Shown: piece after piece, positions 1-45,920 of the stretch
Layout of the letters: every line of letters starts with the position of its first letter
Position numbering within the stretch: position 1 is the first letter of the stretch
Assembly: GCA_015057515.1 (NCBI GenBank)
Contig: SVED01000009.1
Span: 1-45,920 of the forward strand
From: Lachnospiraceae bacterium
GTDB lineage: Bacteria; Bacillota; Clostridia; Lachnospirales; Lachnospiraceae
Length of the DNA stretch: 45,920 bases
Direction of reading: 5' to 3'
Made by a program: the position numbers and the translations under genes
The notes under the pieces: generated by a model
What the model was told of the DNA's origin: nothing
The model's database searches: none
What the model saw: only the letters and a program-made list of their open reading frames with translations

Positions 1-138
1 CTGTTTTACTGTTTGTGTTTCCATTCTGTTGAATGTAAGATTTTATTAAAATCTTTTGAAAATCTCTTAAAGAATTTTCAGGGTTAACATGTTATTAATT
101 TGTCAAAGGTTCTTGATTCAAACTGTTGAGAAATATAA

Positions 139-227
139 CGGAGAAGGAGGGATTTGAACCCTCGCGCCGCTATTAACGACCTACTCCCTTTCCAGGGGAG
201 CCCCTTCAACCGCTTGGGTACTTCTCC
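139..227 (-). tRNA. tRNA-Ser (anticodon GGA)
   Basis: Read on the minus strand this folds as a class II tRNA. The acceptor GGAGAAG pairs with CTTCTCC, the anticodon stem CTCCC/GGGAG encloses a CTGGAAA loop giving anticodon GGA, and a long variable arm typical of tRNA-Ser precedes the T arm (GAGGG-TTCAAAT-CCCTC). The discriminator base is G and CCA is not encoded. It lies 37 bp from a second tRNA-Ser on the same strand, so the two are probably co-transcribed and cover UCU/UCC and UCA-type codons. Confidence 0.95.
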
Positions 228-264
228 TCACAAGCGTTTGAACCATATTAGCACTATGTGCTAG

Positions 265-350
265 CGGAGAGAGAGGGATTCGAACCCTCGCGCCCTTTCG
301 GACAAACGGTTTTCAAGACCGCCTCGTTATGACCACTTCGATACCTCTCC
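265..350 (-). tRNA. tRNA-Ser (anticodon UGA)
   Basis: Minus-strand class II tRNA. The acceptor GGAGAGG pairs with TCTCTCC with one G-U pair, the anticodon stem GCGGT/ACCGT holds loop CTTGAAA (anticodon UGA), and a variable arm stem-loop is followed by the T arm GAGGG-TTCGAAT-CCCTC. The discriminator is G and CCA is not encoded. It sits directly upstream of tRNA-Ser(GGA) in the transcription direction. Confidence 0.95.
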
Positions 351-375
351 ATAACAAGCTATTTACGCATATTTA

Positions 376-402
376 AAAGTCGCCGTAAACGTCAGCGACT
401 TT
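376..402. terminator. Possible rho-independent terminator after ispD
   Basis: An 8-bp perfect stem (AAAGTCGC / GCGACTTT) encloses an 11-nt loop, between the ispD stop and the tRNA genes. The U-tract is short on both strands, so it may be a weak terminator or may separate ispD transcripts from the tRNA unit. Confidence 0.5.
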
Positions 403-452
403 GTTATCTTAACAAAATATGTAGTCATTGTCAACCTATTTTATTAAAAAAT

Positions 453-1169
453 TTAAAGATTTTTTTCGACTATTTTTTCGGCAAATTCCAAGTCTTCAGG
501 TGTAGTAATTTTGATGTTTTCATAGCTTCCTAAAATAATTTTGCAACACATTCCCGCATATTGTTCCACTATCATTGTATCATCCGTTATATTGTGGTTT
601 TCGTCACTCAACATCCTCTCATAAGCCATCCTGATTAGCTTATATCTAAAGGTCTGTGGGGTCTGAATCTGATACAGAGTATTTCTGTCAGGTGTTTCCT
701 TGCCGAAGAGTTCTCCATTAAACTCCCATACCACCTTAATAGTATCCTTTACGGGAACTCCTACTGTACATGCACTTCCAAATATCATATTATCAACAGA
801 ACTCTTTATCATTTCCTGTGTTATAAACGGTCTGGCTCCGTCATGCACCAAAACCACCTCATGTTCGATATCCTTAGACAGTTCTTCCACACAGCATAAT
901 CCATTGTACACAGAGTTGTATCTTTCTTTACCACCAGAGCATATTTTACTTACCTTGGTAATACCGTACTTTTCTACAATGTTACTTTTGCAGTATTCCA
1001 TATCCTCCGGTCTCGCAACTAATATAATATCACTAATACAGTCACTATCCTGAAACGTTTTAAGAGAATAATATAATATCTCCTTACCTTTTAACATAAT
1101 ATATTGTTTTGCCACATCTGAATTCATGCGACTTCCGCTTCCACCGGCCAAAACTATTGCAATCGCCAT
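453..1169 (-). CDS. ispD: 2-C-methyl-D-erythritol 4-phosphate cytidylyltransferase
   Basis: IspD transfers CMP from CTP to MEP in the non-mevalonate isoprenoid pathway; it is cytosolic. The 238-aa length is normal for the family. Visible hallmarks are the N-terminal nucleotide-binding loop LAGGSGSRM (about residues 7-15) followed by KQY, the central VHDGARPF segment and the IQTPQTF motif near residue 168. The start has a good ribosome binding site (GAGG, 7 nt upstream). The gene is the last of the long minus-strand housekeeping run, 32 bp after tsaD. No IspF domain is fused. Confidence 0.95.
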   Translation of the reverse strand: MAIAIVLAGGSGSRMNSDVAKQYIMLKGKEILYYSLKTFQDSDCISDIILVARPEDMEYCKSNIVEKYGITKVSKICSGGKERYNSVYNGLCCVEELSKDIEHEVVLVHDGARPFITQEMIKSSVDNMIFGSACTVGVPVKDTIKVVWEFNGELFGKETPDRNTLYQIQTPQTFRYKLIRMAYERMLSDENHNITDDTMIVEQYAGMCCKIILGSYENIKITTPEDLEFAEKIVEKNL

Positions 1170-1201
1170 TTCACTACCTCATTGTACAATAACAGCCCAA
1201 A

Positions 1202-2218
1202 TCATCTCTCCCCAATCCTAAGATTAGGTACTGCATTTAAGCTTAAATCGTGCCTTGTTCCATTTATAAACTCATAATAACCTGCTACACCAATCATAGC
1301 CGCATTATCTGTACAGTATACTGGCGAAGGATAATAAAACTCTATTCCTTCTTCCTTGCATCTATCAATCAAGCTTTGCCTGAGAGAGCTATTTGATGCA
1401 ACACCACCTGCCAAAGCAAGCCTTACACATCCATAATCCTTTGCAGCTCTAACGGAATTATCTGTAAGCACATCTGTAACAGCCTGCTGAAATGATGCCG
1501 CCACGTCCGCCTTGTTTATCTCTATGCCCTTCATTTCACAACCGTTTAAATAGTTAAGCACAGCAGACTTAAGTCCACTAAAAGAAAAATCGTATGGTGC
1601 ATCTTCCATAAATGCCCTTGGAAAATGTATGGCATCAGCATTACCTTCTTTTGCAAGCTTATCTACCTTTGGTCCTCCTGGATACCCAAGACCTATGGCT
1701 CTTGCTACCTTGTCAAAGGCTTCACCTGCCGCATCATCTCTGGTTCTTCCCACTATCTCGAACTGATTATAATCCTTTACATACACAAGATGAGAGTGCC
1801 CACCAGATGCAACCATACACATAAAAGGTGGTTTTAATTCTTCGTGCTCGATGTAATTCGCAGCAATATGTCCCTCTATATGATGAACACCAATAAGAGG
1901 CTTTTTCTTTGCATATGCCAGTGCCTTTGCTGCACTTACACCTACAAGTAAAGCTCCCACAAGTCCCGGCCCATATGTAACCGCTACACCATCTATATCA
2001 TCCCAGGTGACCTGTGCCTCATCTATGGCAGATTGGATGACCTGATTGATTTTTTCTACATGCTTTCTGGAGGCTATCTCTGGAACCACGCCCCCATACA
2101 ATTTGTGCAACTCAATCTGAGAATATATTATATTTGATTTTACTGTTCTACCATCCACCACTACAGCCGCTGCTGTTTCATCACAGGATGATTCAATTGC
2201 AAGTATTGTTGTACTCAT
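1202..2218 (-). CDS. tsaD: tRNA N6-adenosine threonylcarbamoyltransferase
   Basis: TsaD transfers the threonylcarbamoyl group from TC-AMP to A37 of ANN-decoding tRNAs, working with TsaB and TsaE, both encoded a few genes upstream. The protein (338 aa from this start) opens with the ASKHA motif [12 protein letters not shown], carries the metal-binding H113-x3-H117 pair (HHIEGH) and ends with the LAGGVASN phosphate loop. A longer version starting at TTG 12 nt upstream is possible, but the GGAG ribosome site lies inside that extension and is 6 nt from this ATG, so the ATG is preferred. Confidence 0.96.
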
Positions 2219-2230
2219 ATTTTTCTCCAA

Positions 2231-2815
2231 CTATTCTCCTATTCGGGAATCTCCCCAAGCTTTTATCTTCCACTGGTCAAACTCCTTGACCAATACATAT
2301 TGTATGTACATATATCCCATAGAATCTTCCATATCAACAGTTACTGTCACCTCCAAGGTAGCCATTTCTACACCATCCTGTGTATAATATATTATCTGAC
2401 TAGCCTCAGGCAACTCATAGCTTTTATATGTGTAACCCTCTTTTTTCATTTTTTCAATATTTTTCTTTAACGCCTTTAAGTTAGTATTTTCATCGTTCAG
2501 CATCATAAGATCACTGGAATAAAGATATCTAACCTGCTCATTTAGTATTACCAACTCATCATCAGAAAGACTCTCACCATAAAACATTTTAAAATATCTA
2601 CAGTGTAGCTTAACTACATCTCTAGGTGTTTTCGGATACTCTCCTAACATATCATAAGCCGATAAAAGTTCCAACTCTGTTTCAGCTTTTTCGGTTCTCT
2701 TCTCAGAGGATTTGTTACTTAAATGATTAAAATAAAACAACACTATAATAACCATTATAATTGCTATTATTAATGTTTTGGCCGACGAGGTTTCTTTTTT
2801 ATTATTATCTTCCAT
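2231..2815 (-). CDS. Membrane-anchored protein of unknown function
   Basis: Not assigned to a function. The 194-aa protein begins with a short polar stretch, then one strongly hydrophobic segment (about residues 14-29, LIIAIIMVIIVLFYF) followed by a Lys/Glu-rich stretch. The remaining 150 residues form a soluble domain whose C-terminal half alternates like a beta-sheet fold (MATLEVTVTVD...YIQYVLVKE...WKIKAWGDSR). This suggests a single-pass anchored extracytoplasmic domain. It is 12 bp upstream of tsaD and 19 bp downstream of rnz, has an excellent ribosome site (AGGAGG), and is probably in the same operon. Similar small anchored proteins next to tsaD occur in Lachnospiraceae as far as I recall. 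Confidence 0.8.
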   Translation of the reverse strand: MEDNNKKETSSAKTLIIAIIMVIIVLFYFNHLSNKSSEKRTEKAETELELLSAYDMLGEYPKTPRDVVKLHCRYFKMFYGESLSDDELVILNEQVRYLYSSDLMMLNDENTNLKALKKNIEKMKKEGYTYKSYELPEASQIIYYTQDGVEMATLEVTVTVDMEDSMGYMYIQYVLVKEFDQWKIKAWGDSRIGE

Positions 2816-2834
2816 ATAAATCCTCCTTTCATAA

Positions 2835-3743
2835 TCAATCTTGAAACTTGAGTTCTACATTCATAAGGTCTTTTCCCATACGTGTTCTAGGAAATATATT
2901 TTTTACTTTGTCATAAAAATCATAAGGTCTTGCCGTAGCAGGACTATAATGTGTGAGCCACATTTCACCTACATCAGCTTTTTGGGCAAGCTCGGCAGCT
3001 TCCATCATAGTCATATGCTTATGCTCTTTTGCGTTGGCAAGCTTGTCATCCTCCCCATACATACCCTCGCATATGAAAAGATCCGCTTCCTTTGCATTTG
3101 AAACTATGCTATCTGTAGGTCTGGTATCTGTACAGTAAGTGACCTTTATACCCTTTCTGGCCTGTCCCATAACCATATCACTGGTGTATTCCTTATCCTC
3201 GTAGACAATCGATTCACCTTTTTGAAGCAGACTCCAATACTTTACCGGCAAACCTAAACCTTTTGCTTTTTCAGCATCAAACCTACCTGCCCTATCAAGC
3301 ACTAGGTTGTAGCCATAGCAAGTGACTCTGTGATTAACTCTGAACGCCTCTAACCGAAGCCCACATATATCTATTGTTTCGAAATCATTTTCCAATTCTA
3401 TAAATTTAATGTCAAAGGGCAATTCTGGGGCAATGATACGAAGAGAATTAACTACCTTTGCCAACCCCTTTGGACCTATCATGGTAAGAGGCTCTGTTCT
3501 ATCTGCATTTCCCATTGTAAGGAGAAGTCCTGGAAGTCCACTGATATGATCTGCATGAAAATGGGTAATACAAATAACATCCAGAGGCTTAAAGCTCCAG
3601 CCCTGAATTCTAATTTGGTTCTGCGTTCCCTCGCCACAATCTATTAACAAGTTGCTTCCATTATGTCTAACCATAAGGGAAGTAAGAGCTCTGTACGGAA
3701 GTGGCAACATTCCACCCGTTCCAAGCAAACATATATCCAGCAT
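2835..3743 (-). CDS. rnz: Ribonuclease Z (tRNA 3' endonuclease)
   Basis: RNase Z cuts the 3' trailer from tRNA precursors that lack an encoded CCA, which fits the CCA-less tRNA-Ser genes in this window. The 302-aa length matches short-form bacterial RNase Z. The metallo-beta-lactamase signature HFHADH is at residues 61-66, preceded by an N-terminal LGTGGMLP strand-loop and IDCGEGTQ. Later metal ligands are likely in CTDTRPT and in the LTHYS segment near residue 265. Ribosome site AGAGG is 7 nt ahead of the ATG. It lies between a small zinc-ribbon gene and the anchored unknown protein. Confidence 0.9.
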   Translation of the reverse strand: MLDICLLGTGGMLPLPYRALTSLMVRHNGSNLLIDCGEGTQNQIRIQGWSFKPLDVICITHFHADHISGLPGLLLTMGNADRTEPLTMIGPKGLAKVVNSLRIIAPELPFDIKFIELENDFETIDICGLRLEAFRVNHRVTCYGYNLVLDRAGRFDAEKAKGLGLPVKYWSLLQKGESIVYEDKEYTSDMVMGQARKGIKVTYCTDTRPTDSIVSNAKEADLFICEGMYGEDDKLANAKEHKHMTMMEAAELAQKADVGEMWLTHYSPATARPYDFYDKVKNIFPRTRMGKDLMNVELKFQD

Positions 3744-3762
3744 ATTTTTTCCTCTTTCTAAA

Positions 3763-3981
3763 TTATAAAAGCTCTGTAGTGTCCTTTATCTCCGCAGGGA
3801 TTGCAAGACTGCTTATAAGCTCATCACTACATGACTCACACAAAATAAATCGGCAGGTCTTGCCATCTTTTTTAGAGAAATATCCCCACTTTTTGTTTAT
3901 CTCTATAAAATCCGCCTTTGTAATTCCTCGTTCCATAGGCAGTTCTTTTTTACATTTATTGCATATTATTGTATTTTTCAT
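3763..3981 (-). CDS. Small zinc-ribbon-like protein
   Basis: A 72-aa protein of unknown function with two cysteine pairs, CNKC at residues 8-11 and CESC near residues 49-52, plus one Cys shortly before the second pair. This spacing fits a treble-clef or zinc-ribbon fold. Ribosome site GGAGG is 7 nt upstream of the ATG. It is 19 bp from rnz and the same strand, so it is probably in the same transcript. Nothing in the sequence indicates a substrate. Confidence 0.75.
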   Translation of the reverse strand: MKNTIICNKCKKELPMERGITKADFIEINKKWGYFSKKDGKTCRFILCESCSDELISSLAIPAEIKDTTELL

Positions 3982-4078
3982 AGCGTATCCTCCAAATATA
4001 TTCTTTTACAATTATAATAAATGTGTCCGGGAGAATAAATGCTAAAATAATACTAAAACAGCCATATTATGACATATT

Positions 4079-4645
4079 TTATAAAAAGTCATATTGGTAA
4101 ATAATTCCATCCTCTATGGGATTGTTATAGTAGGCTGTTCTTTTTGAAATTTCCTGATAACCTATATTTTCGTATAGACCTCGTGCCCCTTGGTTAGATG
4201 CCCTTACTTCCAAAAATGCTTTTTCACATTCGTCACTTACATCATTTAAATAAAACTCCATCAGAGTAGAGCCAATTCCTTTTCCTCTCTTTGTTTCATC
4301 TACTGCAATTCTCAAAAGTTCTGTCTCATCACATATAAGATTAGCTACTATGTATCCTTCAATGCCCCAACTTTTCACCTGATCACATGATGTACCTTCC
4401 TGGGAAATATCTTTATAATCAAACACCCTCAGATTCCAATTCTCATCTGATGTCTTTTCATAGCAAAGGACATCTTGGTTTTTTTTAATTCGATATATTC
4501 TGGAAATACCCTCATATGTACACATGAAAAAAATTATATTGTAGTCCTTATCCAAGGTATCCATCAGACTTTCTTTACTCCATGCATCCGAAAATGTGGA
4601 TGCCTCCAAAGCAGCTATTTGGTTAACCATATCCTTTAATAACAT
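4079..4645 (-). CDS. rimI: RimI-like GNAT N-acetyltransferase
   Basis: This is a GNAT-family acetyltransferase in the usual tsaE-tsaB-rimI-tsaD neighbourhood, where RimI acetylates protein N-termini (S18 in E. coli). At 188 aa it is longer than typical RimI (about 150 aa) because of an extra segment in the N-terminal half (about residues 45-80). The N-terminus (ALEASTFSDAW) and the C-terminal acetyl-CoA motif (VDETKRGKGIGSTLM, then RASNQGARGLYENIGYQ) are typical. The GNAT assignment is firm; the ribosomal-protein substrate is inferred from context only. Confidence 0.85.
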   Translation of the reverse strand: MLLKDMVNQIAALEASTFSDAWSKESLMDTLDKDYNIIFFMCTYEGISRIYRIKKNQDVLCYEKTSDENWNLRVFDYKDISQEGTSCDQVKSWGIEGYIVANLICDETELLRIAVDETKRGKGIGSTLMEFYLNDVSDECEKAFLEVRASNQGARGLYENIGYQEISKRTAYYNNPIEDGIIYQYDFL

Positions 4646-4694
4646 AACATCAATCCCTAAACAGTATATTAAACAAACCTTTTTATATTAGACT

Positions 4695-5408
4695 CTATTT
4701 ATTTGTGTTTTCCATTCTTTCTTCTCTTTCACGCTCAGCCTGAGATTTTCTAAGGTATATAGGACTATGTTCTGACGCCATCTCCATAATACCCTGACGA
4801 AAATATACCCCGCCTAAAGTAGCTACTGCCGCTGCTCTTTGCCTGTTCATATGTGCAGGTGCAAACTGAAACTCCACTTCCATACCTTCCTTTATAGCTT
4901 CCTCAAACACCGGAATACCATCACCTGTAAATGTAACCGGCTTATTCAAAGCATTTAAGACACCTATTAATTCCTTGATATCCATAGCATCCTGATCACG
5001 AACTACATTTAGGCCTCCATGTGCGAATTGATAAACTCCTGTATATACCTGATTACGTCTGGCATCCATAATTGGACATATAAGTCCATCCACTCCCCAT
5101 AGATTATACGCAAGAGCATGACAAGTCGGAACAGAAATAATCGGCTTGTCCAAAGCAAGTCCCAATCCCTTAACTGTAGCAGAGCCTATTCTTAATCCTG
5201 TAAATGAACCTGGTCCTGCCGCAATTGCTATTGCATTAATCTCAGACAAATCCTGTTCTGTCATACGAAGAATCTCGTCTAACATAGGCATAAGTGTCTG
5301 GGAATGTGTCTTTTTGTAATTAACAGAATATTCTGCCACCAGTATATCATCCTGAATTAAGGCTACACTGGCAACCATTCCTGAACTGTCTACTCCTAAA
5401 ATCTTCAT
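4695..5408 (-). CDS. tsaB: t6A biosynthesis scaffold protein TsaB
   Basis: TsaB is an inactive TsaD paralogue that dimerises with TsaD and organises the t6A complex. The 237-aa protein starts MKILGVDSSG (ASKHA nucleotide-fold start) and carries GPGSFTGLRIG near residue 70. The ATG used here lies just after the tsaE stop codon and has GAGAGGG as ribosome site; a TTG start 15 nt further upstream would place that site inside the coding region. The near-overlap with tsaE suggests translational coupling. Confidence 0.95.
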   Translation of the reverse strand: MKILGVDSSGMVASVALIQDDILVAEYSVNYKKTHSQTLMPMLDEILRMTEQDLSEINAIAIAAGPGSFTGLRIGSATVKGLGLALDKPIISVPTCHALAYNLWGVDGLICPIMDARRNQVYTGVYQFAHGGLNVVRDQDAMDIKELIGVLNALNKPVTFTGDGIPVFEEAIKEGMEVEFQFAPAHMNRQRAAAVATLGGVYFRQGIMEMASEHSPIYLRKSQAEREREERMENTNK

Positions 5409-5409
5409 A

Positions 5410-5844
5410 CTAAGCCCTCTCAATAACTATGCTTCTATAATCGAAGCCTTTTTCGGTATCTTTATTTATAGTAACCTTGTTGCAATCAAACGGCAAAATA
5501 TCTTTGATGAGTTCTGCCCACTCTATGAGACAAACCCCATCACCACCAATTATATCGTAATAACCTATCTCCTCCATCTCATCCTCGCTGCCGATTCTAT
5601 ATACATCAAAATGATAAAATGGCAACCTTCCCTCATGGTACTCTTTAAGGATAGTAAATGTTGGACTGCTTATAGGTTCAATTATACCAAGTCCTGCTCC
5701 AAACCCCTGAGAAAATACAGTCTTGCCAGTCCCTAAATCTCCATAAAGACAATACACCTCTCCCGGTTTTGCCTGACTGGCAATAGTTTTACCAATATTA
5801 AATGTATCCTCTGCCTTAAAGCTTTCTTTAAATTCCTTTTCCAC
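5410..5844 (-). CDS. tsaE: t6A biosynthesis ATPase TsaE
   Basis: TsaE is the P-loop ATPase that powers turnover of the TsaB-TsaD complex. The 144-aa length is normal. The Walker A motif GDLGTGKT is at residues 35-42, followed by SPTFTILKEY and the HFDVYRI segment with the Walker-B-like Asp. The C-terminal VCLIEWAE motif is characteristic of the family. It overlaps the upstream YcxB-like gene by 17 nt and almost touches tsaB. Confidence 0.96.
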   Translation of the reverse strand: MEKEFKESFKAEDTFNIGKTIASQAKPGEVYCLYGDLGTGKTVFSQGFGAGLGIIEPISSPTFTILKEYHEGRLPFYHFDVYRIGSEDEMEEIGYYDIIGGDGVCLIEWAELIKDILPFDCNKVTINKDTEKGFDYRSIVIERA

Positions 5845-6367
5845 TCTGATACTCCTTCAGATTGCCACTTAAACGTGGCTTATATTGCATAGTAAATTGT
5901 ACCACTGACGAAATGATTTTACTTCTGTCCTCTCCAAGCTGAGAGAGAGGAATAACAAAAGCATGCATTCTACCAGTATATATTGCAATCATACTACCAG
6001 TCATCATTATTCTGCAAACCTTATCCCAAGAAATGTCCTGAGATACATCCTCCTGGGACACTGTAATACCATCATCTGTAAACGTAAAATTCAATGGTTT
6101 TCTGTAGGATGGACTGAGCTTTAGCTGTTTAAAAGTCTGCCACGCCAGCATAAGAGGATTAATAACTGTAAATGTTAATCCTACCAAAAGTAGCATGATT
6201 TTGTATCCTCGTCCCACCTTGCTCCAAAATGCAATCAAAAGGCCAAGACATATTATACTGACAAGAAGACCCACTATACCCGCAGGACTTCTGTAATTTG
6301 TATTTATTACATAGCTGTACAACGCTTTAAAATTCATTTTAACTGTTTTAGTTTTAGCTGCAGTCAT
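5828..6367 (-). CDS. YcxB-like membrane protein
   Basis: A 179-aa protein with two transmembrane segments (about residues 30-48 and 55-74) followed by a cytoplasmic domain with the pattern FTFTDDGITVSQEDVSQDISWDKV. This resembles the C-terminal domain found in YcxB-like proteins, whose function is unknown. Ribosome site AGAGG is 9 nt upstream of the ATG. The 3' end overlaps tsaE by 17 nt, so the two are probably translated together. Confidence 0.75.
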   Translation of the reverse strand: MTAAKTKTVKMNFKALYSYVINTNYRSPAGIVGLLVSIICLGLLIAFWSKVGRGYKIMLLLVGLTFTVINPLMLAWQTFKQLKLSPSYRKPLNFTFTDDGITVSQEDVSQDISWDKVCRIMMTGSMIAIYTGRMHAFVIPLSQLGEDRSKIISSVVQFTMQYKPRLSGNLKEYQSGKGI

Positions 6368-6387
6368 TTTAAATACCTCTTTTCAAA

Positions 6388-6870
6388 CTATAACTCAAAC
6401 TCAATCATTTTGTGCTGAATTTCATAGGCAGTATATTTAACTCCTGCCATATCAAACATTTGCTTAGATGCTATTGTACTATCTGTATCTCTATATTTGT
6501 CAGACAAGTATATGACCTCAGATATACCACTCTGTATAATAGCTTTAGCACACTCATTGCAAGGAAAAAGTGTACAGTAGCATCTGGCACCCTTAAGAGA
6601 GGCTCCTCCTCTATAATTAAGAATTGCATTTAACTCAGCATGGCAAACATAAAAGTATTTGCTTTCCAGATTGGCGCCCTCTCTGTTCCATGGCATAACA
6701 TCATCGTCACATCCTGCCGGCATACCATTATAACCCACCGACAATATTCGGTTGTCCTCATTTACAATACAAGCACCAACCTGAGTTCCAGGATCTTTAC
6801 TTCTTTGGGCAGACATAATAGCAATTCCCATAAAATACTGATCCCAGGTTATGTAATCACTTCTTTTCAT
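6388..6870 (-). CDS. dCMP/cytidine deaminase family protein (ComEB-like)
   Basis: A zinc-dependent deaminase of the dCMP deaminase/ComE operon protein 2 type, which makes dUMP for thymidylate synthesis. The protein (160 aa from this start) contains the catalytic HAELNAI motif and the second zinc motif PCNECAK. The conserved N-terminus KRSDYITWDQYFMGIA begins at this ATG, which has AGGAGA 9 nt upstream; a longer reading frame of 19 extra codons has no support. It is 20 bp upstream of the YcxB-like gene and 81 bp downstream of lysC. Confidence 0.9.
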   Translation of the reverse strand: MKRSDYITWDQYFMGIAIMSAQRSKDPGTQVGACIVNEDNRILSVGYNGMPAGCDDDVMPWNREGANLESKYFYVCHAELNAILNYRGGASLKGARCYCTLFPCNECAKAIIQSGISEVIYLSDKYRDTDSTIASKQMFDMAGVKYTAYEIQHKMIEFEL

Positions 6871-6951
6871 AGTATAACATCTCCTAATAACAAGTCCGGA
6901 AAACCACAAGTTCTCCGGACATAACATAAGTAGCTTAAAGCCTAATACATA

Positions 6952-8157
6952 TTAGCGAGTTCCAAGGTCGAACTTATCGTGAATTGCTGACATAGCTCTC
7001 TCCATATTGTCCTCGTTAATGAGCACTGTAACTCTGATTTCTGATGTTGAAATCATTCTGATGTTAATGTTCTCATCGTAGAGTGCCTCAAACATCTTCG
7101 CAGCAACACCCGCATTTGACTGCATACCAGCGCCAACGATAGAAACCTTTGCCACCTTCTTATCTACATCAAGGCTCTCAAACTCCTGGAAGTTCTCGTT
7201 AATAACCTTTGCAGCCTCATCTGCATTCTCCTCACTAGTTGTGAAGCTGATGTCCTTAGTTCCCTTTCTGCCAACAGACTGAAGAATCATATCTACATTA
7301 ACATTGTGCTTAGCAAGGCTGTTGAATAACTTAAATGCAACACCTGGCTCATCCTTTAATCCTACTATAGCAACTCTTGCTGTATCTGCATCTCCTGCAA
7401 CACCACTAACAAGCATCTTTTCCATTTTACTTCCTCCTCTAACTACTGTTCCTTCTGACGTATTTAAACTTGAACGCACAACCATTCTAACTCCGTACTT
7501 CTTAGCAAGCTCAACTGAACGATTGTGAAGAACTCCTGCTCCAAGTGTAGCAAGCTCAAGCATCTCATCGTAAGTTACCTGATCAAGCTTACGTGCATTA
7601 GGCACCTTACGTGGGTCTGCTGTATATACACCATCAACATCAGTGTATATTTCGCACTTATCTGCGTGTAAAGCCGCTGCAAGAGCAACTGCTGTTGTAT
7701 CAGAACCACCACGGCCAAGGGTAGTATAATCATCATACTTGTTGATACCCTGGAATCCTGTTACGATTACTATCTTTCTTTGCTCAAGCTCATGTCTAAT
7801 TCTCTCGCTATCGATTCTTTTGAGTCTTGCATTTCCATAAACAGATGTAGAATGCATAGCAACCTGGAATGCGTTGAGAGAAATAGCTGGAACACCTAAC
7901 TTGTTCATAGCCATAGCCATAAGTGATACAGACATCTGCTCACCGATGGTAAAAAGCATATCCATCTCTCTTTTAGGTGGTATCTCGTTAATGTCCTTTG
8001 CCATATCAATGAGTTCATCAGTATACTTACCCATAGCAGATAAAACAACCACTACGTCATGTCCCTGTTGATAATCCTCAATACATCTTTTGGCAACATT
8101 AAATATTCTTTCTTTGTTGGCTACTGAAGTACCGCCAAACTTCTTAACTATCAGCAT
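6952..8157 (-). CDS. lysC: Aspartate kinase
   Basis: Phosphorylates aspartate in the first step of the aspartate family pathway (lysine, threonine, methionine). The 401-aa protein starts with the kinase motif VKKFGGTSVA and contains GRGGSDTTAVALAAAL around residue 150. After about residue 260 come two ACT regulatory domains (VAIVGLKDEPGVAFK and VSIVGAGMQSNAG), expected to bind feedback effectors. It is monofunctional, with no homoserine dehydrogenase fused, but hom is encoded two genes upstream in the same transcript direction. Confidence 0.96.
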   Translation of the reverse strand: MLIVKKFGGTSVANKERIFNVAKRCIEDYQQGHDVVVVLSAMGKYTDELIDMAKDINEIPPKREMDMLFTIGEQMSVSLMAMAMNKLGVPAISLNAFQVAMHSTSVYGNARLKRIDSERIRHELEQRKIVIVTGFQGINKYDDYTTLGRGGSDTTAVALAAALHADKCEIYTDVDGVYTADPRKVPNARKLDQVTYDEMLELATLGAGVLHNRSVELAKKYGVRMVVRSSLNTSEGTVVRGGSKMEKMLVSGVAGDADTARVAIVGLKDEPGVAFKLFNSLAKHNVNVDMILQSVGRKGTKDISFTTSEENADEAAKVINENFQEFESLDVDKKVAKVSIVGAGMQSNAGVAAKMFEALYDENINIRMISTSEIRVTVLINEDNMERAMSAIHDKFDLGTR

Positions 8158-8185
8158 GTCTTCCTCCTAATAAGTTATATATGAA

Positions 8186-9388
8186 TTATTTCTCGAAAAG
8201 GTGGTCAATAATGGTGTGACCCTCAGGAATATATATTCCTCCCGCCTTTGCGTCCTTTTCGTTATATTTTAAAACAGATTCCTTATGGTCTGAACTATCA
8301 TACAAAAGATATGGAACAGGCTCACTTGAATGTGTTCTAAGTACAATTGGAGTTGGGTGGTCTGGAAGAACTAAAATTCTAACATCCTCTCCCGCCTTCT
8401 CAAAGGCATCTACTACAATTTTAATAACTTTTTCATCAAGGTTCTCGATGGCCTGAATCTTTCTTTCCATACTACCCTGATGCCCCATCTCATCTGGTGC
8501 CTCAACATGAATGTATGCGAAATCATATCCATCCTCAAGCAATGCCTTGACTGCTGCCTTGGCTTTACCTTCATAGTTAGTATGAAGTCCGCCATTGGCA
8601 CCCTCAACCTCTACGTTGGTAAGACCTGCTCCTACCGCAATACCCTTAAGCAAATCTACCGCAGAAATCATAACACCAGTCTTCTTGTTCTTCTCCTGGA
8701 ATGAAGAAAGGGCTGGTCTTGTTCCAGCTCCCCAAAACCAAATTGAATTGGCTGGGTTTAAGCCTTCTTTCTTTCTCTGTATGTTAATTGGGTGGTTAGC
8801 CAATATGTCATAGCTCTTCTTCATCATATCACGAAGTCTTGCATCCTCCGGCAAGTATTCCCCAATAACCTTTGTGAGTATATCATGAGGAGGTGTAAGT
8901 GGCAACACTTTTCCGTTTTTCCATATGGTAAGGTGTCTGTAGCTGGTTCCTACATAGTATTTATACTCATCATCCTCCAAAGCCTCTCTAACTGCTTGAA
9001 GAAGCACTGCTGCATCCTCTGTAGATATCTCACTGGAACTGTGATCGATAATAGTCTTTTTCTCGTACTCTTCCTCCTCTTCGCTAAGTGTAACAATGTT
9101 ACATCTAAAGGAAATATCTGTACTTTCCATATCAACTCCGATGCTTAATGCCTCAAGAGGTGAACGACCTGAATAATAAATTTTAGGATCATATCCAATA
9201 ACAGAAAGGTTTGCAGTGTCACTTCCCGGACTCATACCCTCTGGAATAGTGTGCACCAAGCCTATCTCCGAAATTGGAGCTAACTTGTCAAGAACTGGTG
9301 TGTTGGCATACTCAAGGGGTGTTTTACCACCTATTTCTTCTATTGGGTAATCTGCCATACCATCTCCAAGAACTATAACATATTTCAT
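8186..9388 (-). CDS. COG3635-type phosphoglycerate mutase homologue; candidate homoserine kinase
   Basis: A 400-aa member of the alkaline-phosphatase superfamily resembling cofactor-independent phosphoglycerate mutase of the archaeal (ApgM/COG3635) type. It has VLGDGMADYP with the metal-binding Asp at the N-terminus, SPGSDTANLSVIGYDP with the nucleophile-region Ser, HVEAPDEMGHQG and LPDHPTP. Its position between hom and lysC, 31 and 28 bp away, fits the proposal that this subfamily replaces ThrB homoserine kinase in some bacteria. GGAGG lies 8 nt before this ATG; an 18-nt longer frame would include that site. The family is clear; the substrate is inferred. Confidence 0.85.
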   Translation of the reverse strand: MKYVIVLGDGMADYPIEEIGGKTPLEYANTPVLDKLAPISEIGLVHTIPEGMSPGSDTANLSVIGYDPKIYYSGRSPLEALSIGVDMESTDISFRCNIVTLSEEEEEYEKKTIIDHSSSEISTEDAAVLLQAVREALEDDEYKYYVGTSYRHLTIWKNGKVLPLTPPHDILTKVIGEYLPEDARLRDMMKKSYDILANHPINIQRKKEGLNPANSIWFWGAGTRPALSSFQEKNKKTGVMISAVDLLKGIAVGAGLTNVEVEGANGGLHTNYEGKAKAAVKALLEDGYDFAYIHVEAPDEMGHQGSMERKIQAIENLDEKVIKIVVDAFEKAGEDVRILVLPDHPTPIVLRTHSSEPVPYLLYDSSDHKESVLKYNEKDAKAGGIYIPEGHTIIDHLFEK

Positions 9389-9419
9389 TGCTATATCCTC
9401 CGTCAAAACTATCTAGTAA

Positions 9420-10622
9420 TTATAATGTAGTTCTAATTCTATAAATTAAGTCAAGATTTTTAATCTTCTCCTGGAAATCTTTTTCACTAATCTTATCTGT
9501 AAGAAAAGCTATCTCATCTGAAGCCTCAGGGATTTCCAAATAAGTTACATTGCCAAAGCACGCCTCAACTTCTTCCTTAGTTGATTTTACACGTGCAAAG
9601 AACTTACACTGAAAATCAAGGATATCTGCAAGCTCCATCTTATCCTGCTCCCATATAGTCATTATATTCCTTCCCATATGTTTTGCTTCATCAACCACAT
9701 CAGAAACAACTGCGCTGGCAGTAGGAAGCTTACCTGCACCCTTGCCATAAAACATAGTGTCTCCAAGCATATTTCCATGCATAAATACGCCATTAAATAC
9801 GTCATTTACATTGCCAAGAACATGATTTGTAGGAATAATAAATGGTGCAACCATTGAGTATATCTTGTCCCCTTCAAACTTAGTAGTACCAAAAAGCTTG
9901 ATTGTACAATCCATAGCCTTAGCATATTTAATATCTATGTCTGTAATCTTAGTAATACCCTCTGTATAAATATCCTCGTAATTTACCTGCTTACCACATA
10001 CCAAAGACGTAAGAATGGCAATCTTACGACAGGCATCGTAACCCTCAACATCAGCCTCAGGATTGCGCTCCGCATAACCTTTCTCCTGAGCAATCTTAAG
10101 TACTGACTCAAAGTCTGAGCCCTCGTCTGACATTTTTGATAAGATGTAATTAGTAGTTCCGTTTAAAATACCTGTGATCTCTGTAATATCATCTGCTGTA
10201 AGAGATCTGATAATAGATCTGATAATAGGAATACCGCCACCAACGCTGGCTTCAAAAAGGAAGTTTACGTTGTTTGCCTTTGCTACTGCAAGAAGCTCTG
10301 CGCCGTGAACTGCCACAAGCTCCTTGTTAGAAGTTGCAACGCTCTTGCCCGCCTCAAGGGCACTCTTTACAAAGCTATAGGCAGGATTAACTCCACCCAT
10401 AACCTCAACAACTATATCAACCTCAGGGTCATTTACAATAATATTGTAATCGTGAACAAGTATCTCCTCCACAGGGTCTCCTGGGAAATCTCTTAAATCA
10501 AGAACATATTTCACCTTAATGTCCTGACCCGCTCTCTTACTAACTATATTCTGGTTTCGGTTTATAACCTCTACAACACCGGAACCTACAGTGCCGTATC
10601 CTAGTACTGCTACATTAATCAT
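9420..10622 (-). CDS. hom: Homoserine dehydrogenase
   Basis: Reduces aspartate semialdehyde to homoserine with NAD(P)H. The 400-aa protein has the N-terminal Rossmann motif VAVLGYGTVGSGVV, the catalytic region GGIPIIRSI and GILNGTTNYIL, and ends with a shortened ACT-like segment rather than a long, well-defined one. It lies between cheW and the COG3635 gene with gaps of 25 and 31 bp. Ribosome site GAGGAGAGG is upstream of the ATG. Confidence 0.95.
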   Translation of the reverse strand: MINVAVLGYGTVGSGVVEVINRNQNIVSKRAGQDIKVKYVLDLRDFPGDPVEEILVHDYNIIVNDPEVDIVVEVMGGVNPAYSFVKSALEAGKSVATSNKELVAVHGAELLAVAKANNVNFLFEASVGGGIPIIRSIIRSLTADDITEITGILNGTTNYILSKMSDEGSDFESVLKIAQEKGYAERNPEADVEGYDACRKIAILTSLVCGKQVNYEDIYTEGITKITDIDIKYAKAMDCTIKLFGTTKFEGDKIYSMVAPFIIPTNHVLGNVNDVFNGVFMHGNMLGDTMFYGKGAGKLPTASAVVSDVVDEAKHMGRNIMTIWEQDKMELADILDFQCKFFARVKSTKEEVEACFGNVTYLEIPEASDEIAFLTDKISEKDFQEKIKNLDLIYRIRTTL

Positions 10623-10647
10623 ATCTTAAGCCCTCTCCTCTTGTATA

Positions 10648-11136
10648 TTATTCGTCAGTTGATTTTTCCAACGCTTCTTGAACACTGTCAAACTCGTTAT
10701 CCGACATTAATTTGTCCACATTTACAGCAATCATTATATCCGTTTCTCCCGTTTCAGGAAGTGTTACCTTTATAATGTTTTCCAAATATCCTGTATCATC
10801 ATTTCTACAGAGGTTTGGAACCTTTTTGATGTCCTCCTCAGGAACCGGAATAATACCTAAAACATCATCAACCTCAATGCCCATCTTCATGCCTCTGGTT
10901 TCACATATAAGCATCTGTGGATTAGCATTCTCTGCATCTATATCAATACCAAATTGCCCTTTCAGATTGTATATTGGGACAATGTTGTTACGAAGATGAA
11001 TGATACCCTTGATACAGTCAGAACCCATTGGAACAGGCACAACATTATATATGTACTCAATACCATTAATCTTGGCAAGCTTCATACTGAACTTCTGGTC
11101 ACCTAATAAAAATATTATATACTTAGTCTCTGCCAT
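10648..11136 (-). CDS. CheW-like chemotaxis coupling protein
   Basis: CheW couples chemoreceptors to the CheA kinase. The 162-aa protein has the CheW beta-barrel pattern: IIFLLGDQKFSM, EYIYNVVPVPMG, IKGIIHLRNNIVPIYNL and MGIEVDDVLGI. It stands alone, away from any che or fla cluster in this window. It starts 4 bp after the prfB stop, with its ribosome site inside the prfB 3' end, so expression is tied to prfB. A regulatory role outside chemotaxis is possible, but the YjfB homologue elsewhere in the window supports motility. Confidence 0.88.
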   Translation of the reverse strand: MAETKYIIFLLGDQKFSMKLAKINGIEYIYNVVPVPMGSDCIKGIIHLRNNIVPIYNLKGQFGIDIDAENANPQMLICETRGMKMGIEVDDVLGIIPVPEEDIKKVPNLCRNDDTGYLENIIKVTLPETGETDIMIAVNVDKLMSDNEFDSVQEALEKSTDE

Positions 11137-11140
11137 AATA

Positions 11141-12260
11141 TCACTCCTCTTCTTTATTTGTGTTAATCCACTTTAGGTATGCATTGATAAATGGATTAAT
11201 ATCCCCATCCAACACAGAATCAGCATTACCAACCTCTTGATTAGTTCTGTGATCCTTAACCATAGTATATGGTTGTAAAACATAAGAACGTATCTGACTT
11301 CCAAATCCATTCTCCGTTACCTCTCCACGAATATCGGATATCTTGTCAAGATTTTCTTGCTTCTTAAGTAAGTACAGTTTGGACATAAGCATCTTCATAG
11401 CCTTGTCCTTGTTGCTGTGCTGAGATCTTTCGTTCTGACACTGCACCACAACGCCAGTTGGTATGTGCGTTATACGAATGGCAGACTCTGTCTTGTTGAC
11501 GTGCTGACCACCAGCTCCACTGGAACGATAAGTGTCAATCTTTAAATCCTCTTCATTAATGTCCACCTGTATGTTATCATCCAACTCTGGCATAACATCC
11601 AAAGAAGCAAAAGATGTCTGCCTCTTGCCAGCAGCATTGAAAGGAGAAATACGAACAAGTCTGTGGACGCCTTTTTCGGATTTTAAATATCCGTAGGCAT
11701 TTTCACCATTCACCTGAAATGTGACTGACTTGATACCCGCTTCTTCACCATCAAGGTAATCCATAACCTCTACAGAATAGCCCTTCTTATCTGCCCATCT
11801 GGTGTACATTCTATATAACATACTTGCCCAATCGCAGGACTCAGTACCTCCTGCACCGGCATGTATGGTAATAACTGCATTATTTGCATCAAATTCCCCT
11901 GATAAAAGGGTACGTATACGAAACGTTTCAAAAGAAGTTTTGAAGGAAGTTAATTCATCCTTTATCTCTTCGATCAGGCTTTCATCCTGCTCTTCCTCCG
12001 CCATTTCAATAAGGGTTTCTATGTCTTCAAAGGAAGACGCAATACTGTCATACTCTTCAATGGTCCCCTTGAGACTTTTTAGTTCTTTCATAACTCGCTG
12101 ACTTTCTTCAACCTGATCCCAAAATCCTGGTTGTTCCAGCTTGCCCTCTAAAAGTTCTATCTGCATCTCTTTTCCAGAGATGTCAAAGTGAATCCCTCAC
12201 TTCATTAAGTGGTGTTCTGTATTCATTTAAATTGAATCTAAACTGATCCAGTTCAATCAC
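11141..12260 (-). CDS. prfB: Peptide chain release factor 2, programmed +1 frameshift
   Basis: RF2 recognises UAA and UGA and triggers peptide release. The gene is in two frames. Frame 1 starts at GTG 12258-12260 (upstream AGGTG) and runs 25 codons to an in-frame TGA at 12183-12185. A +1 slip at CTT-TGA-C continues into the 347-aa main frame (GAC at 12182-12184), giving 372 aa in total, the usual RF2 length. The main frame contains SSGAGGQHVNKTESA with the catalytic GGQ. The arrangement gives autoregulation: abundant RF2 terminates at the UGA, scarce RF2 allows the shift. Annotating only the open frame from 12166 loses 31 N-terminal residues. Confidence 0.95.
12182..12200 (-). promoter_or_regulatory. 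prfB +1 programmed frameshift site
   Basis: On the minus strand an internal Shine-Dalgarno-like GTGAGGG lies a few bases ahead of CTT TGA C. The elements are the same as in the classical prfB site: SD-like sequence, slippery CTT leucine codon, UGA stop and a following C. The SD-to-CTT spacing is close to canonical though the bases between (ATTCA) differ from the TAT of E. coli. Confidence 0.92.
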
Positions 12261-12334
12261 TTTTTTCACCTACTTCTAAATATTATATACATTTTGTTGC
12301 TAGCAACATATGTGGCTTAACTATGTTATGCATA

Positions 12335-14902
12335 TTATCTGCCACAACACATTTTATATTTTTTGCCAGAGCCACATGGACATGGATCGTTACGTCCAAT
12401 CTTTGCACTATCTCTCTTTACAGGACCCTTATTTGCAGTTGCATCTCTATTAGTTCCTGTCACCTTTACAAGCTCTTCTCTCTCAACCTTTTGCTGAATC
12501 TTAACATGAAGAACCATCTTTGCAGTATCCTCACGAATAGCATCCTTCATAGCATTGAACATATCATAGCCTGCGAACTTATACTCTACAACAGGGTTAC
12601 GGCTACCATAAGCCTGAAGAGTAATACCCTGTCTTAACTGAGTCATATCATCAATATGTGTCATCCACTTCTTGTCAATAACTCTAAGAAGAATAACTCG
12701 CTCTACCTCTCTAATATGCTCTGTCTCTGGGAATTCTGCTTCCTTTGCTTCATATATCTTAGCAGCCTCTTCTTTAAGTCTTTGCTTAAATGCCTTTATG
12801 TTTCCTGACTGGAGTTCATCTTCAGTGAGTTCAATCTTTTCAAAAGGTACGATAGGAATGAGTGTCTTGTTAAGCTCCTCAATCTCCCACTCATCTGGTG
12901 GAAGTTCTGGTGAGCAGTGCTTATCAATATATATCTCTACAGTATCCAAAACCATCTTGAATACTACATCTCTCATGTTCTCTCCGTTGAGAACCTTTCT
13001 TCTCTCTGCATAGATAACTTCACGCTGATCGTTATTTACCTCATCATACTCCATAAGGCTCTTTCTGATACCAAAGTTATTAGTCTCTATCTTTCTCTGA
13101 GCCTTTTCAACAAAGCTGGTTATAGTCTTGTGCTGAATCTCCTCGCCTTCTGGAATTCTTAAAGCATCATATACCGCCTTTACTCTCTCAGAACCAAAAA
13201 GCATCATAAGCTCATCATCCAAAGAAAGATAGAACTTTGATTCTCCCGGATCTCCCTGACGACCTGAACGACCACGAAGCTGGTTATCAATTCTTCGTGA
13301 TTCATGTCTCTCAGTACCGATAATCTTAAGTCCTCCAAGATCAGCAACACCTTCTCCTAGCTTAATATCCGTACCACGGCCTGCCATATTGGTTGCTATT
13401 GTTACAGCACCCTTTTGACCTGCCTGAGCAATAATCTCCGCCTCCTGCTCGTGGAACTTTGCATTGAGGACATTGTGGCGAATACCCTTCTTTGAAAGTA
13501 TCTTGCTCAATTCTTCTGAAGACTCAATAGTAATCGTACCAACAAGAACCGGCTGACCCTTTTCGTTAGACTCCTGAATAGATCTAACTATAGCGTCAAT
13601 CTTTTCCTTCTTAGTCTTAAATACGGCATCATCATGATCTATTCTTTGTACTGGCAGATTTGTAGGAACAACTACTACATCCATGCCATAAATCTCTTTA
13701 AACTCAATATCCTCAGTGAGGGCTGTACCTGTCATACCAGCCTTTTTCTTGTACTTATTAAAGAAGTTCTGGAAAGTTATAGTTGCAAGAGTCTTACTCT
13801 CTCTTCTAACCTTAACATTTTCTTTTGCTTCAATAGCCTGGTGGAGACCATCAGAAAATCTTCTACCTGGCATAATACGTCCTGTAAACTCATCTACAAT
13901 AAGAACCTGCTCATCCTGAACAACATAGTCCTTATCCTTGAACATAAGAGCATGTGCCTTAAGAGCCATAATCATATTGTGCTGAATATCAATGTTCTCA
14001 GCATCTGAGTAGTTCTCAATATGGAAGAATTGCTCAACTTCTCTTATACCTTGAGCAGTAAGAACAACCTGCTTATCCTTTTCATCTACAAGGTAATCAC
14101 CATCTTCCTCAGGCGCATTACCAAGGATAGCATCCATCTTACGAATCTCCATAGATGCTGTTCCCCTCTTCATACGTCTTGCTATGAAGTCACACATTTT
14201 GTAAAGTTCTGTGGACTTGCCACTCTGACCTGAAATAATAAGAGGAGTTCTTGCCTCATCAATAAGAACAGAGTCAACCTCATCTACAATAGCGTAGTGC
14301 AGGTCTCTTAAAACCAATTGCTCCTTATAGATAACCATATTATCTCTAAGGTAATCGAAACCTAATTCATTGTTTGTAACATAAGTAATATCGCATGCAT
14401 AAGCTGCTCTTCTTTCATCCTTGTTGTATGCGTTAAGAACAACACCAACAGTAAGACCTAAAAATCTGTGAACAGCACCCATCCACTCTGCATCTCTTTT
14501 TGCAAGATACTCATTTACAGTAACTACATGCACACCCTTACCTTCAAGAGCATTCAGATAAGCTGGCAATGTAGATACAAGAGTCTTACCTTCACCAGTT
14601 CTCATTTCAGGAATACGCCCCTGATGGAGTAAGATACCACCAATAAGCTGTACCCTGTAATGCTTCATATTGAGGGTTCTTGCCGCTGCCTCTCTGACAA
14701 CTGCAAATGCCTCAACCAACAAATCCTCAAGTGTTTCACCCTTTGCCAATCTCTCCTTGAACTCAGTTGTCTTCTCTCTAAGTTCACTGTCACTCATGGC
14801 TTGCATAGTCTCATCAAGAGCTTCAATCTTATCCACTATTGGCTCAATCTTCTTAAGCTCCCTGTCACTATGTGTACCAAATACCTTCTCAAATAGGTTC
14901 AT
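12335..14902 (-). CDS. secA: Preprotein translocase ATPase SecA
   Basis: SecA is the motor that drives secretory proteins through SecYEG. From this start the protein is 855 aa. It has [10 protein letters not shown] (Walker A region) near residue 100, [21 protein letters not shown] and [10 protein letters not shown] helicase motifs, and a C-terminal zinc-binding SEC-C tail ([13 protein letters not shown]). The ATG at 14902 follows GGAGG by 6 nt; a frame starting 21 nt further up contains that ribosome site and is rejected. A consensus promoter lies 120 bp upstream. No terminator was seen before prfB 75 bp downstream. Confidence 0.97.
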
Positions 14903-15023
14903 TTTTAACCTCCAAACCTGCATCCTTCATAAGAAAAATGCGTAAATATATTTTGAATATTCTCAAATATGTTTTTATAAACATACCCTAAATATGGAAT
15001 ATTTTTTATAATACAGTTATTGC

Positions 15024-15052
15024 ATCATACCCTTTAATATAACATTATTCAA
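15024..15052 (-). promoter_or_regulatory. Probable secA promoter
   Basis: Minus-strand TTGAAT (15047-15052), 17-bp spacer, TATGAT (15024-15029): a good sigma-A-type promoter, with transcription predicted to start about 115 nt before the secA ATG. The long A/T-rich leader contains no clear hairpin with a poly-U tract. Confidence 0.6.
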
Positions 15053-15072
15053 GTACTTAGGCAAGTTTTTTT

Positions 15073-15112
15073 AAAAAAAGAAAAAGGTGGCCACACAAAT
15101 ATGTAGCCACCT
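15073..15112 (-). terminator. Rho-independent terminator of hpf
   Basis: Minus-strand hairpin AGGTGGC / GCCACCT with further TACA/TGTG pairing in the loop, followed by a T-rich tract (TTTTTCTTTTTTT). It lies 12 bp after the hpf stop and isolates hpf from secA. Confidence 0.9.
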
Positions 15113-15124
15113 AAATATATTATA

Positions 15125-15652
15125 TTAAAATTCTGGTTCGATAAGTCCGTATGTACTACCTTTACGCTTATATACTACGTTAACTTCGTCTGTCTCAGCA
15201 TTACGGAATACAAAGAAGTTATGTCCGAGAAGCTCCATCTGCACACATGCATCTTCTGGATACATAGGTTTCACTGCAAATCTCTTGCTTCTGATAATCT
15301 TTACTTCCTCGTCATCATCCTCGTCCACATTGAAGAAGTCATTCTGGATATAAGCCGCATTCTGCTCCTTATCAACTATCTTCTTTTTGTAACGTGTAAC
15401 CTGACGTTCAATAACCTCTACAACTAAATCTATAGATACATACATATCATCACTAGACTGTTCTGCTCTAATGATGTGTCCCTTCATAGGGATAGTAACC
15501 TCGATTTTCTGTCTCTCTTTTTCTACTGAGAAAGTTACCTGTACATCAGTATCCTCTACGAAAAACTTTTCCAATCTTCCAAGCTTATCATAGATAGCTG
15601 ACTTAAGACCTTCTGTAACCTCGATATTTTTACCACTAATAATGTAATTCAT
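15125..15652 (-). CDS. hpf: Ribosome hibernation promoting factor, long form
   Basis: Long-form HPF binds the 30S decoding region and dimerises ribosomes into inactive 100S particles in slow growth. The 175-aa protein has the N-terminal HPF/RaiA domain (about residues 1-100: ISGKNIEVTEGLKSAIYDKLGRLEKFF) and the C-terminal dimerisation domain (VKPMYPEDACVQMELLGHNFFVFRNAETDEVNVVYKRK). The ATG at 15652 follows AGGAG by 8 nt; a GTG three codons earlier abuts that site. It is a single-gene unit with its own terminator. No raiA-type structured RNA was recognised upstream. Confidence 0.95.
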   Translation of the reverse strand: MNYIISGKNIEVTEGLKSAIYDKLGRLEKFFVEDTDVQVTFSVEKERQKIEVTIPMKGHIIRAEQSSDDMYVSIDLVVEVIERQVTRYKKKIVDKEQNAAYIQNDFFNVDEDDDEEVKIIRSKRFAVKPMYPEDACVQMELLGHNFFVFRNAETDEVNVVYKRKGSTYGLIEPEF

Positions 15653-15791
15653 ATGCCCCACTCCTTTTTGGTCAAACTAATGTGCCACAAAAGTGATACA
15701 TTAGAATCATTATAACATATAAGGGGTCATTTTGAAAGATTTTTTTATACATTTTATACAAATTCAAGCAGAAAATCTTCCTTTATCTAAC

Positions 15792-15822
15792 AAAAAATAG
15801 GACTGCCATAAACGACAGTCCT
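15792..15822 (-). terminator. Rho-independent terminator of the NlpC/P60 gene
   Basis: Minus-strand stem AGGACTG / CAGTCCT with a 10-nt loop followed by TATTTTTT. It is 36 bp downstream of the wall hydrolase stop codon. Confidence 0.9.
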
Positions 15823-15857
15823 AATCACACATTATTGTAAGCACGGGTGCTAAATGA

Positions 15858-17108
15858 CTAGTATATGATTCTTCTTATCTTAAATACATTGCTGTAATGT
15901 AAATCAGCAATAATGATACCTGTTCTCTCTGTACTGGCGTGAATAATCTGACCGCCGCCAATATAAATACCAACATGCTCTACACTACCTGTGTTATGGT
16001 CGTAGAATACTAAATCACCAGGCTGAAGCTCTGACTCTGATACTTCAACTCCCTCGTATGACTGGTATGTAGCTGTACGTGGTAATGCAATACCGAAATC
16101 AGAATATACTCTGTATACAAATCCTGAGCAGTCTGCTCCATTTGTAAGACTTGTACCGCCGTATACATATGGGTTACCTTCAAACTGAACTGCATAATTT
16201 GCAATATCCTGACCTGTACATGAAGTTATGCCTGAACCACCGTCAGGTATGTCTGATGGAGTTTCCTCAGTTGTAGGAGCTTCTGTCGAAGGAGCCTCAG
16301 TTGTAGTAGTCTCCTCTTCTTCCTCCTGTTCTAATACCACAGAGAAATTATTTGGTAAACCATTAGTAATTGTTATGTAATCATTTCTAACATAGCCTTT
16401 TAAACCATTGTTAATTTGAATAAGTGTCCAGCCATTCTCCTCAGATAATACTAAATAGCTACCACCCGCCGGAAGGTATGCAAGACATTTACTTCCTGTA
16501 GTTGGCTCCTCTCTCAATCTGAGTGAACCAGTATTAATAACTGCAATTCTATCATAATCGTTCTCTACGAACTCTGCTGCTTCATCACCAAATGCTAATA
16601 AATCATTTCTGATATATCCCTTAATACCGTAAACCTCAACATATGACCACTCGCTGCCCTTAGTAACAACTGTTACAACCTCTCCCGGTGCAACACTTCC
16701 CAAAACAGAGCTTGTAGTGTTATCTGCTGCTCTTAAGTTTACATAGCTATTAGTAATGACAACAGCCTTATTTGCATATTCAGGATACTGACAATCAACA
16801 ACTTCTTCTGTTTCCTCTGCTTCTTCCTCAGTTTCGGCTGGAGCTGTAGCTCCTAAAAATGAAGTTCCTAATGCTAATGTCACATCAACTTTCTCAGTTT
16901 CTTCTACAACTTCAGTTGTAGTAGTCTCTTCCAAAGCAGCCTCTTCCTCAGCAATACTAGATGCAATGTATCTGTCTACCGCTGATGAAATACTAACATT
17001 CTCGTCACTATATATATTATTTGCCTGTGCGTCTGCTGCGAATAATGAAGAAACACACAAGCCAGCAACTGCAAAATATGCTAACCATTTTTTAGATGGT
17101 CGTATCAT
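15858..17108 (-). CDS. Secreted SH3-NlpC/P60 peptidoglycan hydrolase
   Basis: A 416-aa secreted cell-wall endopeptidase. A signal peptide (residues 1-29, likely cut after ADAQA) is followed by a Thr/Glu-rich stretch (about 54-105), two bacterial SH3 domains (about 114-173 and 186-247, with NLRAADNTTSSVLG and SLRLREEPTTGS), a second acidic Thr/Pro linker (259-290) and a C-terminal NlpC/P60 domain (300-416). Catalytic residues are Cys327 (GADCSGFVYR), His378 (VEHVGIYIG) and probably His390. The acidic linkers are low complexity. The promoter region carries WalR-like repeats, consistent with control by a wall-stress two-component system. Confidence 0.95.
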   Translation of the reverse strand: MIRPSKKWLAYFAVAGLCVSSLFAADAQANNIYSDENVSISSAVDRYIASSIAEEEAALEETTTTEVVEETEKVDVTLALGTSFLGATAPAETEEEAEETEEVVDCQYPEYANKAVVITNSYVNLRAADNTTSSVLGSVAPGEVVTVVTKGSEWSYVEVYGIKGYIRNDLLAFGDEAAEFVENDYDRIAVINTGSLRLREEPTTGSKCLAYLPAGGSYLVLSEENGWTLIQINNGLKGYVRNDYITITNGLPNNFSVVLEQEEEEETTTTEAPSTEAPTTEETPSDIPDGGSGITSCTGQDIANYAVQFEGNPYVYGGTSLTNGADCSGFVYRVYSDFGIALPRTATYQSYEGVEVSESELQPGDLVFYDHNTGSVEHVGIYIGGGQIIHASTERTGIIIADLHYSNVFKIRRIIY

Positions 17109-17142
17109 AAAATTACCTCCAAAAATCCTTAGATTTTTTATT

Positions 17143-17193
17143 TGTTACAAATATGTTACAAATTGTTACATCGTCATTATAGCAATTGTTACA
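17143..17193 (-). promoter_or_regulatory. WalR-like operator repeats before the wall hydrolase gene
   Basis: On the minus strand TGTAACA occurs four times (17187-17193, 17164-17170, 17154-17160, 17143-17149). The last three are 10 and 11 bp apart, and one pair reads TGTAAC-N5-TGTAAC, an exact match to the known WalR (YycF) consensus TGTWAH-N5-TGTWAH. One copy lies in the promoter spacer and three around and after the predicted start of transcription, a position more typical of repression than activation. Confidence 0.7.
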
Positions 17194-17204
17194 TTTCTTG
17201 TCAA
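17176..17204 (-). promoter_or_regulatory. Promoter of the SH3-NlpC/P60 gene
   Basis: Minus-strand TTGACA (17199-17204), 17-bp spacer, TATAAT (17176-17181): a perfect sigma-A consensus in both hexamers. Predicted transcription start near 17169, about 60 nt before the ATG. Confidence 0.88.
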
Positions 17205-17243
17205 CACCATATTTAAGAATTCTTATTTTATCCTTACTTTTCC

Positions 17244-17272
17244 TTGCAAAGTGGCAAGACAGAGTATATAAT
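17244..17272 (+). promoter_or_regulatory. Promoter of the yjfB-like gene
   Basis: Plus-strand TTGCAA (17244-17249), 17-bp spacer, TATAAT (17267-17272), 35 bp upstream of the ATG. It is sigma-A-type. No sigma-28 (TAAA / GCCGATAT) flagellar promoter was seen despite the presumed motility role. Confidence 0.8.
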
Positions 17273-17306
17273 ATAGTTAGTAACATTTACAAAGGAGGCT
17301 GATCAT

Positions 17307-17492
17307 ATGAATATTACTTCTCTCGGAAGTACCAACATATCTTTATCAGGTACCAATTCTATGAATGCCATAGATATTTCCATATTGAAAAAGTCTCTTG
17401 ATTCTGTAGAGGCAAGCGGAGATATGATCACCAAGATGATGGAGCAGTCTGTCAATCCTAATATCGGAGGCAACATAGATATTAGATTATAA
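17307..17492 (+). CDS. YjfB-like putative motility protein
   Basis: A 61-aa protein of the YjfB family, named for a Bacillus subtilis gene linked to motility; its molecular role is not known. The pattern is characteristic: an N-terminal hydroxyl-rich stretch, a central amphipathic helix (DISILKKSLDSVEASGDMIT), then a short tail ending NIGGNIDIRL, the family's hallmark C-terminus. Ribosome site AAAGGAGG is 8 nt upstream. It is the only plus-strand gene before 25831 and has its own promoter and terminator. Confidence 0.85.
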   Translation: MNITSLGSTNISLSGTNSMNAIDISILKKSLDSVEASGDMITKMMEQSVNPNIGGNIDIRL

Positions 17493-17527
17493 AAAAAGAA
17501 CTCTTCTTTCCGAAGAGTTCTTTTTTT
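17491..17527. terminator. Bidirectional terminator between yjfB-like gene and amidase
   Basis: A 9-bp stem GAACTCTTC / GAAGAGTTC with a 5-nt loop flanked by A7 and T8 runs, so it can end transcripts from both convergent genes. It overlaps the last base pairs of the amidase stop codon. Confidence 0.92.
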
Positions 17528-18260
17528 ATTTATATATCTCATATATTGCTTCCGATATAGCGTCTGCCAGTTTTTCTTGATAATTTTCATCTAAAAGCAT
17601 TGCCTCTTCCCAAGGGCAACTCAAAAATCCACATTCAATAATCACACCGGGGCAGGTGGTTTTTTTCAATATGTAATATTCATCCCCTGCTTTTATTTTC
17701 CTATTATTATCCGAATCTACCTTATCTACCAAAAATCGTTGCAATACTGTGGCAAGTTCTTCACTTTCAGCCGACTGACTATAATAAAAAACCTGCGCCC
17801 CTTTAACATCAGGGTCTGTATAACTATTTTGATGGATACTGATAAAACAATCTGCTTTCGCTTCATTTATAAGCTCTACTCTATTATGCATATCAGAGGT
17901 TTTTTTATTTGTGGCACCTTCTGTTGCCAGATTGGTATCACTTTCCCTTGTCAATACAACTGTAAATCCATACTCCTCCAAGCTATCCTTAAGTTTAATA
18001 GCTATCTCCATATTAATATCTTTTTCATAGCATCCACTGCTCCCCACTTTACCGGGATCATTTCCACCGTGCCCAGGGTCAATAACAATAATCCTTTTTT
18101 CATCATCAGCTTTAGACATCACCATAAAGCAATTCATCACGGCCAGGATAAAAAAAATGGCAACTCCTATAAAAAGCAAGTAGCGATGTTTCTTTAACCA
18201 TTGCTCCAGCTTCATATAATAAGTTGCCAATTTTGATAAAATACTATTCATATTCACCAC
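17526..18260 (-). CDS. cwlD: N-acetylmuramoyl-L-alanine amidase, CwlD-like
   Basis: An Amidase_3 zinc enzyme that cleaves the bond between N-acetylmuramic acid and L-alanine; CwlD acts with PdaA to make muramic lactam in spore cortex. The 244-aa protein has an N-terminal membrane anchor (about residues 28-48), then the zinc ligands His64 in IDPGHGG, Glu85 in DINMEIAIK and His in FISIHQNS, and the catalytic Glu in GVIIECGFLS. Length and anchor match CwlD, though sporulation is not shown. The start is GTG with a weak site; an ATG three codons in (18251) is an alternative. Confidence 0.88.
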   Translation of the reverse strand: MVNMNSILSKLATYYMKLEQWLKKHRYLLFIGVAIFFILAVMNCFMVMSKADDEKRIIVIDPGHGGNDPGKVGSSGCYEKDINMEIAIKLKDSLEEYGFTVVLTRESDTNLATEGATNKKTSDMHNRVELINEAKADCFISIHQNSYTDPDVKGAQVFYYSQSAESEELATVLQRFLVDKVDSDNNRKIKAGDEYYILKKTTCPGVIIECGFLSCPWEEAMLLDENYQEKLADAISEAIYEIYK

Positions 18261-18311
18261 AATTACAATTCTTCTCTATATAATATAGAAGATATGAAGT
18301 AAATATGATAA

Positions 18312-19079
18312 TTATATTAGTCCTTTCTCCTGTAATTCTTTTCTGCGTTTCTTCATAGCGCCTAATATAATGTCTTTTGCCCAAATAGCCTGTTCCTTTG
18401 TAGCTTCCGGTACTCCCGCAAGAGAATATGGTATACCCATTTTTTCGTACTTTTCTACTCCCATATTGTGATATGGAAGCACGTCCAATGCATTGATGTG
18501 CTTATACTGAGCCATATGCTCCCCAAGCCTCTTTAAATATTCCTCGTTCAAGGTTATACCCGGAACCAAAACATGTCTTATCCATATTGTTTTTTCATGC
18601 TCATCCATAAAAGCAAGAAAATCTAAAATGTTGTCCTGAGGCTGACCGGTAAGGTTCTTGTGCTCTACCGGGTCAATATGCTTGATATCCAGCATAATCA
18701 AATCTGTAACCTTCATAAGGCGCTCATACTTGGCAAGTATTTCCGGTTTGTTACGTCTAAATTGAATACCTGAGGTATCAAGGCAAGTGTGAATATCCCT
18801 CTTCTTTGCTTCTTCGAAAAGCTCAATTAAAAAATCAATTTGTAAAAGTGGTTCACCACCGGTTACTGTAAGACCACCTCCCTTAAGAAATGGTTTGTAA
18901 CGCTCGTAGTCGTCTAATATCTCATTGACAGTCTTTGTTTCGCCACCCTTCATAAGCCAAGTGTCAGGATTGTGACAGTAAGCACATCTCATGGGACAGC
19001 CTTTTACAAAAACTACATATCTTATACCCGGTCCATCTACGGTACCAAAGGTTTCTATTGAATGAATCATGCCTTCCAT
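18312..19079 (-). CDS. pflA: Pyruvate formate-lyase activating enzyme
   Basis: A radical-SAM enzyme that abstracts hydrogen from the glycyl-radical glycine of PFL. The 255-aa protein has the [4Fe-4S] motif CPMRCAYC with HNPDTW following, TVTGGEPLLQ, and LDIKHIDP, all typical of PflA. Here its substrate glycine must be on the separate 82-aa radical-domain protein encoded about 1.3 kb upstream rather than on PFL itself. Ribosome site AAGGAG is 7 nt from the ATG. It is separated from the pfl genes by one unknown gene and a hairpin, so it may form its own transcript. Confidence 0.96.
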   Translation of the reverse strand: MEGMIHSIETFGTVDGPGIRYVVFVKGCPMRCAYCHNPDTWLMKGGETKTVNEILDDYERYKPFLKGGGLTVTGGEPLLQIDFLIELFEEAKKRDIHTCLDTSGIQFRRNKPEILAKYERLMKVTDLIMLDIKHIDPVEHKNLTGQPQDNILDFLAFMDEHEKTIWIRHVLVPGITLNEEYLKRLGEHMAQYKHINALDVLPYHNMGVEKYEKMGIPYSLAGVPEATKEQAIWAKDIILGAMKKRRKELQEKGLI

Positions 19080-19140
19080 AATGTATCTCCTTTATCATAA
19101 AATAAATATTCCCTACAGTGGCAATATTCATACGCATTAA

Positions 19141-19170
19141 AATACTAGCAAGCCGAAACCTGCTAGTATT
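19141..19170 (-). terminator. Probable terminator between the anchored unknown gene and pflA
   Basis: A perfect 10-bp stem AATACTAGCA / TGCTAGTATT with a 10-nt loop. On the minus strand it is followed by TTAATG, a weak U-tract. It lies 147 bp past the stop of the upstream gene. The rest of the 237-bp gap shows no gene. Confidence 0.6.
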
Positions 19171-19316
19171 TATTAAACCATATTTAGCTTGTTACTTCAA
19201 TATATAACTTGTGTAGCTATGGAACAAACATATATTACCTCCATATTAGCATCACCATTATAGATGCCCACATGGTGACCATATTAGATACACCCATGTA
19301 AAATTTGAAATTCAGT

Positions 19317-20048
19317 TTACTTTAACTCGATAGAATTAATTATATCGTGCGCCTGCTGTTCATCCTCTGTTTTAATCATTACTATGTTGGATGTATTCAA
19401 ATCCTCTGGGTCATAGATTGTAACAAAATAAGTGTATATACTGTTATCATCTGATATTCCTACCATAATTGTTGCACACATATTTTCTCTCTCATATATA
19501 TATTGTTTCGACATCCATATAAGCTCACTTTTTATGTATGCGCTATATGCATAGGCCAAACCTTTTTTATAATTCCAAAAGCTATAATCATCCTCATTAA
19601 GCAAATACAAATGTTTAATTGTGTTGTACTCATTGTCAGGTTTACCATATTCAAAATATTCAAAACCCTTTTTTATGTCCTCCATCTGTACATCTATGCC
19701 AAAAAGCTCAAAGTTTTCTTCATACATTTCATCAAGAAGACTGAAGGTACCTTCGTTTGTTTCCTTTGTAATGGCTACGCATTCAGTATCAGATTTTCTA
19801 TATATTTCCAGACTATCGTTATCCTCATAGACATAACCCTCCGGTACACCTATGTAAAAATATTCCGCCTCGGTTTTTACCAATGTGTCATCCGTTACAT
19901 CATACTGTGCAAACATCTCTCCCCTTGGTCCTAAGTCGAGGTCCTTTATAGCATTATAAAGTCTTATCCTTGGAATAAAGAAAAAGGCTCCGACAACTAA
20001 TAGAACAATCAACACACTTACTATAATTAATACCTTCTTTTTACTCAT
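19317..20048 (-). CDS. Membrane-anchored protein of unknown function
   Basis: Not recognised. From this ATG the protein is 243 aa: a short basic N-terminus (MSKKK), one transmembrane segment (about residues 6-26, VLIIVSVLIVLLVVGAFFF) and a long extracytoplasmic domain rich in Tyr, Asp and Glu. AAGGAG lies 6 nt upstream of this ATG; an 84-nt longer frame has no ribosome site. It sits between the split pfl cluster and pflA on the same strand, but a branched palindrome upstream and a hairpin downstream suggest an independent transcript. A role in PFL activation is not supported by anything visible. Confidence 0.75.
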   Translation of the reverse strand: MSKKKVLIIVSVLIVLLVVGAFFFIPRIRLYNAIKDLDLGPRGEMFAQYDVTDDTLVKTEAEYFYIGVPEGYVYEDNDSLEIYRKSDTECVAITKETNEGTFSLLDEMYEENFELFGIDVQMEDIKKGFEYFEYGKPDNEYNTIKHLYLLNEDDYSFWNYKKGLAYAYSAYIKSELIWMSKQYIYERENMCATIMVGISDDNSIYTYFVTIYDPEDLNTSNIVMIKTEDEQQAHDIINSIELK

Positions 20049-20192
20049 ATTATTCTCCTTTATACAAATACAATCCACCCACATACTAGATTTATCGGTA
20101 AATATAATATATATCACAGAAACGTGGTACACAATTCAAGACCTTGCACATTAGATTAGAATTTCGTTGAATTTATGAATATTAAAATAAGA

Positions 20193-20404
20193 CATGCCCT
20201 CACTTCGCAAGCTCTGCTTGCTCAGTGTGGGGCATTCGCCATATATTTGGACTGAGAGCAACATAACGCACATCTTACCAACTTCGCTTCGCTCGTTGAT
20301 AAGCCGTGCGTTATGCCTTCAAATAGTCAGAAAAATAAAAACAGCCAGTTGAGTACGCAAGCGTCCTCCCCTGACTGTTTTTATTTTCTGACTGCTCTCA
20401 GTCC
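20193..20404. repeat. Branched palindromic element downstream of the split pfl cluster
   Basis: Perfect and near-perfect inverted repeats are nested here. The outer arms GGACTGAGAGCA (20249-20260) and TGCTCTCAGTCC (20393-20404) enclose two adjacent hairpins: 20263-20314 (closing ATAACGCAC/GTGCGTTAT) and 20326-20392 (closing GTCAGAAAA, with CTGTTTTTATTTT opposite AAAATAAAAACAG). A third hairpin at 20193-20235 lies outside. As RNA or cruciform DNA this forms a multi-way junction. It starts 7 bp after the 82-aa gene stop and probably protects or terminates the pfl transcript. It fills the 362-bp gap, together with the promoter of the next gene. Confidence 0.85.
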
Positions 20405-20410
20405 ATTTCC

Positions 20411-20659
20411 TTACATCTTCTGAATTGATTCGTGGAATGTACGTGAGATAACGTCGTTCTGCTGCTCCTCAGTTAACTTGATGAAGTTTACAGCGTATCC
20501 TGAAACACGGATAGTTAACTGTGGGTAGTTCTCTGGATGCTTCTGAGCATCAATGAGAGTGTCTCTGTTGTATACGTTTACGTTAAGGTGGTGTCCGCCT
20601 TTTTCTACGTAACCATCTAACATACTAACTAAGTTATCGATCTGCTGTGTACTAGCCAT
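20411..20659 (-). CDS. Stand-alone glycyl-radical subunit of pyruvate formate-lyase
   Basis: An 82-aa protein that is the PFL C-terminal domain as a separate polypeptide. Residues 24-82 closely follow the end of E. coli [19 protein letters not shown], then [13 protein letters not shown] with the radical glycine at residue 54, and a C-terminal [13 protein letters not shown]. coli has a similar free protein (GrcA/YfiD), but only as a spare for a complete PFL; here the large subunit has no such domain, so this one must be essential for activity. GGAGG is 8 nt upstream of the ATG. It is the third gene of the cluster. Confidence 0.93.
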
Positions 20660-20716
20660 TTTAGTATCCTCCTATAATAATATGTTTCCCTGTTTACAGG
20701 GTATGGAAAAAATTGA

Positions 20717-20923
20717 TTACTGTTCCAAATACTCGTCAATGCCTTCATGAAGTGTTGGTACGCTACAGGCAAGGTCTCCCTTGGCACAATCTGTACAACC
20801 CATAGTGCTTACCTGTTTACCTTCTATGTCAGGGTCAACGGACACATTTACGTGTCCATGACCTTTTGACATCATATCGTCAAGCATTGCAACTATATCA
20901 TCTACATTACTTAAATTATCCAT
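20717..20923 (-). CDS. Small Cys-containing paralogue of the glycyl-radical subunit
   Basis: Function unknown. The 68-aa protein lies between the PFL large subunit (14 bp upstream) and the radical subunit (57 bp downstream). Residues 6-28 (NVDDIVAMLDDMMSKGHGHVNVSV) align with residues 6-28 of the 82-aa protein ([24 protein letters not shown]), so it shares the linker region that docks the radical domain. The radical-loop half is absent. In its place are Cys43, Cys46 and Cys53 (CTDCAKGDLAC), which could bind metal or form disulfides. Ribosome site AAGGA is 8 nt before the ATG. It is a real gene by spacing and codon use, not a remnant. Confidence 0.82.
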   Translation of the reverse strand: MDNLSNVDDIVAMLDDMMSKGHGHVNVSVDPDIEGKQVSTMGCTDCAKGDLACSVPTLHEGIDEYLEQ

Positions 20924-20937
20924 ACTATCAGTCCTTA

Positions 20938-22980
20938 TTATTTGCTAAGGTCGATTTCGATGTCACCAGCGAATACCTGATCTTCCTTACCAAGTGCTCC
21001 AGGAATGATTGAGAATGTATTAGAAATACCATCCTGTGAATCCATGAATGGAAGCTTAGCTACTGATGAAAGTGATGCAAGAGCACCGCTCTTATCTCTA
21101 CCATGAAGTGGGTTTGCACCAGGTGCAAGTGGCTGACCATGCTTTCTACCACATGGAGTATCACCTGTGTTCTTACCATAAGTTACGTTTGAAGTAATTG
21201 TAAGAACTGACATAGTAGGGAATCCGTTTCTGTAAACGTGGTGCTTTCTAATCTTGTTCATGAATGTTGAAACAAGGTTAACTGCAATGCTATCTACTCT
21301 ATCATCGTTGTTACCATACTTAGGGAAATCTCCCTCTGTCTCATAGCTTACTACGATACCCTGCTCATTTCTGATTGGCTTAACCTTTGCATACTTGATA
21401 GCTGAAAGTGAGTCAGCTACAACCGAAAGACCAGCGATACCAGTTGCGAAGTATCTTCTTACGTCTCTATCGTGAAGAGCCATCTGAATTCTCTCGTAAG
21501 CATACTTGTCATGCATATAGTGAATGATGTTAAGGGCTGATACATAAACCTCAGCTAACCACTCCATCATATCATCGTACTTCTCCATAACCTCATCATA
21601 GTCAAGGTACTCTGAAGTAATTGGTCTATACTTAGGACCTACCTGTACACCTGTACACTCATCAACACCACCGTTGATAGCGTAAAGGAGACACTTAGCA
21701 AGGTTAGCTCTAGCTCCGAAGAACTGCATTTCCTTACCAACTCTCATAGAAGATACACAACATGCGATTGCGTAATCGTCACCATGAGTTACTCTCATCA
21801 TATCATCGTTCTCGTACTGGATTGATGATGACTTGATTGACATCTTAGCACAGTACTGCTTGAAGTTGATTGGAAGGTTCTTTGACCAAAGAACTGTTAA
21901 GTTTGGCTCTGGTGCTGCACCTAAATTATCAAGAGTATGAAGATATCTGAATGACATCTTTGTAACAAGTGGTCTACCATCGATACCAACACCTGCAAGT
22001 GACTCAGTTACCCATACTGGATCTCCTGAGAACAACTGGTTGTACTCTGGAGTACGAGCAAACTTAACGATACGAAGCTTCATAATGAAGTGATCAACGA
22101 ACTCCTGAATCTGCTCCTCTGTAAATGTACCGTTTGCTAAGTCTCTCTCTGCATAACAATCAAGGAATGTAGAAGTACGTCCAAGTGACATAGCCGCACC
22201 GTTCTGCTCCTTAACTGCACCAAGGTATCCGAAGTATACTGCCTGCATAGCTTCCTGTACGTTAGTAGCTGGCTTAGAAATATCAATTCCGTAAGCTGCT
22301 GCCATCTGCTTTAACTCACCAAGAGCTCTAATCTGCTCTGAAATCTCTTCTCTTGCTCTGATAACATCATCAGTGTAAACCTTGCCGTATGAATCCTTCT
22401 GCTTCTTCTTGTCTGCAACTAAGTAATCAATACCGTAAAGAGCTACTCTTCTGTAGTCACCGATGATACGTCCACGGCCATATGCATCTGGAAGTCCAGT
22501 AATGATGTGGTTTGAACGGCACTTTCTAATCTCTTCATCATATACATCAAATACACCAGCGTTGTGAGTCTTTCTGTGAGTTGTAAAGAACTCAACTACC
22601 TCTGGGTCTACCTTATATCCATTATCTTCGCAAGCCTTCATAGCCATACGAATACCACCGTAAACGTTCATTCCTCTCTTGAATGGCGCATCAGTCTGAA
22701 CACCAACGATAGTCTCCTTGCTCTTATCAAGGTAACCTGCACCGTGTGAAGTAAGAGTTGAAACAACCTTAGTATCCATATCGAGAACACCGCCTGCTTC
22801 TCTTTCCTTCTTGCTTAAGTCAAGTACCATCTGCCATAAATCCTTAGTGTTCTGTGTAGGGTCAGCTAAGAAAGCGTCATCGCCCTCATATACAGTGTAG
22901 TTCTTCTGGATGAAGTCTCTTAAGTTAACTTCTTCCTGCCACTTGCCGCCTACGAAACCATTCCATGCTGCTGATTCCAT
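20938..22980 (-). CDS. pflB: Pyruvate formate-lyase large subunit lacking the glycyl-radical domain
   Basis: PFL converts pyruvate and CoA to formate and acetyl-CoA. The 680-aa protein carries the N-terminal PFL domain, the catalytic pair Cys407-Cys408 ([10 protein letters not shown]), [17 protein letters not shown] near residue 610 and the [15 protein letters not shown] segment at 656-670. Full PFL (about 750-760 aa) continues from there into the linker and radical loop, but this protein stops 10 residues later with TAA. The missing domain is supplied by the 82-aa gene downstream. No frameshift is visible: the next two genes have their own ribosome sites. GGAGG is 10 nt before the ATG. Confidence 0.95.
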
Positions 22981-23062
22981 TGTTCTAATTCCTCCTTTTT
23001 ACATTAAGTTCAGGGGTAATCTCACGCCCACTGAAGCTTTTAAAATATACTTAATTGTTTTG

Positions 23063-23106
23063 TCAGAAAAAGTGGTTTTACTGCCGTTCTCCCACTTCTT
23101 TTCTGA
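23063..23106 (-). promoter_or_regulatory. Hairpin in the pfl 5' leader
   Basis: At the start of the predicted pfl mRNA, TCAGAAAAGAAGTGG pairs with CCACTTTTTCTGA (minus strand), with one bulged region and a 16-nt loop. It lies at about +4 to +47 and is not followed by a clear poly-U run, so 5' stabilisation is more likely than attenuation. Confidence 0.55.
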
Positions 23107-23110
23107 TTCT

Positions 23111-23203
23111 GTATACATTATAATTTTTTATTGTATACACGTCAACGCATTATCAGCAATTTTTTGTACTTTTTTAAGTACACGGATTGTATACAGTATA
23201 CAA
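23111..23203. promoter_or_regulatory. GTATAC operator-like palindromes around the pfl promoter
   Basis: Four related elements: GTATACA at 23111-23117 touching the -10, TTGTATAC at 23131-23138 inside the spacer, the perfect dyad TTGTATACAGTATACAA at 23187-23203, and TGTACTTTTTTAAGTACA at 23165-23182. The first two would be blocked by RNA polymerase, so a repressor is the simplest reading. The regulator is not identified. The sites are unlike classical Rex or FNR boxes. Confidence 0.65.
23117..23145 (-). promoter_or_regulatory. pfl promoter
   Basis: Minus-strand TTGACG (23140-23145), 17-bp spacer, TATAAT (23117-23122). Predicted start of transcription is near 23110, giving a leader of about 130 nt. 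Confidence 0.82.
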
Positions 23204-23250
23204 TAGTACTGTCATTTGTTTAACCTCGTTATATATTCTTTTTTAATACA

Positions 23251-23291
23251 AAAATAGTAAGCTCACACTTTTTTGTGTGGCTTACTATTTT
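23251..23291 (-). terminator. Terminator of the Ser/Thr kinase gene
   Basis: Stem AAATAGTAAGC-CACAC / GTGTG-GCTTACTATTT with a short A/T loop, followed on the minus strand by TTTTTGTATTAAAAAAG. It separates the kinase transcript from the pfl promoter. Confidence 0.88.
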
Positions 23292-23302
23292 AAGCAATAT
23301 AA

Positions 23303-25678
23303 CTACTGAACCATTATACCTTGAATATAATCCGTATTGGACGGATCAGACTTTGATGTGGACCAGCTTCTTGAGTAAATGTATGAAGTAATACGATATA
23401 CATCCTCTCCTTCGTTGGTATATGCATCAATATCTATACTGATAACGCCATCATAAATCGGATAATCTACCCTTATCTCATATAAACTATCTATGGCTGA
23501 TCCATAATAGGCTGACTCATAAGTATCGTTAATATCAGAATATAGAGTCTCCGCCACCATACAATCATCCCCTAAAGTCAAGCCTCCCGGGAAAACAACA
23601 TCAATACTACCACATAATGTTTCGTCGAATTCCATTGATATTATCACAGCTTGTGAAATATCAAGATTGTATATGGTTGGATTACCTATATATACATCAA
23701 TGCTGGCATCACCCTTTACCAAAGTCGCTTTCACCTGTTCATTAGCGCAAACCCTATCATCATTTGCTACTAATTCCCATCCATTTTTAATAAATTCTGA
23801 CGCAGATATAGGCAATTTATAATTTACACCATCTATTTTAAATATCTCGTCAAATCTATCTGTAGTGTTGTCAGGGTTATAGTTTTCGGCACAAATGTCT
23901 AATATCTCCGGCGGAGTATCACTAGCGCTGATTGTGGCACCTTGTGGCTTTTCTAATACCAATATATATACCTCGTTAATGAGGGTTTCTTCTGCTGAAG
24001 TGAAGCACACATAACTGTTATCTGATGCATAGTACTCACAAGCAGACACAAACTCGCCAATAACGCTGTTAGTAGCTTCTCCATAAATTTCAATAACACC
24101 CTCAACAGTTGTAGATTGTGCCTTACCTTTTAAATCGATAGTTACACCACCTGGAAAAGTGATTACGTCATCTAATGTACATTCAAAATTATATGGATCA
24201 TAACTAAAACCTATAACATAACAATCCTGTATGTGTGTTGCTTCCTTGTTATAGTTTGCCACATAAGCTGCGCATTCCATATTGTCACTATAGAAACGAC
24301 ATGATCTTATTTCACCTGAACCTATGAGATAGTTTTCAGCATCCGTCTGCCAGCCATGAGATATCCACTCATCGTAAGTCATAGGAAGCTGATACAAATC
24401 ATCCCCTATCATAAAACAATACTCTGTCCAATCTCCCTCTAAAAGAATTGGTTCCTCTGTAGTTTGATTCGTAAGCTGCTCTGTTGTGTCTGTGGTTTCA
24501 GAAGCAGTTTGAGTATCTGTAGTTCCATTATCTATATCCTTAGGTTTTCCATCTTCTTTAAAAATAGTAAGCTTGAGAACTAAAACCACCGCCAAAATCG
24601 CAACTGCCACACTACCAAGGATTATAGGCCATTTCTTATTAGTTTTTTTCTCCACTGGAGCATCAATAGGTGCACCATATTGGTAAATATCGCCTGTTTG
24701 TTCAGGATATAAATCTGCCATAAGGTCTTTTATGTTCTGATATCTATTTTCAATATTTACTTGCAAGCCCTTAGCTAAAACCGCCTCTGTAGTAGGAGAT
24801 ACTGTAACACCATATATGGATGGTGGAGCATAAGTATCATTGCTCATTCTCTCAATACAGTTAGGAGGAACCCTTCCCGTCATCATCTTATACATAGTGG
24901 CACAAAGACTATAAATATCCGTCCATGGGCCCTGCCTACCTTTTGTATAGTACTGCTCCTGAGGGGCATAACCATGCTTTAACATAACTGTATATGTCTT
25001 GCTGTCACCAAATGACTGGTCTCTCGTAGCTCCAAAATCAATAAGCTTTATATTGCCTTCCTCATCAAACATAATGTTATCAGGACTAATATCTCTGTGA
25101 ATAAGTCCTGCATCATGAATCACACACATAGACTCAAATACTGGCTTCATAAGGGATAAAACTGTCTGCTCATCCAACACACCACCACTATTAGCCATAT
25201 ATGACTTAAGATTAATTCCAGAAATATATTCCATAACTATGTATGCTGTTTTATTTGCATAAAAGAAATCTTTTACGGATACTATTCCCTTAAGGCCATA
25301 AAATTTTGAGAGGTTTCTAGCTTCCTCCACGTATCTGGCGAGACCTTTTTCATACACCTGCAGTTTGTCAGAAGGCACATTTACTTCCATGGCAGATACA
25401 TCAACAGAAGTATCTCGAAAAGCAATATTATCAGGAAAGAACTCTTTTATTGCCACATAAGTGGCAAGATTTAAATCCCAGCCTAAATAGGTTATTCCAA
25501 AACCGCCTATACCAAGAACCTTTCCCAGCATGTACTTACCCTGCAAAACCGTAAAAGGAGCAAGGCACTCAGACTCGTATTCAAACCCATCTATATCAAA
25601 GCCGCAATGAGGGCATGGATTATTGTAAGGTGGTATTTCTTGCATACATTTGGGACATCTTCCGTATATATTTTGCAT
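23303..25678 (-). CDS. Zinc-ribbon Ser/Thr protein kinase with extracytoplasmic domain
   Basis: A 791-aa Hanks-type kinase. An N-terminal zinc ribbon (CPKC at 8-11, CPHC at 22-25) precedes the kinase domain (about 47-325): G-loop GIGGFG 56-61, Lys78, catalytic HRDISPDN 195-202, DFG 214-216. A transmembrane segment follows at about 350-370, then a Thr-rich linker and about 380 extracytoplasmic residues. Those contain two similar modules, each starting with a Leu-Pro-containing motif (LYQLPMTYDEWISHGW and VNYKLPISASEFIKNGW). No PASTA repeats are present, so it is not a PrkC orthologue. It is a single-gene unit 323 bp upstream of pflB; targets are unknown. Confidence 0.88.
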   Translation of the reverse strand: MQNIYGRCPKCMQEIPPYNNPCPHCGFDIDGFEYESECLAPFTVLQGKYMLGKVLGIGGFGITYLGWDLNLATYVAIKEFFPDNIAFRDTSVDVSAMEVNVPSDKLQVYEKGLARYVEEARNLSKFYGLKGIVSVKDFFYANKTAYIVMEYISGINLKSYMANSGGVLDEQTVLSLMKPVFESMCVIHDAGLIHRDISPDNIMFDEEGNIKLIDFGATRDQSFGDSKTYTVMLKHGYAPQEQYYTKGRQGPWTDIYSLCATMYKMMTGRVPPNCIERMSNDTYAPPSIYGVTVSPTTEAVLAKGLQVNIENRYQNIKDLMADLYPEQTGDIYQYGAPIDAPVEKKTNKKWPIILGSVAVAILAVVLVLKLTIFKEDGKPKDIDNGTTDTQTASETTDTTEQLTNQTTEEPILLEGDWTEYCFMIGDDLYQLPMTYDEWISHGWQTDAENYLIGSGEIRSCRFYSDNMECAAYVANYNKEATHIQDCYVIGFSYDPYNFECTLDDVITFPGGVTIDLKGKAQSTTVEGVIEIYGEATNSVIGEFVSACEYYASDNSYVCFTSAEETLINEVYILVLEKPQGATISASDTPPEILDICAENYNPDNTTDRFDEIFKIDGVNYKLPISASEFIKNGWELVANDDRVCANEQVKATLVKGDASIDVYIGNPTIYNLDISQAVIISMEFDETLCGSIDVVFPGGLTLGDDCMVAETLYSDINDTYESAYYGSAIDSLYEIRVDYPIYDGVISIDIDAYTNEGEDVYRITSYIYSRSWSTSKSDPSNTDYIQGIMVQ

Positions 25679-25749
25679 TTTTTCCCTCCATAAAAAATGT
25701 ATTCCTATATATTATAATCTATTATGTAATCTTTTTAAAGCTAAAATCA

Positions 25750-25778
25750 TAGACATTTTAAAAGTAAAATGATATACT
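25750..25778 (+). promoter_or_regulatory. Promoter of the DUF1858-BI-1 operon
   Basis: Plus-strand TAGACA (25750-25755), 17-bp spacer, TATACT (25773-25778), about 50 bp before the DUF1858 ATG. Confidence 0.6.
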
Positions 25779-25830
25779 AACTTTGATTTTCGTTATTTTC
25801 AAACATAATTATTATAGGAGGAATATTATA

Positions 25831-26046
25831 ATGGCAAAGCAGGTTAACAAATCAATGCTTATTCATGAGATTATAGAAGTTGATCCTGGCAATGCTGCTA
25901 TTCTTATGGCATCAGGAATGCACTGCGTTGGATGTCCATCGGCAGCTATGGAAACATTAGAAGAAGCTTGTATGGTACATGGTATGGATGTTGAAGAAGT
26001 TTGTACATCCATAAATGAGTACCTTGCTAAAAAAGAGGCAAACTAA
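25831..26046 (+). CDS. DUF1858 / redox-disulfide domain protein
   Basis: A 71-aa protein of the DUF1858 type, also described as a redox-disulfide domain associated with hybrid-cluster proteins. It has the family pattern of a short helix (MLIHEIIEVDPGNAAILMASG), then the CVGCPSA disulfide motif (Cys about 34 and 37) and EEACMVHGMDVEEV. GGAGG is 9 nt before this ATG; a longer upstream frame lacks a site. It is 19 bp before the BI-1 gene and probably co-transcribed. The role is unknown; a thiol-disulfide switch in anaerobic metabolism is plausible. Confidence 0.85.
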   Translation: MAKQVNKSMLIHEIIEVDPGNAAILMASGMHCVGCPSAAMETLEEACMVHGMDVEEVCTSINEYLAKKEAN

Positions 26047-26065
26047 TTTAAAGGGGGTATTTTTT

Positions 26066-26755
26066 ATGTCAGACAGACAGGAGAGATATGCCGAAAGGCA
26101 ACGTCTTCAATATGGAGAGCAGGAGGTTTCTCCACAAACCTATAATTTGATTTTAGGTGGGGTTTTAACTTACGGTTTCCTTGTAAATTGTTTTATGGTT
26201 GCATTTTGTTTCGATGCAGCTATTAACTTCGTGTCAAGTGGACCACTGTTCTACATCGCATACTTTGCAATGGTTATTATTGGTACACTTATGGTTAACG
26301 GTTCTAAGAACCCAGCAGTCAGCTTCCTTGGATATAACCTTATCGTTATTCCATTAGGACTTATTTTATCAGTTGTACTCAATGCATTTTCTATTGCCGG
26401 CATGCAGACAACTATTATTACAGCTTTTGCTATTACAGCAATTGTTACTATCGCAATGATGTTCCTTGGTGCTGCATTCCCACACTTCTTCTTAAGTCTC
26501 GGAAGAACATTGGGCATCACACTCTTAATCACTATCGTTGTTGAGATTGTTATGATGTTCTTAGGTGCAAACTTAGGCATTATTGATTATATCGTAGTTC
26601 TTATTTTCTGTGGCTACATCGGATATGACTGGGCAAGAGCTAACGCATGTGCTAAGACAGTTGACAACGCTGTTGATATGGCCGCTGAACTCTATGTGGA
26701 CATCATCAACTTATTCATCAGAATCTTAAGCATCTTAGCAAGATCTAACGACTAA
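26066..26755 (+). CDS. Bax inhibitor-1 / YetJ-family membrane protein
   Basis: A 229-aa integral membrane protein with about seven hydrophobic segments from residue 30 onward. The C-terminus YDWARANACAKTVDNAVDMA followed by ELYVDIINLFIRIL matches the signature of the BI-1/TMBIM family, whose bacterial member YetJ is a pH-sensitive calcium leak channel. Ribosome site AAGGGGG is 8 nt upstream of the ATG. It follows the DUF1858 gene and ends at a strong terminator. Calcium transport is inferred from the family only. Confidence 0.85.
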   Translation: MSDRQERYAERQRLQYGEQEVSPQTYNLILGGVLTYGFLVNCFMVAFCFDAAINFVSSGPLFYIAYFAMVIIGTLMVNGSKNPAVSFLGYNLIVIPLGLILSVVLNAFSIAGMQTTIITAFAITAIVTIAMMFLGAAFPHFFLSLGRTLGITLLITIVVEIVMMFLGANLGIIDYIVVLIFCGYIGYDWARANACAKTVDNAVDMAAELYVDIINLFIRILSILARSND

Positions 26756-26769
26756 TCAAAATCAACTAA

Positions 26770-26797
26770 AAGCTTACTCCTTGGAGTAAGCTTTTTT
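26770..26797 (+). terminator. Terminator of the BI-1 gene
   Basis: Perfect 11-bp stem AAGCTTACTCC / GGAGTAAGCTT with a 2-nt gap, followed by TTTTT. It begins 15 bp after the stop codon. Confidence 0.93.
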
Positions 26798-26822
26798 TAT
26801 TCCCTATCCTCCCCCCTGCTCC

Positions 26823-27169
26823 TATACCCACCTACCCAAAGGGCTTAGGCCTAGGTATATACACATCCATACAAAACTCGCTCTCGCTCGTCTCGAACGC
26901 AGGAGTACTAATCTCAAATAAATGTGGAATGCCCCTGGGAGGATATAGGCATAGACTTATCAAACCGTTTGAGAACGCGAGTACTTAATGAGTTGAAAAA
27001 CGAATTTAGTACTCCTGCGTTCGAGACGAGCGAGAGCGGGTTTGATATGTTATGCCTATATCCTCCCAGGGGCATCTTCCATTTATTTTCGCTAAGTGCT
27101 CGCATTCTCAAACGGTTTTGTATGGATGTGTATATACCTAGGCCTAAGCCCTTTGGGTAGGTGGGTATA
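26823..27169. repeat. Long inverted repeat with shuffled inner arms
   Basis: The outermost arms are 55 bp each and perfect (26823-26877 and 27115-27169), and weaker C-rich/G-rich matching continues outward to about 26799 and 27192. Inside are three more pairs: B 26879-26911 with 27006-27038 (33 bp perfect), C 26929-26953 with 27051-27075 (25 bp perfect), D 26962-26986 with 27093-27117 (25 bp, 2 mismatches). The order is A B C D B' C' D' A', so B, C and D pairs cross and cannot all form at once. It lies between the terminators of two convergent genes. No gene is present in this 473-bp gap; short open frames here are by-products of the repeat. Confidence 0.93.
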
Positions 27170-27192
27170 AGGACAAGGGGGAGAATGGGAAT

Positions 27193-27223
27193 TAAAAAAG
27201 GTTCACTCATAAGAGTGAACCTT
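27193..27223 (-). terminator. Terminator of mecA
   Basis: Perfect 11-bp stem AAGGTTCACTC / GAGTGAACCTT with a 4-nt loop, followed on the minus strand by TTTTTTAATT. It begins 5 bp after the mecA stop. Confidence 0.92.
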
Positions 27224-27228
27224 AAAGG

Positions 27229-27996
27229 TTAGATTTGTGACAAAGTCTGAAGTGCATTACCGTCAATGATTAGCTTGTAGTGTTCTTCCATGTAACTTGG
27301 AGTTGCATATGTTGTACGAATTTTATTGCCATATTCACTGATAAGGTTGCAAGTTTTCACGAACTCTCCATCAGTATTATTATCCTTTGTAAGATAAAGA
27401 TAAAAGCTACTGTCTTGAGGATTCTTGTATAGTGTGTTCTCGCTGTTATATATGTGCATTACATGCTTAGCTGAAATAATAACCTGATTGAGATTCTTAA
27501 ATGCATATACTCTAAAAATCTCACGCTCAGTCTCGTTTTGCTGTACAGCCTCTTTTACCTTTTTTGCTATACGTCCACCGCCCAAAGCTGATAAGCCTTC
27601 CGCCAAGCTTCCCAAAGCTTCAATGAGTCCATCTGGTGATGTCTTGGAAGGTTCTTCATCTTCTTGGTCCTCATCCTCGTCTTCCTCCGTTGTTGCACCT
27701 ATACCAAGTGGTTTTGTAAATCTGGAAAAACGTGTATCCAATTCTTCCGGATCCTCCACCTTAGTAATAATAAGAATCAAACATTCTGGTGACACTGGGA
27801 TAGCTTCTATCATAAGTGGAATATTGTCCACCTCAAAACCTAATTCATTGGATGCCTGCTGCATAAGCTCGCGAAATAACTCTTTGGCTTTATCTGTACC
27901 GTATGCTAACTCTGTCAAAAGAAGTTCCTTGTCTGCTAAATCCGACTTGTAAAGTGTACATCTTATTTGATTTTCACTTAATCTTTCTATTTTCAT
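27229..27996 (-). CDS. mecA: MecA-family ClpC adaptor protein
   Basis: MecA delivers substrates to the ClpCP protease; in Bacillus it controls ComK. The 255-aa protein starts MKIERLSENQIRCTL, the typical MecA start, with a predicted substrate-binding N-terminal domain to about residue 95. A very acidic Asp/Glu linker follows (about 103-115), then the ClpC-binding C-terminal domain from about 165 (IFRVYAFKNLNQVIISAKHV, SSFYLYLTK). It is longer than B. subtilis MecA (about 218 aa) because of the linker. The ATG at 27996 has AAGGGAG 8 nt upstream; a GTG three codons up overlaps that site. Confidence 0.9.
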   Translation of the reverse strand: MKIERLSENQIRCTLYKSDLADKELLLTELAYGTDKAKELFRELMQQASNELGFEVDNIPLMIEAIPVSPECLILIITKVEDPEELDTRFSRFTKPLGIGATTEEDEDEDQEDEEPSKTSPDGLIEALGSLAEGLSALGGGRIAKKVKEAVQQNETEREIFRVYAFKNLNQVIISAKHVMHIYNSENTLYKNPQDSSFYLYLTKDNNTDGEFVKTCNLISEYGNKIRTTYATPSYMEEHYKLIIDGNALQTLSQI

Positions 27997-28027
27997 ATCA
28001 GTCACTCCCTTCCAAAAAGCTATTACT

Positions 28028-28055
28028 AGTTTAACATAAAATTATTATCTGTAAA
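28028..28055 (-). promoter_or_regulatory. Possible mecA promoter
   Basis: Minus-strand TTTACA (28050-28055), 16-bp spacer, TAAACT (28028-28033), about 30 bp before the mecA ATG. It is moderately good only. Confidence 0.45.
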
Positions 28056-28131
28056 GATATTTCTTAACTTTCACAATAATTTCATTATTTTGCTGTTGAA
28101 AAAATATTGTGGTTATAGTAAGTTTAGTGTA

Positions 28132-28257
28132 TACAAATAAAAGCCATTTATCTTATATTCTATTAATCGGCTACTTTGTGGATTTCCCACAGCTTACCCA
28201 TATAATTTTATTATTTACAGTTAATATTTTATGTTTAATTTAACGCTTTTATTTGTA
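28132..28257. other. Possible structured RNA or palindrome in the mecA-ferredoxin gap
   Basis: A perfect 13-bp stem TACAAATAAAAGC / GCTTTTATTTGTA (28132-28144 and 28245-28257) closes a 100-nt A/T-rich loop whose centre has a small hairpin TGTGG-ATTTC-CCACA within a G/C-richer patch (28169-28199). On the minus strand the closing arm runs into TTTTATTTG, so it could end an RNA. No RNA family was recognised. The rest of the 459-bp gap (27997-28455) holds the mecA promoter region, A/T-rich sequence and the ferredoxin terminator, but no gene that I can see. Confidence 0.4.
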
Positions 28258-28392
28258 AATATAGCATATCATTTTTAGGAATATAATGAAAGTTTTTCAA
28301 AAAAATATATCACATTTTCTTATGTCTATAAATTATGATATGCAAGTTAAAAAGGATGGTGATGCCCAGAATAAAGCATCGGTAAAACACAC

Positions 28393-28437
28393 AAAAAAGG
28401 GTATGTCATGAATTGTAATCACGGCATACCCTTTTTT
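28393..28437. terminator. Bidirectional-type terminator after the ferredoxin gene
   Basis: Stem AAAAAAGGGTATG / CATACCCTTTTTT (28393-28405 and 28425-28437) with a 19-nt loop. Poly-U is available in both directions. It begins 18 bp after the ferredoxin stop. Confidence 0.88.
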
Positions 28438-28455
28438 ATGAATCTCAGAAAAGAA

Positions 28456-28626
28456 TTACTCCTCTACGATTGCTCCTGTTGGACAAGTACCTGCACAAGC
28501 TCCACATGAGATACAAGTATCTGCATCAATCTCGAACTTGCCATCGCCCTCTGCAATTGCTCCTACTGGGCAAGCGCCTGCACATGCTCCACAGCTTACA
28601 CAGCTATCACCAATAACAAATGCCAT
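28456..28626 (-). CDS. 2[4Fe-4S] clostridial-type ferredoxin
   Basis: A 56-aa electron carrier. Translated on the minus strand it has two classical cluster motifs: CVSCGACAGACP (residues 9-20) and CISCGACAGTCP (38-49), each C-x2-C-x2-C-x3-C-P. The N-terminus MAFVIGDS and the acidic tail are typical of Clostridium-type ferredoxin. It probably carries electrons between oxidoreductases and [FeFe] hydrogenase, whose maturases HydF and HydG are encoded nearby. GGAGG is 8 nt before the ATG. It is a monocistronic gene with its own promoter and terminator. Confidence 0.95.
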   Translation of the reverse strand: MAFVIGDSCVSCGACAGACPVGAIAEGDGKFEIDADTCISCGACAGTCPTGAIVEE

Positions 28627-28677
28627 ATCTATATCCTCCTTAAAAATCTTTTTTGATAAAAATTATCATCTGGCTGT

Positions 28678-28706
28678 ATTTTAATACTTTTTGTCGAATA
28701 TAGCAA
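28678..28706 (-). promoter_or_regulatory. Ferredoxin promoter
   Basis: Minus-strand TTGCTA (28701-28706), 17-bp spacer, TAAAAT (28678-28683), about 50 bp before the ATG. An A/T-rich hairpin (AAGGGATT / AATCCCTT, about 28706-28741) immediately upstream probably closes the two-component transcript. Confidence 0.65.
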
Positions 28707-28756
28707 GGGATTTTTTTTATTTACAAAATAATCCCTTTTTGTATAGCATCAAAATT

Positions 28757-30412
28757 CTATTCACCAAATCTAATTGTTATAGTTGTACCTTTGGACAGAG
28801 CGCTACTAATATCTATAGTGGCGTTATGCAGCCTTGCTCCGTGCTTGACAATAGAAAGTCCAAGTCCTGTTCCACCAACATTCTTAGAATGACTTTTATC
28901 CACTCGGTAAAACCTTTCAAAAATTCTGTCAAGCTGTTCCTCCGGAATACCTATTCCAGTATCACTCACCTTAATATATGCATGTTCATCTTCATATCCT
29001 GTCTCAACAATCACATTGCCACCTTGTTTATTATATTTAATGGCATTGTCACATATGTTATAAATCATTTCATATAATATAACTTCAACACCGGATATCT
29101 GGCAGGAATCACCTTTTTGTTTGATCTTTATATCTTTATTTACAGCAGTCTGTCTGAGATTTTCAATAGTCTTTTGTGCTACAACACATAAATCTACAGG
29201 TTGTTTTTCCGGAATTCCTTCCATCTCGTCCATTCTTGATATCTTAATTATATCTTCCACCAGACTGATTAATCTTTTTGCTTCTTCATAAATGTTCCCA
29301 GCGAACTTCGGTATATCCTTTTCATCAACAATACCATTTTTTATAATCTCCGCGATACCTGAAATAGAAGTTAGTGGGGTTTTTAACTCGTGGGAAACAT
29401 TTGCCGAAAACTCTCTTCTAAGATTTTCTCTTTCTTCTTTTTCGGTGACATCTGTAAGAATCATAATAGCTCCTGCCACAGACTCCTTATCCATAACCGG
29501 GTTAATGTACACATTGCAATATCTGTCTCCAAGCAATATGATTTCTTCCATGTGTTTACCCTGCAGGGAGTCGTTAACAAGCTTGCCAAACTGGTCCGTT
29601 CTGTTTAAAACCAATACGCTTTTATTTTCTACCTCCATATTCACTCCAAATAATTTTAAAGCGCTGCTATTGTAAGATAGAATGTGAGCCGTTTTGTCGA
29701 TAACAATAAAGCCCTCCTGCATATTTTCAGTTATAAGTCTAAATTCCTGTTGCTGACTCTGCAATACATCCATATTTGCTTTAATCTGCTTGTTCTGCCT
29801 TATAATTTTACTAATAAAAGGCGCCATCTCGTCATAAACCTTAGCATCCTCAGGATGTTCAAAATCAATATTATCCAGTGGTGCCATTATCTGCTTTGCA
29901 ACCCTATAGGCAAGCACACCTGCCAAAGCAAAGGCCATCAAAAGAACCACAATAACTGGACGTAGCATTTCTTTTAGAATTTGCACTACGGAGGATTGAG
30001 TGTTGGAAACTCTTATAACACTGCCGTCTGCTATTCTAACTGCATAATATATGGTTTTTTCCGCAAGAGTATTTGAGTATCTGATGCTTTTCCCTTTCGA
30101 GGAAGTCATAGCCACCTTTATCTCCTGTCTATCACCATGATTTTCCATGGTTGATACATCAACCTTATTGTCATAGAGCACTGTTCCATCTGTATCAACC
30201 CAGGTTATTCTTGTATCTATTTTTTCAAGCTGGTTTAAATAATCAACACCATTCGCTTCCACACCCTGTGTGATATATGTAGCTTCATTTATAAGCTCAT
30301 CCTGAAGCTCATCTGTAAAATGGTCGTACAAAACACCTAAAATAAGTACGCCACACAAAGCCACCACAAAAAACATGACAAGCATGGTATTTCTAAAAAT
30401 TCTATTTTTCAT
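28757..30412 (-). CDS. PhoR-type sensor histidine kinase
   Basis: A 551-aa membrane sensor kinase with two transmembrane segments (about 9-29 and 151-170) flanking an extracytoplasmic sensor of about 120 residues. A PAS domain follows (about 225-320, MQEGFIVIDKTAHILSYNSS), then the phospho-acceptor helix with His341 (NVSHELKTPLTSISG) and the ATPase domain with N box (EMIYNICDNAIKYN), G1 (VSDTGIGIP) and G2 (GGTGLGLSIVKHG). The layout matches PhoR/PnpS. It starts 2 bp after the response regulator gene. The signal is unknown; no phosphate genes are nearby. Confidence 0.93.
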   Translation of the reverse strand: MKNRIFRNTMLVMFFVVALCGVLILGVLYDHFTDELQDELINEATYITQGVEANGVDYLNQLEKIDTRITWVDTDGTVLYDNKVDVSTMENHGDRQEIKVAMTSSKGKSIRYSNTLAEKTIYYAVRIADGSVIRVSNTQSSVVQILKEMLRPVIVVLLMAFALAGVLAYRVAKQIMAPLDNIDFEHPEDAKVYDEMAPFISKIIRQNKQIKANMDVLQSQQQEFRLITENMQEGFIVIDKTAHILSYNSSALKLFGVNMEVENKSVLVLNRTDQFGKLVNDSLQGKHMEEIILLGDRYCNVYINPVMDKESVAGAIMILTDVTEKEERENLRREFSANVSHELKTPLTSISGIAEIIKNGIVDEKDIPKFAGNIYEEAKRLISLVEDIIKISRMDEMEGIPEKQPVDLCVVAQKTIENLRQTAVNKDIKIKQKGDSCQISGVEVILYEMIYNICDNAIKYNKQGGNVIVETGYEDEHAYIKVSDTGIGIPEEQLDRIFERFYRVDKSHSKNVGGTGLGLSIVKHGARLHNATIDISSALSKGTTITIRFGE

Positions 30413-30414
30413 AT

Positions 30415-31083
30415 TTACTCTCCAATTCGGTATCCCACTCCACGCACTGTCTCAACATAAACACCTGCTTCACCAAGCTTCTGCCTTAAGGTTCTGATAT
30501 GAACATCAACGGTTCTGCTCTCACCATCAAATTCGTAACCCCATATGCTATTGAGTAACTGATCTCTAGTACATACCATACCATTTTTCTCAAGAAGCAT
30601 AACTAAAAGCTCGTATTCCTTCAATGTTAAGATAACTTCTTCATCACATACCTTTACCTGATGACGCGCCGGATATACCTTTAGAATTCCCAAAGAATAT
30701 ACTTTTTCTTTGTTGTCTTTATTGGTTCTTCTAAGTAGTGCTTTAATACGAGCCACAAGCTCCATCATTCCAAAAGGCTTTGCCACATAGTCATCAGCTC
30801 CTGTATCAAGTCCCAGCACCTTATCATATTCTGTATTTTTTGCTGTGAGCATAATAACAGGTACGTCCTTGGTTCTTTCATTTTCACGAAGCTTTTTTAG
30901 AACACTTAGCCCATCTTCTTCTGGCAACATAATATCTAGTAATACCAGCTCTGGTGTGTTTTTTTCTACCTCTATCCAAAATTCAGATGGTCTTTCAAAG
31001 CCCTTTGCCCCTAAATCCATATGACAAAGTGTGTATACCACAAATTCTCTTATACTGTTGTCATCTTCTAAAACGTATATCAT
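30415..31083 (-). CDS. OmpR/PhoB-family response regulator
   Basis: A 222-aa regulator with an N-terminal receiver domain (phosphorylated Asp50 in LVLLDIMLPEEDG, conserved Thr/Ala in MLTAK and Lys in YVAKPF) and a C-terminal winged-helix domain (about 125-222, LTLKEYELLVMLLEKNG, RTVDVHIRTLRQKLG, VRGVGYRI). It pairs with the adjacent PhoR-type kinase. It lies 29 bp downstream of hydF on the same strand, so it may be read from the hydF transcript. Confidence 0.94.
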   Translation of the reverse strand: MIYVLEDDNSIREFVVYTLCHMDLGAKGFERPSEFWIEVEKNTPELVLLDIMLPEEDGLSVLKKLRENERTKDVPVIMLTAKNTEYDKVLGLDTGADDYVAKPFGMMELVARIKALLRRTNKDNKEKVYSLGILKVYPARHQVKVCDEEVILTLKEYELLVMLLEKNGMVCTRDQLLNSIWGYEFDGESRTVDVHIRTLRQKLGEAGVYVETVRGVGYRIGE

Positions 31084-31112
31084 ATCACCTGTGTTCTCCT
31101 GTAATTAAATAT

Positions 31113-32306
31113 CTACTTCACAAACATCTCCACCGACCTAGCAAGTATTCCCTGAGTTAATGCAATGGTGGTTCCATAATTAGTAAATGGTACCCCCTGG
31201 TCTGTAGCACACTTCATACGGTATGTAAGCTCGCGTTCCGTAAGGGTGCATCCACCGCAATGAATAACAACCTTGTATGGAGATAAATCCTCCGGGAATG
31301 TACCCCCGGAAGTAAACTCATATGTGAATTTCTTACCAGTGTAGCTTTCAAGCCATTTTGGAAGCTTAACTGTTCCTATATCCTCGCACTGTCTGTGATG
31401 GGTACAGCCCTCGCTGATAAGAATCTTGTCCCCTTCTTCTAACATGTCTATAGCCATGGCTCCATTTACCGCTGTGTCAAGGAAACCTTTATATCTAGCC
31501 ATAAGTATAGAAAAGGATGTAAGCGGTATATCCCTTGGGGTACTCTCAGCCACCACCTTAAATGCCTGGCTGTCTGTTATAACCATGCGGGGTTTTTTAC
31601 CTAACATAGCAAGGGTGTCTGCAACTTCATTTTCCTTTATAACTACTGTCACCGCATCCGCCTCAAGCAAATCTCTTATAACCTGCTGCTGTGGTAATAT
31701 AAGTCTTCCCTTTGGAGCAGAAGCATCTATAGGTGTAACCAATACCACTATATCCTTTGGTTCAACCAAATCTCTTACCAAGAATTTTTCTTCACCCAAA
31801 TCTGCCATAAGGCTTATCTTTTCTTTTAGCTGGTCTATATTTTTCTTGTCTGTGGCACTGACTAAAACCGCATTCTCATCAGAGGATAGCTTAATCATAG
31901 TCTTTACATCTATAAGGTCACATTTGTTGTAGACAACAATATAATTAAGCTTTTTACTCTTGAATATACTAATTAGCTCCTCATCTGCTGATGATAATCC
32001 TTCCGTTGCATCCACCACAAGAATAGCCACATCGGTTTTGTTCAGTATCTGCTTAGTTTTTCTAACACGAAGCTCTCCTAAAGCTCCCTCGTCATCATAT
32101 CCCGGAGTATCTATAATAAGAACCGGTCCCATAGGAAGTAGCTCCATAGCCTTTGTAACCGGGTCTGTAGTCGTTCCCTTTACATCAGAAACCACGGAAA
32201 GCTCCTGACCGGTAACAGCATTTACCACACTAGATTTTCCTGCATTTCTTTTTCCAAAGAAACCAATATGTATTCGATTAGCTGATGGTGTAGCGTTCAT
32301 ACTCAT
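31113..32306 (-). CDS. hydF: [FeFe]-hydrogenase maturation GTPase HydF
   Basis: HydF is the scaffold on which the two-iron subcluster of [FeFe] hydrogenase is assembled. The 397-aa protein has an N-terminal GTPase domain (P-loop GKRNAGKSS, switch TTTDP, DTPGYDDEG, YNKCD), a middle dimerisation domain and a C-terminal iron-sulfur domain with CTHHRQC and HCGGC, the ligands typical of HydF. GGAGG is 8 nt before this ATG; a 24-nt longer frame includes that site. hydG is encoded 0.7 kb upstream; hydE and the hydrogenase itself are not in the window. Confidence 0.95.
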   Translation of the reverse strand: MSMNATPSANRIHIGFFGKRNAGKSSVVNAVTGQELSVVSDVKGTTTDPVTKAMELLPMGPVLIIDTPGYDDEGALGELRVRKTKQILNKTDVAILVVDATEGLSSADEELISIFKSKKLNYIVVYNKCDLIDVKTMIKLSSDENAVLVSATDKKNIDQLKEKISLMADLGEEKFLVRDLVEPKDIVVLVTPIDASAPKGRLILPQQQVIRDLLEADAVTVVIKENEVADTLAMLGKKPRMVITDSQAFKVVAESTPRDIPLTSFSILMARYKGFLDTAVNGAMAIDMLEEGDKILISEGCTHHRQCEDIGTVKLPKWLESYTGKKFTYEFTSGGTFPEDLSPYKVVIHCGGCTLTERELTYRMKCATDQGVPFTNYGTTIALTQGILARSVEMFVK

Positions 32307-32383
32307 AGCTTTAACCTCCTGATAAACCATATGTTTTTGATATGTTTAAATTATATCACAAGAAAGGATTTTTATATAGTAAA

Positions 32384-32407
32384 AAGGGAACACCTCAGTG
32401 TTCCCTT
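32384..32407 (-). terminator. Terminator of the acidic membrane protein gene
   Basis: Perfect 10-bp stem AAGGGAACAC / GTGTTCCCTT with a 4-nt loop followed by TTTTTAC on the minus strand. It lies 15 bp after the stop and ahead of the hydF promoter region, where an extended -10 (TGATATAAT) is visible around 32355. Confidence 0.92.
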
Positions 32408-32421
32408 AAATTAATCCTTAA

Positions 32422-32862
32422 TTATTCTTCAGTTTCTTCTACTTCTTCCTCGTCGTATTCACCATACTCACCAAGAGCCTCTAATGTGTCCTCGTGATAT
32501 CTAGACATATAAAATGAATTAATCTTGAGATTGTACTCTACGTATTCCATCTTCTCGTAAATCTCACAAGCAACAAGTAATACAACAGCTGGAACTAAAT
32601 CTGCAGCTACACCAAGGAAATATTCAACCATAGCCATAGTATCTATAAATGTATCAAATATCTCAACAAAATTCCATACCTTGAATATAAAGAAAATAGC
32701 CATAAATGCAACAGTCGCTATCTCTAAAGGATTATCAAATAATGAAAACTGATGCTCCTCATAACCATCCTCATCGTAATCATCCTCAATATATTCTTCA
32801 ATATCTTCTTTTAACTTCTCATCCTTGATGTCCTCAAGCATCTCTTTTTCCTTATCTGCCAT
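32422..32862 (-). CDS. Acidic membrane protein of unknown function between hydF and hydG
   Basis: Not recognised. The 146-aa protein has a very acidic N-terminal third (residues 1-40, with long Glu/Asp runs), two hydrophobic segments (about 47-66 and 80-98), a short amphipathic region and another acidic C-terminus (YDEEEVEETEE). Both ends are probably cytoplasmic. GGGAGG is 10 nt before this ATG, and the upstream 12 codons of a longer frame are unlikely to be translated. It has its own terminator, so its position between two hydrogenase maturases may be incidental or may mark an accessory role. Confidence 0.72.
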   Translation of the reverse strand: MADKEKEMLEDIKDEKLKEDIEEYIEDDYDEDGYEEHQFSLFDNPLEIATVAFMAIFFIFKVWNFVEIFDTFIDTMAMVEYFLGVAADLVPAVVLLVACEIYEKMEYVEYNLKINSFYMSRYHEDTLEALGEYGEYDEEEVEETEE

Positions 32863-33023
32863 AATAAGAATACCTCCCTTGTAAGTTATATCACACAAAA
32901 ATTGTTTTTATATCACAGAATGATAAAAAACATTCTTCAGATATAAATAAATTATCATAATATGAGAAATATTACAATATTTCCATTCTAAAAAATGGTA
33001 TACGATATCTTTTATTTACTATT

Positions 33024-34442
33024 TTAAAATCTAAAATCTCGTATCCCCTGCTCTATCTTTAAAAGGTTTTCCTTACATATTTCCTTAACCTTTTCCTTTG
33101 GTATATTGCCAAGCTCAGCTTCAATAAGAGCTTCCCCGATTTTTCTTGTGTCCTCTGATGCATAATCTATCAAATACTCCTTAAGGGTCATAAGTGCATT
33201 TGGATGACAACAATTCTGAATCTGTCCGGACTTACAAAGGCTCATAAATCTGTCGCCTGTTCTGCCCTCACGATAGCAGGCTGTGCAAAAGCTTGGAATG
33301 TATCCCATCTCCATTAGCCATTTTACGACTTCGTCTAATGTACGTTTGTCACTGACGTCAAACTGCTCAGAATTTTCCTCCTCTGGCTCCTCCTCACAGT
33401 AACCACCAACGCTTGTTTTTGATGCTCCGCTTATCTGCGAAACGCCAAGCTTTATAACCTTTTCTCTTACTGCCTGACTCTCTCTAGTAGAAATAATCAT
33501 ACCTGTATAAGGTACACTTATCCTAATCAGAGCACATATCTTTGCAAAGGTTTCATCATCAATACCATTATCAAATGTATCTGGGTCTATATCATCAGCA
33601 CGCTTAAGTCGTGGCACACTGATGGTGTGAGGTCCAACCCCGTGAACAGCTTCAAGGTGTTCAGCGTGCATAAGCAAACCTGCAAATTCATATCTATACA
33701 ACTCAAGCCCAAAAAGAACACCCAGACCAACATCGTCTATGCCACCCTCCATAGCTCTGTCCATAGCCTCAGTATGGTACGCATAGTTACTCTTTGGACC
33801 ATAAGGATGGAGTTCCTCGTAGCTTTTTTTGTTGTAAGTCTCCTGAAATAAAATATAGGTACCTATACCTGCTTCCTTTAGCATACGATATTCTTCTACA
33901 GTTGTAGCCGCTATATTTACATTTACACGTCTTATGGCACCATTTTTATGCTTGATACTGTAAATAGTCTTGATACATTCAAGTATATATTCAATAGGGT
34001 TGTTTTTTGGATCTTCCCCAGCCTCTAACGCCAGTCTTTTGTGTCCCATGTCCTGAAGAGCAGTAACCTCCTTAACTATCTCCTCCTGGGTAAGTTTTTT
34101 TCTGGCAATGTGCTGATTCTTAATGTGATATGGGCAGTACACGCAACCGTTAATACAATAATTTGACAGATAAAGTGGGGCAAACATAACTATTCTGTTG
34201 CCGTAAAAATCCTTTTTTATCTGTTCAGCTAAGGTGTACATTTCCTGCACTTTTTTTTCATCTTCACAGGCAAGCAATACTGACGCTTCCCTATGGGAAA
34301 GTCCTTTTCTTTCCTTTGCCTTCTCCAGTATAGAATCAATAAGTTCAATATTGTCCTTGTTAGCGTCTGCATAAGCAAGGGTGTCTCTTATCTCCTCATC
34401 ACTAATAAATTCTTCCGCCTTTAATGATTTTGGATTGTACAT
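33024..34442 (-). CDS. hydG: [FeFe]-hydrogenase maturase HydG (radical SAM tyrosine lyase)
   Basis: HydG cleaves tyrosine to form the CO and CN ligands of the hydrogenase H-cluster. The 472-aa protein has the radical-SAM motif CINGCVYCPYHIKN (about residues 96-109) and the second, C-terminal cluster region with CTACYREGRTGDRFMSLCK, which separates HydG from ThiH. AGAGG is upstream of the ATG. It is third in a run pyk, HD-domain gene, hydG on the same strand with gaps of 12 and 73 bp. Confidence 0.95.
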   Translation of the reverse strand: MYNPKSLKAEEFISDEEIRDTLAYADANKDNIELIDSILEKAKERKGLSHREASVLLACEDEKKVQEMYTLAEQIKKDFYGNRIVMFAPLYLSNYCINGCVYCPYHIKNQHIARKKLTQEEIVKEVTALQDMGHKRLALEAGEDPKNNPIEYILECIKTIYSIKHKNGAIRRVNVNIAATTVEEYRMLKEAGIGTYILFQETYNKKSYEELHPYGPKSNYAYHTEAMDRAMEGGIDDVGLGVLFGLELYRYEFAGLLMHAEHLEAVHGVGPHTISVPRLKRADDIDPDTFDNGIDDETFAKICALIRISVPYTGMIISTRESQAVREKVIKLGVSQISGASKTSVGGYCEEEPEEENSEQFDVSDKRTLDEVVKWLMEMGYIPSFCTACYREGRTGDRFMSLCKSGQIQNCCHPNALMTLKEYLIDYASEDTRKIGEALIEAELGNIPKEKVKEICKENLLKIEQGIRDFRF

Positions 34443-34515
34443 AATTGTGTCCTCTTTTCTATAAATCTCCTGTATCTTATGGAAATATATGATGCACTAG
34501 TCAAATAGTTTTTAA

Positions 34516-35178
34516 CTATACCATCTCTTGATTATTAATTACTAGCTTAAACTCACAGCCAAGCTTTCTCGCTGCCTTTTCGCAAAGGTTCATACGACCT
34601 AAGAATATCTGAAAATACTCCATAACCCGACTAATGTTAGTATCAATCTCAAGGGAAAGGGTAATCTGCTTCTTCGCCTTATCAATATTTAAATCCTGCT
34701 TTTTCACTGCATAATTAACTCGGTCGTGAATGTCCGCCGCAATATCTGCAGTGGAACGCACTCTAGTTTCTCTAACATCTGATTTATCTGCAATAATAAG
34801 AGCTGCTGCCACAGGATTCACCGGATAGGCAGTAGACTCATCATGATTACCTATAGCTGCCACAATGGTTGCTATATCCTCGTCTGCCACACCAATCTTA
34901 TCCAGTATTCTAAATGCCATAACTGCGCCACTTTGTGCATGGTCAATACGATTTACCACATTGCCAATATCGTGCATATATCCTGCAATCTTAGCAAGCT
35001 CAATCTGTTGTTCATCATAGCCTAGTTCAGTAAGTATGGTACCTGCTGTCGTGGCCACCTTAGTAACATGAGCAAAGCTATGCTCCGTAAATCCAAGGGA
35101 TTTTAGATTTTCATCTGCTTGTCTGATATAGGTATTTACTGTTTCATTTTTCTTTATATCTTCATAAGTTATAATCAT
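34516..35178 (-). CDS. HD-domain phosphohydrolase of unknown substrate
   Basis: A 220-aa protein with an HD metal-dependent phosphohydrolase domain: His37 (HSFAHVTKV), His69-Asp70 (GYMHDIGN), then further probable ligands in GNHDEST and IADKSDV. The substrate cannot be told from sequence; nucleotides are usual for the superfamily. It ends with a beta-rich tail (ITLSLEIDTNISRVMEYFQIF). It starts 12 bp after pyk and precedes hydG, so the three genes are probably one transcript. AGGAGA is 6 nt before the ATG. Confidence 0.85.
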   Translation of the reverse strand: MIITYEDIKKNETVNTYIRQADENLKSLGFTEHSFAHVTKVATTAGTILTELGYDEQQIELAKIAGYMHDIGNVVNRIDHAQSGAVMAFRILDKIGVADEDIATIVAAIGNHDESTAYPVNPVAAALIIADKSDVRETRVRSTADIAADIHDRVNYAVKKQDLNIDKAKKQITLSLEIDTNISRVMEYFQIFLGRMNLCEKAARKLGCEFKLVINNQEMV

Positions 35179-35190
35179 ATTATTCTCCTG

Positions 35191-36609
35191 TTACTCCACA
35201 ACCTGTACCTTTATCATATTGGTGTTACCAGAAACACCAAGAGGCACTCCAGCTGTTACAACTACAGTTTCACCAGCTTTTAACATGCCACTTTCCTTAC
35301 TAGCCGCCACAGCATGATCAAAAAGCTCAAATATTTCATTTTTCTCCTCTAAATGAACCGGAGTTACGCCCCAGGACATATTAAGCTGCCTACATACTTT
35401 GTCGCTGGTAGTACCTGCAATAATAGGACACACCGGCCTATATTTGGAAATATTTCTGGCAGATGTTCCGGACTTGGTCACTGTTACAATAGCACTGGCA
35501 TTAAGGTCAATAGCCGTTGTACAGGTAGCATGGCATACCGCATCAGTTACATTGCGGTTAGCATGTCTTTCATAGTGAAGAAATCTCTTTCTATAATCAA
35601 TATCCTGCTCCGTTCTTTCTGCAATCCTAACCATAGTTTGAACCGACTCCACTGGGTAAAGACCTGCAGCAGTCTCACCAGAAAGCATAATAGCGCTGGT
35701 TCCGTCATATATAGCATTTGCCACGTCTGTAGTCTCTGCTCTGGTTGGTCTAGGATTCTTCATCATTGAATCAAGCATCTGTGTAGCAGTGATAACCTGT
35801 TTTCCTGCATAATATACCTTACGGATAATCATTTTCTGGATAACAGGAACCTCCTCACCCGGTATCTCTACTCCCATATCTCCACGGGCAACCATTATAC
35901 CGTCAGACACATAAATAATGTCATCTATATGCTTTACGCCCTCTGCATTTTCAATCTTAGAGATAATGTTGATGTTCTTTCCACCATTCTCATCCAAAAG
36001 CTGTCTGATTTCCAAAACATCCTTTGCACTTCTAACAAAAGATGCAGCTATAAAATCCACATCCTGTTCAATACCAAAAAGTATATCATCTACATCCTTC
36101 TGGCTCATATACGGCATATTAAGGTGAACTCCCGGCACATTAATACCTTTATGATTCGATATATATCCATCATTTTTTACTATACAGATAATATCTTCGT
36201 CGTTAATGGCAGTAACCTCCATCTCAATAAGACCGTCATCCACGAGAATTCTTGTACCAAGGTCCACGTCCTTGTACAACTCCTTGTAGGTAATGGATGT
36301 GATTGTATTATCCCCCAGTATATCTCTTGTAGTGAGAGTAAAGGTCTGGCCTTCCTTAACCTGTACCTTTCCTCCTTCAAAATCTCTAGTTCTTATTTCT
36401 GGTCCTTTAGTATCAAGAAGAATTGCAATAGGCTTATTCATCTCTGCCCTAAGCTTCTTTATGGTATCCATTCTCTTTTTCTGCTCTTCATGTGTTCCAT
36501 GAGAGAAATTGAGTCTGGCAACATTCATACCTTCCTCAATAAGTTTTCTCAATATATTTTCATCCTCTGTAGCTGGTCCCATTGTACAAACTATTTTTGT
36601 CTTTCTCAT
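35191..36609 (-). CDS. pyk: Pyruvate kinase
   Basis: Catalyses phosphoenolpyruvate plus ADP to pyruvate plus ATP, the last step of glycolysis and the supply of pyruvate for PFL. The 472-aa protein begins RKTKIVCTMGPAT and has NFSHGTHEE, LDTKGPEIRT, the catalytic signature IISKIENAEGV and VARGDMGVEIP, and MLDSMMKNPRPTRAE. It lacks the extra C-terminal PEP-utiliser-like domain found in Bacillus pyruvate kinase. A clear promoter lies 40 bp upstream. It heads the run with the HD-domain gene and hydG. Confidence 0.97.
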   Translation of the reverse strand: MRKTKIVCTMGPATEDENILRKLIEEGMNVARLNFSHGTHEEQKKRMDTIKKLRAEMNKPIAILLDTKGPEIRTRDFEGGKVQVKEGQTFTLTTRDILGDNTITSITYKELYKDVDLGTRILVDDGLIEMEVTAINDEDIICIVKNDGYISNHKGINVPGVHLNMPYMSQKDVDDILFGIEQDVDFIAASFVRSAKDVLEIRQLLDENGGKNINIISKIENAEGVKHIDDIIYVSDGIMVARGDMGVEIPGEEVPVIQKMIIRKVYYAGKQVITATQMLDSMMKNPRPTRAETTDVANAIYDGTSAIMLSGETAAGLYPVESVQTMVRIAERTEQDIDYRKRFLHYERHANRNVTDAVCHATCTTAIDLNASAIVTVTKSGTSARNISKYRPVCPIIAGTTSDKVCRQLNMSWGVTPVHLEEKNEIFELFDHAVAASKESGMLKAGETVVVTAGVPLGVSGNTNMIKVQVVE

Positions 36610-36649
36610 AATTATGTCCTTTCTTGTCCTTCCAGTCTCATACTCCTAC

Positions 36650-36678
36650 AGTATAGCACTACGGAAAATAAATTCCAA
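36650..36678 (-). promoter_or_regulatory. pyk promoter
   Basis: Minus-strand TTGGAA (36673-36678), 17-bp spacer, TATACT (36650-36655) with an extended-10 TG. About 40 bp before the pyk ATG. Confidence 0.75.
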
Positions 36679-36784
36679 GTTTTTATGGTTTATATGGGAA
36701 AATTTAACTTGTTTTTTAACTTTTTCCCTTTTATTACTTATACAAAAATGTTATTATAAATATATATGTATAAAGGAGGTTCTT

Positions 36785-37510
36785 ATGTACGATAACTTTT
36801 TATATAAAGCCAAGCAAACCGTATACAAATGGTGGTGTCTTATTTACAAACCCGTATACAAATTAACACACCATGGATACTGGCCTGCAGAAAAAGAGCC
36901 CTACTATGTTCCTCCTGCAGAAAAGCAGCAACAACAACTTGCGCAACAAATGGCACAGCAGTCAACTACTGCCGATATAGAAATCGATATTAGCACTGGA
37001 TCAGATACAGCTGCAAGCAGTTCTAATCAGGTTACAACAACCAACAATACTCCTGCAAAAGAGTCGTCTTCTATTTCTTCCACAGATTCTTCAACTGCTC
37101 AAACCACTTCGCCAACAGAATCTTCTGATGATGCTGCAGCAAGGGCAAAAGAAATTATGGACAGACTAAACAGAGAAGCAGCTGAAGATGAAGCAAAAAA
37201 ACGAGCTGAGATAGAAGCTGCAAGACGAAAAGCAGAAGAGCAAGATAGACTTAATTCCATTCTAAAATCAACTCAACGAGACATTTCCCAGTACATAACT
37301 GAAGGAATGGCTCATCGCGACGAACAACAGTCTAACTCATCTGCCCCAGCAGAGAATCAGGAACTTGATACCTCCAACGTTGATGACGAAACCTTAAGGA
37401 AGGCTCAAGAGATTATGGATAGACTAAACAGAGAAGCGGCCGAAGATGAAGCAAAGAAACAGGCCGAAATAGAAGCAGCCAAAGAGTTTGCACGTAAAAA
37501 CAATTTATAG
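36785..37510 (+). CDS. Coiled-coil protein with internal duplication, unknown function
   Basis: Not recognised. The 241-aa protein starts at an ATG with AAAGGAGG 7 nt upstream; an in-frame extension of 92 codons runs antisense to pyk and is rejected. The N-terminal 45 residues are aromatic and basic (KQTVYKWWCLIYKPVYKL), perhaps membrane-associating. Residues 46-115 are a Gln/Ser/Thr-rich low-complexity linker. Two charged helical segments of about 25 residues (about 122-146 and 208-232, EIMDRLNREAAEDEAKK) are nearly identical and predicted to form coiled coils. It is 12 bp upstream of a lipoprotein gene, suggesting an envelope role. Confidence 0.75.
   Translation: MYDNFLYKAKQTVYKWWCLIYKPVYKLTHHGYWPAEKEPYYVPPAEKQQQQLAQQMAQQSTTADIEIDISTGSDTAASSSNQVTTTNNTPAKESSSISSTDSSTAQTTSPTESSDDAAARAKEIMDRLNREAAEDEAKKRAEIEAARRKAEEQDRLNSILKSTQRDISQYITEGMAHRDEQQSNSSAPAENQELDTSNVDDETLRKAQEIMDRLNREAAEDEAKKQAEIEAAKEFARKNNL
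37149..37480 (+). repeat. 74-bp direct repeat inside the coiled-coil gene
   Basis: Bases 37149-37222 and 37407-37480 are near-identical with mostly synonymous differences (for example AGCTGAAGAT against GGCCGAAGAT). They are 258 bp apart, a multiple of three, so recombination between them would delete 86 codons in frame. Confidence 0.85.
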
Positions 37511-37522
37511 GAGGTATTTTCA

Positions 37523-38014
37523 ATGCGTAAATCATACAAATTTTTGTTATTATCACTTATGCTGGGCTTACTTTTAAGTCTATGTGGATGTAGTCCAAAC
37601 CCTAAAAATTTCACTTGTGGTGATATGACCATTACCTTAACTGAGGAATTCGAAGAAAAGAAGCTGGATATGTTTGATGCATATTACGCTGCGGAGCATG
37701 TAGCTTTCACTGCAGTTGAAGAGACAGATGAAGACCTTCAATATGCCGGTTTTGAGATTAACAGCTTATCAGCATACTGCAACGAAATCATTTCTCTCAA
37801 TGGTGTAGAACCAGCATCCCTAATCAAAAGAGAAAATTACTACTACTTCACCAACACTAAGACTGTATCTGGTGCCAATTACACCTATGTACATTGTATG
37901 TTTGAAGGAAACAACTCCTACTGGATTTGTGAATTCACCTGCAAGACCAAAGACTATGACAAATACAAAAAGGACATCTTCGAATGGGCAGACTCCATCG
38001 AAATTAAAAAATAA
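37523..38014 (+). CDS. Small lipoprotein of unknown function
   Basis: A 163-aa protein with a lipoprotein signal peptide: basic MRKSYK, a hydrophobic core and lipobox LSLC with the modified Cys at about residue 21, followed by GCSPNPKN. The mature domain (about 140 aa) has alternating beta-type segments (MTITLTEEFEEKKLD, ANYTYVHCMFEGNNSYWICEF) and resembles small anchored domains that bind nothing obvious. GGAGG lies upstream, 12 bp after the coiled-coil gene, so the two are probably co-transcribed. Its stop codon overlaps the first base pairs of a 584-bp palindrome. Confidence 0.82.
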   Translation: MRKSYKFLLLSLMLGLLLSLCGCSPNPKNFTCGDMTITLTEEFEEKKLDMFDAYYAAEHVAFTAVEETDEDLQYAGFEINSLSAYCNEIISLNGVEPASLIKRENYYYFTNTKTVSGANYTYVHCMFEGNNSYWICEFTCKTKDYDKYKKDIFEWADSIEIKK

Positions 38015-38596
38015 AAAGAGGGCTTGTGTATTATAATTACAACTAACCGGATGGGTGCAGAAATCAGGGGGTTTTTGTGACTTTTAAGAGATTTTCTGCA
38101 ATATCATTGCCAAAGCGCTTTCGATTAATACACCGCGTGGTATCTGTCTGAGGAACTGATGGTGATATGGACATATAAGAGGGTTTTGAAGTCGAGGTTA
38201 AGAGATTTTGAAATATCTATTAGAGAATACTTGCGATTTTTTATTAGCCCCGCGTTTTAAAACTCGCAATCACAAGAAAAATGGAGCTACACTGTTTTGG
38301 ATAAATCCAAACAGTGTAGCTCCATTTTTCTTGTCTTGCTCAAACAGTTAAAACAGCGGGGCGTTATCGCAAGTATATCTCTAATGATATTTCAGTAAAA
38401 TCTCTTAAAATCGACTTCCAAAACCCTCTTATATGATTCCATATCCCATTCAGTTCCGAGTTATACTTAGCGGTGTTAATCAAATATCGAAAGCGCAAGG
38501 CAATAGATATTACAAAATCTCTTAACCGTGGAACAAAAACCCCCTGATTTCTGTCCCATCCAATGGACATACAATTTGTACACAAGCCCTCTTTTT
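38013..38596. repeat. 584-bp imperfect palindrome filling a convergent intergenic region
   Basis: Arms begin AAAAAGAGGGCTTGTGTA (38013-38030) and end with its exact complement (38579-38596). Moving inward, matching blocks are 38049-38078 with 38533-38561, 38085-38135 with 38470-38524, 38164-38236 with about 38366-38445, and 38246-38263 with 38343-38362. The centre is a 30-bp hairpin. The palindrome runs from one stop codon to the other of two convergent genes, overlapping both by 1-2 bases. There is no gene inside; a 73-aa minus-strand open frame (38364-38585) is a by-product. Either strand would give an RNA hairpin of about 270 bp. Confidence 0.93.
38272..38334. terminator. Bidirectional terminator at the palindrome centre
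   Basis: A stem of about 30 bp, with one bulged T, has a 2-nt loop and runs of A5 and T5 at the base on both sides (core GGAGCTACACTG / CAGTGTAGCTCC). It can end transcription of both the lipoprotein gene and prs. Confidence 0.88.
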
Positions 38597-39803
38597 AGTT
38601 CACCTTTGGGGCTTTGTAGTTGTCTGTAATTGTACCTTTTTCCTTGTACTCCTTGATACGGGCCTGAATACGCTCAGTCTGATCAATAAGGGAGCTGATT
38701 GATGCATTGTGGTTAAGGTGGTCAATAAGGATGGCTATATATTTGCTCATATCTGCGGACTCATACCATGGTCTGCCAAAGAGTTCAGGCATCTGGTAAG
38801 TAAGATTAGTAGTGATAACCTTTTCAATAATACCTTCCTCGTGAGCCTTGTCGAAAATTTCTAAGCCGGCAGTAAAAAGACCAAAGGTTGCAAGAGCGTA
38901 AACTCTGTTTGCTTTACGTTCCTTAAGCTGCTTTGCCACATCAAGCATACTCTCACCTGATGCAATCATATCATCCATAATAATAACATCCTTACCCTCT
39001 ACATCATCACCAAGGAACTCGTGAGCCACAATAGGATTCTTTCCGTTAACGATAGTTGTGTAATCACGTCTCTTGTAGAACATACCTACATCAACGCCTA
39101 AATGGTTTGCAAAATAAATAGCTCTGTTCATGGCACCCTCATCAGGGCTGATAACCATCATATGGTCACTATCCAGTTTAAGATCCGGTGTACTGCGAAG
39201 CAAGGTCTTAATAAACTGGTAAGTAGGCATAATATTTTCGAAACCACTGTATGGTATAGCATTCTGAACACGTGGATCATGAGCATCAAAGGTTATAATA
39301 TTGTCAATTCCAAGAGAAACTAATTCTTGAAGTGCAATAGCACAATCAAGAGATTCTCTGCTTGAACGTTTATGCTGACGACTCTCATATAAAAATGGCA
39401 TAATAACAGTAATTCTGTTTGCCTTTCCACCTATGGCAGCGATTATTCTCTTTAAATCAGAATAATGATCATCTGGCGACATCATATTAGTCTGTCCACA
39501 GATATTATATGTGATGCTATGGTTAACTACATCCACAAGAAGGTAAAGATCAGTACCTCTTACAGATTCTGAAAGAGTTCCCTTAGCCTCTCCTGAACCA
39601 AAACGTGGACAACAGGATTTAAGAATATATGAATCCTTCTCATAACCAGCAAAAGTTATACTATCCTTATGCTCGTTGTGTCTTTCTGCTCTCCATCGAG
39701 CAATGTAGCTGTCAACTTTTTCCCCAAGTGCTTTGCTACTTTCCAATGGAATAATACCCAATTTACCAACGGGTATATTAATAAGGTTACTTGAATCTGG
39801 CAT
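38595..39803 (-). CDS. prs: Ribose-phosphate pyrophosphokinase (PRPP synthetase), long form
   Basis: Makes PRPP from ribose 5-phosphate and ATP for nucleotide, histidine and NAD synthesis (NadC in this window uses PRPP). At 402 aa it is about 80 residues longer than classical Prs, with an N-terminal extension and an insertion in the first half. Hallmarks are the metal/flexible-loop region MPFLYESRQHKRSSRES, FDAHDPR, ISPDEGA and the PRPP-binding loop VIIMDDMIASGESM. GGGAGG is upstream. It is 12 bp after dnaI-like and third in the dnaD-dnaI-prs run. Confidence 0.93.
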   Translation of the reverse strand: MPDSSNLINIPVGKLGIIPLESSKALGEKVDSYIARWRAERHNEHKDSITFAGYEKDSYILKSCCPRFGSGEAKGTLSESVRGTDLYLLVDVVNHSITYNICGQTNMMSPDDHYSDLKRIIAAIGGKANRITVIMPFLYESRQHKRSSRESLDCAIALQELVSLGIDNIITFDAHDPRVQNAIPYSGFENIMPTYQFIKTLLRSTPDLKLDSDHMMVISPDEGAMNRAIYFANHLGVDVGMFYKRRDYTTIVNGKNPIVAHEFLGDDVEGKDVIIMDDMIASGESMLDVAKQLKERKANRVYALATFGLFTAGLEIFDKAHEEGIIEKVITTNLTYQMPELFGRPWYESADMSKYIAILIDHLNHNASISSLIDQTERIQARIKEYKEKGTITDNYKAPKVN

Positions 39804-39815
39804 ATCATATCCTCC

Positions 39816-40832
39816 CTAGCCTGTGTAATTCTTGTTAATAGCTTTTTTTCTTTTTTGGTACCTTATATTATCACCGTATATGTTGAATACAGTGTAATTA
39901 GCAATAAGTCGTGACATTACTCTCTCCGAATATCTATCCCTTAGCTGCATCATAGTAAGGTTTGTAGATATGAGAGTTGACAAGCCTGACAATTCTCGCT
40001 TATTTATTATCTCAAATAGCTGCGACGAAACAAAACTATTAGTAAGCTCTGTTCCTAAATCATCTATTATCAACAACTCGCAATTATATACATATTGGTA
40101 CAAATCTTCAAGATGTTTTTTTTGTTGCATAAGATATCCTGCCAAGACATCCTCAAACAATTCATTGGCAGATAAATATAAAACCGTATGTTTTTTATCT
40201 AGCAACTCTTTGGCAATACAGTTGGATAAGAATGTTTTACCCATACCTGTTTCACCATATATCAATATGTTTCCTCGCTCACGGTTTTTCTCCTCGAAGG
40301 ACTTAACAAAGTTTTTTGACTTTTCTACAACCTTTGACATATTGTCATAGGAAGAGAATTCTTTGTCACCGTCCACCTCTTTACTATAATATTCCATCTG
40401 GAAAGAACCGAAGTTCTCTTTTGCAAGAATATTTTTAAGGTTCGATTGGAGATACAAGGTATCTATAATTTGGTCGATAAAGCAAGAACATTTCTCCTGC
40501 CCCACATAGCCTGTATCCTGACATTTTGGGCACGTATATATAGGCTCTAGGTAATCCTCCGGGTAACCTGCCTGAACCAAGAGTTCTTTCTTTTCCTCTG
40601 TCAAAAGACGATTTGCCTCCTGCATACTACAGGTGTCTAGAGAGGACTCTCCTCTAACTCTTCTTCTTGCTACCTCCAGATAAGACAGCGCCTGAGTTTT
40701 TGAAATCTCATCTATACGAGGAATAAGTGCATATATCTCTTCCTTTCGTTCCTGCAAAATACGTTTATTTGCCAGACGATTCCTCTCATATGTATGTAAT
40801 ATATCCTCTATGCTCATAGTTTCTTTGTTCAT
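39816..40832 (-). CDS. DnaI/DnaC-like helicase loader ATPase
   Basis: Loads the replicative helicase. The 338-aa AAA+ protein has an N-terminal helical domain with a zinc-binding motif (CPKCQDTGYVGQEKCSC, about 118-135), Walker A GETGMGKT near residue 190, Walker B LLIIDDLGTE and an arginine finger region RYSERVMSRL. This layout matches DnaI of Bacillus. Its ATG overlaps the stop of the dnaD-like gene (TAATG), so translation is coupled. It precedes prs. Confidence 0.92.
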   Translation of the reverse strand: MNKETMSIEDILHTYERNRLANKRILQERKEEIYALIPRIDEISKTQALSYLEVARRRVRGESSLDTCSMQEANRLLTEEKKELLVQAGYPEDYLEPIYTCPKCQDTGYVGQEKCSCFIDQIIDTLYLQSNLKNILAKENFGSFQMEYYSKEVDGDKEFSSYDNMSKVVEKSKNFVKSFEEKNRERGNILIYGETGMGKTFLSNCIAKELLDKKHTVLYLSANELFEDVLAGYLMQQKKHLEDLYQYVYNCELLIIDDLGTELTNSFVSSQLFEIINKRELSGLSTLISTNLTMMQLRDRYSERVMSRLIANYTVFNIYGDNIRYQKRKKAINKNYTG

Positions 40833-41965
40833 TAGTTATTGACCTCTTTTAGTAAAAGCTGCTCCATCTCCTCGAGCTGATTGTCTAGCTTTGTCTGTTT
40901 AAAATTGTTGAAGCTGCTTACGTTGGTATTAGACGTCTTTCCCAATCTGCCAGCATTCTTTGCAACAAATGCCTTGTCCAGCTTGTCTATATCTTCCACA
41001 GTCTTTACATTGTTCTTATGCCAACTCTCAAGTATTGCATTTACGTAATTAAAATTAGCTGAATTCGGCTGAGTCATAATTGCTTTATCACAAGCTGTTT
41101 TTATAATATCCTCGCCAAAACCATAATCCTTACTCCAAGTATTTATAAATGCCATTTCTGTATCTGTAGGCGTAGTACGTCTTATGCCTAAACTCTTTAA
41201 TACTGTTCTATAAATCCCCTTAGATAACGCTGTCTGTTCCTTTGCATCCTGTCTGGTTTTAATTCCATCCTTATACCAGGCAACTGCTACAGCTTCCATA
41301 TATCTAAAATTGGTTTTCTTCATCTCTACACAGTAATCCACCAAATATTCCATAAGATCACAGCTAAAGCCTAAAGTCTCATATATGTATAAGACAGTGG
41401 CACAATTGGACTGAGTCAGTGGTTTCTCAAAAAGTGTCTCTATGTAATAATGTATATCTGATAAATCCTCATCACTCATAGCGTTTTCCAAATCCGATTT
41501 AGTGAATGACGGTTTAGATGGTGCAACATATTCCTTGTACTGTTCCTTGCTTTCAGCTACAGGCACAAGCTTAGGTCGAGGAACTGACTCTTCTTCCACA
41601 TGAGTGTTCTCAGTTGATACCTTAAGGATGGATACTGCATCTGTATCAACCTTCATATCTAAGATAGGTGCATGAAGCGGAAGTAATACAATACCTCTTA
41701 AATGACCCTTACCATCATAATTTAGCTTGAGTACATCTCTTGATATCCAATATTTAATTGCTCTACAAATGTCATTTTCAGTAAGATTAAAATGGTCTGC
41801 TATACCTGCTACAGTCACGTCTAAATTACAGTTGAGCAACCTCACAAGATAAAGATATACCTTTACAAATTCACCATTGGCTTCCGTCATATAGTAGTCA
41901 ATAAAAAAGTTTGAAATGGATGAATAAGTCTCACTATTTTCAGTTGAAATCGTAATGGTTTTCAT
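40832..41965 (-). CDS. DnaD-like primosomal protein
   Basis: A 377-aa replication-restart/initiation protein of the DnaB/DnaD type that works before the helicase loader. It has an N-terminal winged-helix region (about 30-100, VTVAGIADHFNLTENDICRAIKYW) and two DnaD C-terminal domains (about 160-230 and 240-330, the second with FGEDIIKTACDKAIMTQ and NFNYVNAILESWHKNNV). The double C-terminal domain is nearer Bacillus DnaB than DnaD. Its promoter region contains clustered DnaA boxes. AAGGGGATAGG precedes the ATG. Confidence 0.9.
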   Translation of the reverse strand: MKTITISTENSETYSSISNFFIDYYMTEANGEFVKVYLYLVRLLNCNLDVTVAGIADHFNLTENDICRAIKYWISRDVLKLNYDGKGHLRGIVLLPLHAPILDMKVDTDAVSILKVSTENTHVEEESVPRPKLVPVAESKEQYKEYVAPSKPSFTKSDLENAMSDEDLSDIHYYIETLFEKPLTQSNCATVLYIYETLGFSCDLMEYLVDYCVEMKKTNFRYMEAVAVAWYKDGIKTRQDAKEQTALSKGIYRTVLKSLGIRRTTPTDTEMAFINTWSKDYGFGEDIIKTACDKAIMTQPNSANFNYVNAILESWHKNNVKTVEDIDKLDKAFVAKNAGRLGKTSNTNVSSFNNFKQTKLDNQLEEMEQLLLKEVNN

Positions 41966-42063
41966 ACTAACCTATCCCCTTTTTTGCTAATGCAAAATGA
42001 ATTATAACACACAAAATTTTTATTTCAACCGAACATCTTTTCCCCAATGGCAATCACAAAATT

Positions 42064-42090
42064 TGTGGATAATGTGGATAATGTGGATAG
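42064..42090 (-). promoter_or_regulatory. DnaA-box cluster 1 (three abutting 9-mers)
   Basis: On the minus strand three copies of the DnaA box lie end to end with a 9-bp period: TTATCCACA at 42064-42072 and at 42073-42081, and CTATCCACA (1 mismatch) at 42082-42090. They are about 100 bp upstream of the dnaD-like ATG. Confidence 0.9.
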
Positions 42091-42170
42091 CTTGTTACCA
42101 TAATTTATTACCTTCAAATTATGCCTTAATATACCAACATTCTACTAAAAATTATGTTAACAACGAAACA

Positions 42171-42206
42171 CAAGACCACTTACTGTTTTTCCAGTAAATG
42201 GTCTTG
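42171..42206 (-). terminator. Probable terminator of murC
   Basis: Stem CAAGACCACTTACTG / CAGTAAATGGTCTTG (42171-42185 and 42192-42206) with one mismatch and a 6-nt loop. The U-tract is poor. It ends inside the first base pair of DnaA-box cluster 2, so it could also serve as a boundary for that element. The gap also contains A/T-rich sequence at 42100-42160. Confidence 0.6.
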
Positions 42207-42222
42207 TGGATAATGTGGATAA
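42205..42222 (-). promoter_or_regulatory. DnaA-box cluster 2 (two abutting 9-mers)
   Basis: Two perfect minus-strand TTATCCACA boxes (42205-42213 and 42214-42222) abut each other and the murC stop codon, 114 bp from cluster 1 with the same orientation and 9-bp period. Confidence 0.9.
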
Positions 42223-43605
42223 TTATTTTTTTAGAATAGAATCTCCAATTAAATCAACGTTTCCGGCTCCCATAGTTATCAACAAATCATTTTTTTTGCA
42301 ATTTTTTAGGAGGAATTTTTCTATTGACAAAAAGTCTCCAATATGCTGTGCATTTCCTCCCAGCTGATTTATCTTCTCTTCCAGGTCTTTTGAGGATACC
42401 ATACCTGTATCTTTTTCTCTCGCAGCATATATATCTGCCAGTATTACATGGTCACAGGATGCCAATGCTTCAGCAAAATCATCAAGGAGTGCATAGGTTC
42501 TTGTGTAGGTATGAGGCTGGAATACACACCACAATTCCTGGTGAGGTGTATTGGTTGCCGCCATAAGAGTTGCCTTTATTTCAGTTGGATGATGAGCATA
42601 ATCATCAACCACTATAACTCCATTTTCTGTGACTCCTTTTTTCTCAAAACGTCTCTTTGCACTTGTGCAATCGTTTAATCCTGCCTTTACAGCTTCCCTA
42701 TCTAATTTGAGAAAATCTGCTACTGCTATAACAGAAAGAGAATTCACAACATTGTGAATACCGGTAGAGTGAAGGGATATAACCTCTTCCTTTTTACCAT
42801 CAACCAAAAGAGTGTAGGTTGGATGTCCCTCCTCATCAAAGGTTATATCTGTAGCACTGTACATATTATCACTTTCTAAACCGAAGGTAATTATATTACA
42901 CTTTAGTTCTGACACAATCCTTTCTTTATGCTCCATATCTCCATTGATAACCAAAAGTCCATCCTCAGGAAGAATATGGGCGAAGGTTTTGAAGGACTCT
43001 ACTATCTCATCTATACCACTAAAGAAATCCAAGTGGTCTTCATCTACATTAAGTATAATGCTAATGTATGGGTTGAAGGAGTGATAGCTGTTAGTATATT
43101 CACACGCCTCCGTAACGAAATAATCTGAGTTACCCACTCTGATATTACCACCTATAACGTCCAGCATACCGCCTATAGATATGGTTGGATCTGTGTCTGC
43201 CTTAAGAAGTACATGAGACATCATAGATGTAGTCGTTGTCTTACCATGAGTTCCACTAATAGCAATTCCATATTTATAGTTATTCATAATCTGACCTAAA
43301 AGCTCTGCTCTGGTGAGCATAGGAATATTCTTTTTCTTTGCTGTAACAAACTCTTCATTGTCCTCACTTATAGCCGCCGTATATACCACAAGGTCAATAT
43401 CATCTGTAATGTTGGCTGCAACCTGACCAATATATATAGTTGCGCCCAAGGCTTTAAGAGTATCTGTAATGTCCGACTCCTTTATATCCGAACCAGACAC
43501 AGTAAAATCAGCCTGAAGAAGTATCTCTGCCAGACCGCTCATACTTATACCACCTATACCCATAAAATACACCCTGCAAGGGGCATTAAAATCCACTTTA
43601 TACAT
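42223..43605 (-). CDS. murC: UDP-N-acetylmuramate-L-alanine ligase
   Basis: Adds L-alanine to UDP-MurNAc, the first amino-acid step of peptidoglycan synthesis. The 460-aa protein has the N-terminal UDP-binding YFMGIGGISMSGLAE, the ATP loop GTHGKTTTTSM (about residue 115), NVDEDHLDFF and DDYAHHPTEIKAT. The ATG at 43605 has AAAGG 8 nt upstream; a GTG three codons earlier would overlap that site. It has its own promoter, which overlaps that of divergent nadB, and precedes the DnaA-box region. Confidence 0.96.
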   Translation of the reverse strand: MYKVDFNAPCRVYFMGIGGISMSGLAEILLQADFTVSGSDIKESDITDTLKALGATIYIGQVAANITDDIDLVVYTAAISEDNEEFVTAKKKNIPMLTRAELLGQIMNNYKYGIAISGTHGKTTTTSMMSHVLLKADTDPTISIGGMLDVIGGNIRVGNSDYFVTEACEYTNSYHSFNPYISIILNVDEDHLDFFSGIDEIVESFKTFAHILPEDGLLVINGDMEHKERIVSELKCNIITFGLESDNMYSATDITFDEEGHPTYTLLVDGKKEEVISLHSTGIHNVVNSLSVIAVADFLKLDREAVKAGLNDCTSAKRRFEKKGVTENGVIVVDDYAHHPTEIKATLMAATNTPHQELWCVFQPHTYTRTYALLDDFAEALASCDHVILADIYAAREKDTGMVSSKDLEEKINQLGGNAQHIGDFLSIEKFLLKNCKKNDLLITMGAGNVDLIGDSILKK

Positions 43606-43636
43606 AGCAATCACCTTTCAAAATCATCTGTCTAGT

Positions 43637-43664
43637 AGTATAGCACAATTCATTGACATTACAA
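43637..43664 (-). promoter_or_regulatory. murC promoter
   Basis: Minus-strand TTGTAA (43659-43664), 16-bp spacer, extended-10 TGCTATACT (-10 at 43637-43642). Confidence 0.7.
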
Positions 43665-43681
43665 CCACTTTATGCCATTAT
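43653..43681 (+). promoter_or_regulatory. nadB promoter
   Basis: Plus-strand TTGACA (43653-43658), 17-bp spacer, CATTAT (43676-43681), about 55 bp before the ATG. It overlaps the murC promoter, so the two directions may compete. No NAD-repressor site was recognised. Confidence 0.65.
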
Positions 43682-43735
43682 TATATAGTATGTTCCACAT
43701 AAAAGCACCTAAAAATTTTTACAGGGAAGAAAAAT

Positions 43736-45058
43736 ATGAGCGAAAAAATACAGGTTTCAGACAACTATGATATCGTTATTGTGGGTACTGGTGTGGCAGG
43801 TCTTTTTGCAGCACTGTCCATATCCCCAAAATATAGCATACTTATGATATCAAAAGACAAAATTAAAAACAGTGATTCCTACCTTGCCCAGGGAGGTATA
43901 TGTACCTTAAAGGAGCCTTCTGATTTCGATAGTTTTTTTGAAGATACTCTAAAGGCTGGTCGATACGAGAACAAAGAAGATACTGTTCGTGTAATGATTG
44001 AAAATTCTCCTATGATTATGGAACGCCTTATTGAATACGGTGTTGAATTTGATAAAAGCTCCGACGGCAGCTTCGAATATACCAGAGAAGGTGCTCATTC
44101 CACTTACCGTATTCTCCATCACAAGGATGTTACTGGAAAGGAAATTACAAACAAGCTTCTAAACAACGTTAGGGAACGTGACAACATTACACTCTGTGAA
44201 TTTACAAAGATGTTAGATGTAATTATTGACGCAGGTTCATGCAAAGGTGTAGTCATCAGCCACAACGGTGTATCAAAGACAGTTTATGCAAAGGAAACTA
44301 TTCTTGCCACCGGTGGTATAGGCGGTCTATTTACTCACTCCACCAACTTCAGACATCTGACCGGAGATAGTTTTGCCCTTGCCCTAAGACACAATATAGA
44401 ATTAGAAAACATAAATTACATACAGATACATCCAACCAGTCTTTACGAAAAAGACGCCAACAGAAAATTCCTCATCTCCGAATCCGTTCGTGGTGAGGGT
44501 GGCCTTTTACTCAACAAGGCCGGTGAGAGATTTGTAGACGAACTCCTACCTAGAGATGTTGTTACAGAAGCTATTAGAAAACAGATGGAAATAGACGAAA
44601 GACCTTATGTTATGCTTTCTATCAAGCATCTTCCTAAGGAAGAAATTCTAAGACGTTTTCCAAATATTTACAGGCATTGTCTGGAGGTTGGCTACGACCT
44701 AACTGTAGAAGACATTCCTGTAACTCCTGCTCAGCACTATCTTATGGGTGGCATAAAAGTTGATACCTATGGCAGAACCTCTATAGCTAACCTTTTTGCA
44801 GTGGGTGAAACTGCATGCAACGGAGTTCATGGTGCCAACCGACTTGCTAGCAACTCCCTCTTAGAAAGCTTAGTTTTTGCTGAACGAGCAGGTTGGATTA
44901 TAACCGAAGAGATTGACAACGTTTCTCTCAGCTGTCCTGAAGTTGATATGACTAAGTACATAGATCAGGATGCCTGGGATAACGGTAACAGAGAACTTAT
45001 TTTAAATGAAATAAAACGAAGGGATGAAGATTTCTATGATAAATGGTGTAACAAATAA
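43736..45058 (+). CDS. nadB: L-aspartate oxidase
   Basis: Oxidises aspartate to iminoaspartate for quinolinate and NAD synthesis; FAD-dependent. The 440-aa protein has the FAD motif IVGTGVAGLFAAL near residue 14, DSYLAQGG, EGAHSTYRI, HPTSLY and RGEGGLLLNKAGERF, and ends early compared with E. coli NadB (about 540 aa) by lacking most of the C-terminal helical domain, which is common in Clostridia. The 3' end overlaps nadC by about 20 bp. nadA is not in the window, and its absence here needs a check beyond 45920. Confidence 0.94.
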   Translation: MSEKIQVSDNYDIVIVGTGVAGLFAALSISPKYSILMISKDKIKNSDSYLAQGGICTLKEPSDFDSFFEDTLKAGRYENKEDTVRVMIENSPMIMERLIEYGVEFDKSSDGSFEYTREGAHSTYRILHHKDVTGKEITNKLLNNVRERDNITLCEFTKMLDVIIDAGSCKGVVISHNGVSKTVYAKETILATGGIGGLFTHSTNFRHLTGDSFALALRHNIELENINYIQIHPTSLYEKDANRKFLISESVRGEGGLLLNKAGERFVDELLPRDVVTEAIRKQMEIDERPYVMLSIKHLPKEEILRRFPNIYRHCLEVGYDLTVEDIPVTPAQHYLMGGIKVDTYGRTSIANLFAVGETACNGVHGANRLASNSLLESLVFAERAGWIITEEIDNVSLSCPEVDMTKYIDQDAWDNGNRELILNEIKRRDEDFYDKWCNK

Positions 45059-45893
45059 AGTAAACATTGATGAATATATTATGAATGCGCTTCGCGAAGA
45101 TATCACTAGCGAGGACGTAACCACTAATGCTATTATGCCCAATCCTTGTGCCGGCAAAGCTGACCTTATCTGCAAAGAGGATGGCATCATCTGCGGACTA
45201 GAGGTTTTCAAACGTACCTTTGAGCTTTTAGATGACACTGCCTCCTTTGAAGCATATGTAAAAGATGGCGATGCTGTTACCAAGGGACAGCTTATGGGTG
45301 TTATAAAGGGAGATATCCGCGCCCTCTTATCAGGAGAAAGAACAGCTCTCAACTATTTACAGAGAATGAGTGGTATCGCCACATTTACAAGGGAACTTGC
45401 TAAGGAACTTGAAGGTTGCCACACTAAACTTCTTGATACAAGAAAGACCACTCCAAATATGCGTCCTTTCGAAAAGTATGCTGTAAAAGTTGGAGGCGGA
45501 AATAACCACAGATACAATCTTTCAGATGGTATTCTAATAAAGGATAACCACATTGGTGCTGCTGGCAGTATCACAAAAGCTGTTGCCATGGCAAGAGACT
45601 ACGCTCCTTTTGTTAGAAAGATTGAAGTAGAAGTAGAAACTCTTGAGCAGCTTGACGAAGCTATCGCTGCTGGAGCTGACATTATTATGCTTGACAATAT
45701 GGACAATGCCACTATGACTGAAGCAGTAAAACGTGTAGCTGGCAAGGCGCAAACTGAGTGTTCCGGCAACGTAACTAAGGAACGTTTGGCAGAGATTGCC
45801 AAGATAGGAGTTGACTTCGTATCATCCGGAGCTCTCACTCACTCAGCACCAATTATGGACATCAGTTTGAAAAACCTAGTTCCTACAGAGTAA
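45036..45893 (+). CDS. nadC: Nicotinate-nucleotide pyrophosphorylase (quinolinate phosphoribosyltransferase)
   Basis: Converts quinolinate and PRPP to nicotinate mononucleotide. The 285-aa protein has SGERTALNYLQRMSGIAT, the signature LLDTRKTTPNMRPFEKYAV, GGGNNHRYNLSD and ADIIMLDNMDN, and ends with SSGALTHSAP. Two starts are possible: 45024 has AAGGG directly adjacent, so 45036 with GAAG 6 nt upstream is preferred but not certain. It overlaps the nadB 3' end, suggesting coupling. It is followed by only 27 bp before the window ends. Confidence 0.94.
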   Translation: MINGVTNKVNIDEYIMNALREDITSEDVTTNAIMPNPCAGKADLICKEDGIICGLEVFKRTFELLDDTASFEAYVKDGDAVTKGQLMGVIKGDIRALLSGERTALNYLQRMSGIATFTRELAKELEGCHTKLLDTRKTTPNMRPFEKYAVKVGGGNNHRYNLSDGILIKDNHIGAAGSITKAVAMARDYAPFVRKIEVEVETLEQLDEAIAAGADIIMLDNMDNATMTEAVKRVAGKAQTECSGNVTKERLAEIAKIGVDFVSSGALTHSAPIMDISLKNLVPTE

Positions 45894-45920
45894 AGAGCCA
45901 CCATAGGCTCCGCCAATAAG

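Follow-up and report, generated by a model that had tools for sequence, protein, structure and literature searches.

A pyruvate formate-lyase (PFL) that is naturally divided among separate genes is encoded in the window, by which we mean the whole 45,920-nucleotide stretch of Lachnospiraceae DNA analysed here. PFL is the textbook single-chain radical enzyme of fermentation. Here we consider it likely, judging from sequence, that a working holoenzyme is assembled from separate chains, namely a core, the free glycyl radical domain GrcA3 and an element carrying a pair of cysteines (the Cys-pair element), and we infer that this split enzyme works. The free radical domain is not in itself new, because GrcA3 is already a named NCBIfam model. 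The new part is a 68-residue protein encoded between core and GrcA3, called here the middle protein, which on comparative evidence is a conserved third component, overlooked by an earlier sequence-only reading of this DNA.

All the genes concerned are on the minus strand. The core (22980-20938, 680 aa) has the barrel and the catalytic Cys407-Cys408, seen in the sequence at codons 21757..21762, and lacks the radical loop. The middle gene (20923-20717, 68 aa) encodes an N-terminal half resembling the radical domain, DDIVAMLD..GHGHVNV, together with a cysteine motif, CTDCAKGDLACSVPTLHEGID; codons 43-53 (20765..20797) include Cys43, Cys46 and Cys53. GrcA3 (20659-20411, 82 aa) has the radical Gly54, equivalent to E. 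coli Gly734, in the sequence RVSGY (20498..20500). One reading frame without a Pfam match separates it from PflA, the radical SAM activating enzyme (19079-18312, 255 aa). With a promoter-like site before them and a stable hairpin after them, the core, middle and GrcA3 genes look like one operon. The promoter-like site, TTGACG-17-TATAAT (23117..23145, minus strand), has 11 of 12 consensus bases and lies upstream of the core, in a window where 11 such sites were counted against 8.2 in shuffled sequence, which is no clear excess. The hairpin, with an A/U-rich base, lies 3' of GrcA3 (20331..20388, minus strand; z -7.85, with 0 of 200 shuffles equally stable); it is a possible terminator of the operon and is absent from the terminator scan list. 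Between the middle gene and GrcA3, hairpin folding is no better than in shuffles (z -0.58). A perfect palindrome, ATTGTATACTGTATACAAT, at 23186-23204, upstream of the core and near promoter-like sites, is a possible operator. Elsewhere in the window, a DUF1858 protein (25783-26046) adjoins a Bax1-I family membrane protein (26057-26755).

The core scores 1108.3 bits against the PFL model TIGR01255 (cut-off 994.2), covering only profile positions 1-665 of 744. It has no C-terminal glycyl radical domain on the same chain, and the radical loop is encoded by the separate GrcA3 gene, whose 82-residue product contains the RVSGY loop and scores 164 bits against NF038360 (GrcA3; cut-off 158). PflA scores 292.3 bits against TIGR02493 (cut-off 231.75). 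Core residues 4-670 align with residues 9-681 of E. coli PFL, and residues 8-78 of the 82-residue protein align with 683-758, which puts the cut near E. coli residue 690. The sequence-only reading had proposed a naturally split PFL with its radical domain on a separate gene, and had thought a sequencing error joining the frames unlikely. The coordinates and family scores bear the split out, and so does the genus: among its 37 genomes there are 26 TIGR01255 matches over the cut-off, of which 25, the window's own included, are split alike and stop at profile position 665-670, the remaining one (genome G551) being full length. Because 25 of 26 matches share this layout, a frameshift artefact is excluded.

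The core is under purifying selection (pN/pS 0.03-0.21 in 10 comparisons), and the catalytic Cys pair is kept in 101/101 split cores and in all 27 full-length cores compared. Split cores also carry marker residues that are rare in the 27 full-length proteins, these being Cys117 (94/97, window numbering) and His399, Ser411 and Cys430 (100/101 each). For the columns listed, they are present too in all five of the re-fused proteins described below.

The free domain had also been read as apparently obligatory, in the expectation that there is no second full-length PFL, and the genome counts agree with this. The window's own genome (117 contigs, 85% complete) has a single protein matching PF02901, the core, and hence, at that level of completeness, no second full-length PFL detectable by PF02901. 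It has three PF01228 (Gly_radical) matches, two of them at the locus and the third being the anaerobic ribonucleotide reductase NrdD. Beyond it, we hand-picked 52 split-bearing genomes of the same family, all listed as at least 95% complete, with others of that kind omitted. In 49 of them there is no further TIGR01255 match at 1e-60, while three (G417, G405 and G373) have a full-length PFL besides the split one; TIGR01255 alone was sought, so that other PFL-like glycyl radical enzymes could supply formate. In all eight genomes reached via middle-protein loci, including that of Eubacterium ruminantium ATCC 17233, the sole TIGR01255 match over the cut-off is the split one; one of the eight, G958, has an additional, different PFL-like glycyl radical enzyme. 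Within the genus, a middle protein is absent at E 0.1 from G551, whose full-length PFL falls outside the split clade, and G544, assembled as one contig, has neither a TIGR01255 PFL nor a middle protein. The spare part GrcA/YfiD implies a complete PFL to repair, and none was found in the window's own genome or in 49 of the 52 others.

The split was not borne out as a singular novelty, the layout being spread across genera of the same family and GrcA3 being an existing NCBIfam family. Of 250 genomes of the same family, 83 have GrcA3 above its cut-off; for two of the 83 (G383 and G362) the domain listed is fused to the core. In a sample of 398 genomes from the phylum, few of them from this family, two have GrcA3 above the cut-off, and both belong to this genus. 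Apart from these, almost every strong match listed from that sample is the C-terminal end of a frame about 740-880 residues long; G757, G588 and G761 have strong matches on frames of 110-252 residues. One split locus (L307) belongs to another family of the same order.

A FastTree phylogeny of 133 cores places 101 split and five full-length proteins in a clade of 106 (support 0.81), and a quick IQ-TREE run on 63 rows gives 99 for the split-plus-re-fused side, with three changes needed. This history is readable as one split and two re-fusions, the radical domain having apparently been rejoined to the core at least twice. The five full-length PFLs that lie inside this clade, L110 and L158-L161, look like products of re-fusion. 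In L110 the linker that joins the core to the re-fused radical domain still contains Cys residues. The Cys pair is lacking in L158-L161, and therefore seems dispensable once the radical domain is covalently attached.

Twelve loci (L087, L103, L106, L113, L130, L136, L138, L141, L150, L154, L157 and L305) hold an additional free GrcA3 gene in a stretch without a PFL core; each lies in a genome that has a split operon as well. They could be spare radical parts. The sequence-only reading suggested that the cell may gain from swapping an oxygen-damaged radical part, and these 12 loci hint at such an advantage. As to neighbouring genes, one at L326 is a rubrerythrin, and a MecA-family gene adjoins the pfl operon in 'Ca. 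Galacturonibacter soehngenii' (L315, 13542-14351) and in Eubacterium ruminantium (L316, 4470-5357).

The N-terminal half of the middle protein aligns with GrcA3 in hhalign over 36 columns (probability 97.2%, E 2.9e-11) and, on this alignment, shares ancestry with the radical domain. Its C-terminal half has a cysteine-pair motif in place of the radical loop. In an alignment of 26 members (A1), invariant positions include Cys46, Ala52, Cys53 and Pro56 in this motif, and Asp15, Gly23 and His24 in the first half. Two middle proteins outside this alignment, from L096 and L045/L285, break off just past the first pair of Cys, so that the rest of the motif is missing; all of the 49 middle proteins in which cysteines were counted, a subset, have 2-4. 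The middle protein has no Pfam match and only a sub-threshold NCBIfam match, to GrcA3; as single sequences, 5 of the 26 members match Pfam Gly_radical weakly (best E 0.01). The middle-protein profile itself matches the N-terminal halves of GrcA3, and gave nothing credible in a profile search of the PDB.

The middle protein is found in 30 of the 37 genomes of the genus at E of about 1e-18 or better (counting G557, at 1.3e-18), and is under purifying selection (pN/pS 0.13-0.38 in 11 comparisons). Relatives turned up in 529 stretches of the scanned collection, and 80 of these stretches were retained. The order core, middle gene, GrcA3 on one strand holds at 67/67 loci checked, the window apart. 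AlphaFold on core, middle protein and GrcA3 as a single chain, for which eight rows of the alignment had the middle protein misaligned onto GrcA3, gave a mean pLDDT of only 44.3; a separate prediction for the middle protein was weak as well (58.3).

It is worth adding that there is a second family of small proteins whose N-terminal half is related to the middle protein, and which end in YHHGRCD-x-x-SP-x-x-x-G. They occur at L333 (2396-2605), L334 (2412-2657), L335 (2055-2303), L336 (2355-2573), L337 (2487-2762), L340 (2068-2286) and L341 (1973-2197). The four that were scanned have no NCBIfam or clear Pfam match, no common neighbour was seen, and the DNA pattern of the family has no exact match in the window's own genome.

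It is striking that the cysteines appear to be supplied either in trans, by the middle protein, or in cis, by a tail on the core, and never both at one locus. Among 101 deduplicated split loci, 67 have the middle gene adjacent, and none of these 67 has a core with tail Cys. The middle gene is not adjacent at the other 34, and 32 of these have at least two Cys in a short core tail, with a spacing of 0-6 and often followed by I/V-P-N/T-L; one such tail (L115, genome G380) is recognised by the Cys half of the middle-protein profile (7.9e-6). In the remaining two (L114 in G296 and L304 in G415), a middle protein with the motif is encoded elsewhere in the genome. The 101 exclude cores shorter than 300 residues and the 12 free-GrcA3 loci without a core in the stretch. 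The collection was entered via GrcA3 or the core for 58 of the 67 middle-gene loci, the other nine having been reached via the middle protein or being the window itself. The 34 loci whose middle gene is not adjacent were initially classed by Cys pattern (A 31, N 3), after which L100 was moved from N to the tail type. Distant middle genes in genomes of the tail type were judged from the best matches listed, which are GrcA3 N-terminal halves or the genomes' own tails.

Fisher's test of middle gene against tail Cys gives 2.7e-24, related loci being treated as independent. On the tree, where the tail trait was set from the pattern labels and the letters of the 67 were checked separately, the number of changes required is at least 12 for the middle gene and 10 for the tail. 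Well-supported branches yield five independent pairs, of which about four are opposite, one shows no difference and none goes against the rule (p 0.125, not significant). Because the loci are related and five independent pairs remain, the formal phylogenetic support is modest. The suggestion that the 68-residue gene is an unrelated bystander was discarded on the grounds of conservation, selection, gene order and this cysteine rule. The sequence-only reading thus stands as to a natural split and an apparently obligatory free domain, finds no support as to singular novelty, and missed that this gene encodes a third, conserved part.

On the basis of these observations, we hypothesise that the core would supply the barrel and the catalytic cysteine pair, that GrcA3 would contribute both the absent barrel strand and the glycine to be converted to a radical by PflA, and that the Cys-pair element would come from the middle protein here and from the C-terminal tail of the core in other genera. 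In E. coli, free YfiD can give a radical to a damaged PFL core, in which segment 696-733 is the proposed recognition element; with a core cut after residue 695, YfiD binding is undetectable and activation is 32-fold less, the enzyme being fully active once activated (PMC8683613). Oxygen-cut E. coli PFL is reported to be clipped at 690-695, near that deliberate truncation (PMC8683613). In vivo, Gly734Ala PFL is reported to make formate thanks to GrcA (PMC12338860). The natural core described here is cut just before the position of segment 696-733.

We propose that the middle protein would dock on the core through its radical-domain-like half, that the Cys-pair element would stand in for the recognition segment removed by the split, and that the Cys pair may guard or reset the redox state of the core or its active-site cysteines in periods when the radical domain is missing or being replaced. 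A Cys pair covalently attached to the core would need no dock, in keeping with the tail type. Tail-type loci lack the radical-domain-like half, so docking can be only part of the function. The role that we favour for the middle protein thus combines docking with a redox element replacing the lost recognition segment. The Cys-pair element probably acts on how the core-GrcA3 complex is assembled, activated or protected; a redox dithiol is a tentative suggestion for its chemistry. More doubtful is an extended version, a PFL of exchangeable parts, in which a duplicated, loop-less radical domain has become a Cys-pair subunit that binds the core and redox-gates or seals the active site during replacement of oxygen-damaged GrcA3, the pair being supplied in cis or in trans, in a lineage that re-fused at least two times.

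Several other explanations have to be weighed. GrcA3 might be no more than a common spare part, with the core a truncated PFL in decay and the cell independent of the pair. The NCBIfam name, autonomous glycyl radical cofactor, points this way, as do the three of 52 split-bearing genomes that also have a full-length PFL; this is nevertheless highly improbable in the face of the purifying selection on the core, the catalytic Cys pair kept in every split core, and the 49 genomes without another PFL match.

Three further possibilities concern the middle protein or tail, and all seem unlikely to us. It could be a metal or Fe-S accessory subunit of the BSS-beta or HPAD-gamma type, tuning radical transfer from glycine to cysteine, since it too is a small Cys-bearing partner of a glycyl radical enzyme. 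Two invariant Cys in A1 and a tail spacing of 0-6 are unlike a fixed four-ligand site, however, and no family or PDB match is credible; we would not expect this explanation to hold. A radical-transfer role is reported for BSS-beta (PMC12590467), and the Cys-pair element could conceivably have such a role, or an Fe-S one. The homology of the N-terminal half with the strand-bearing half of GrcA3 suggests another possibility, that the middle protein plugs the radical-domain groove and keeps the core inert until displaced by GrcA3, or that it fills the second site of the dimer. We are inclined to doubt this, since tail-type cores lack that half entirely and the structure predictions, at the low pLDDT values given above, offer no placement for the middle protein. 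Finally, the Cys pair could be a swinging redox arm. In class I ribonucleotide reductase, a C-terminal Cys pair re-reduces the active-site cysteines, and the C-terminal position, two conserved Cys, variable spacing and supply in cis or in trans would all suit an arm of this kind. PFL turnover is not known to require an external reductant, however, which makes such an arm improbable as well. Our preference remains for docking together with a redox element.

If this is right, a large clade of bacteria from rumen and gut relies for its formate formation on two small proteins, of which annotation treats one, GrcA3, as a spare part and leaves the other, the middle protein, unnamed. Separate pieces could let many gut and rumen bacteria replace the part that oxygen destroys. 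Such a clade would let one study, as an experiment made by nature, the way a glycyl radical domain locates its core, enters it and comes off again, and would bear on the question whether anaerobes handle oxygen by swapping a damaged part. It would also make the middle protein a specific candidate accessory subunit of PFL.

Literature searches that included few preprints showed, among the titles and abstracts listed, nothing on a split PFL and no description of a small cysteine-bearing middle protein. A 2025 paper states that most glycyl radical enzymes, PFL included, are single-polypeptide homodimers, and that further accessory subunits may await annotation (PMC12590467). Transcript support for a split PFL in 'Ca. 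Galacturonibacter soehngenii' (PMC7000372) was considered and dropped, the published gene probably being another one. In that paper the PFL and PFOR tags are close together (RS03160 and RS03200). The genome has a full-length PFL-like glycyl radical enzyme (L327, 15852-18383) about 9 kb from PFOR on contig C4, while its split operon is on contig C7, away from PFOR. Because the tags are close and PFOR is near L327, the highly transcribed PFL is probably the L327 gene.

A comparison with known systems places these observations. PDB entry 38lb, a formate acetyltransferase of 739 residues, falls inside the split clade (inner clades 0.94) and has 8 of 9 marker residues, and so looks like a core of this clade; its depositors may be aware of the split. 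No 38lb chain is among the PDB sequences matched by GrcA3 or by the middle-protein profile. Entry 38la has 2 of 9 marker residues and is not placed in the split clade. Foldseek, run with the low-confidence model against a library to 8 April 2026, has neither entry among the best 50 of 271 matches.

The core resembles PflB (TIGR01255) in scoring over the family cut-off, in its catalytic Cys pair and in its PflA partner, and differs in having its radical domain on another chain and in stopping near E. coli residue 690. BSS-beta/gamma and HPAD-gamma are likewise small Cys-containing partners of a glycyl radical enzyme (PMC12590467); they bind [4Fe-4S] clusters, whereas the middle protein appears to be a relative of the radical domain, with no credible PDB match. 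GrcA/YfiD (TIGR04365) and GrcA3 (NF038360) are both free glycyl radical domains. Against YfiD, the alignment of the 82-residue protein starts at residue 68, and most of the disordered 60-residue N terminus of YfiD is missing from it. The task of YfiD is to mend a PFL that is complete but has been cut by oxygen (PMC8683613), whereas here no complete PFL to repair was found. A parallel in cut point is tPFL (E. coli residues 1-695), studied in vitro with YfiD, where the nearly equal cut is artificial (PMC8683613). tPFL lacks the proposed recognition element and activates poorly, whereas the natural split is accompanied by a Cys-pair element.
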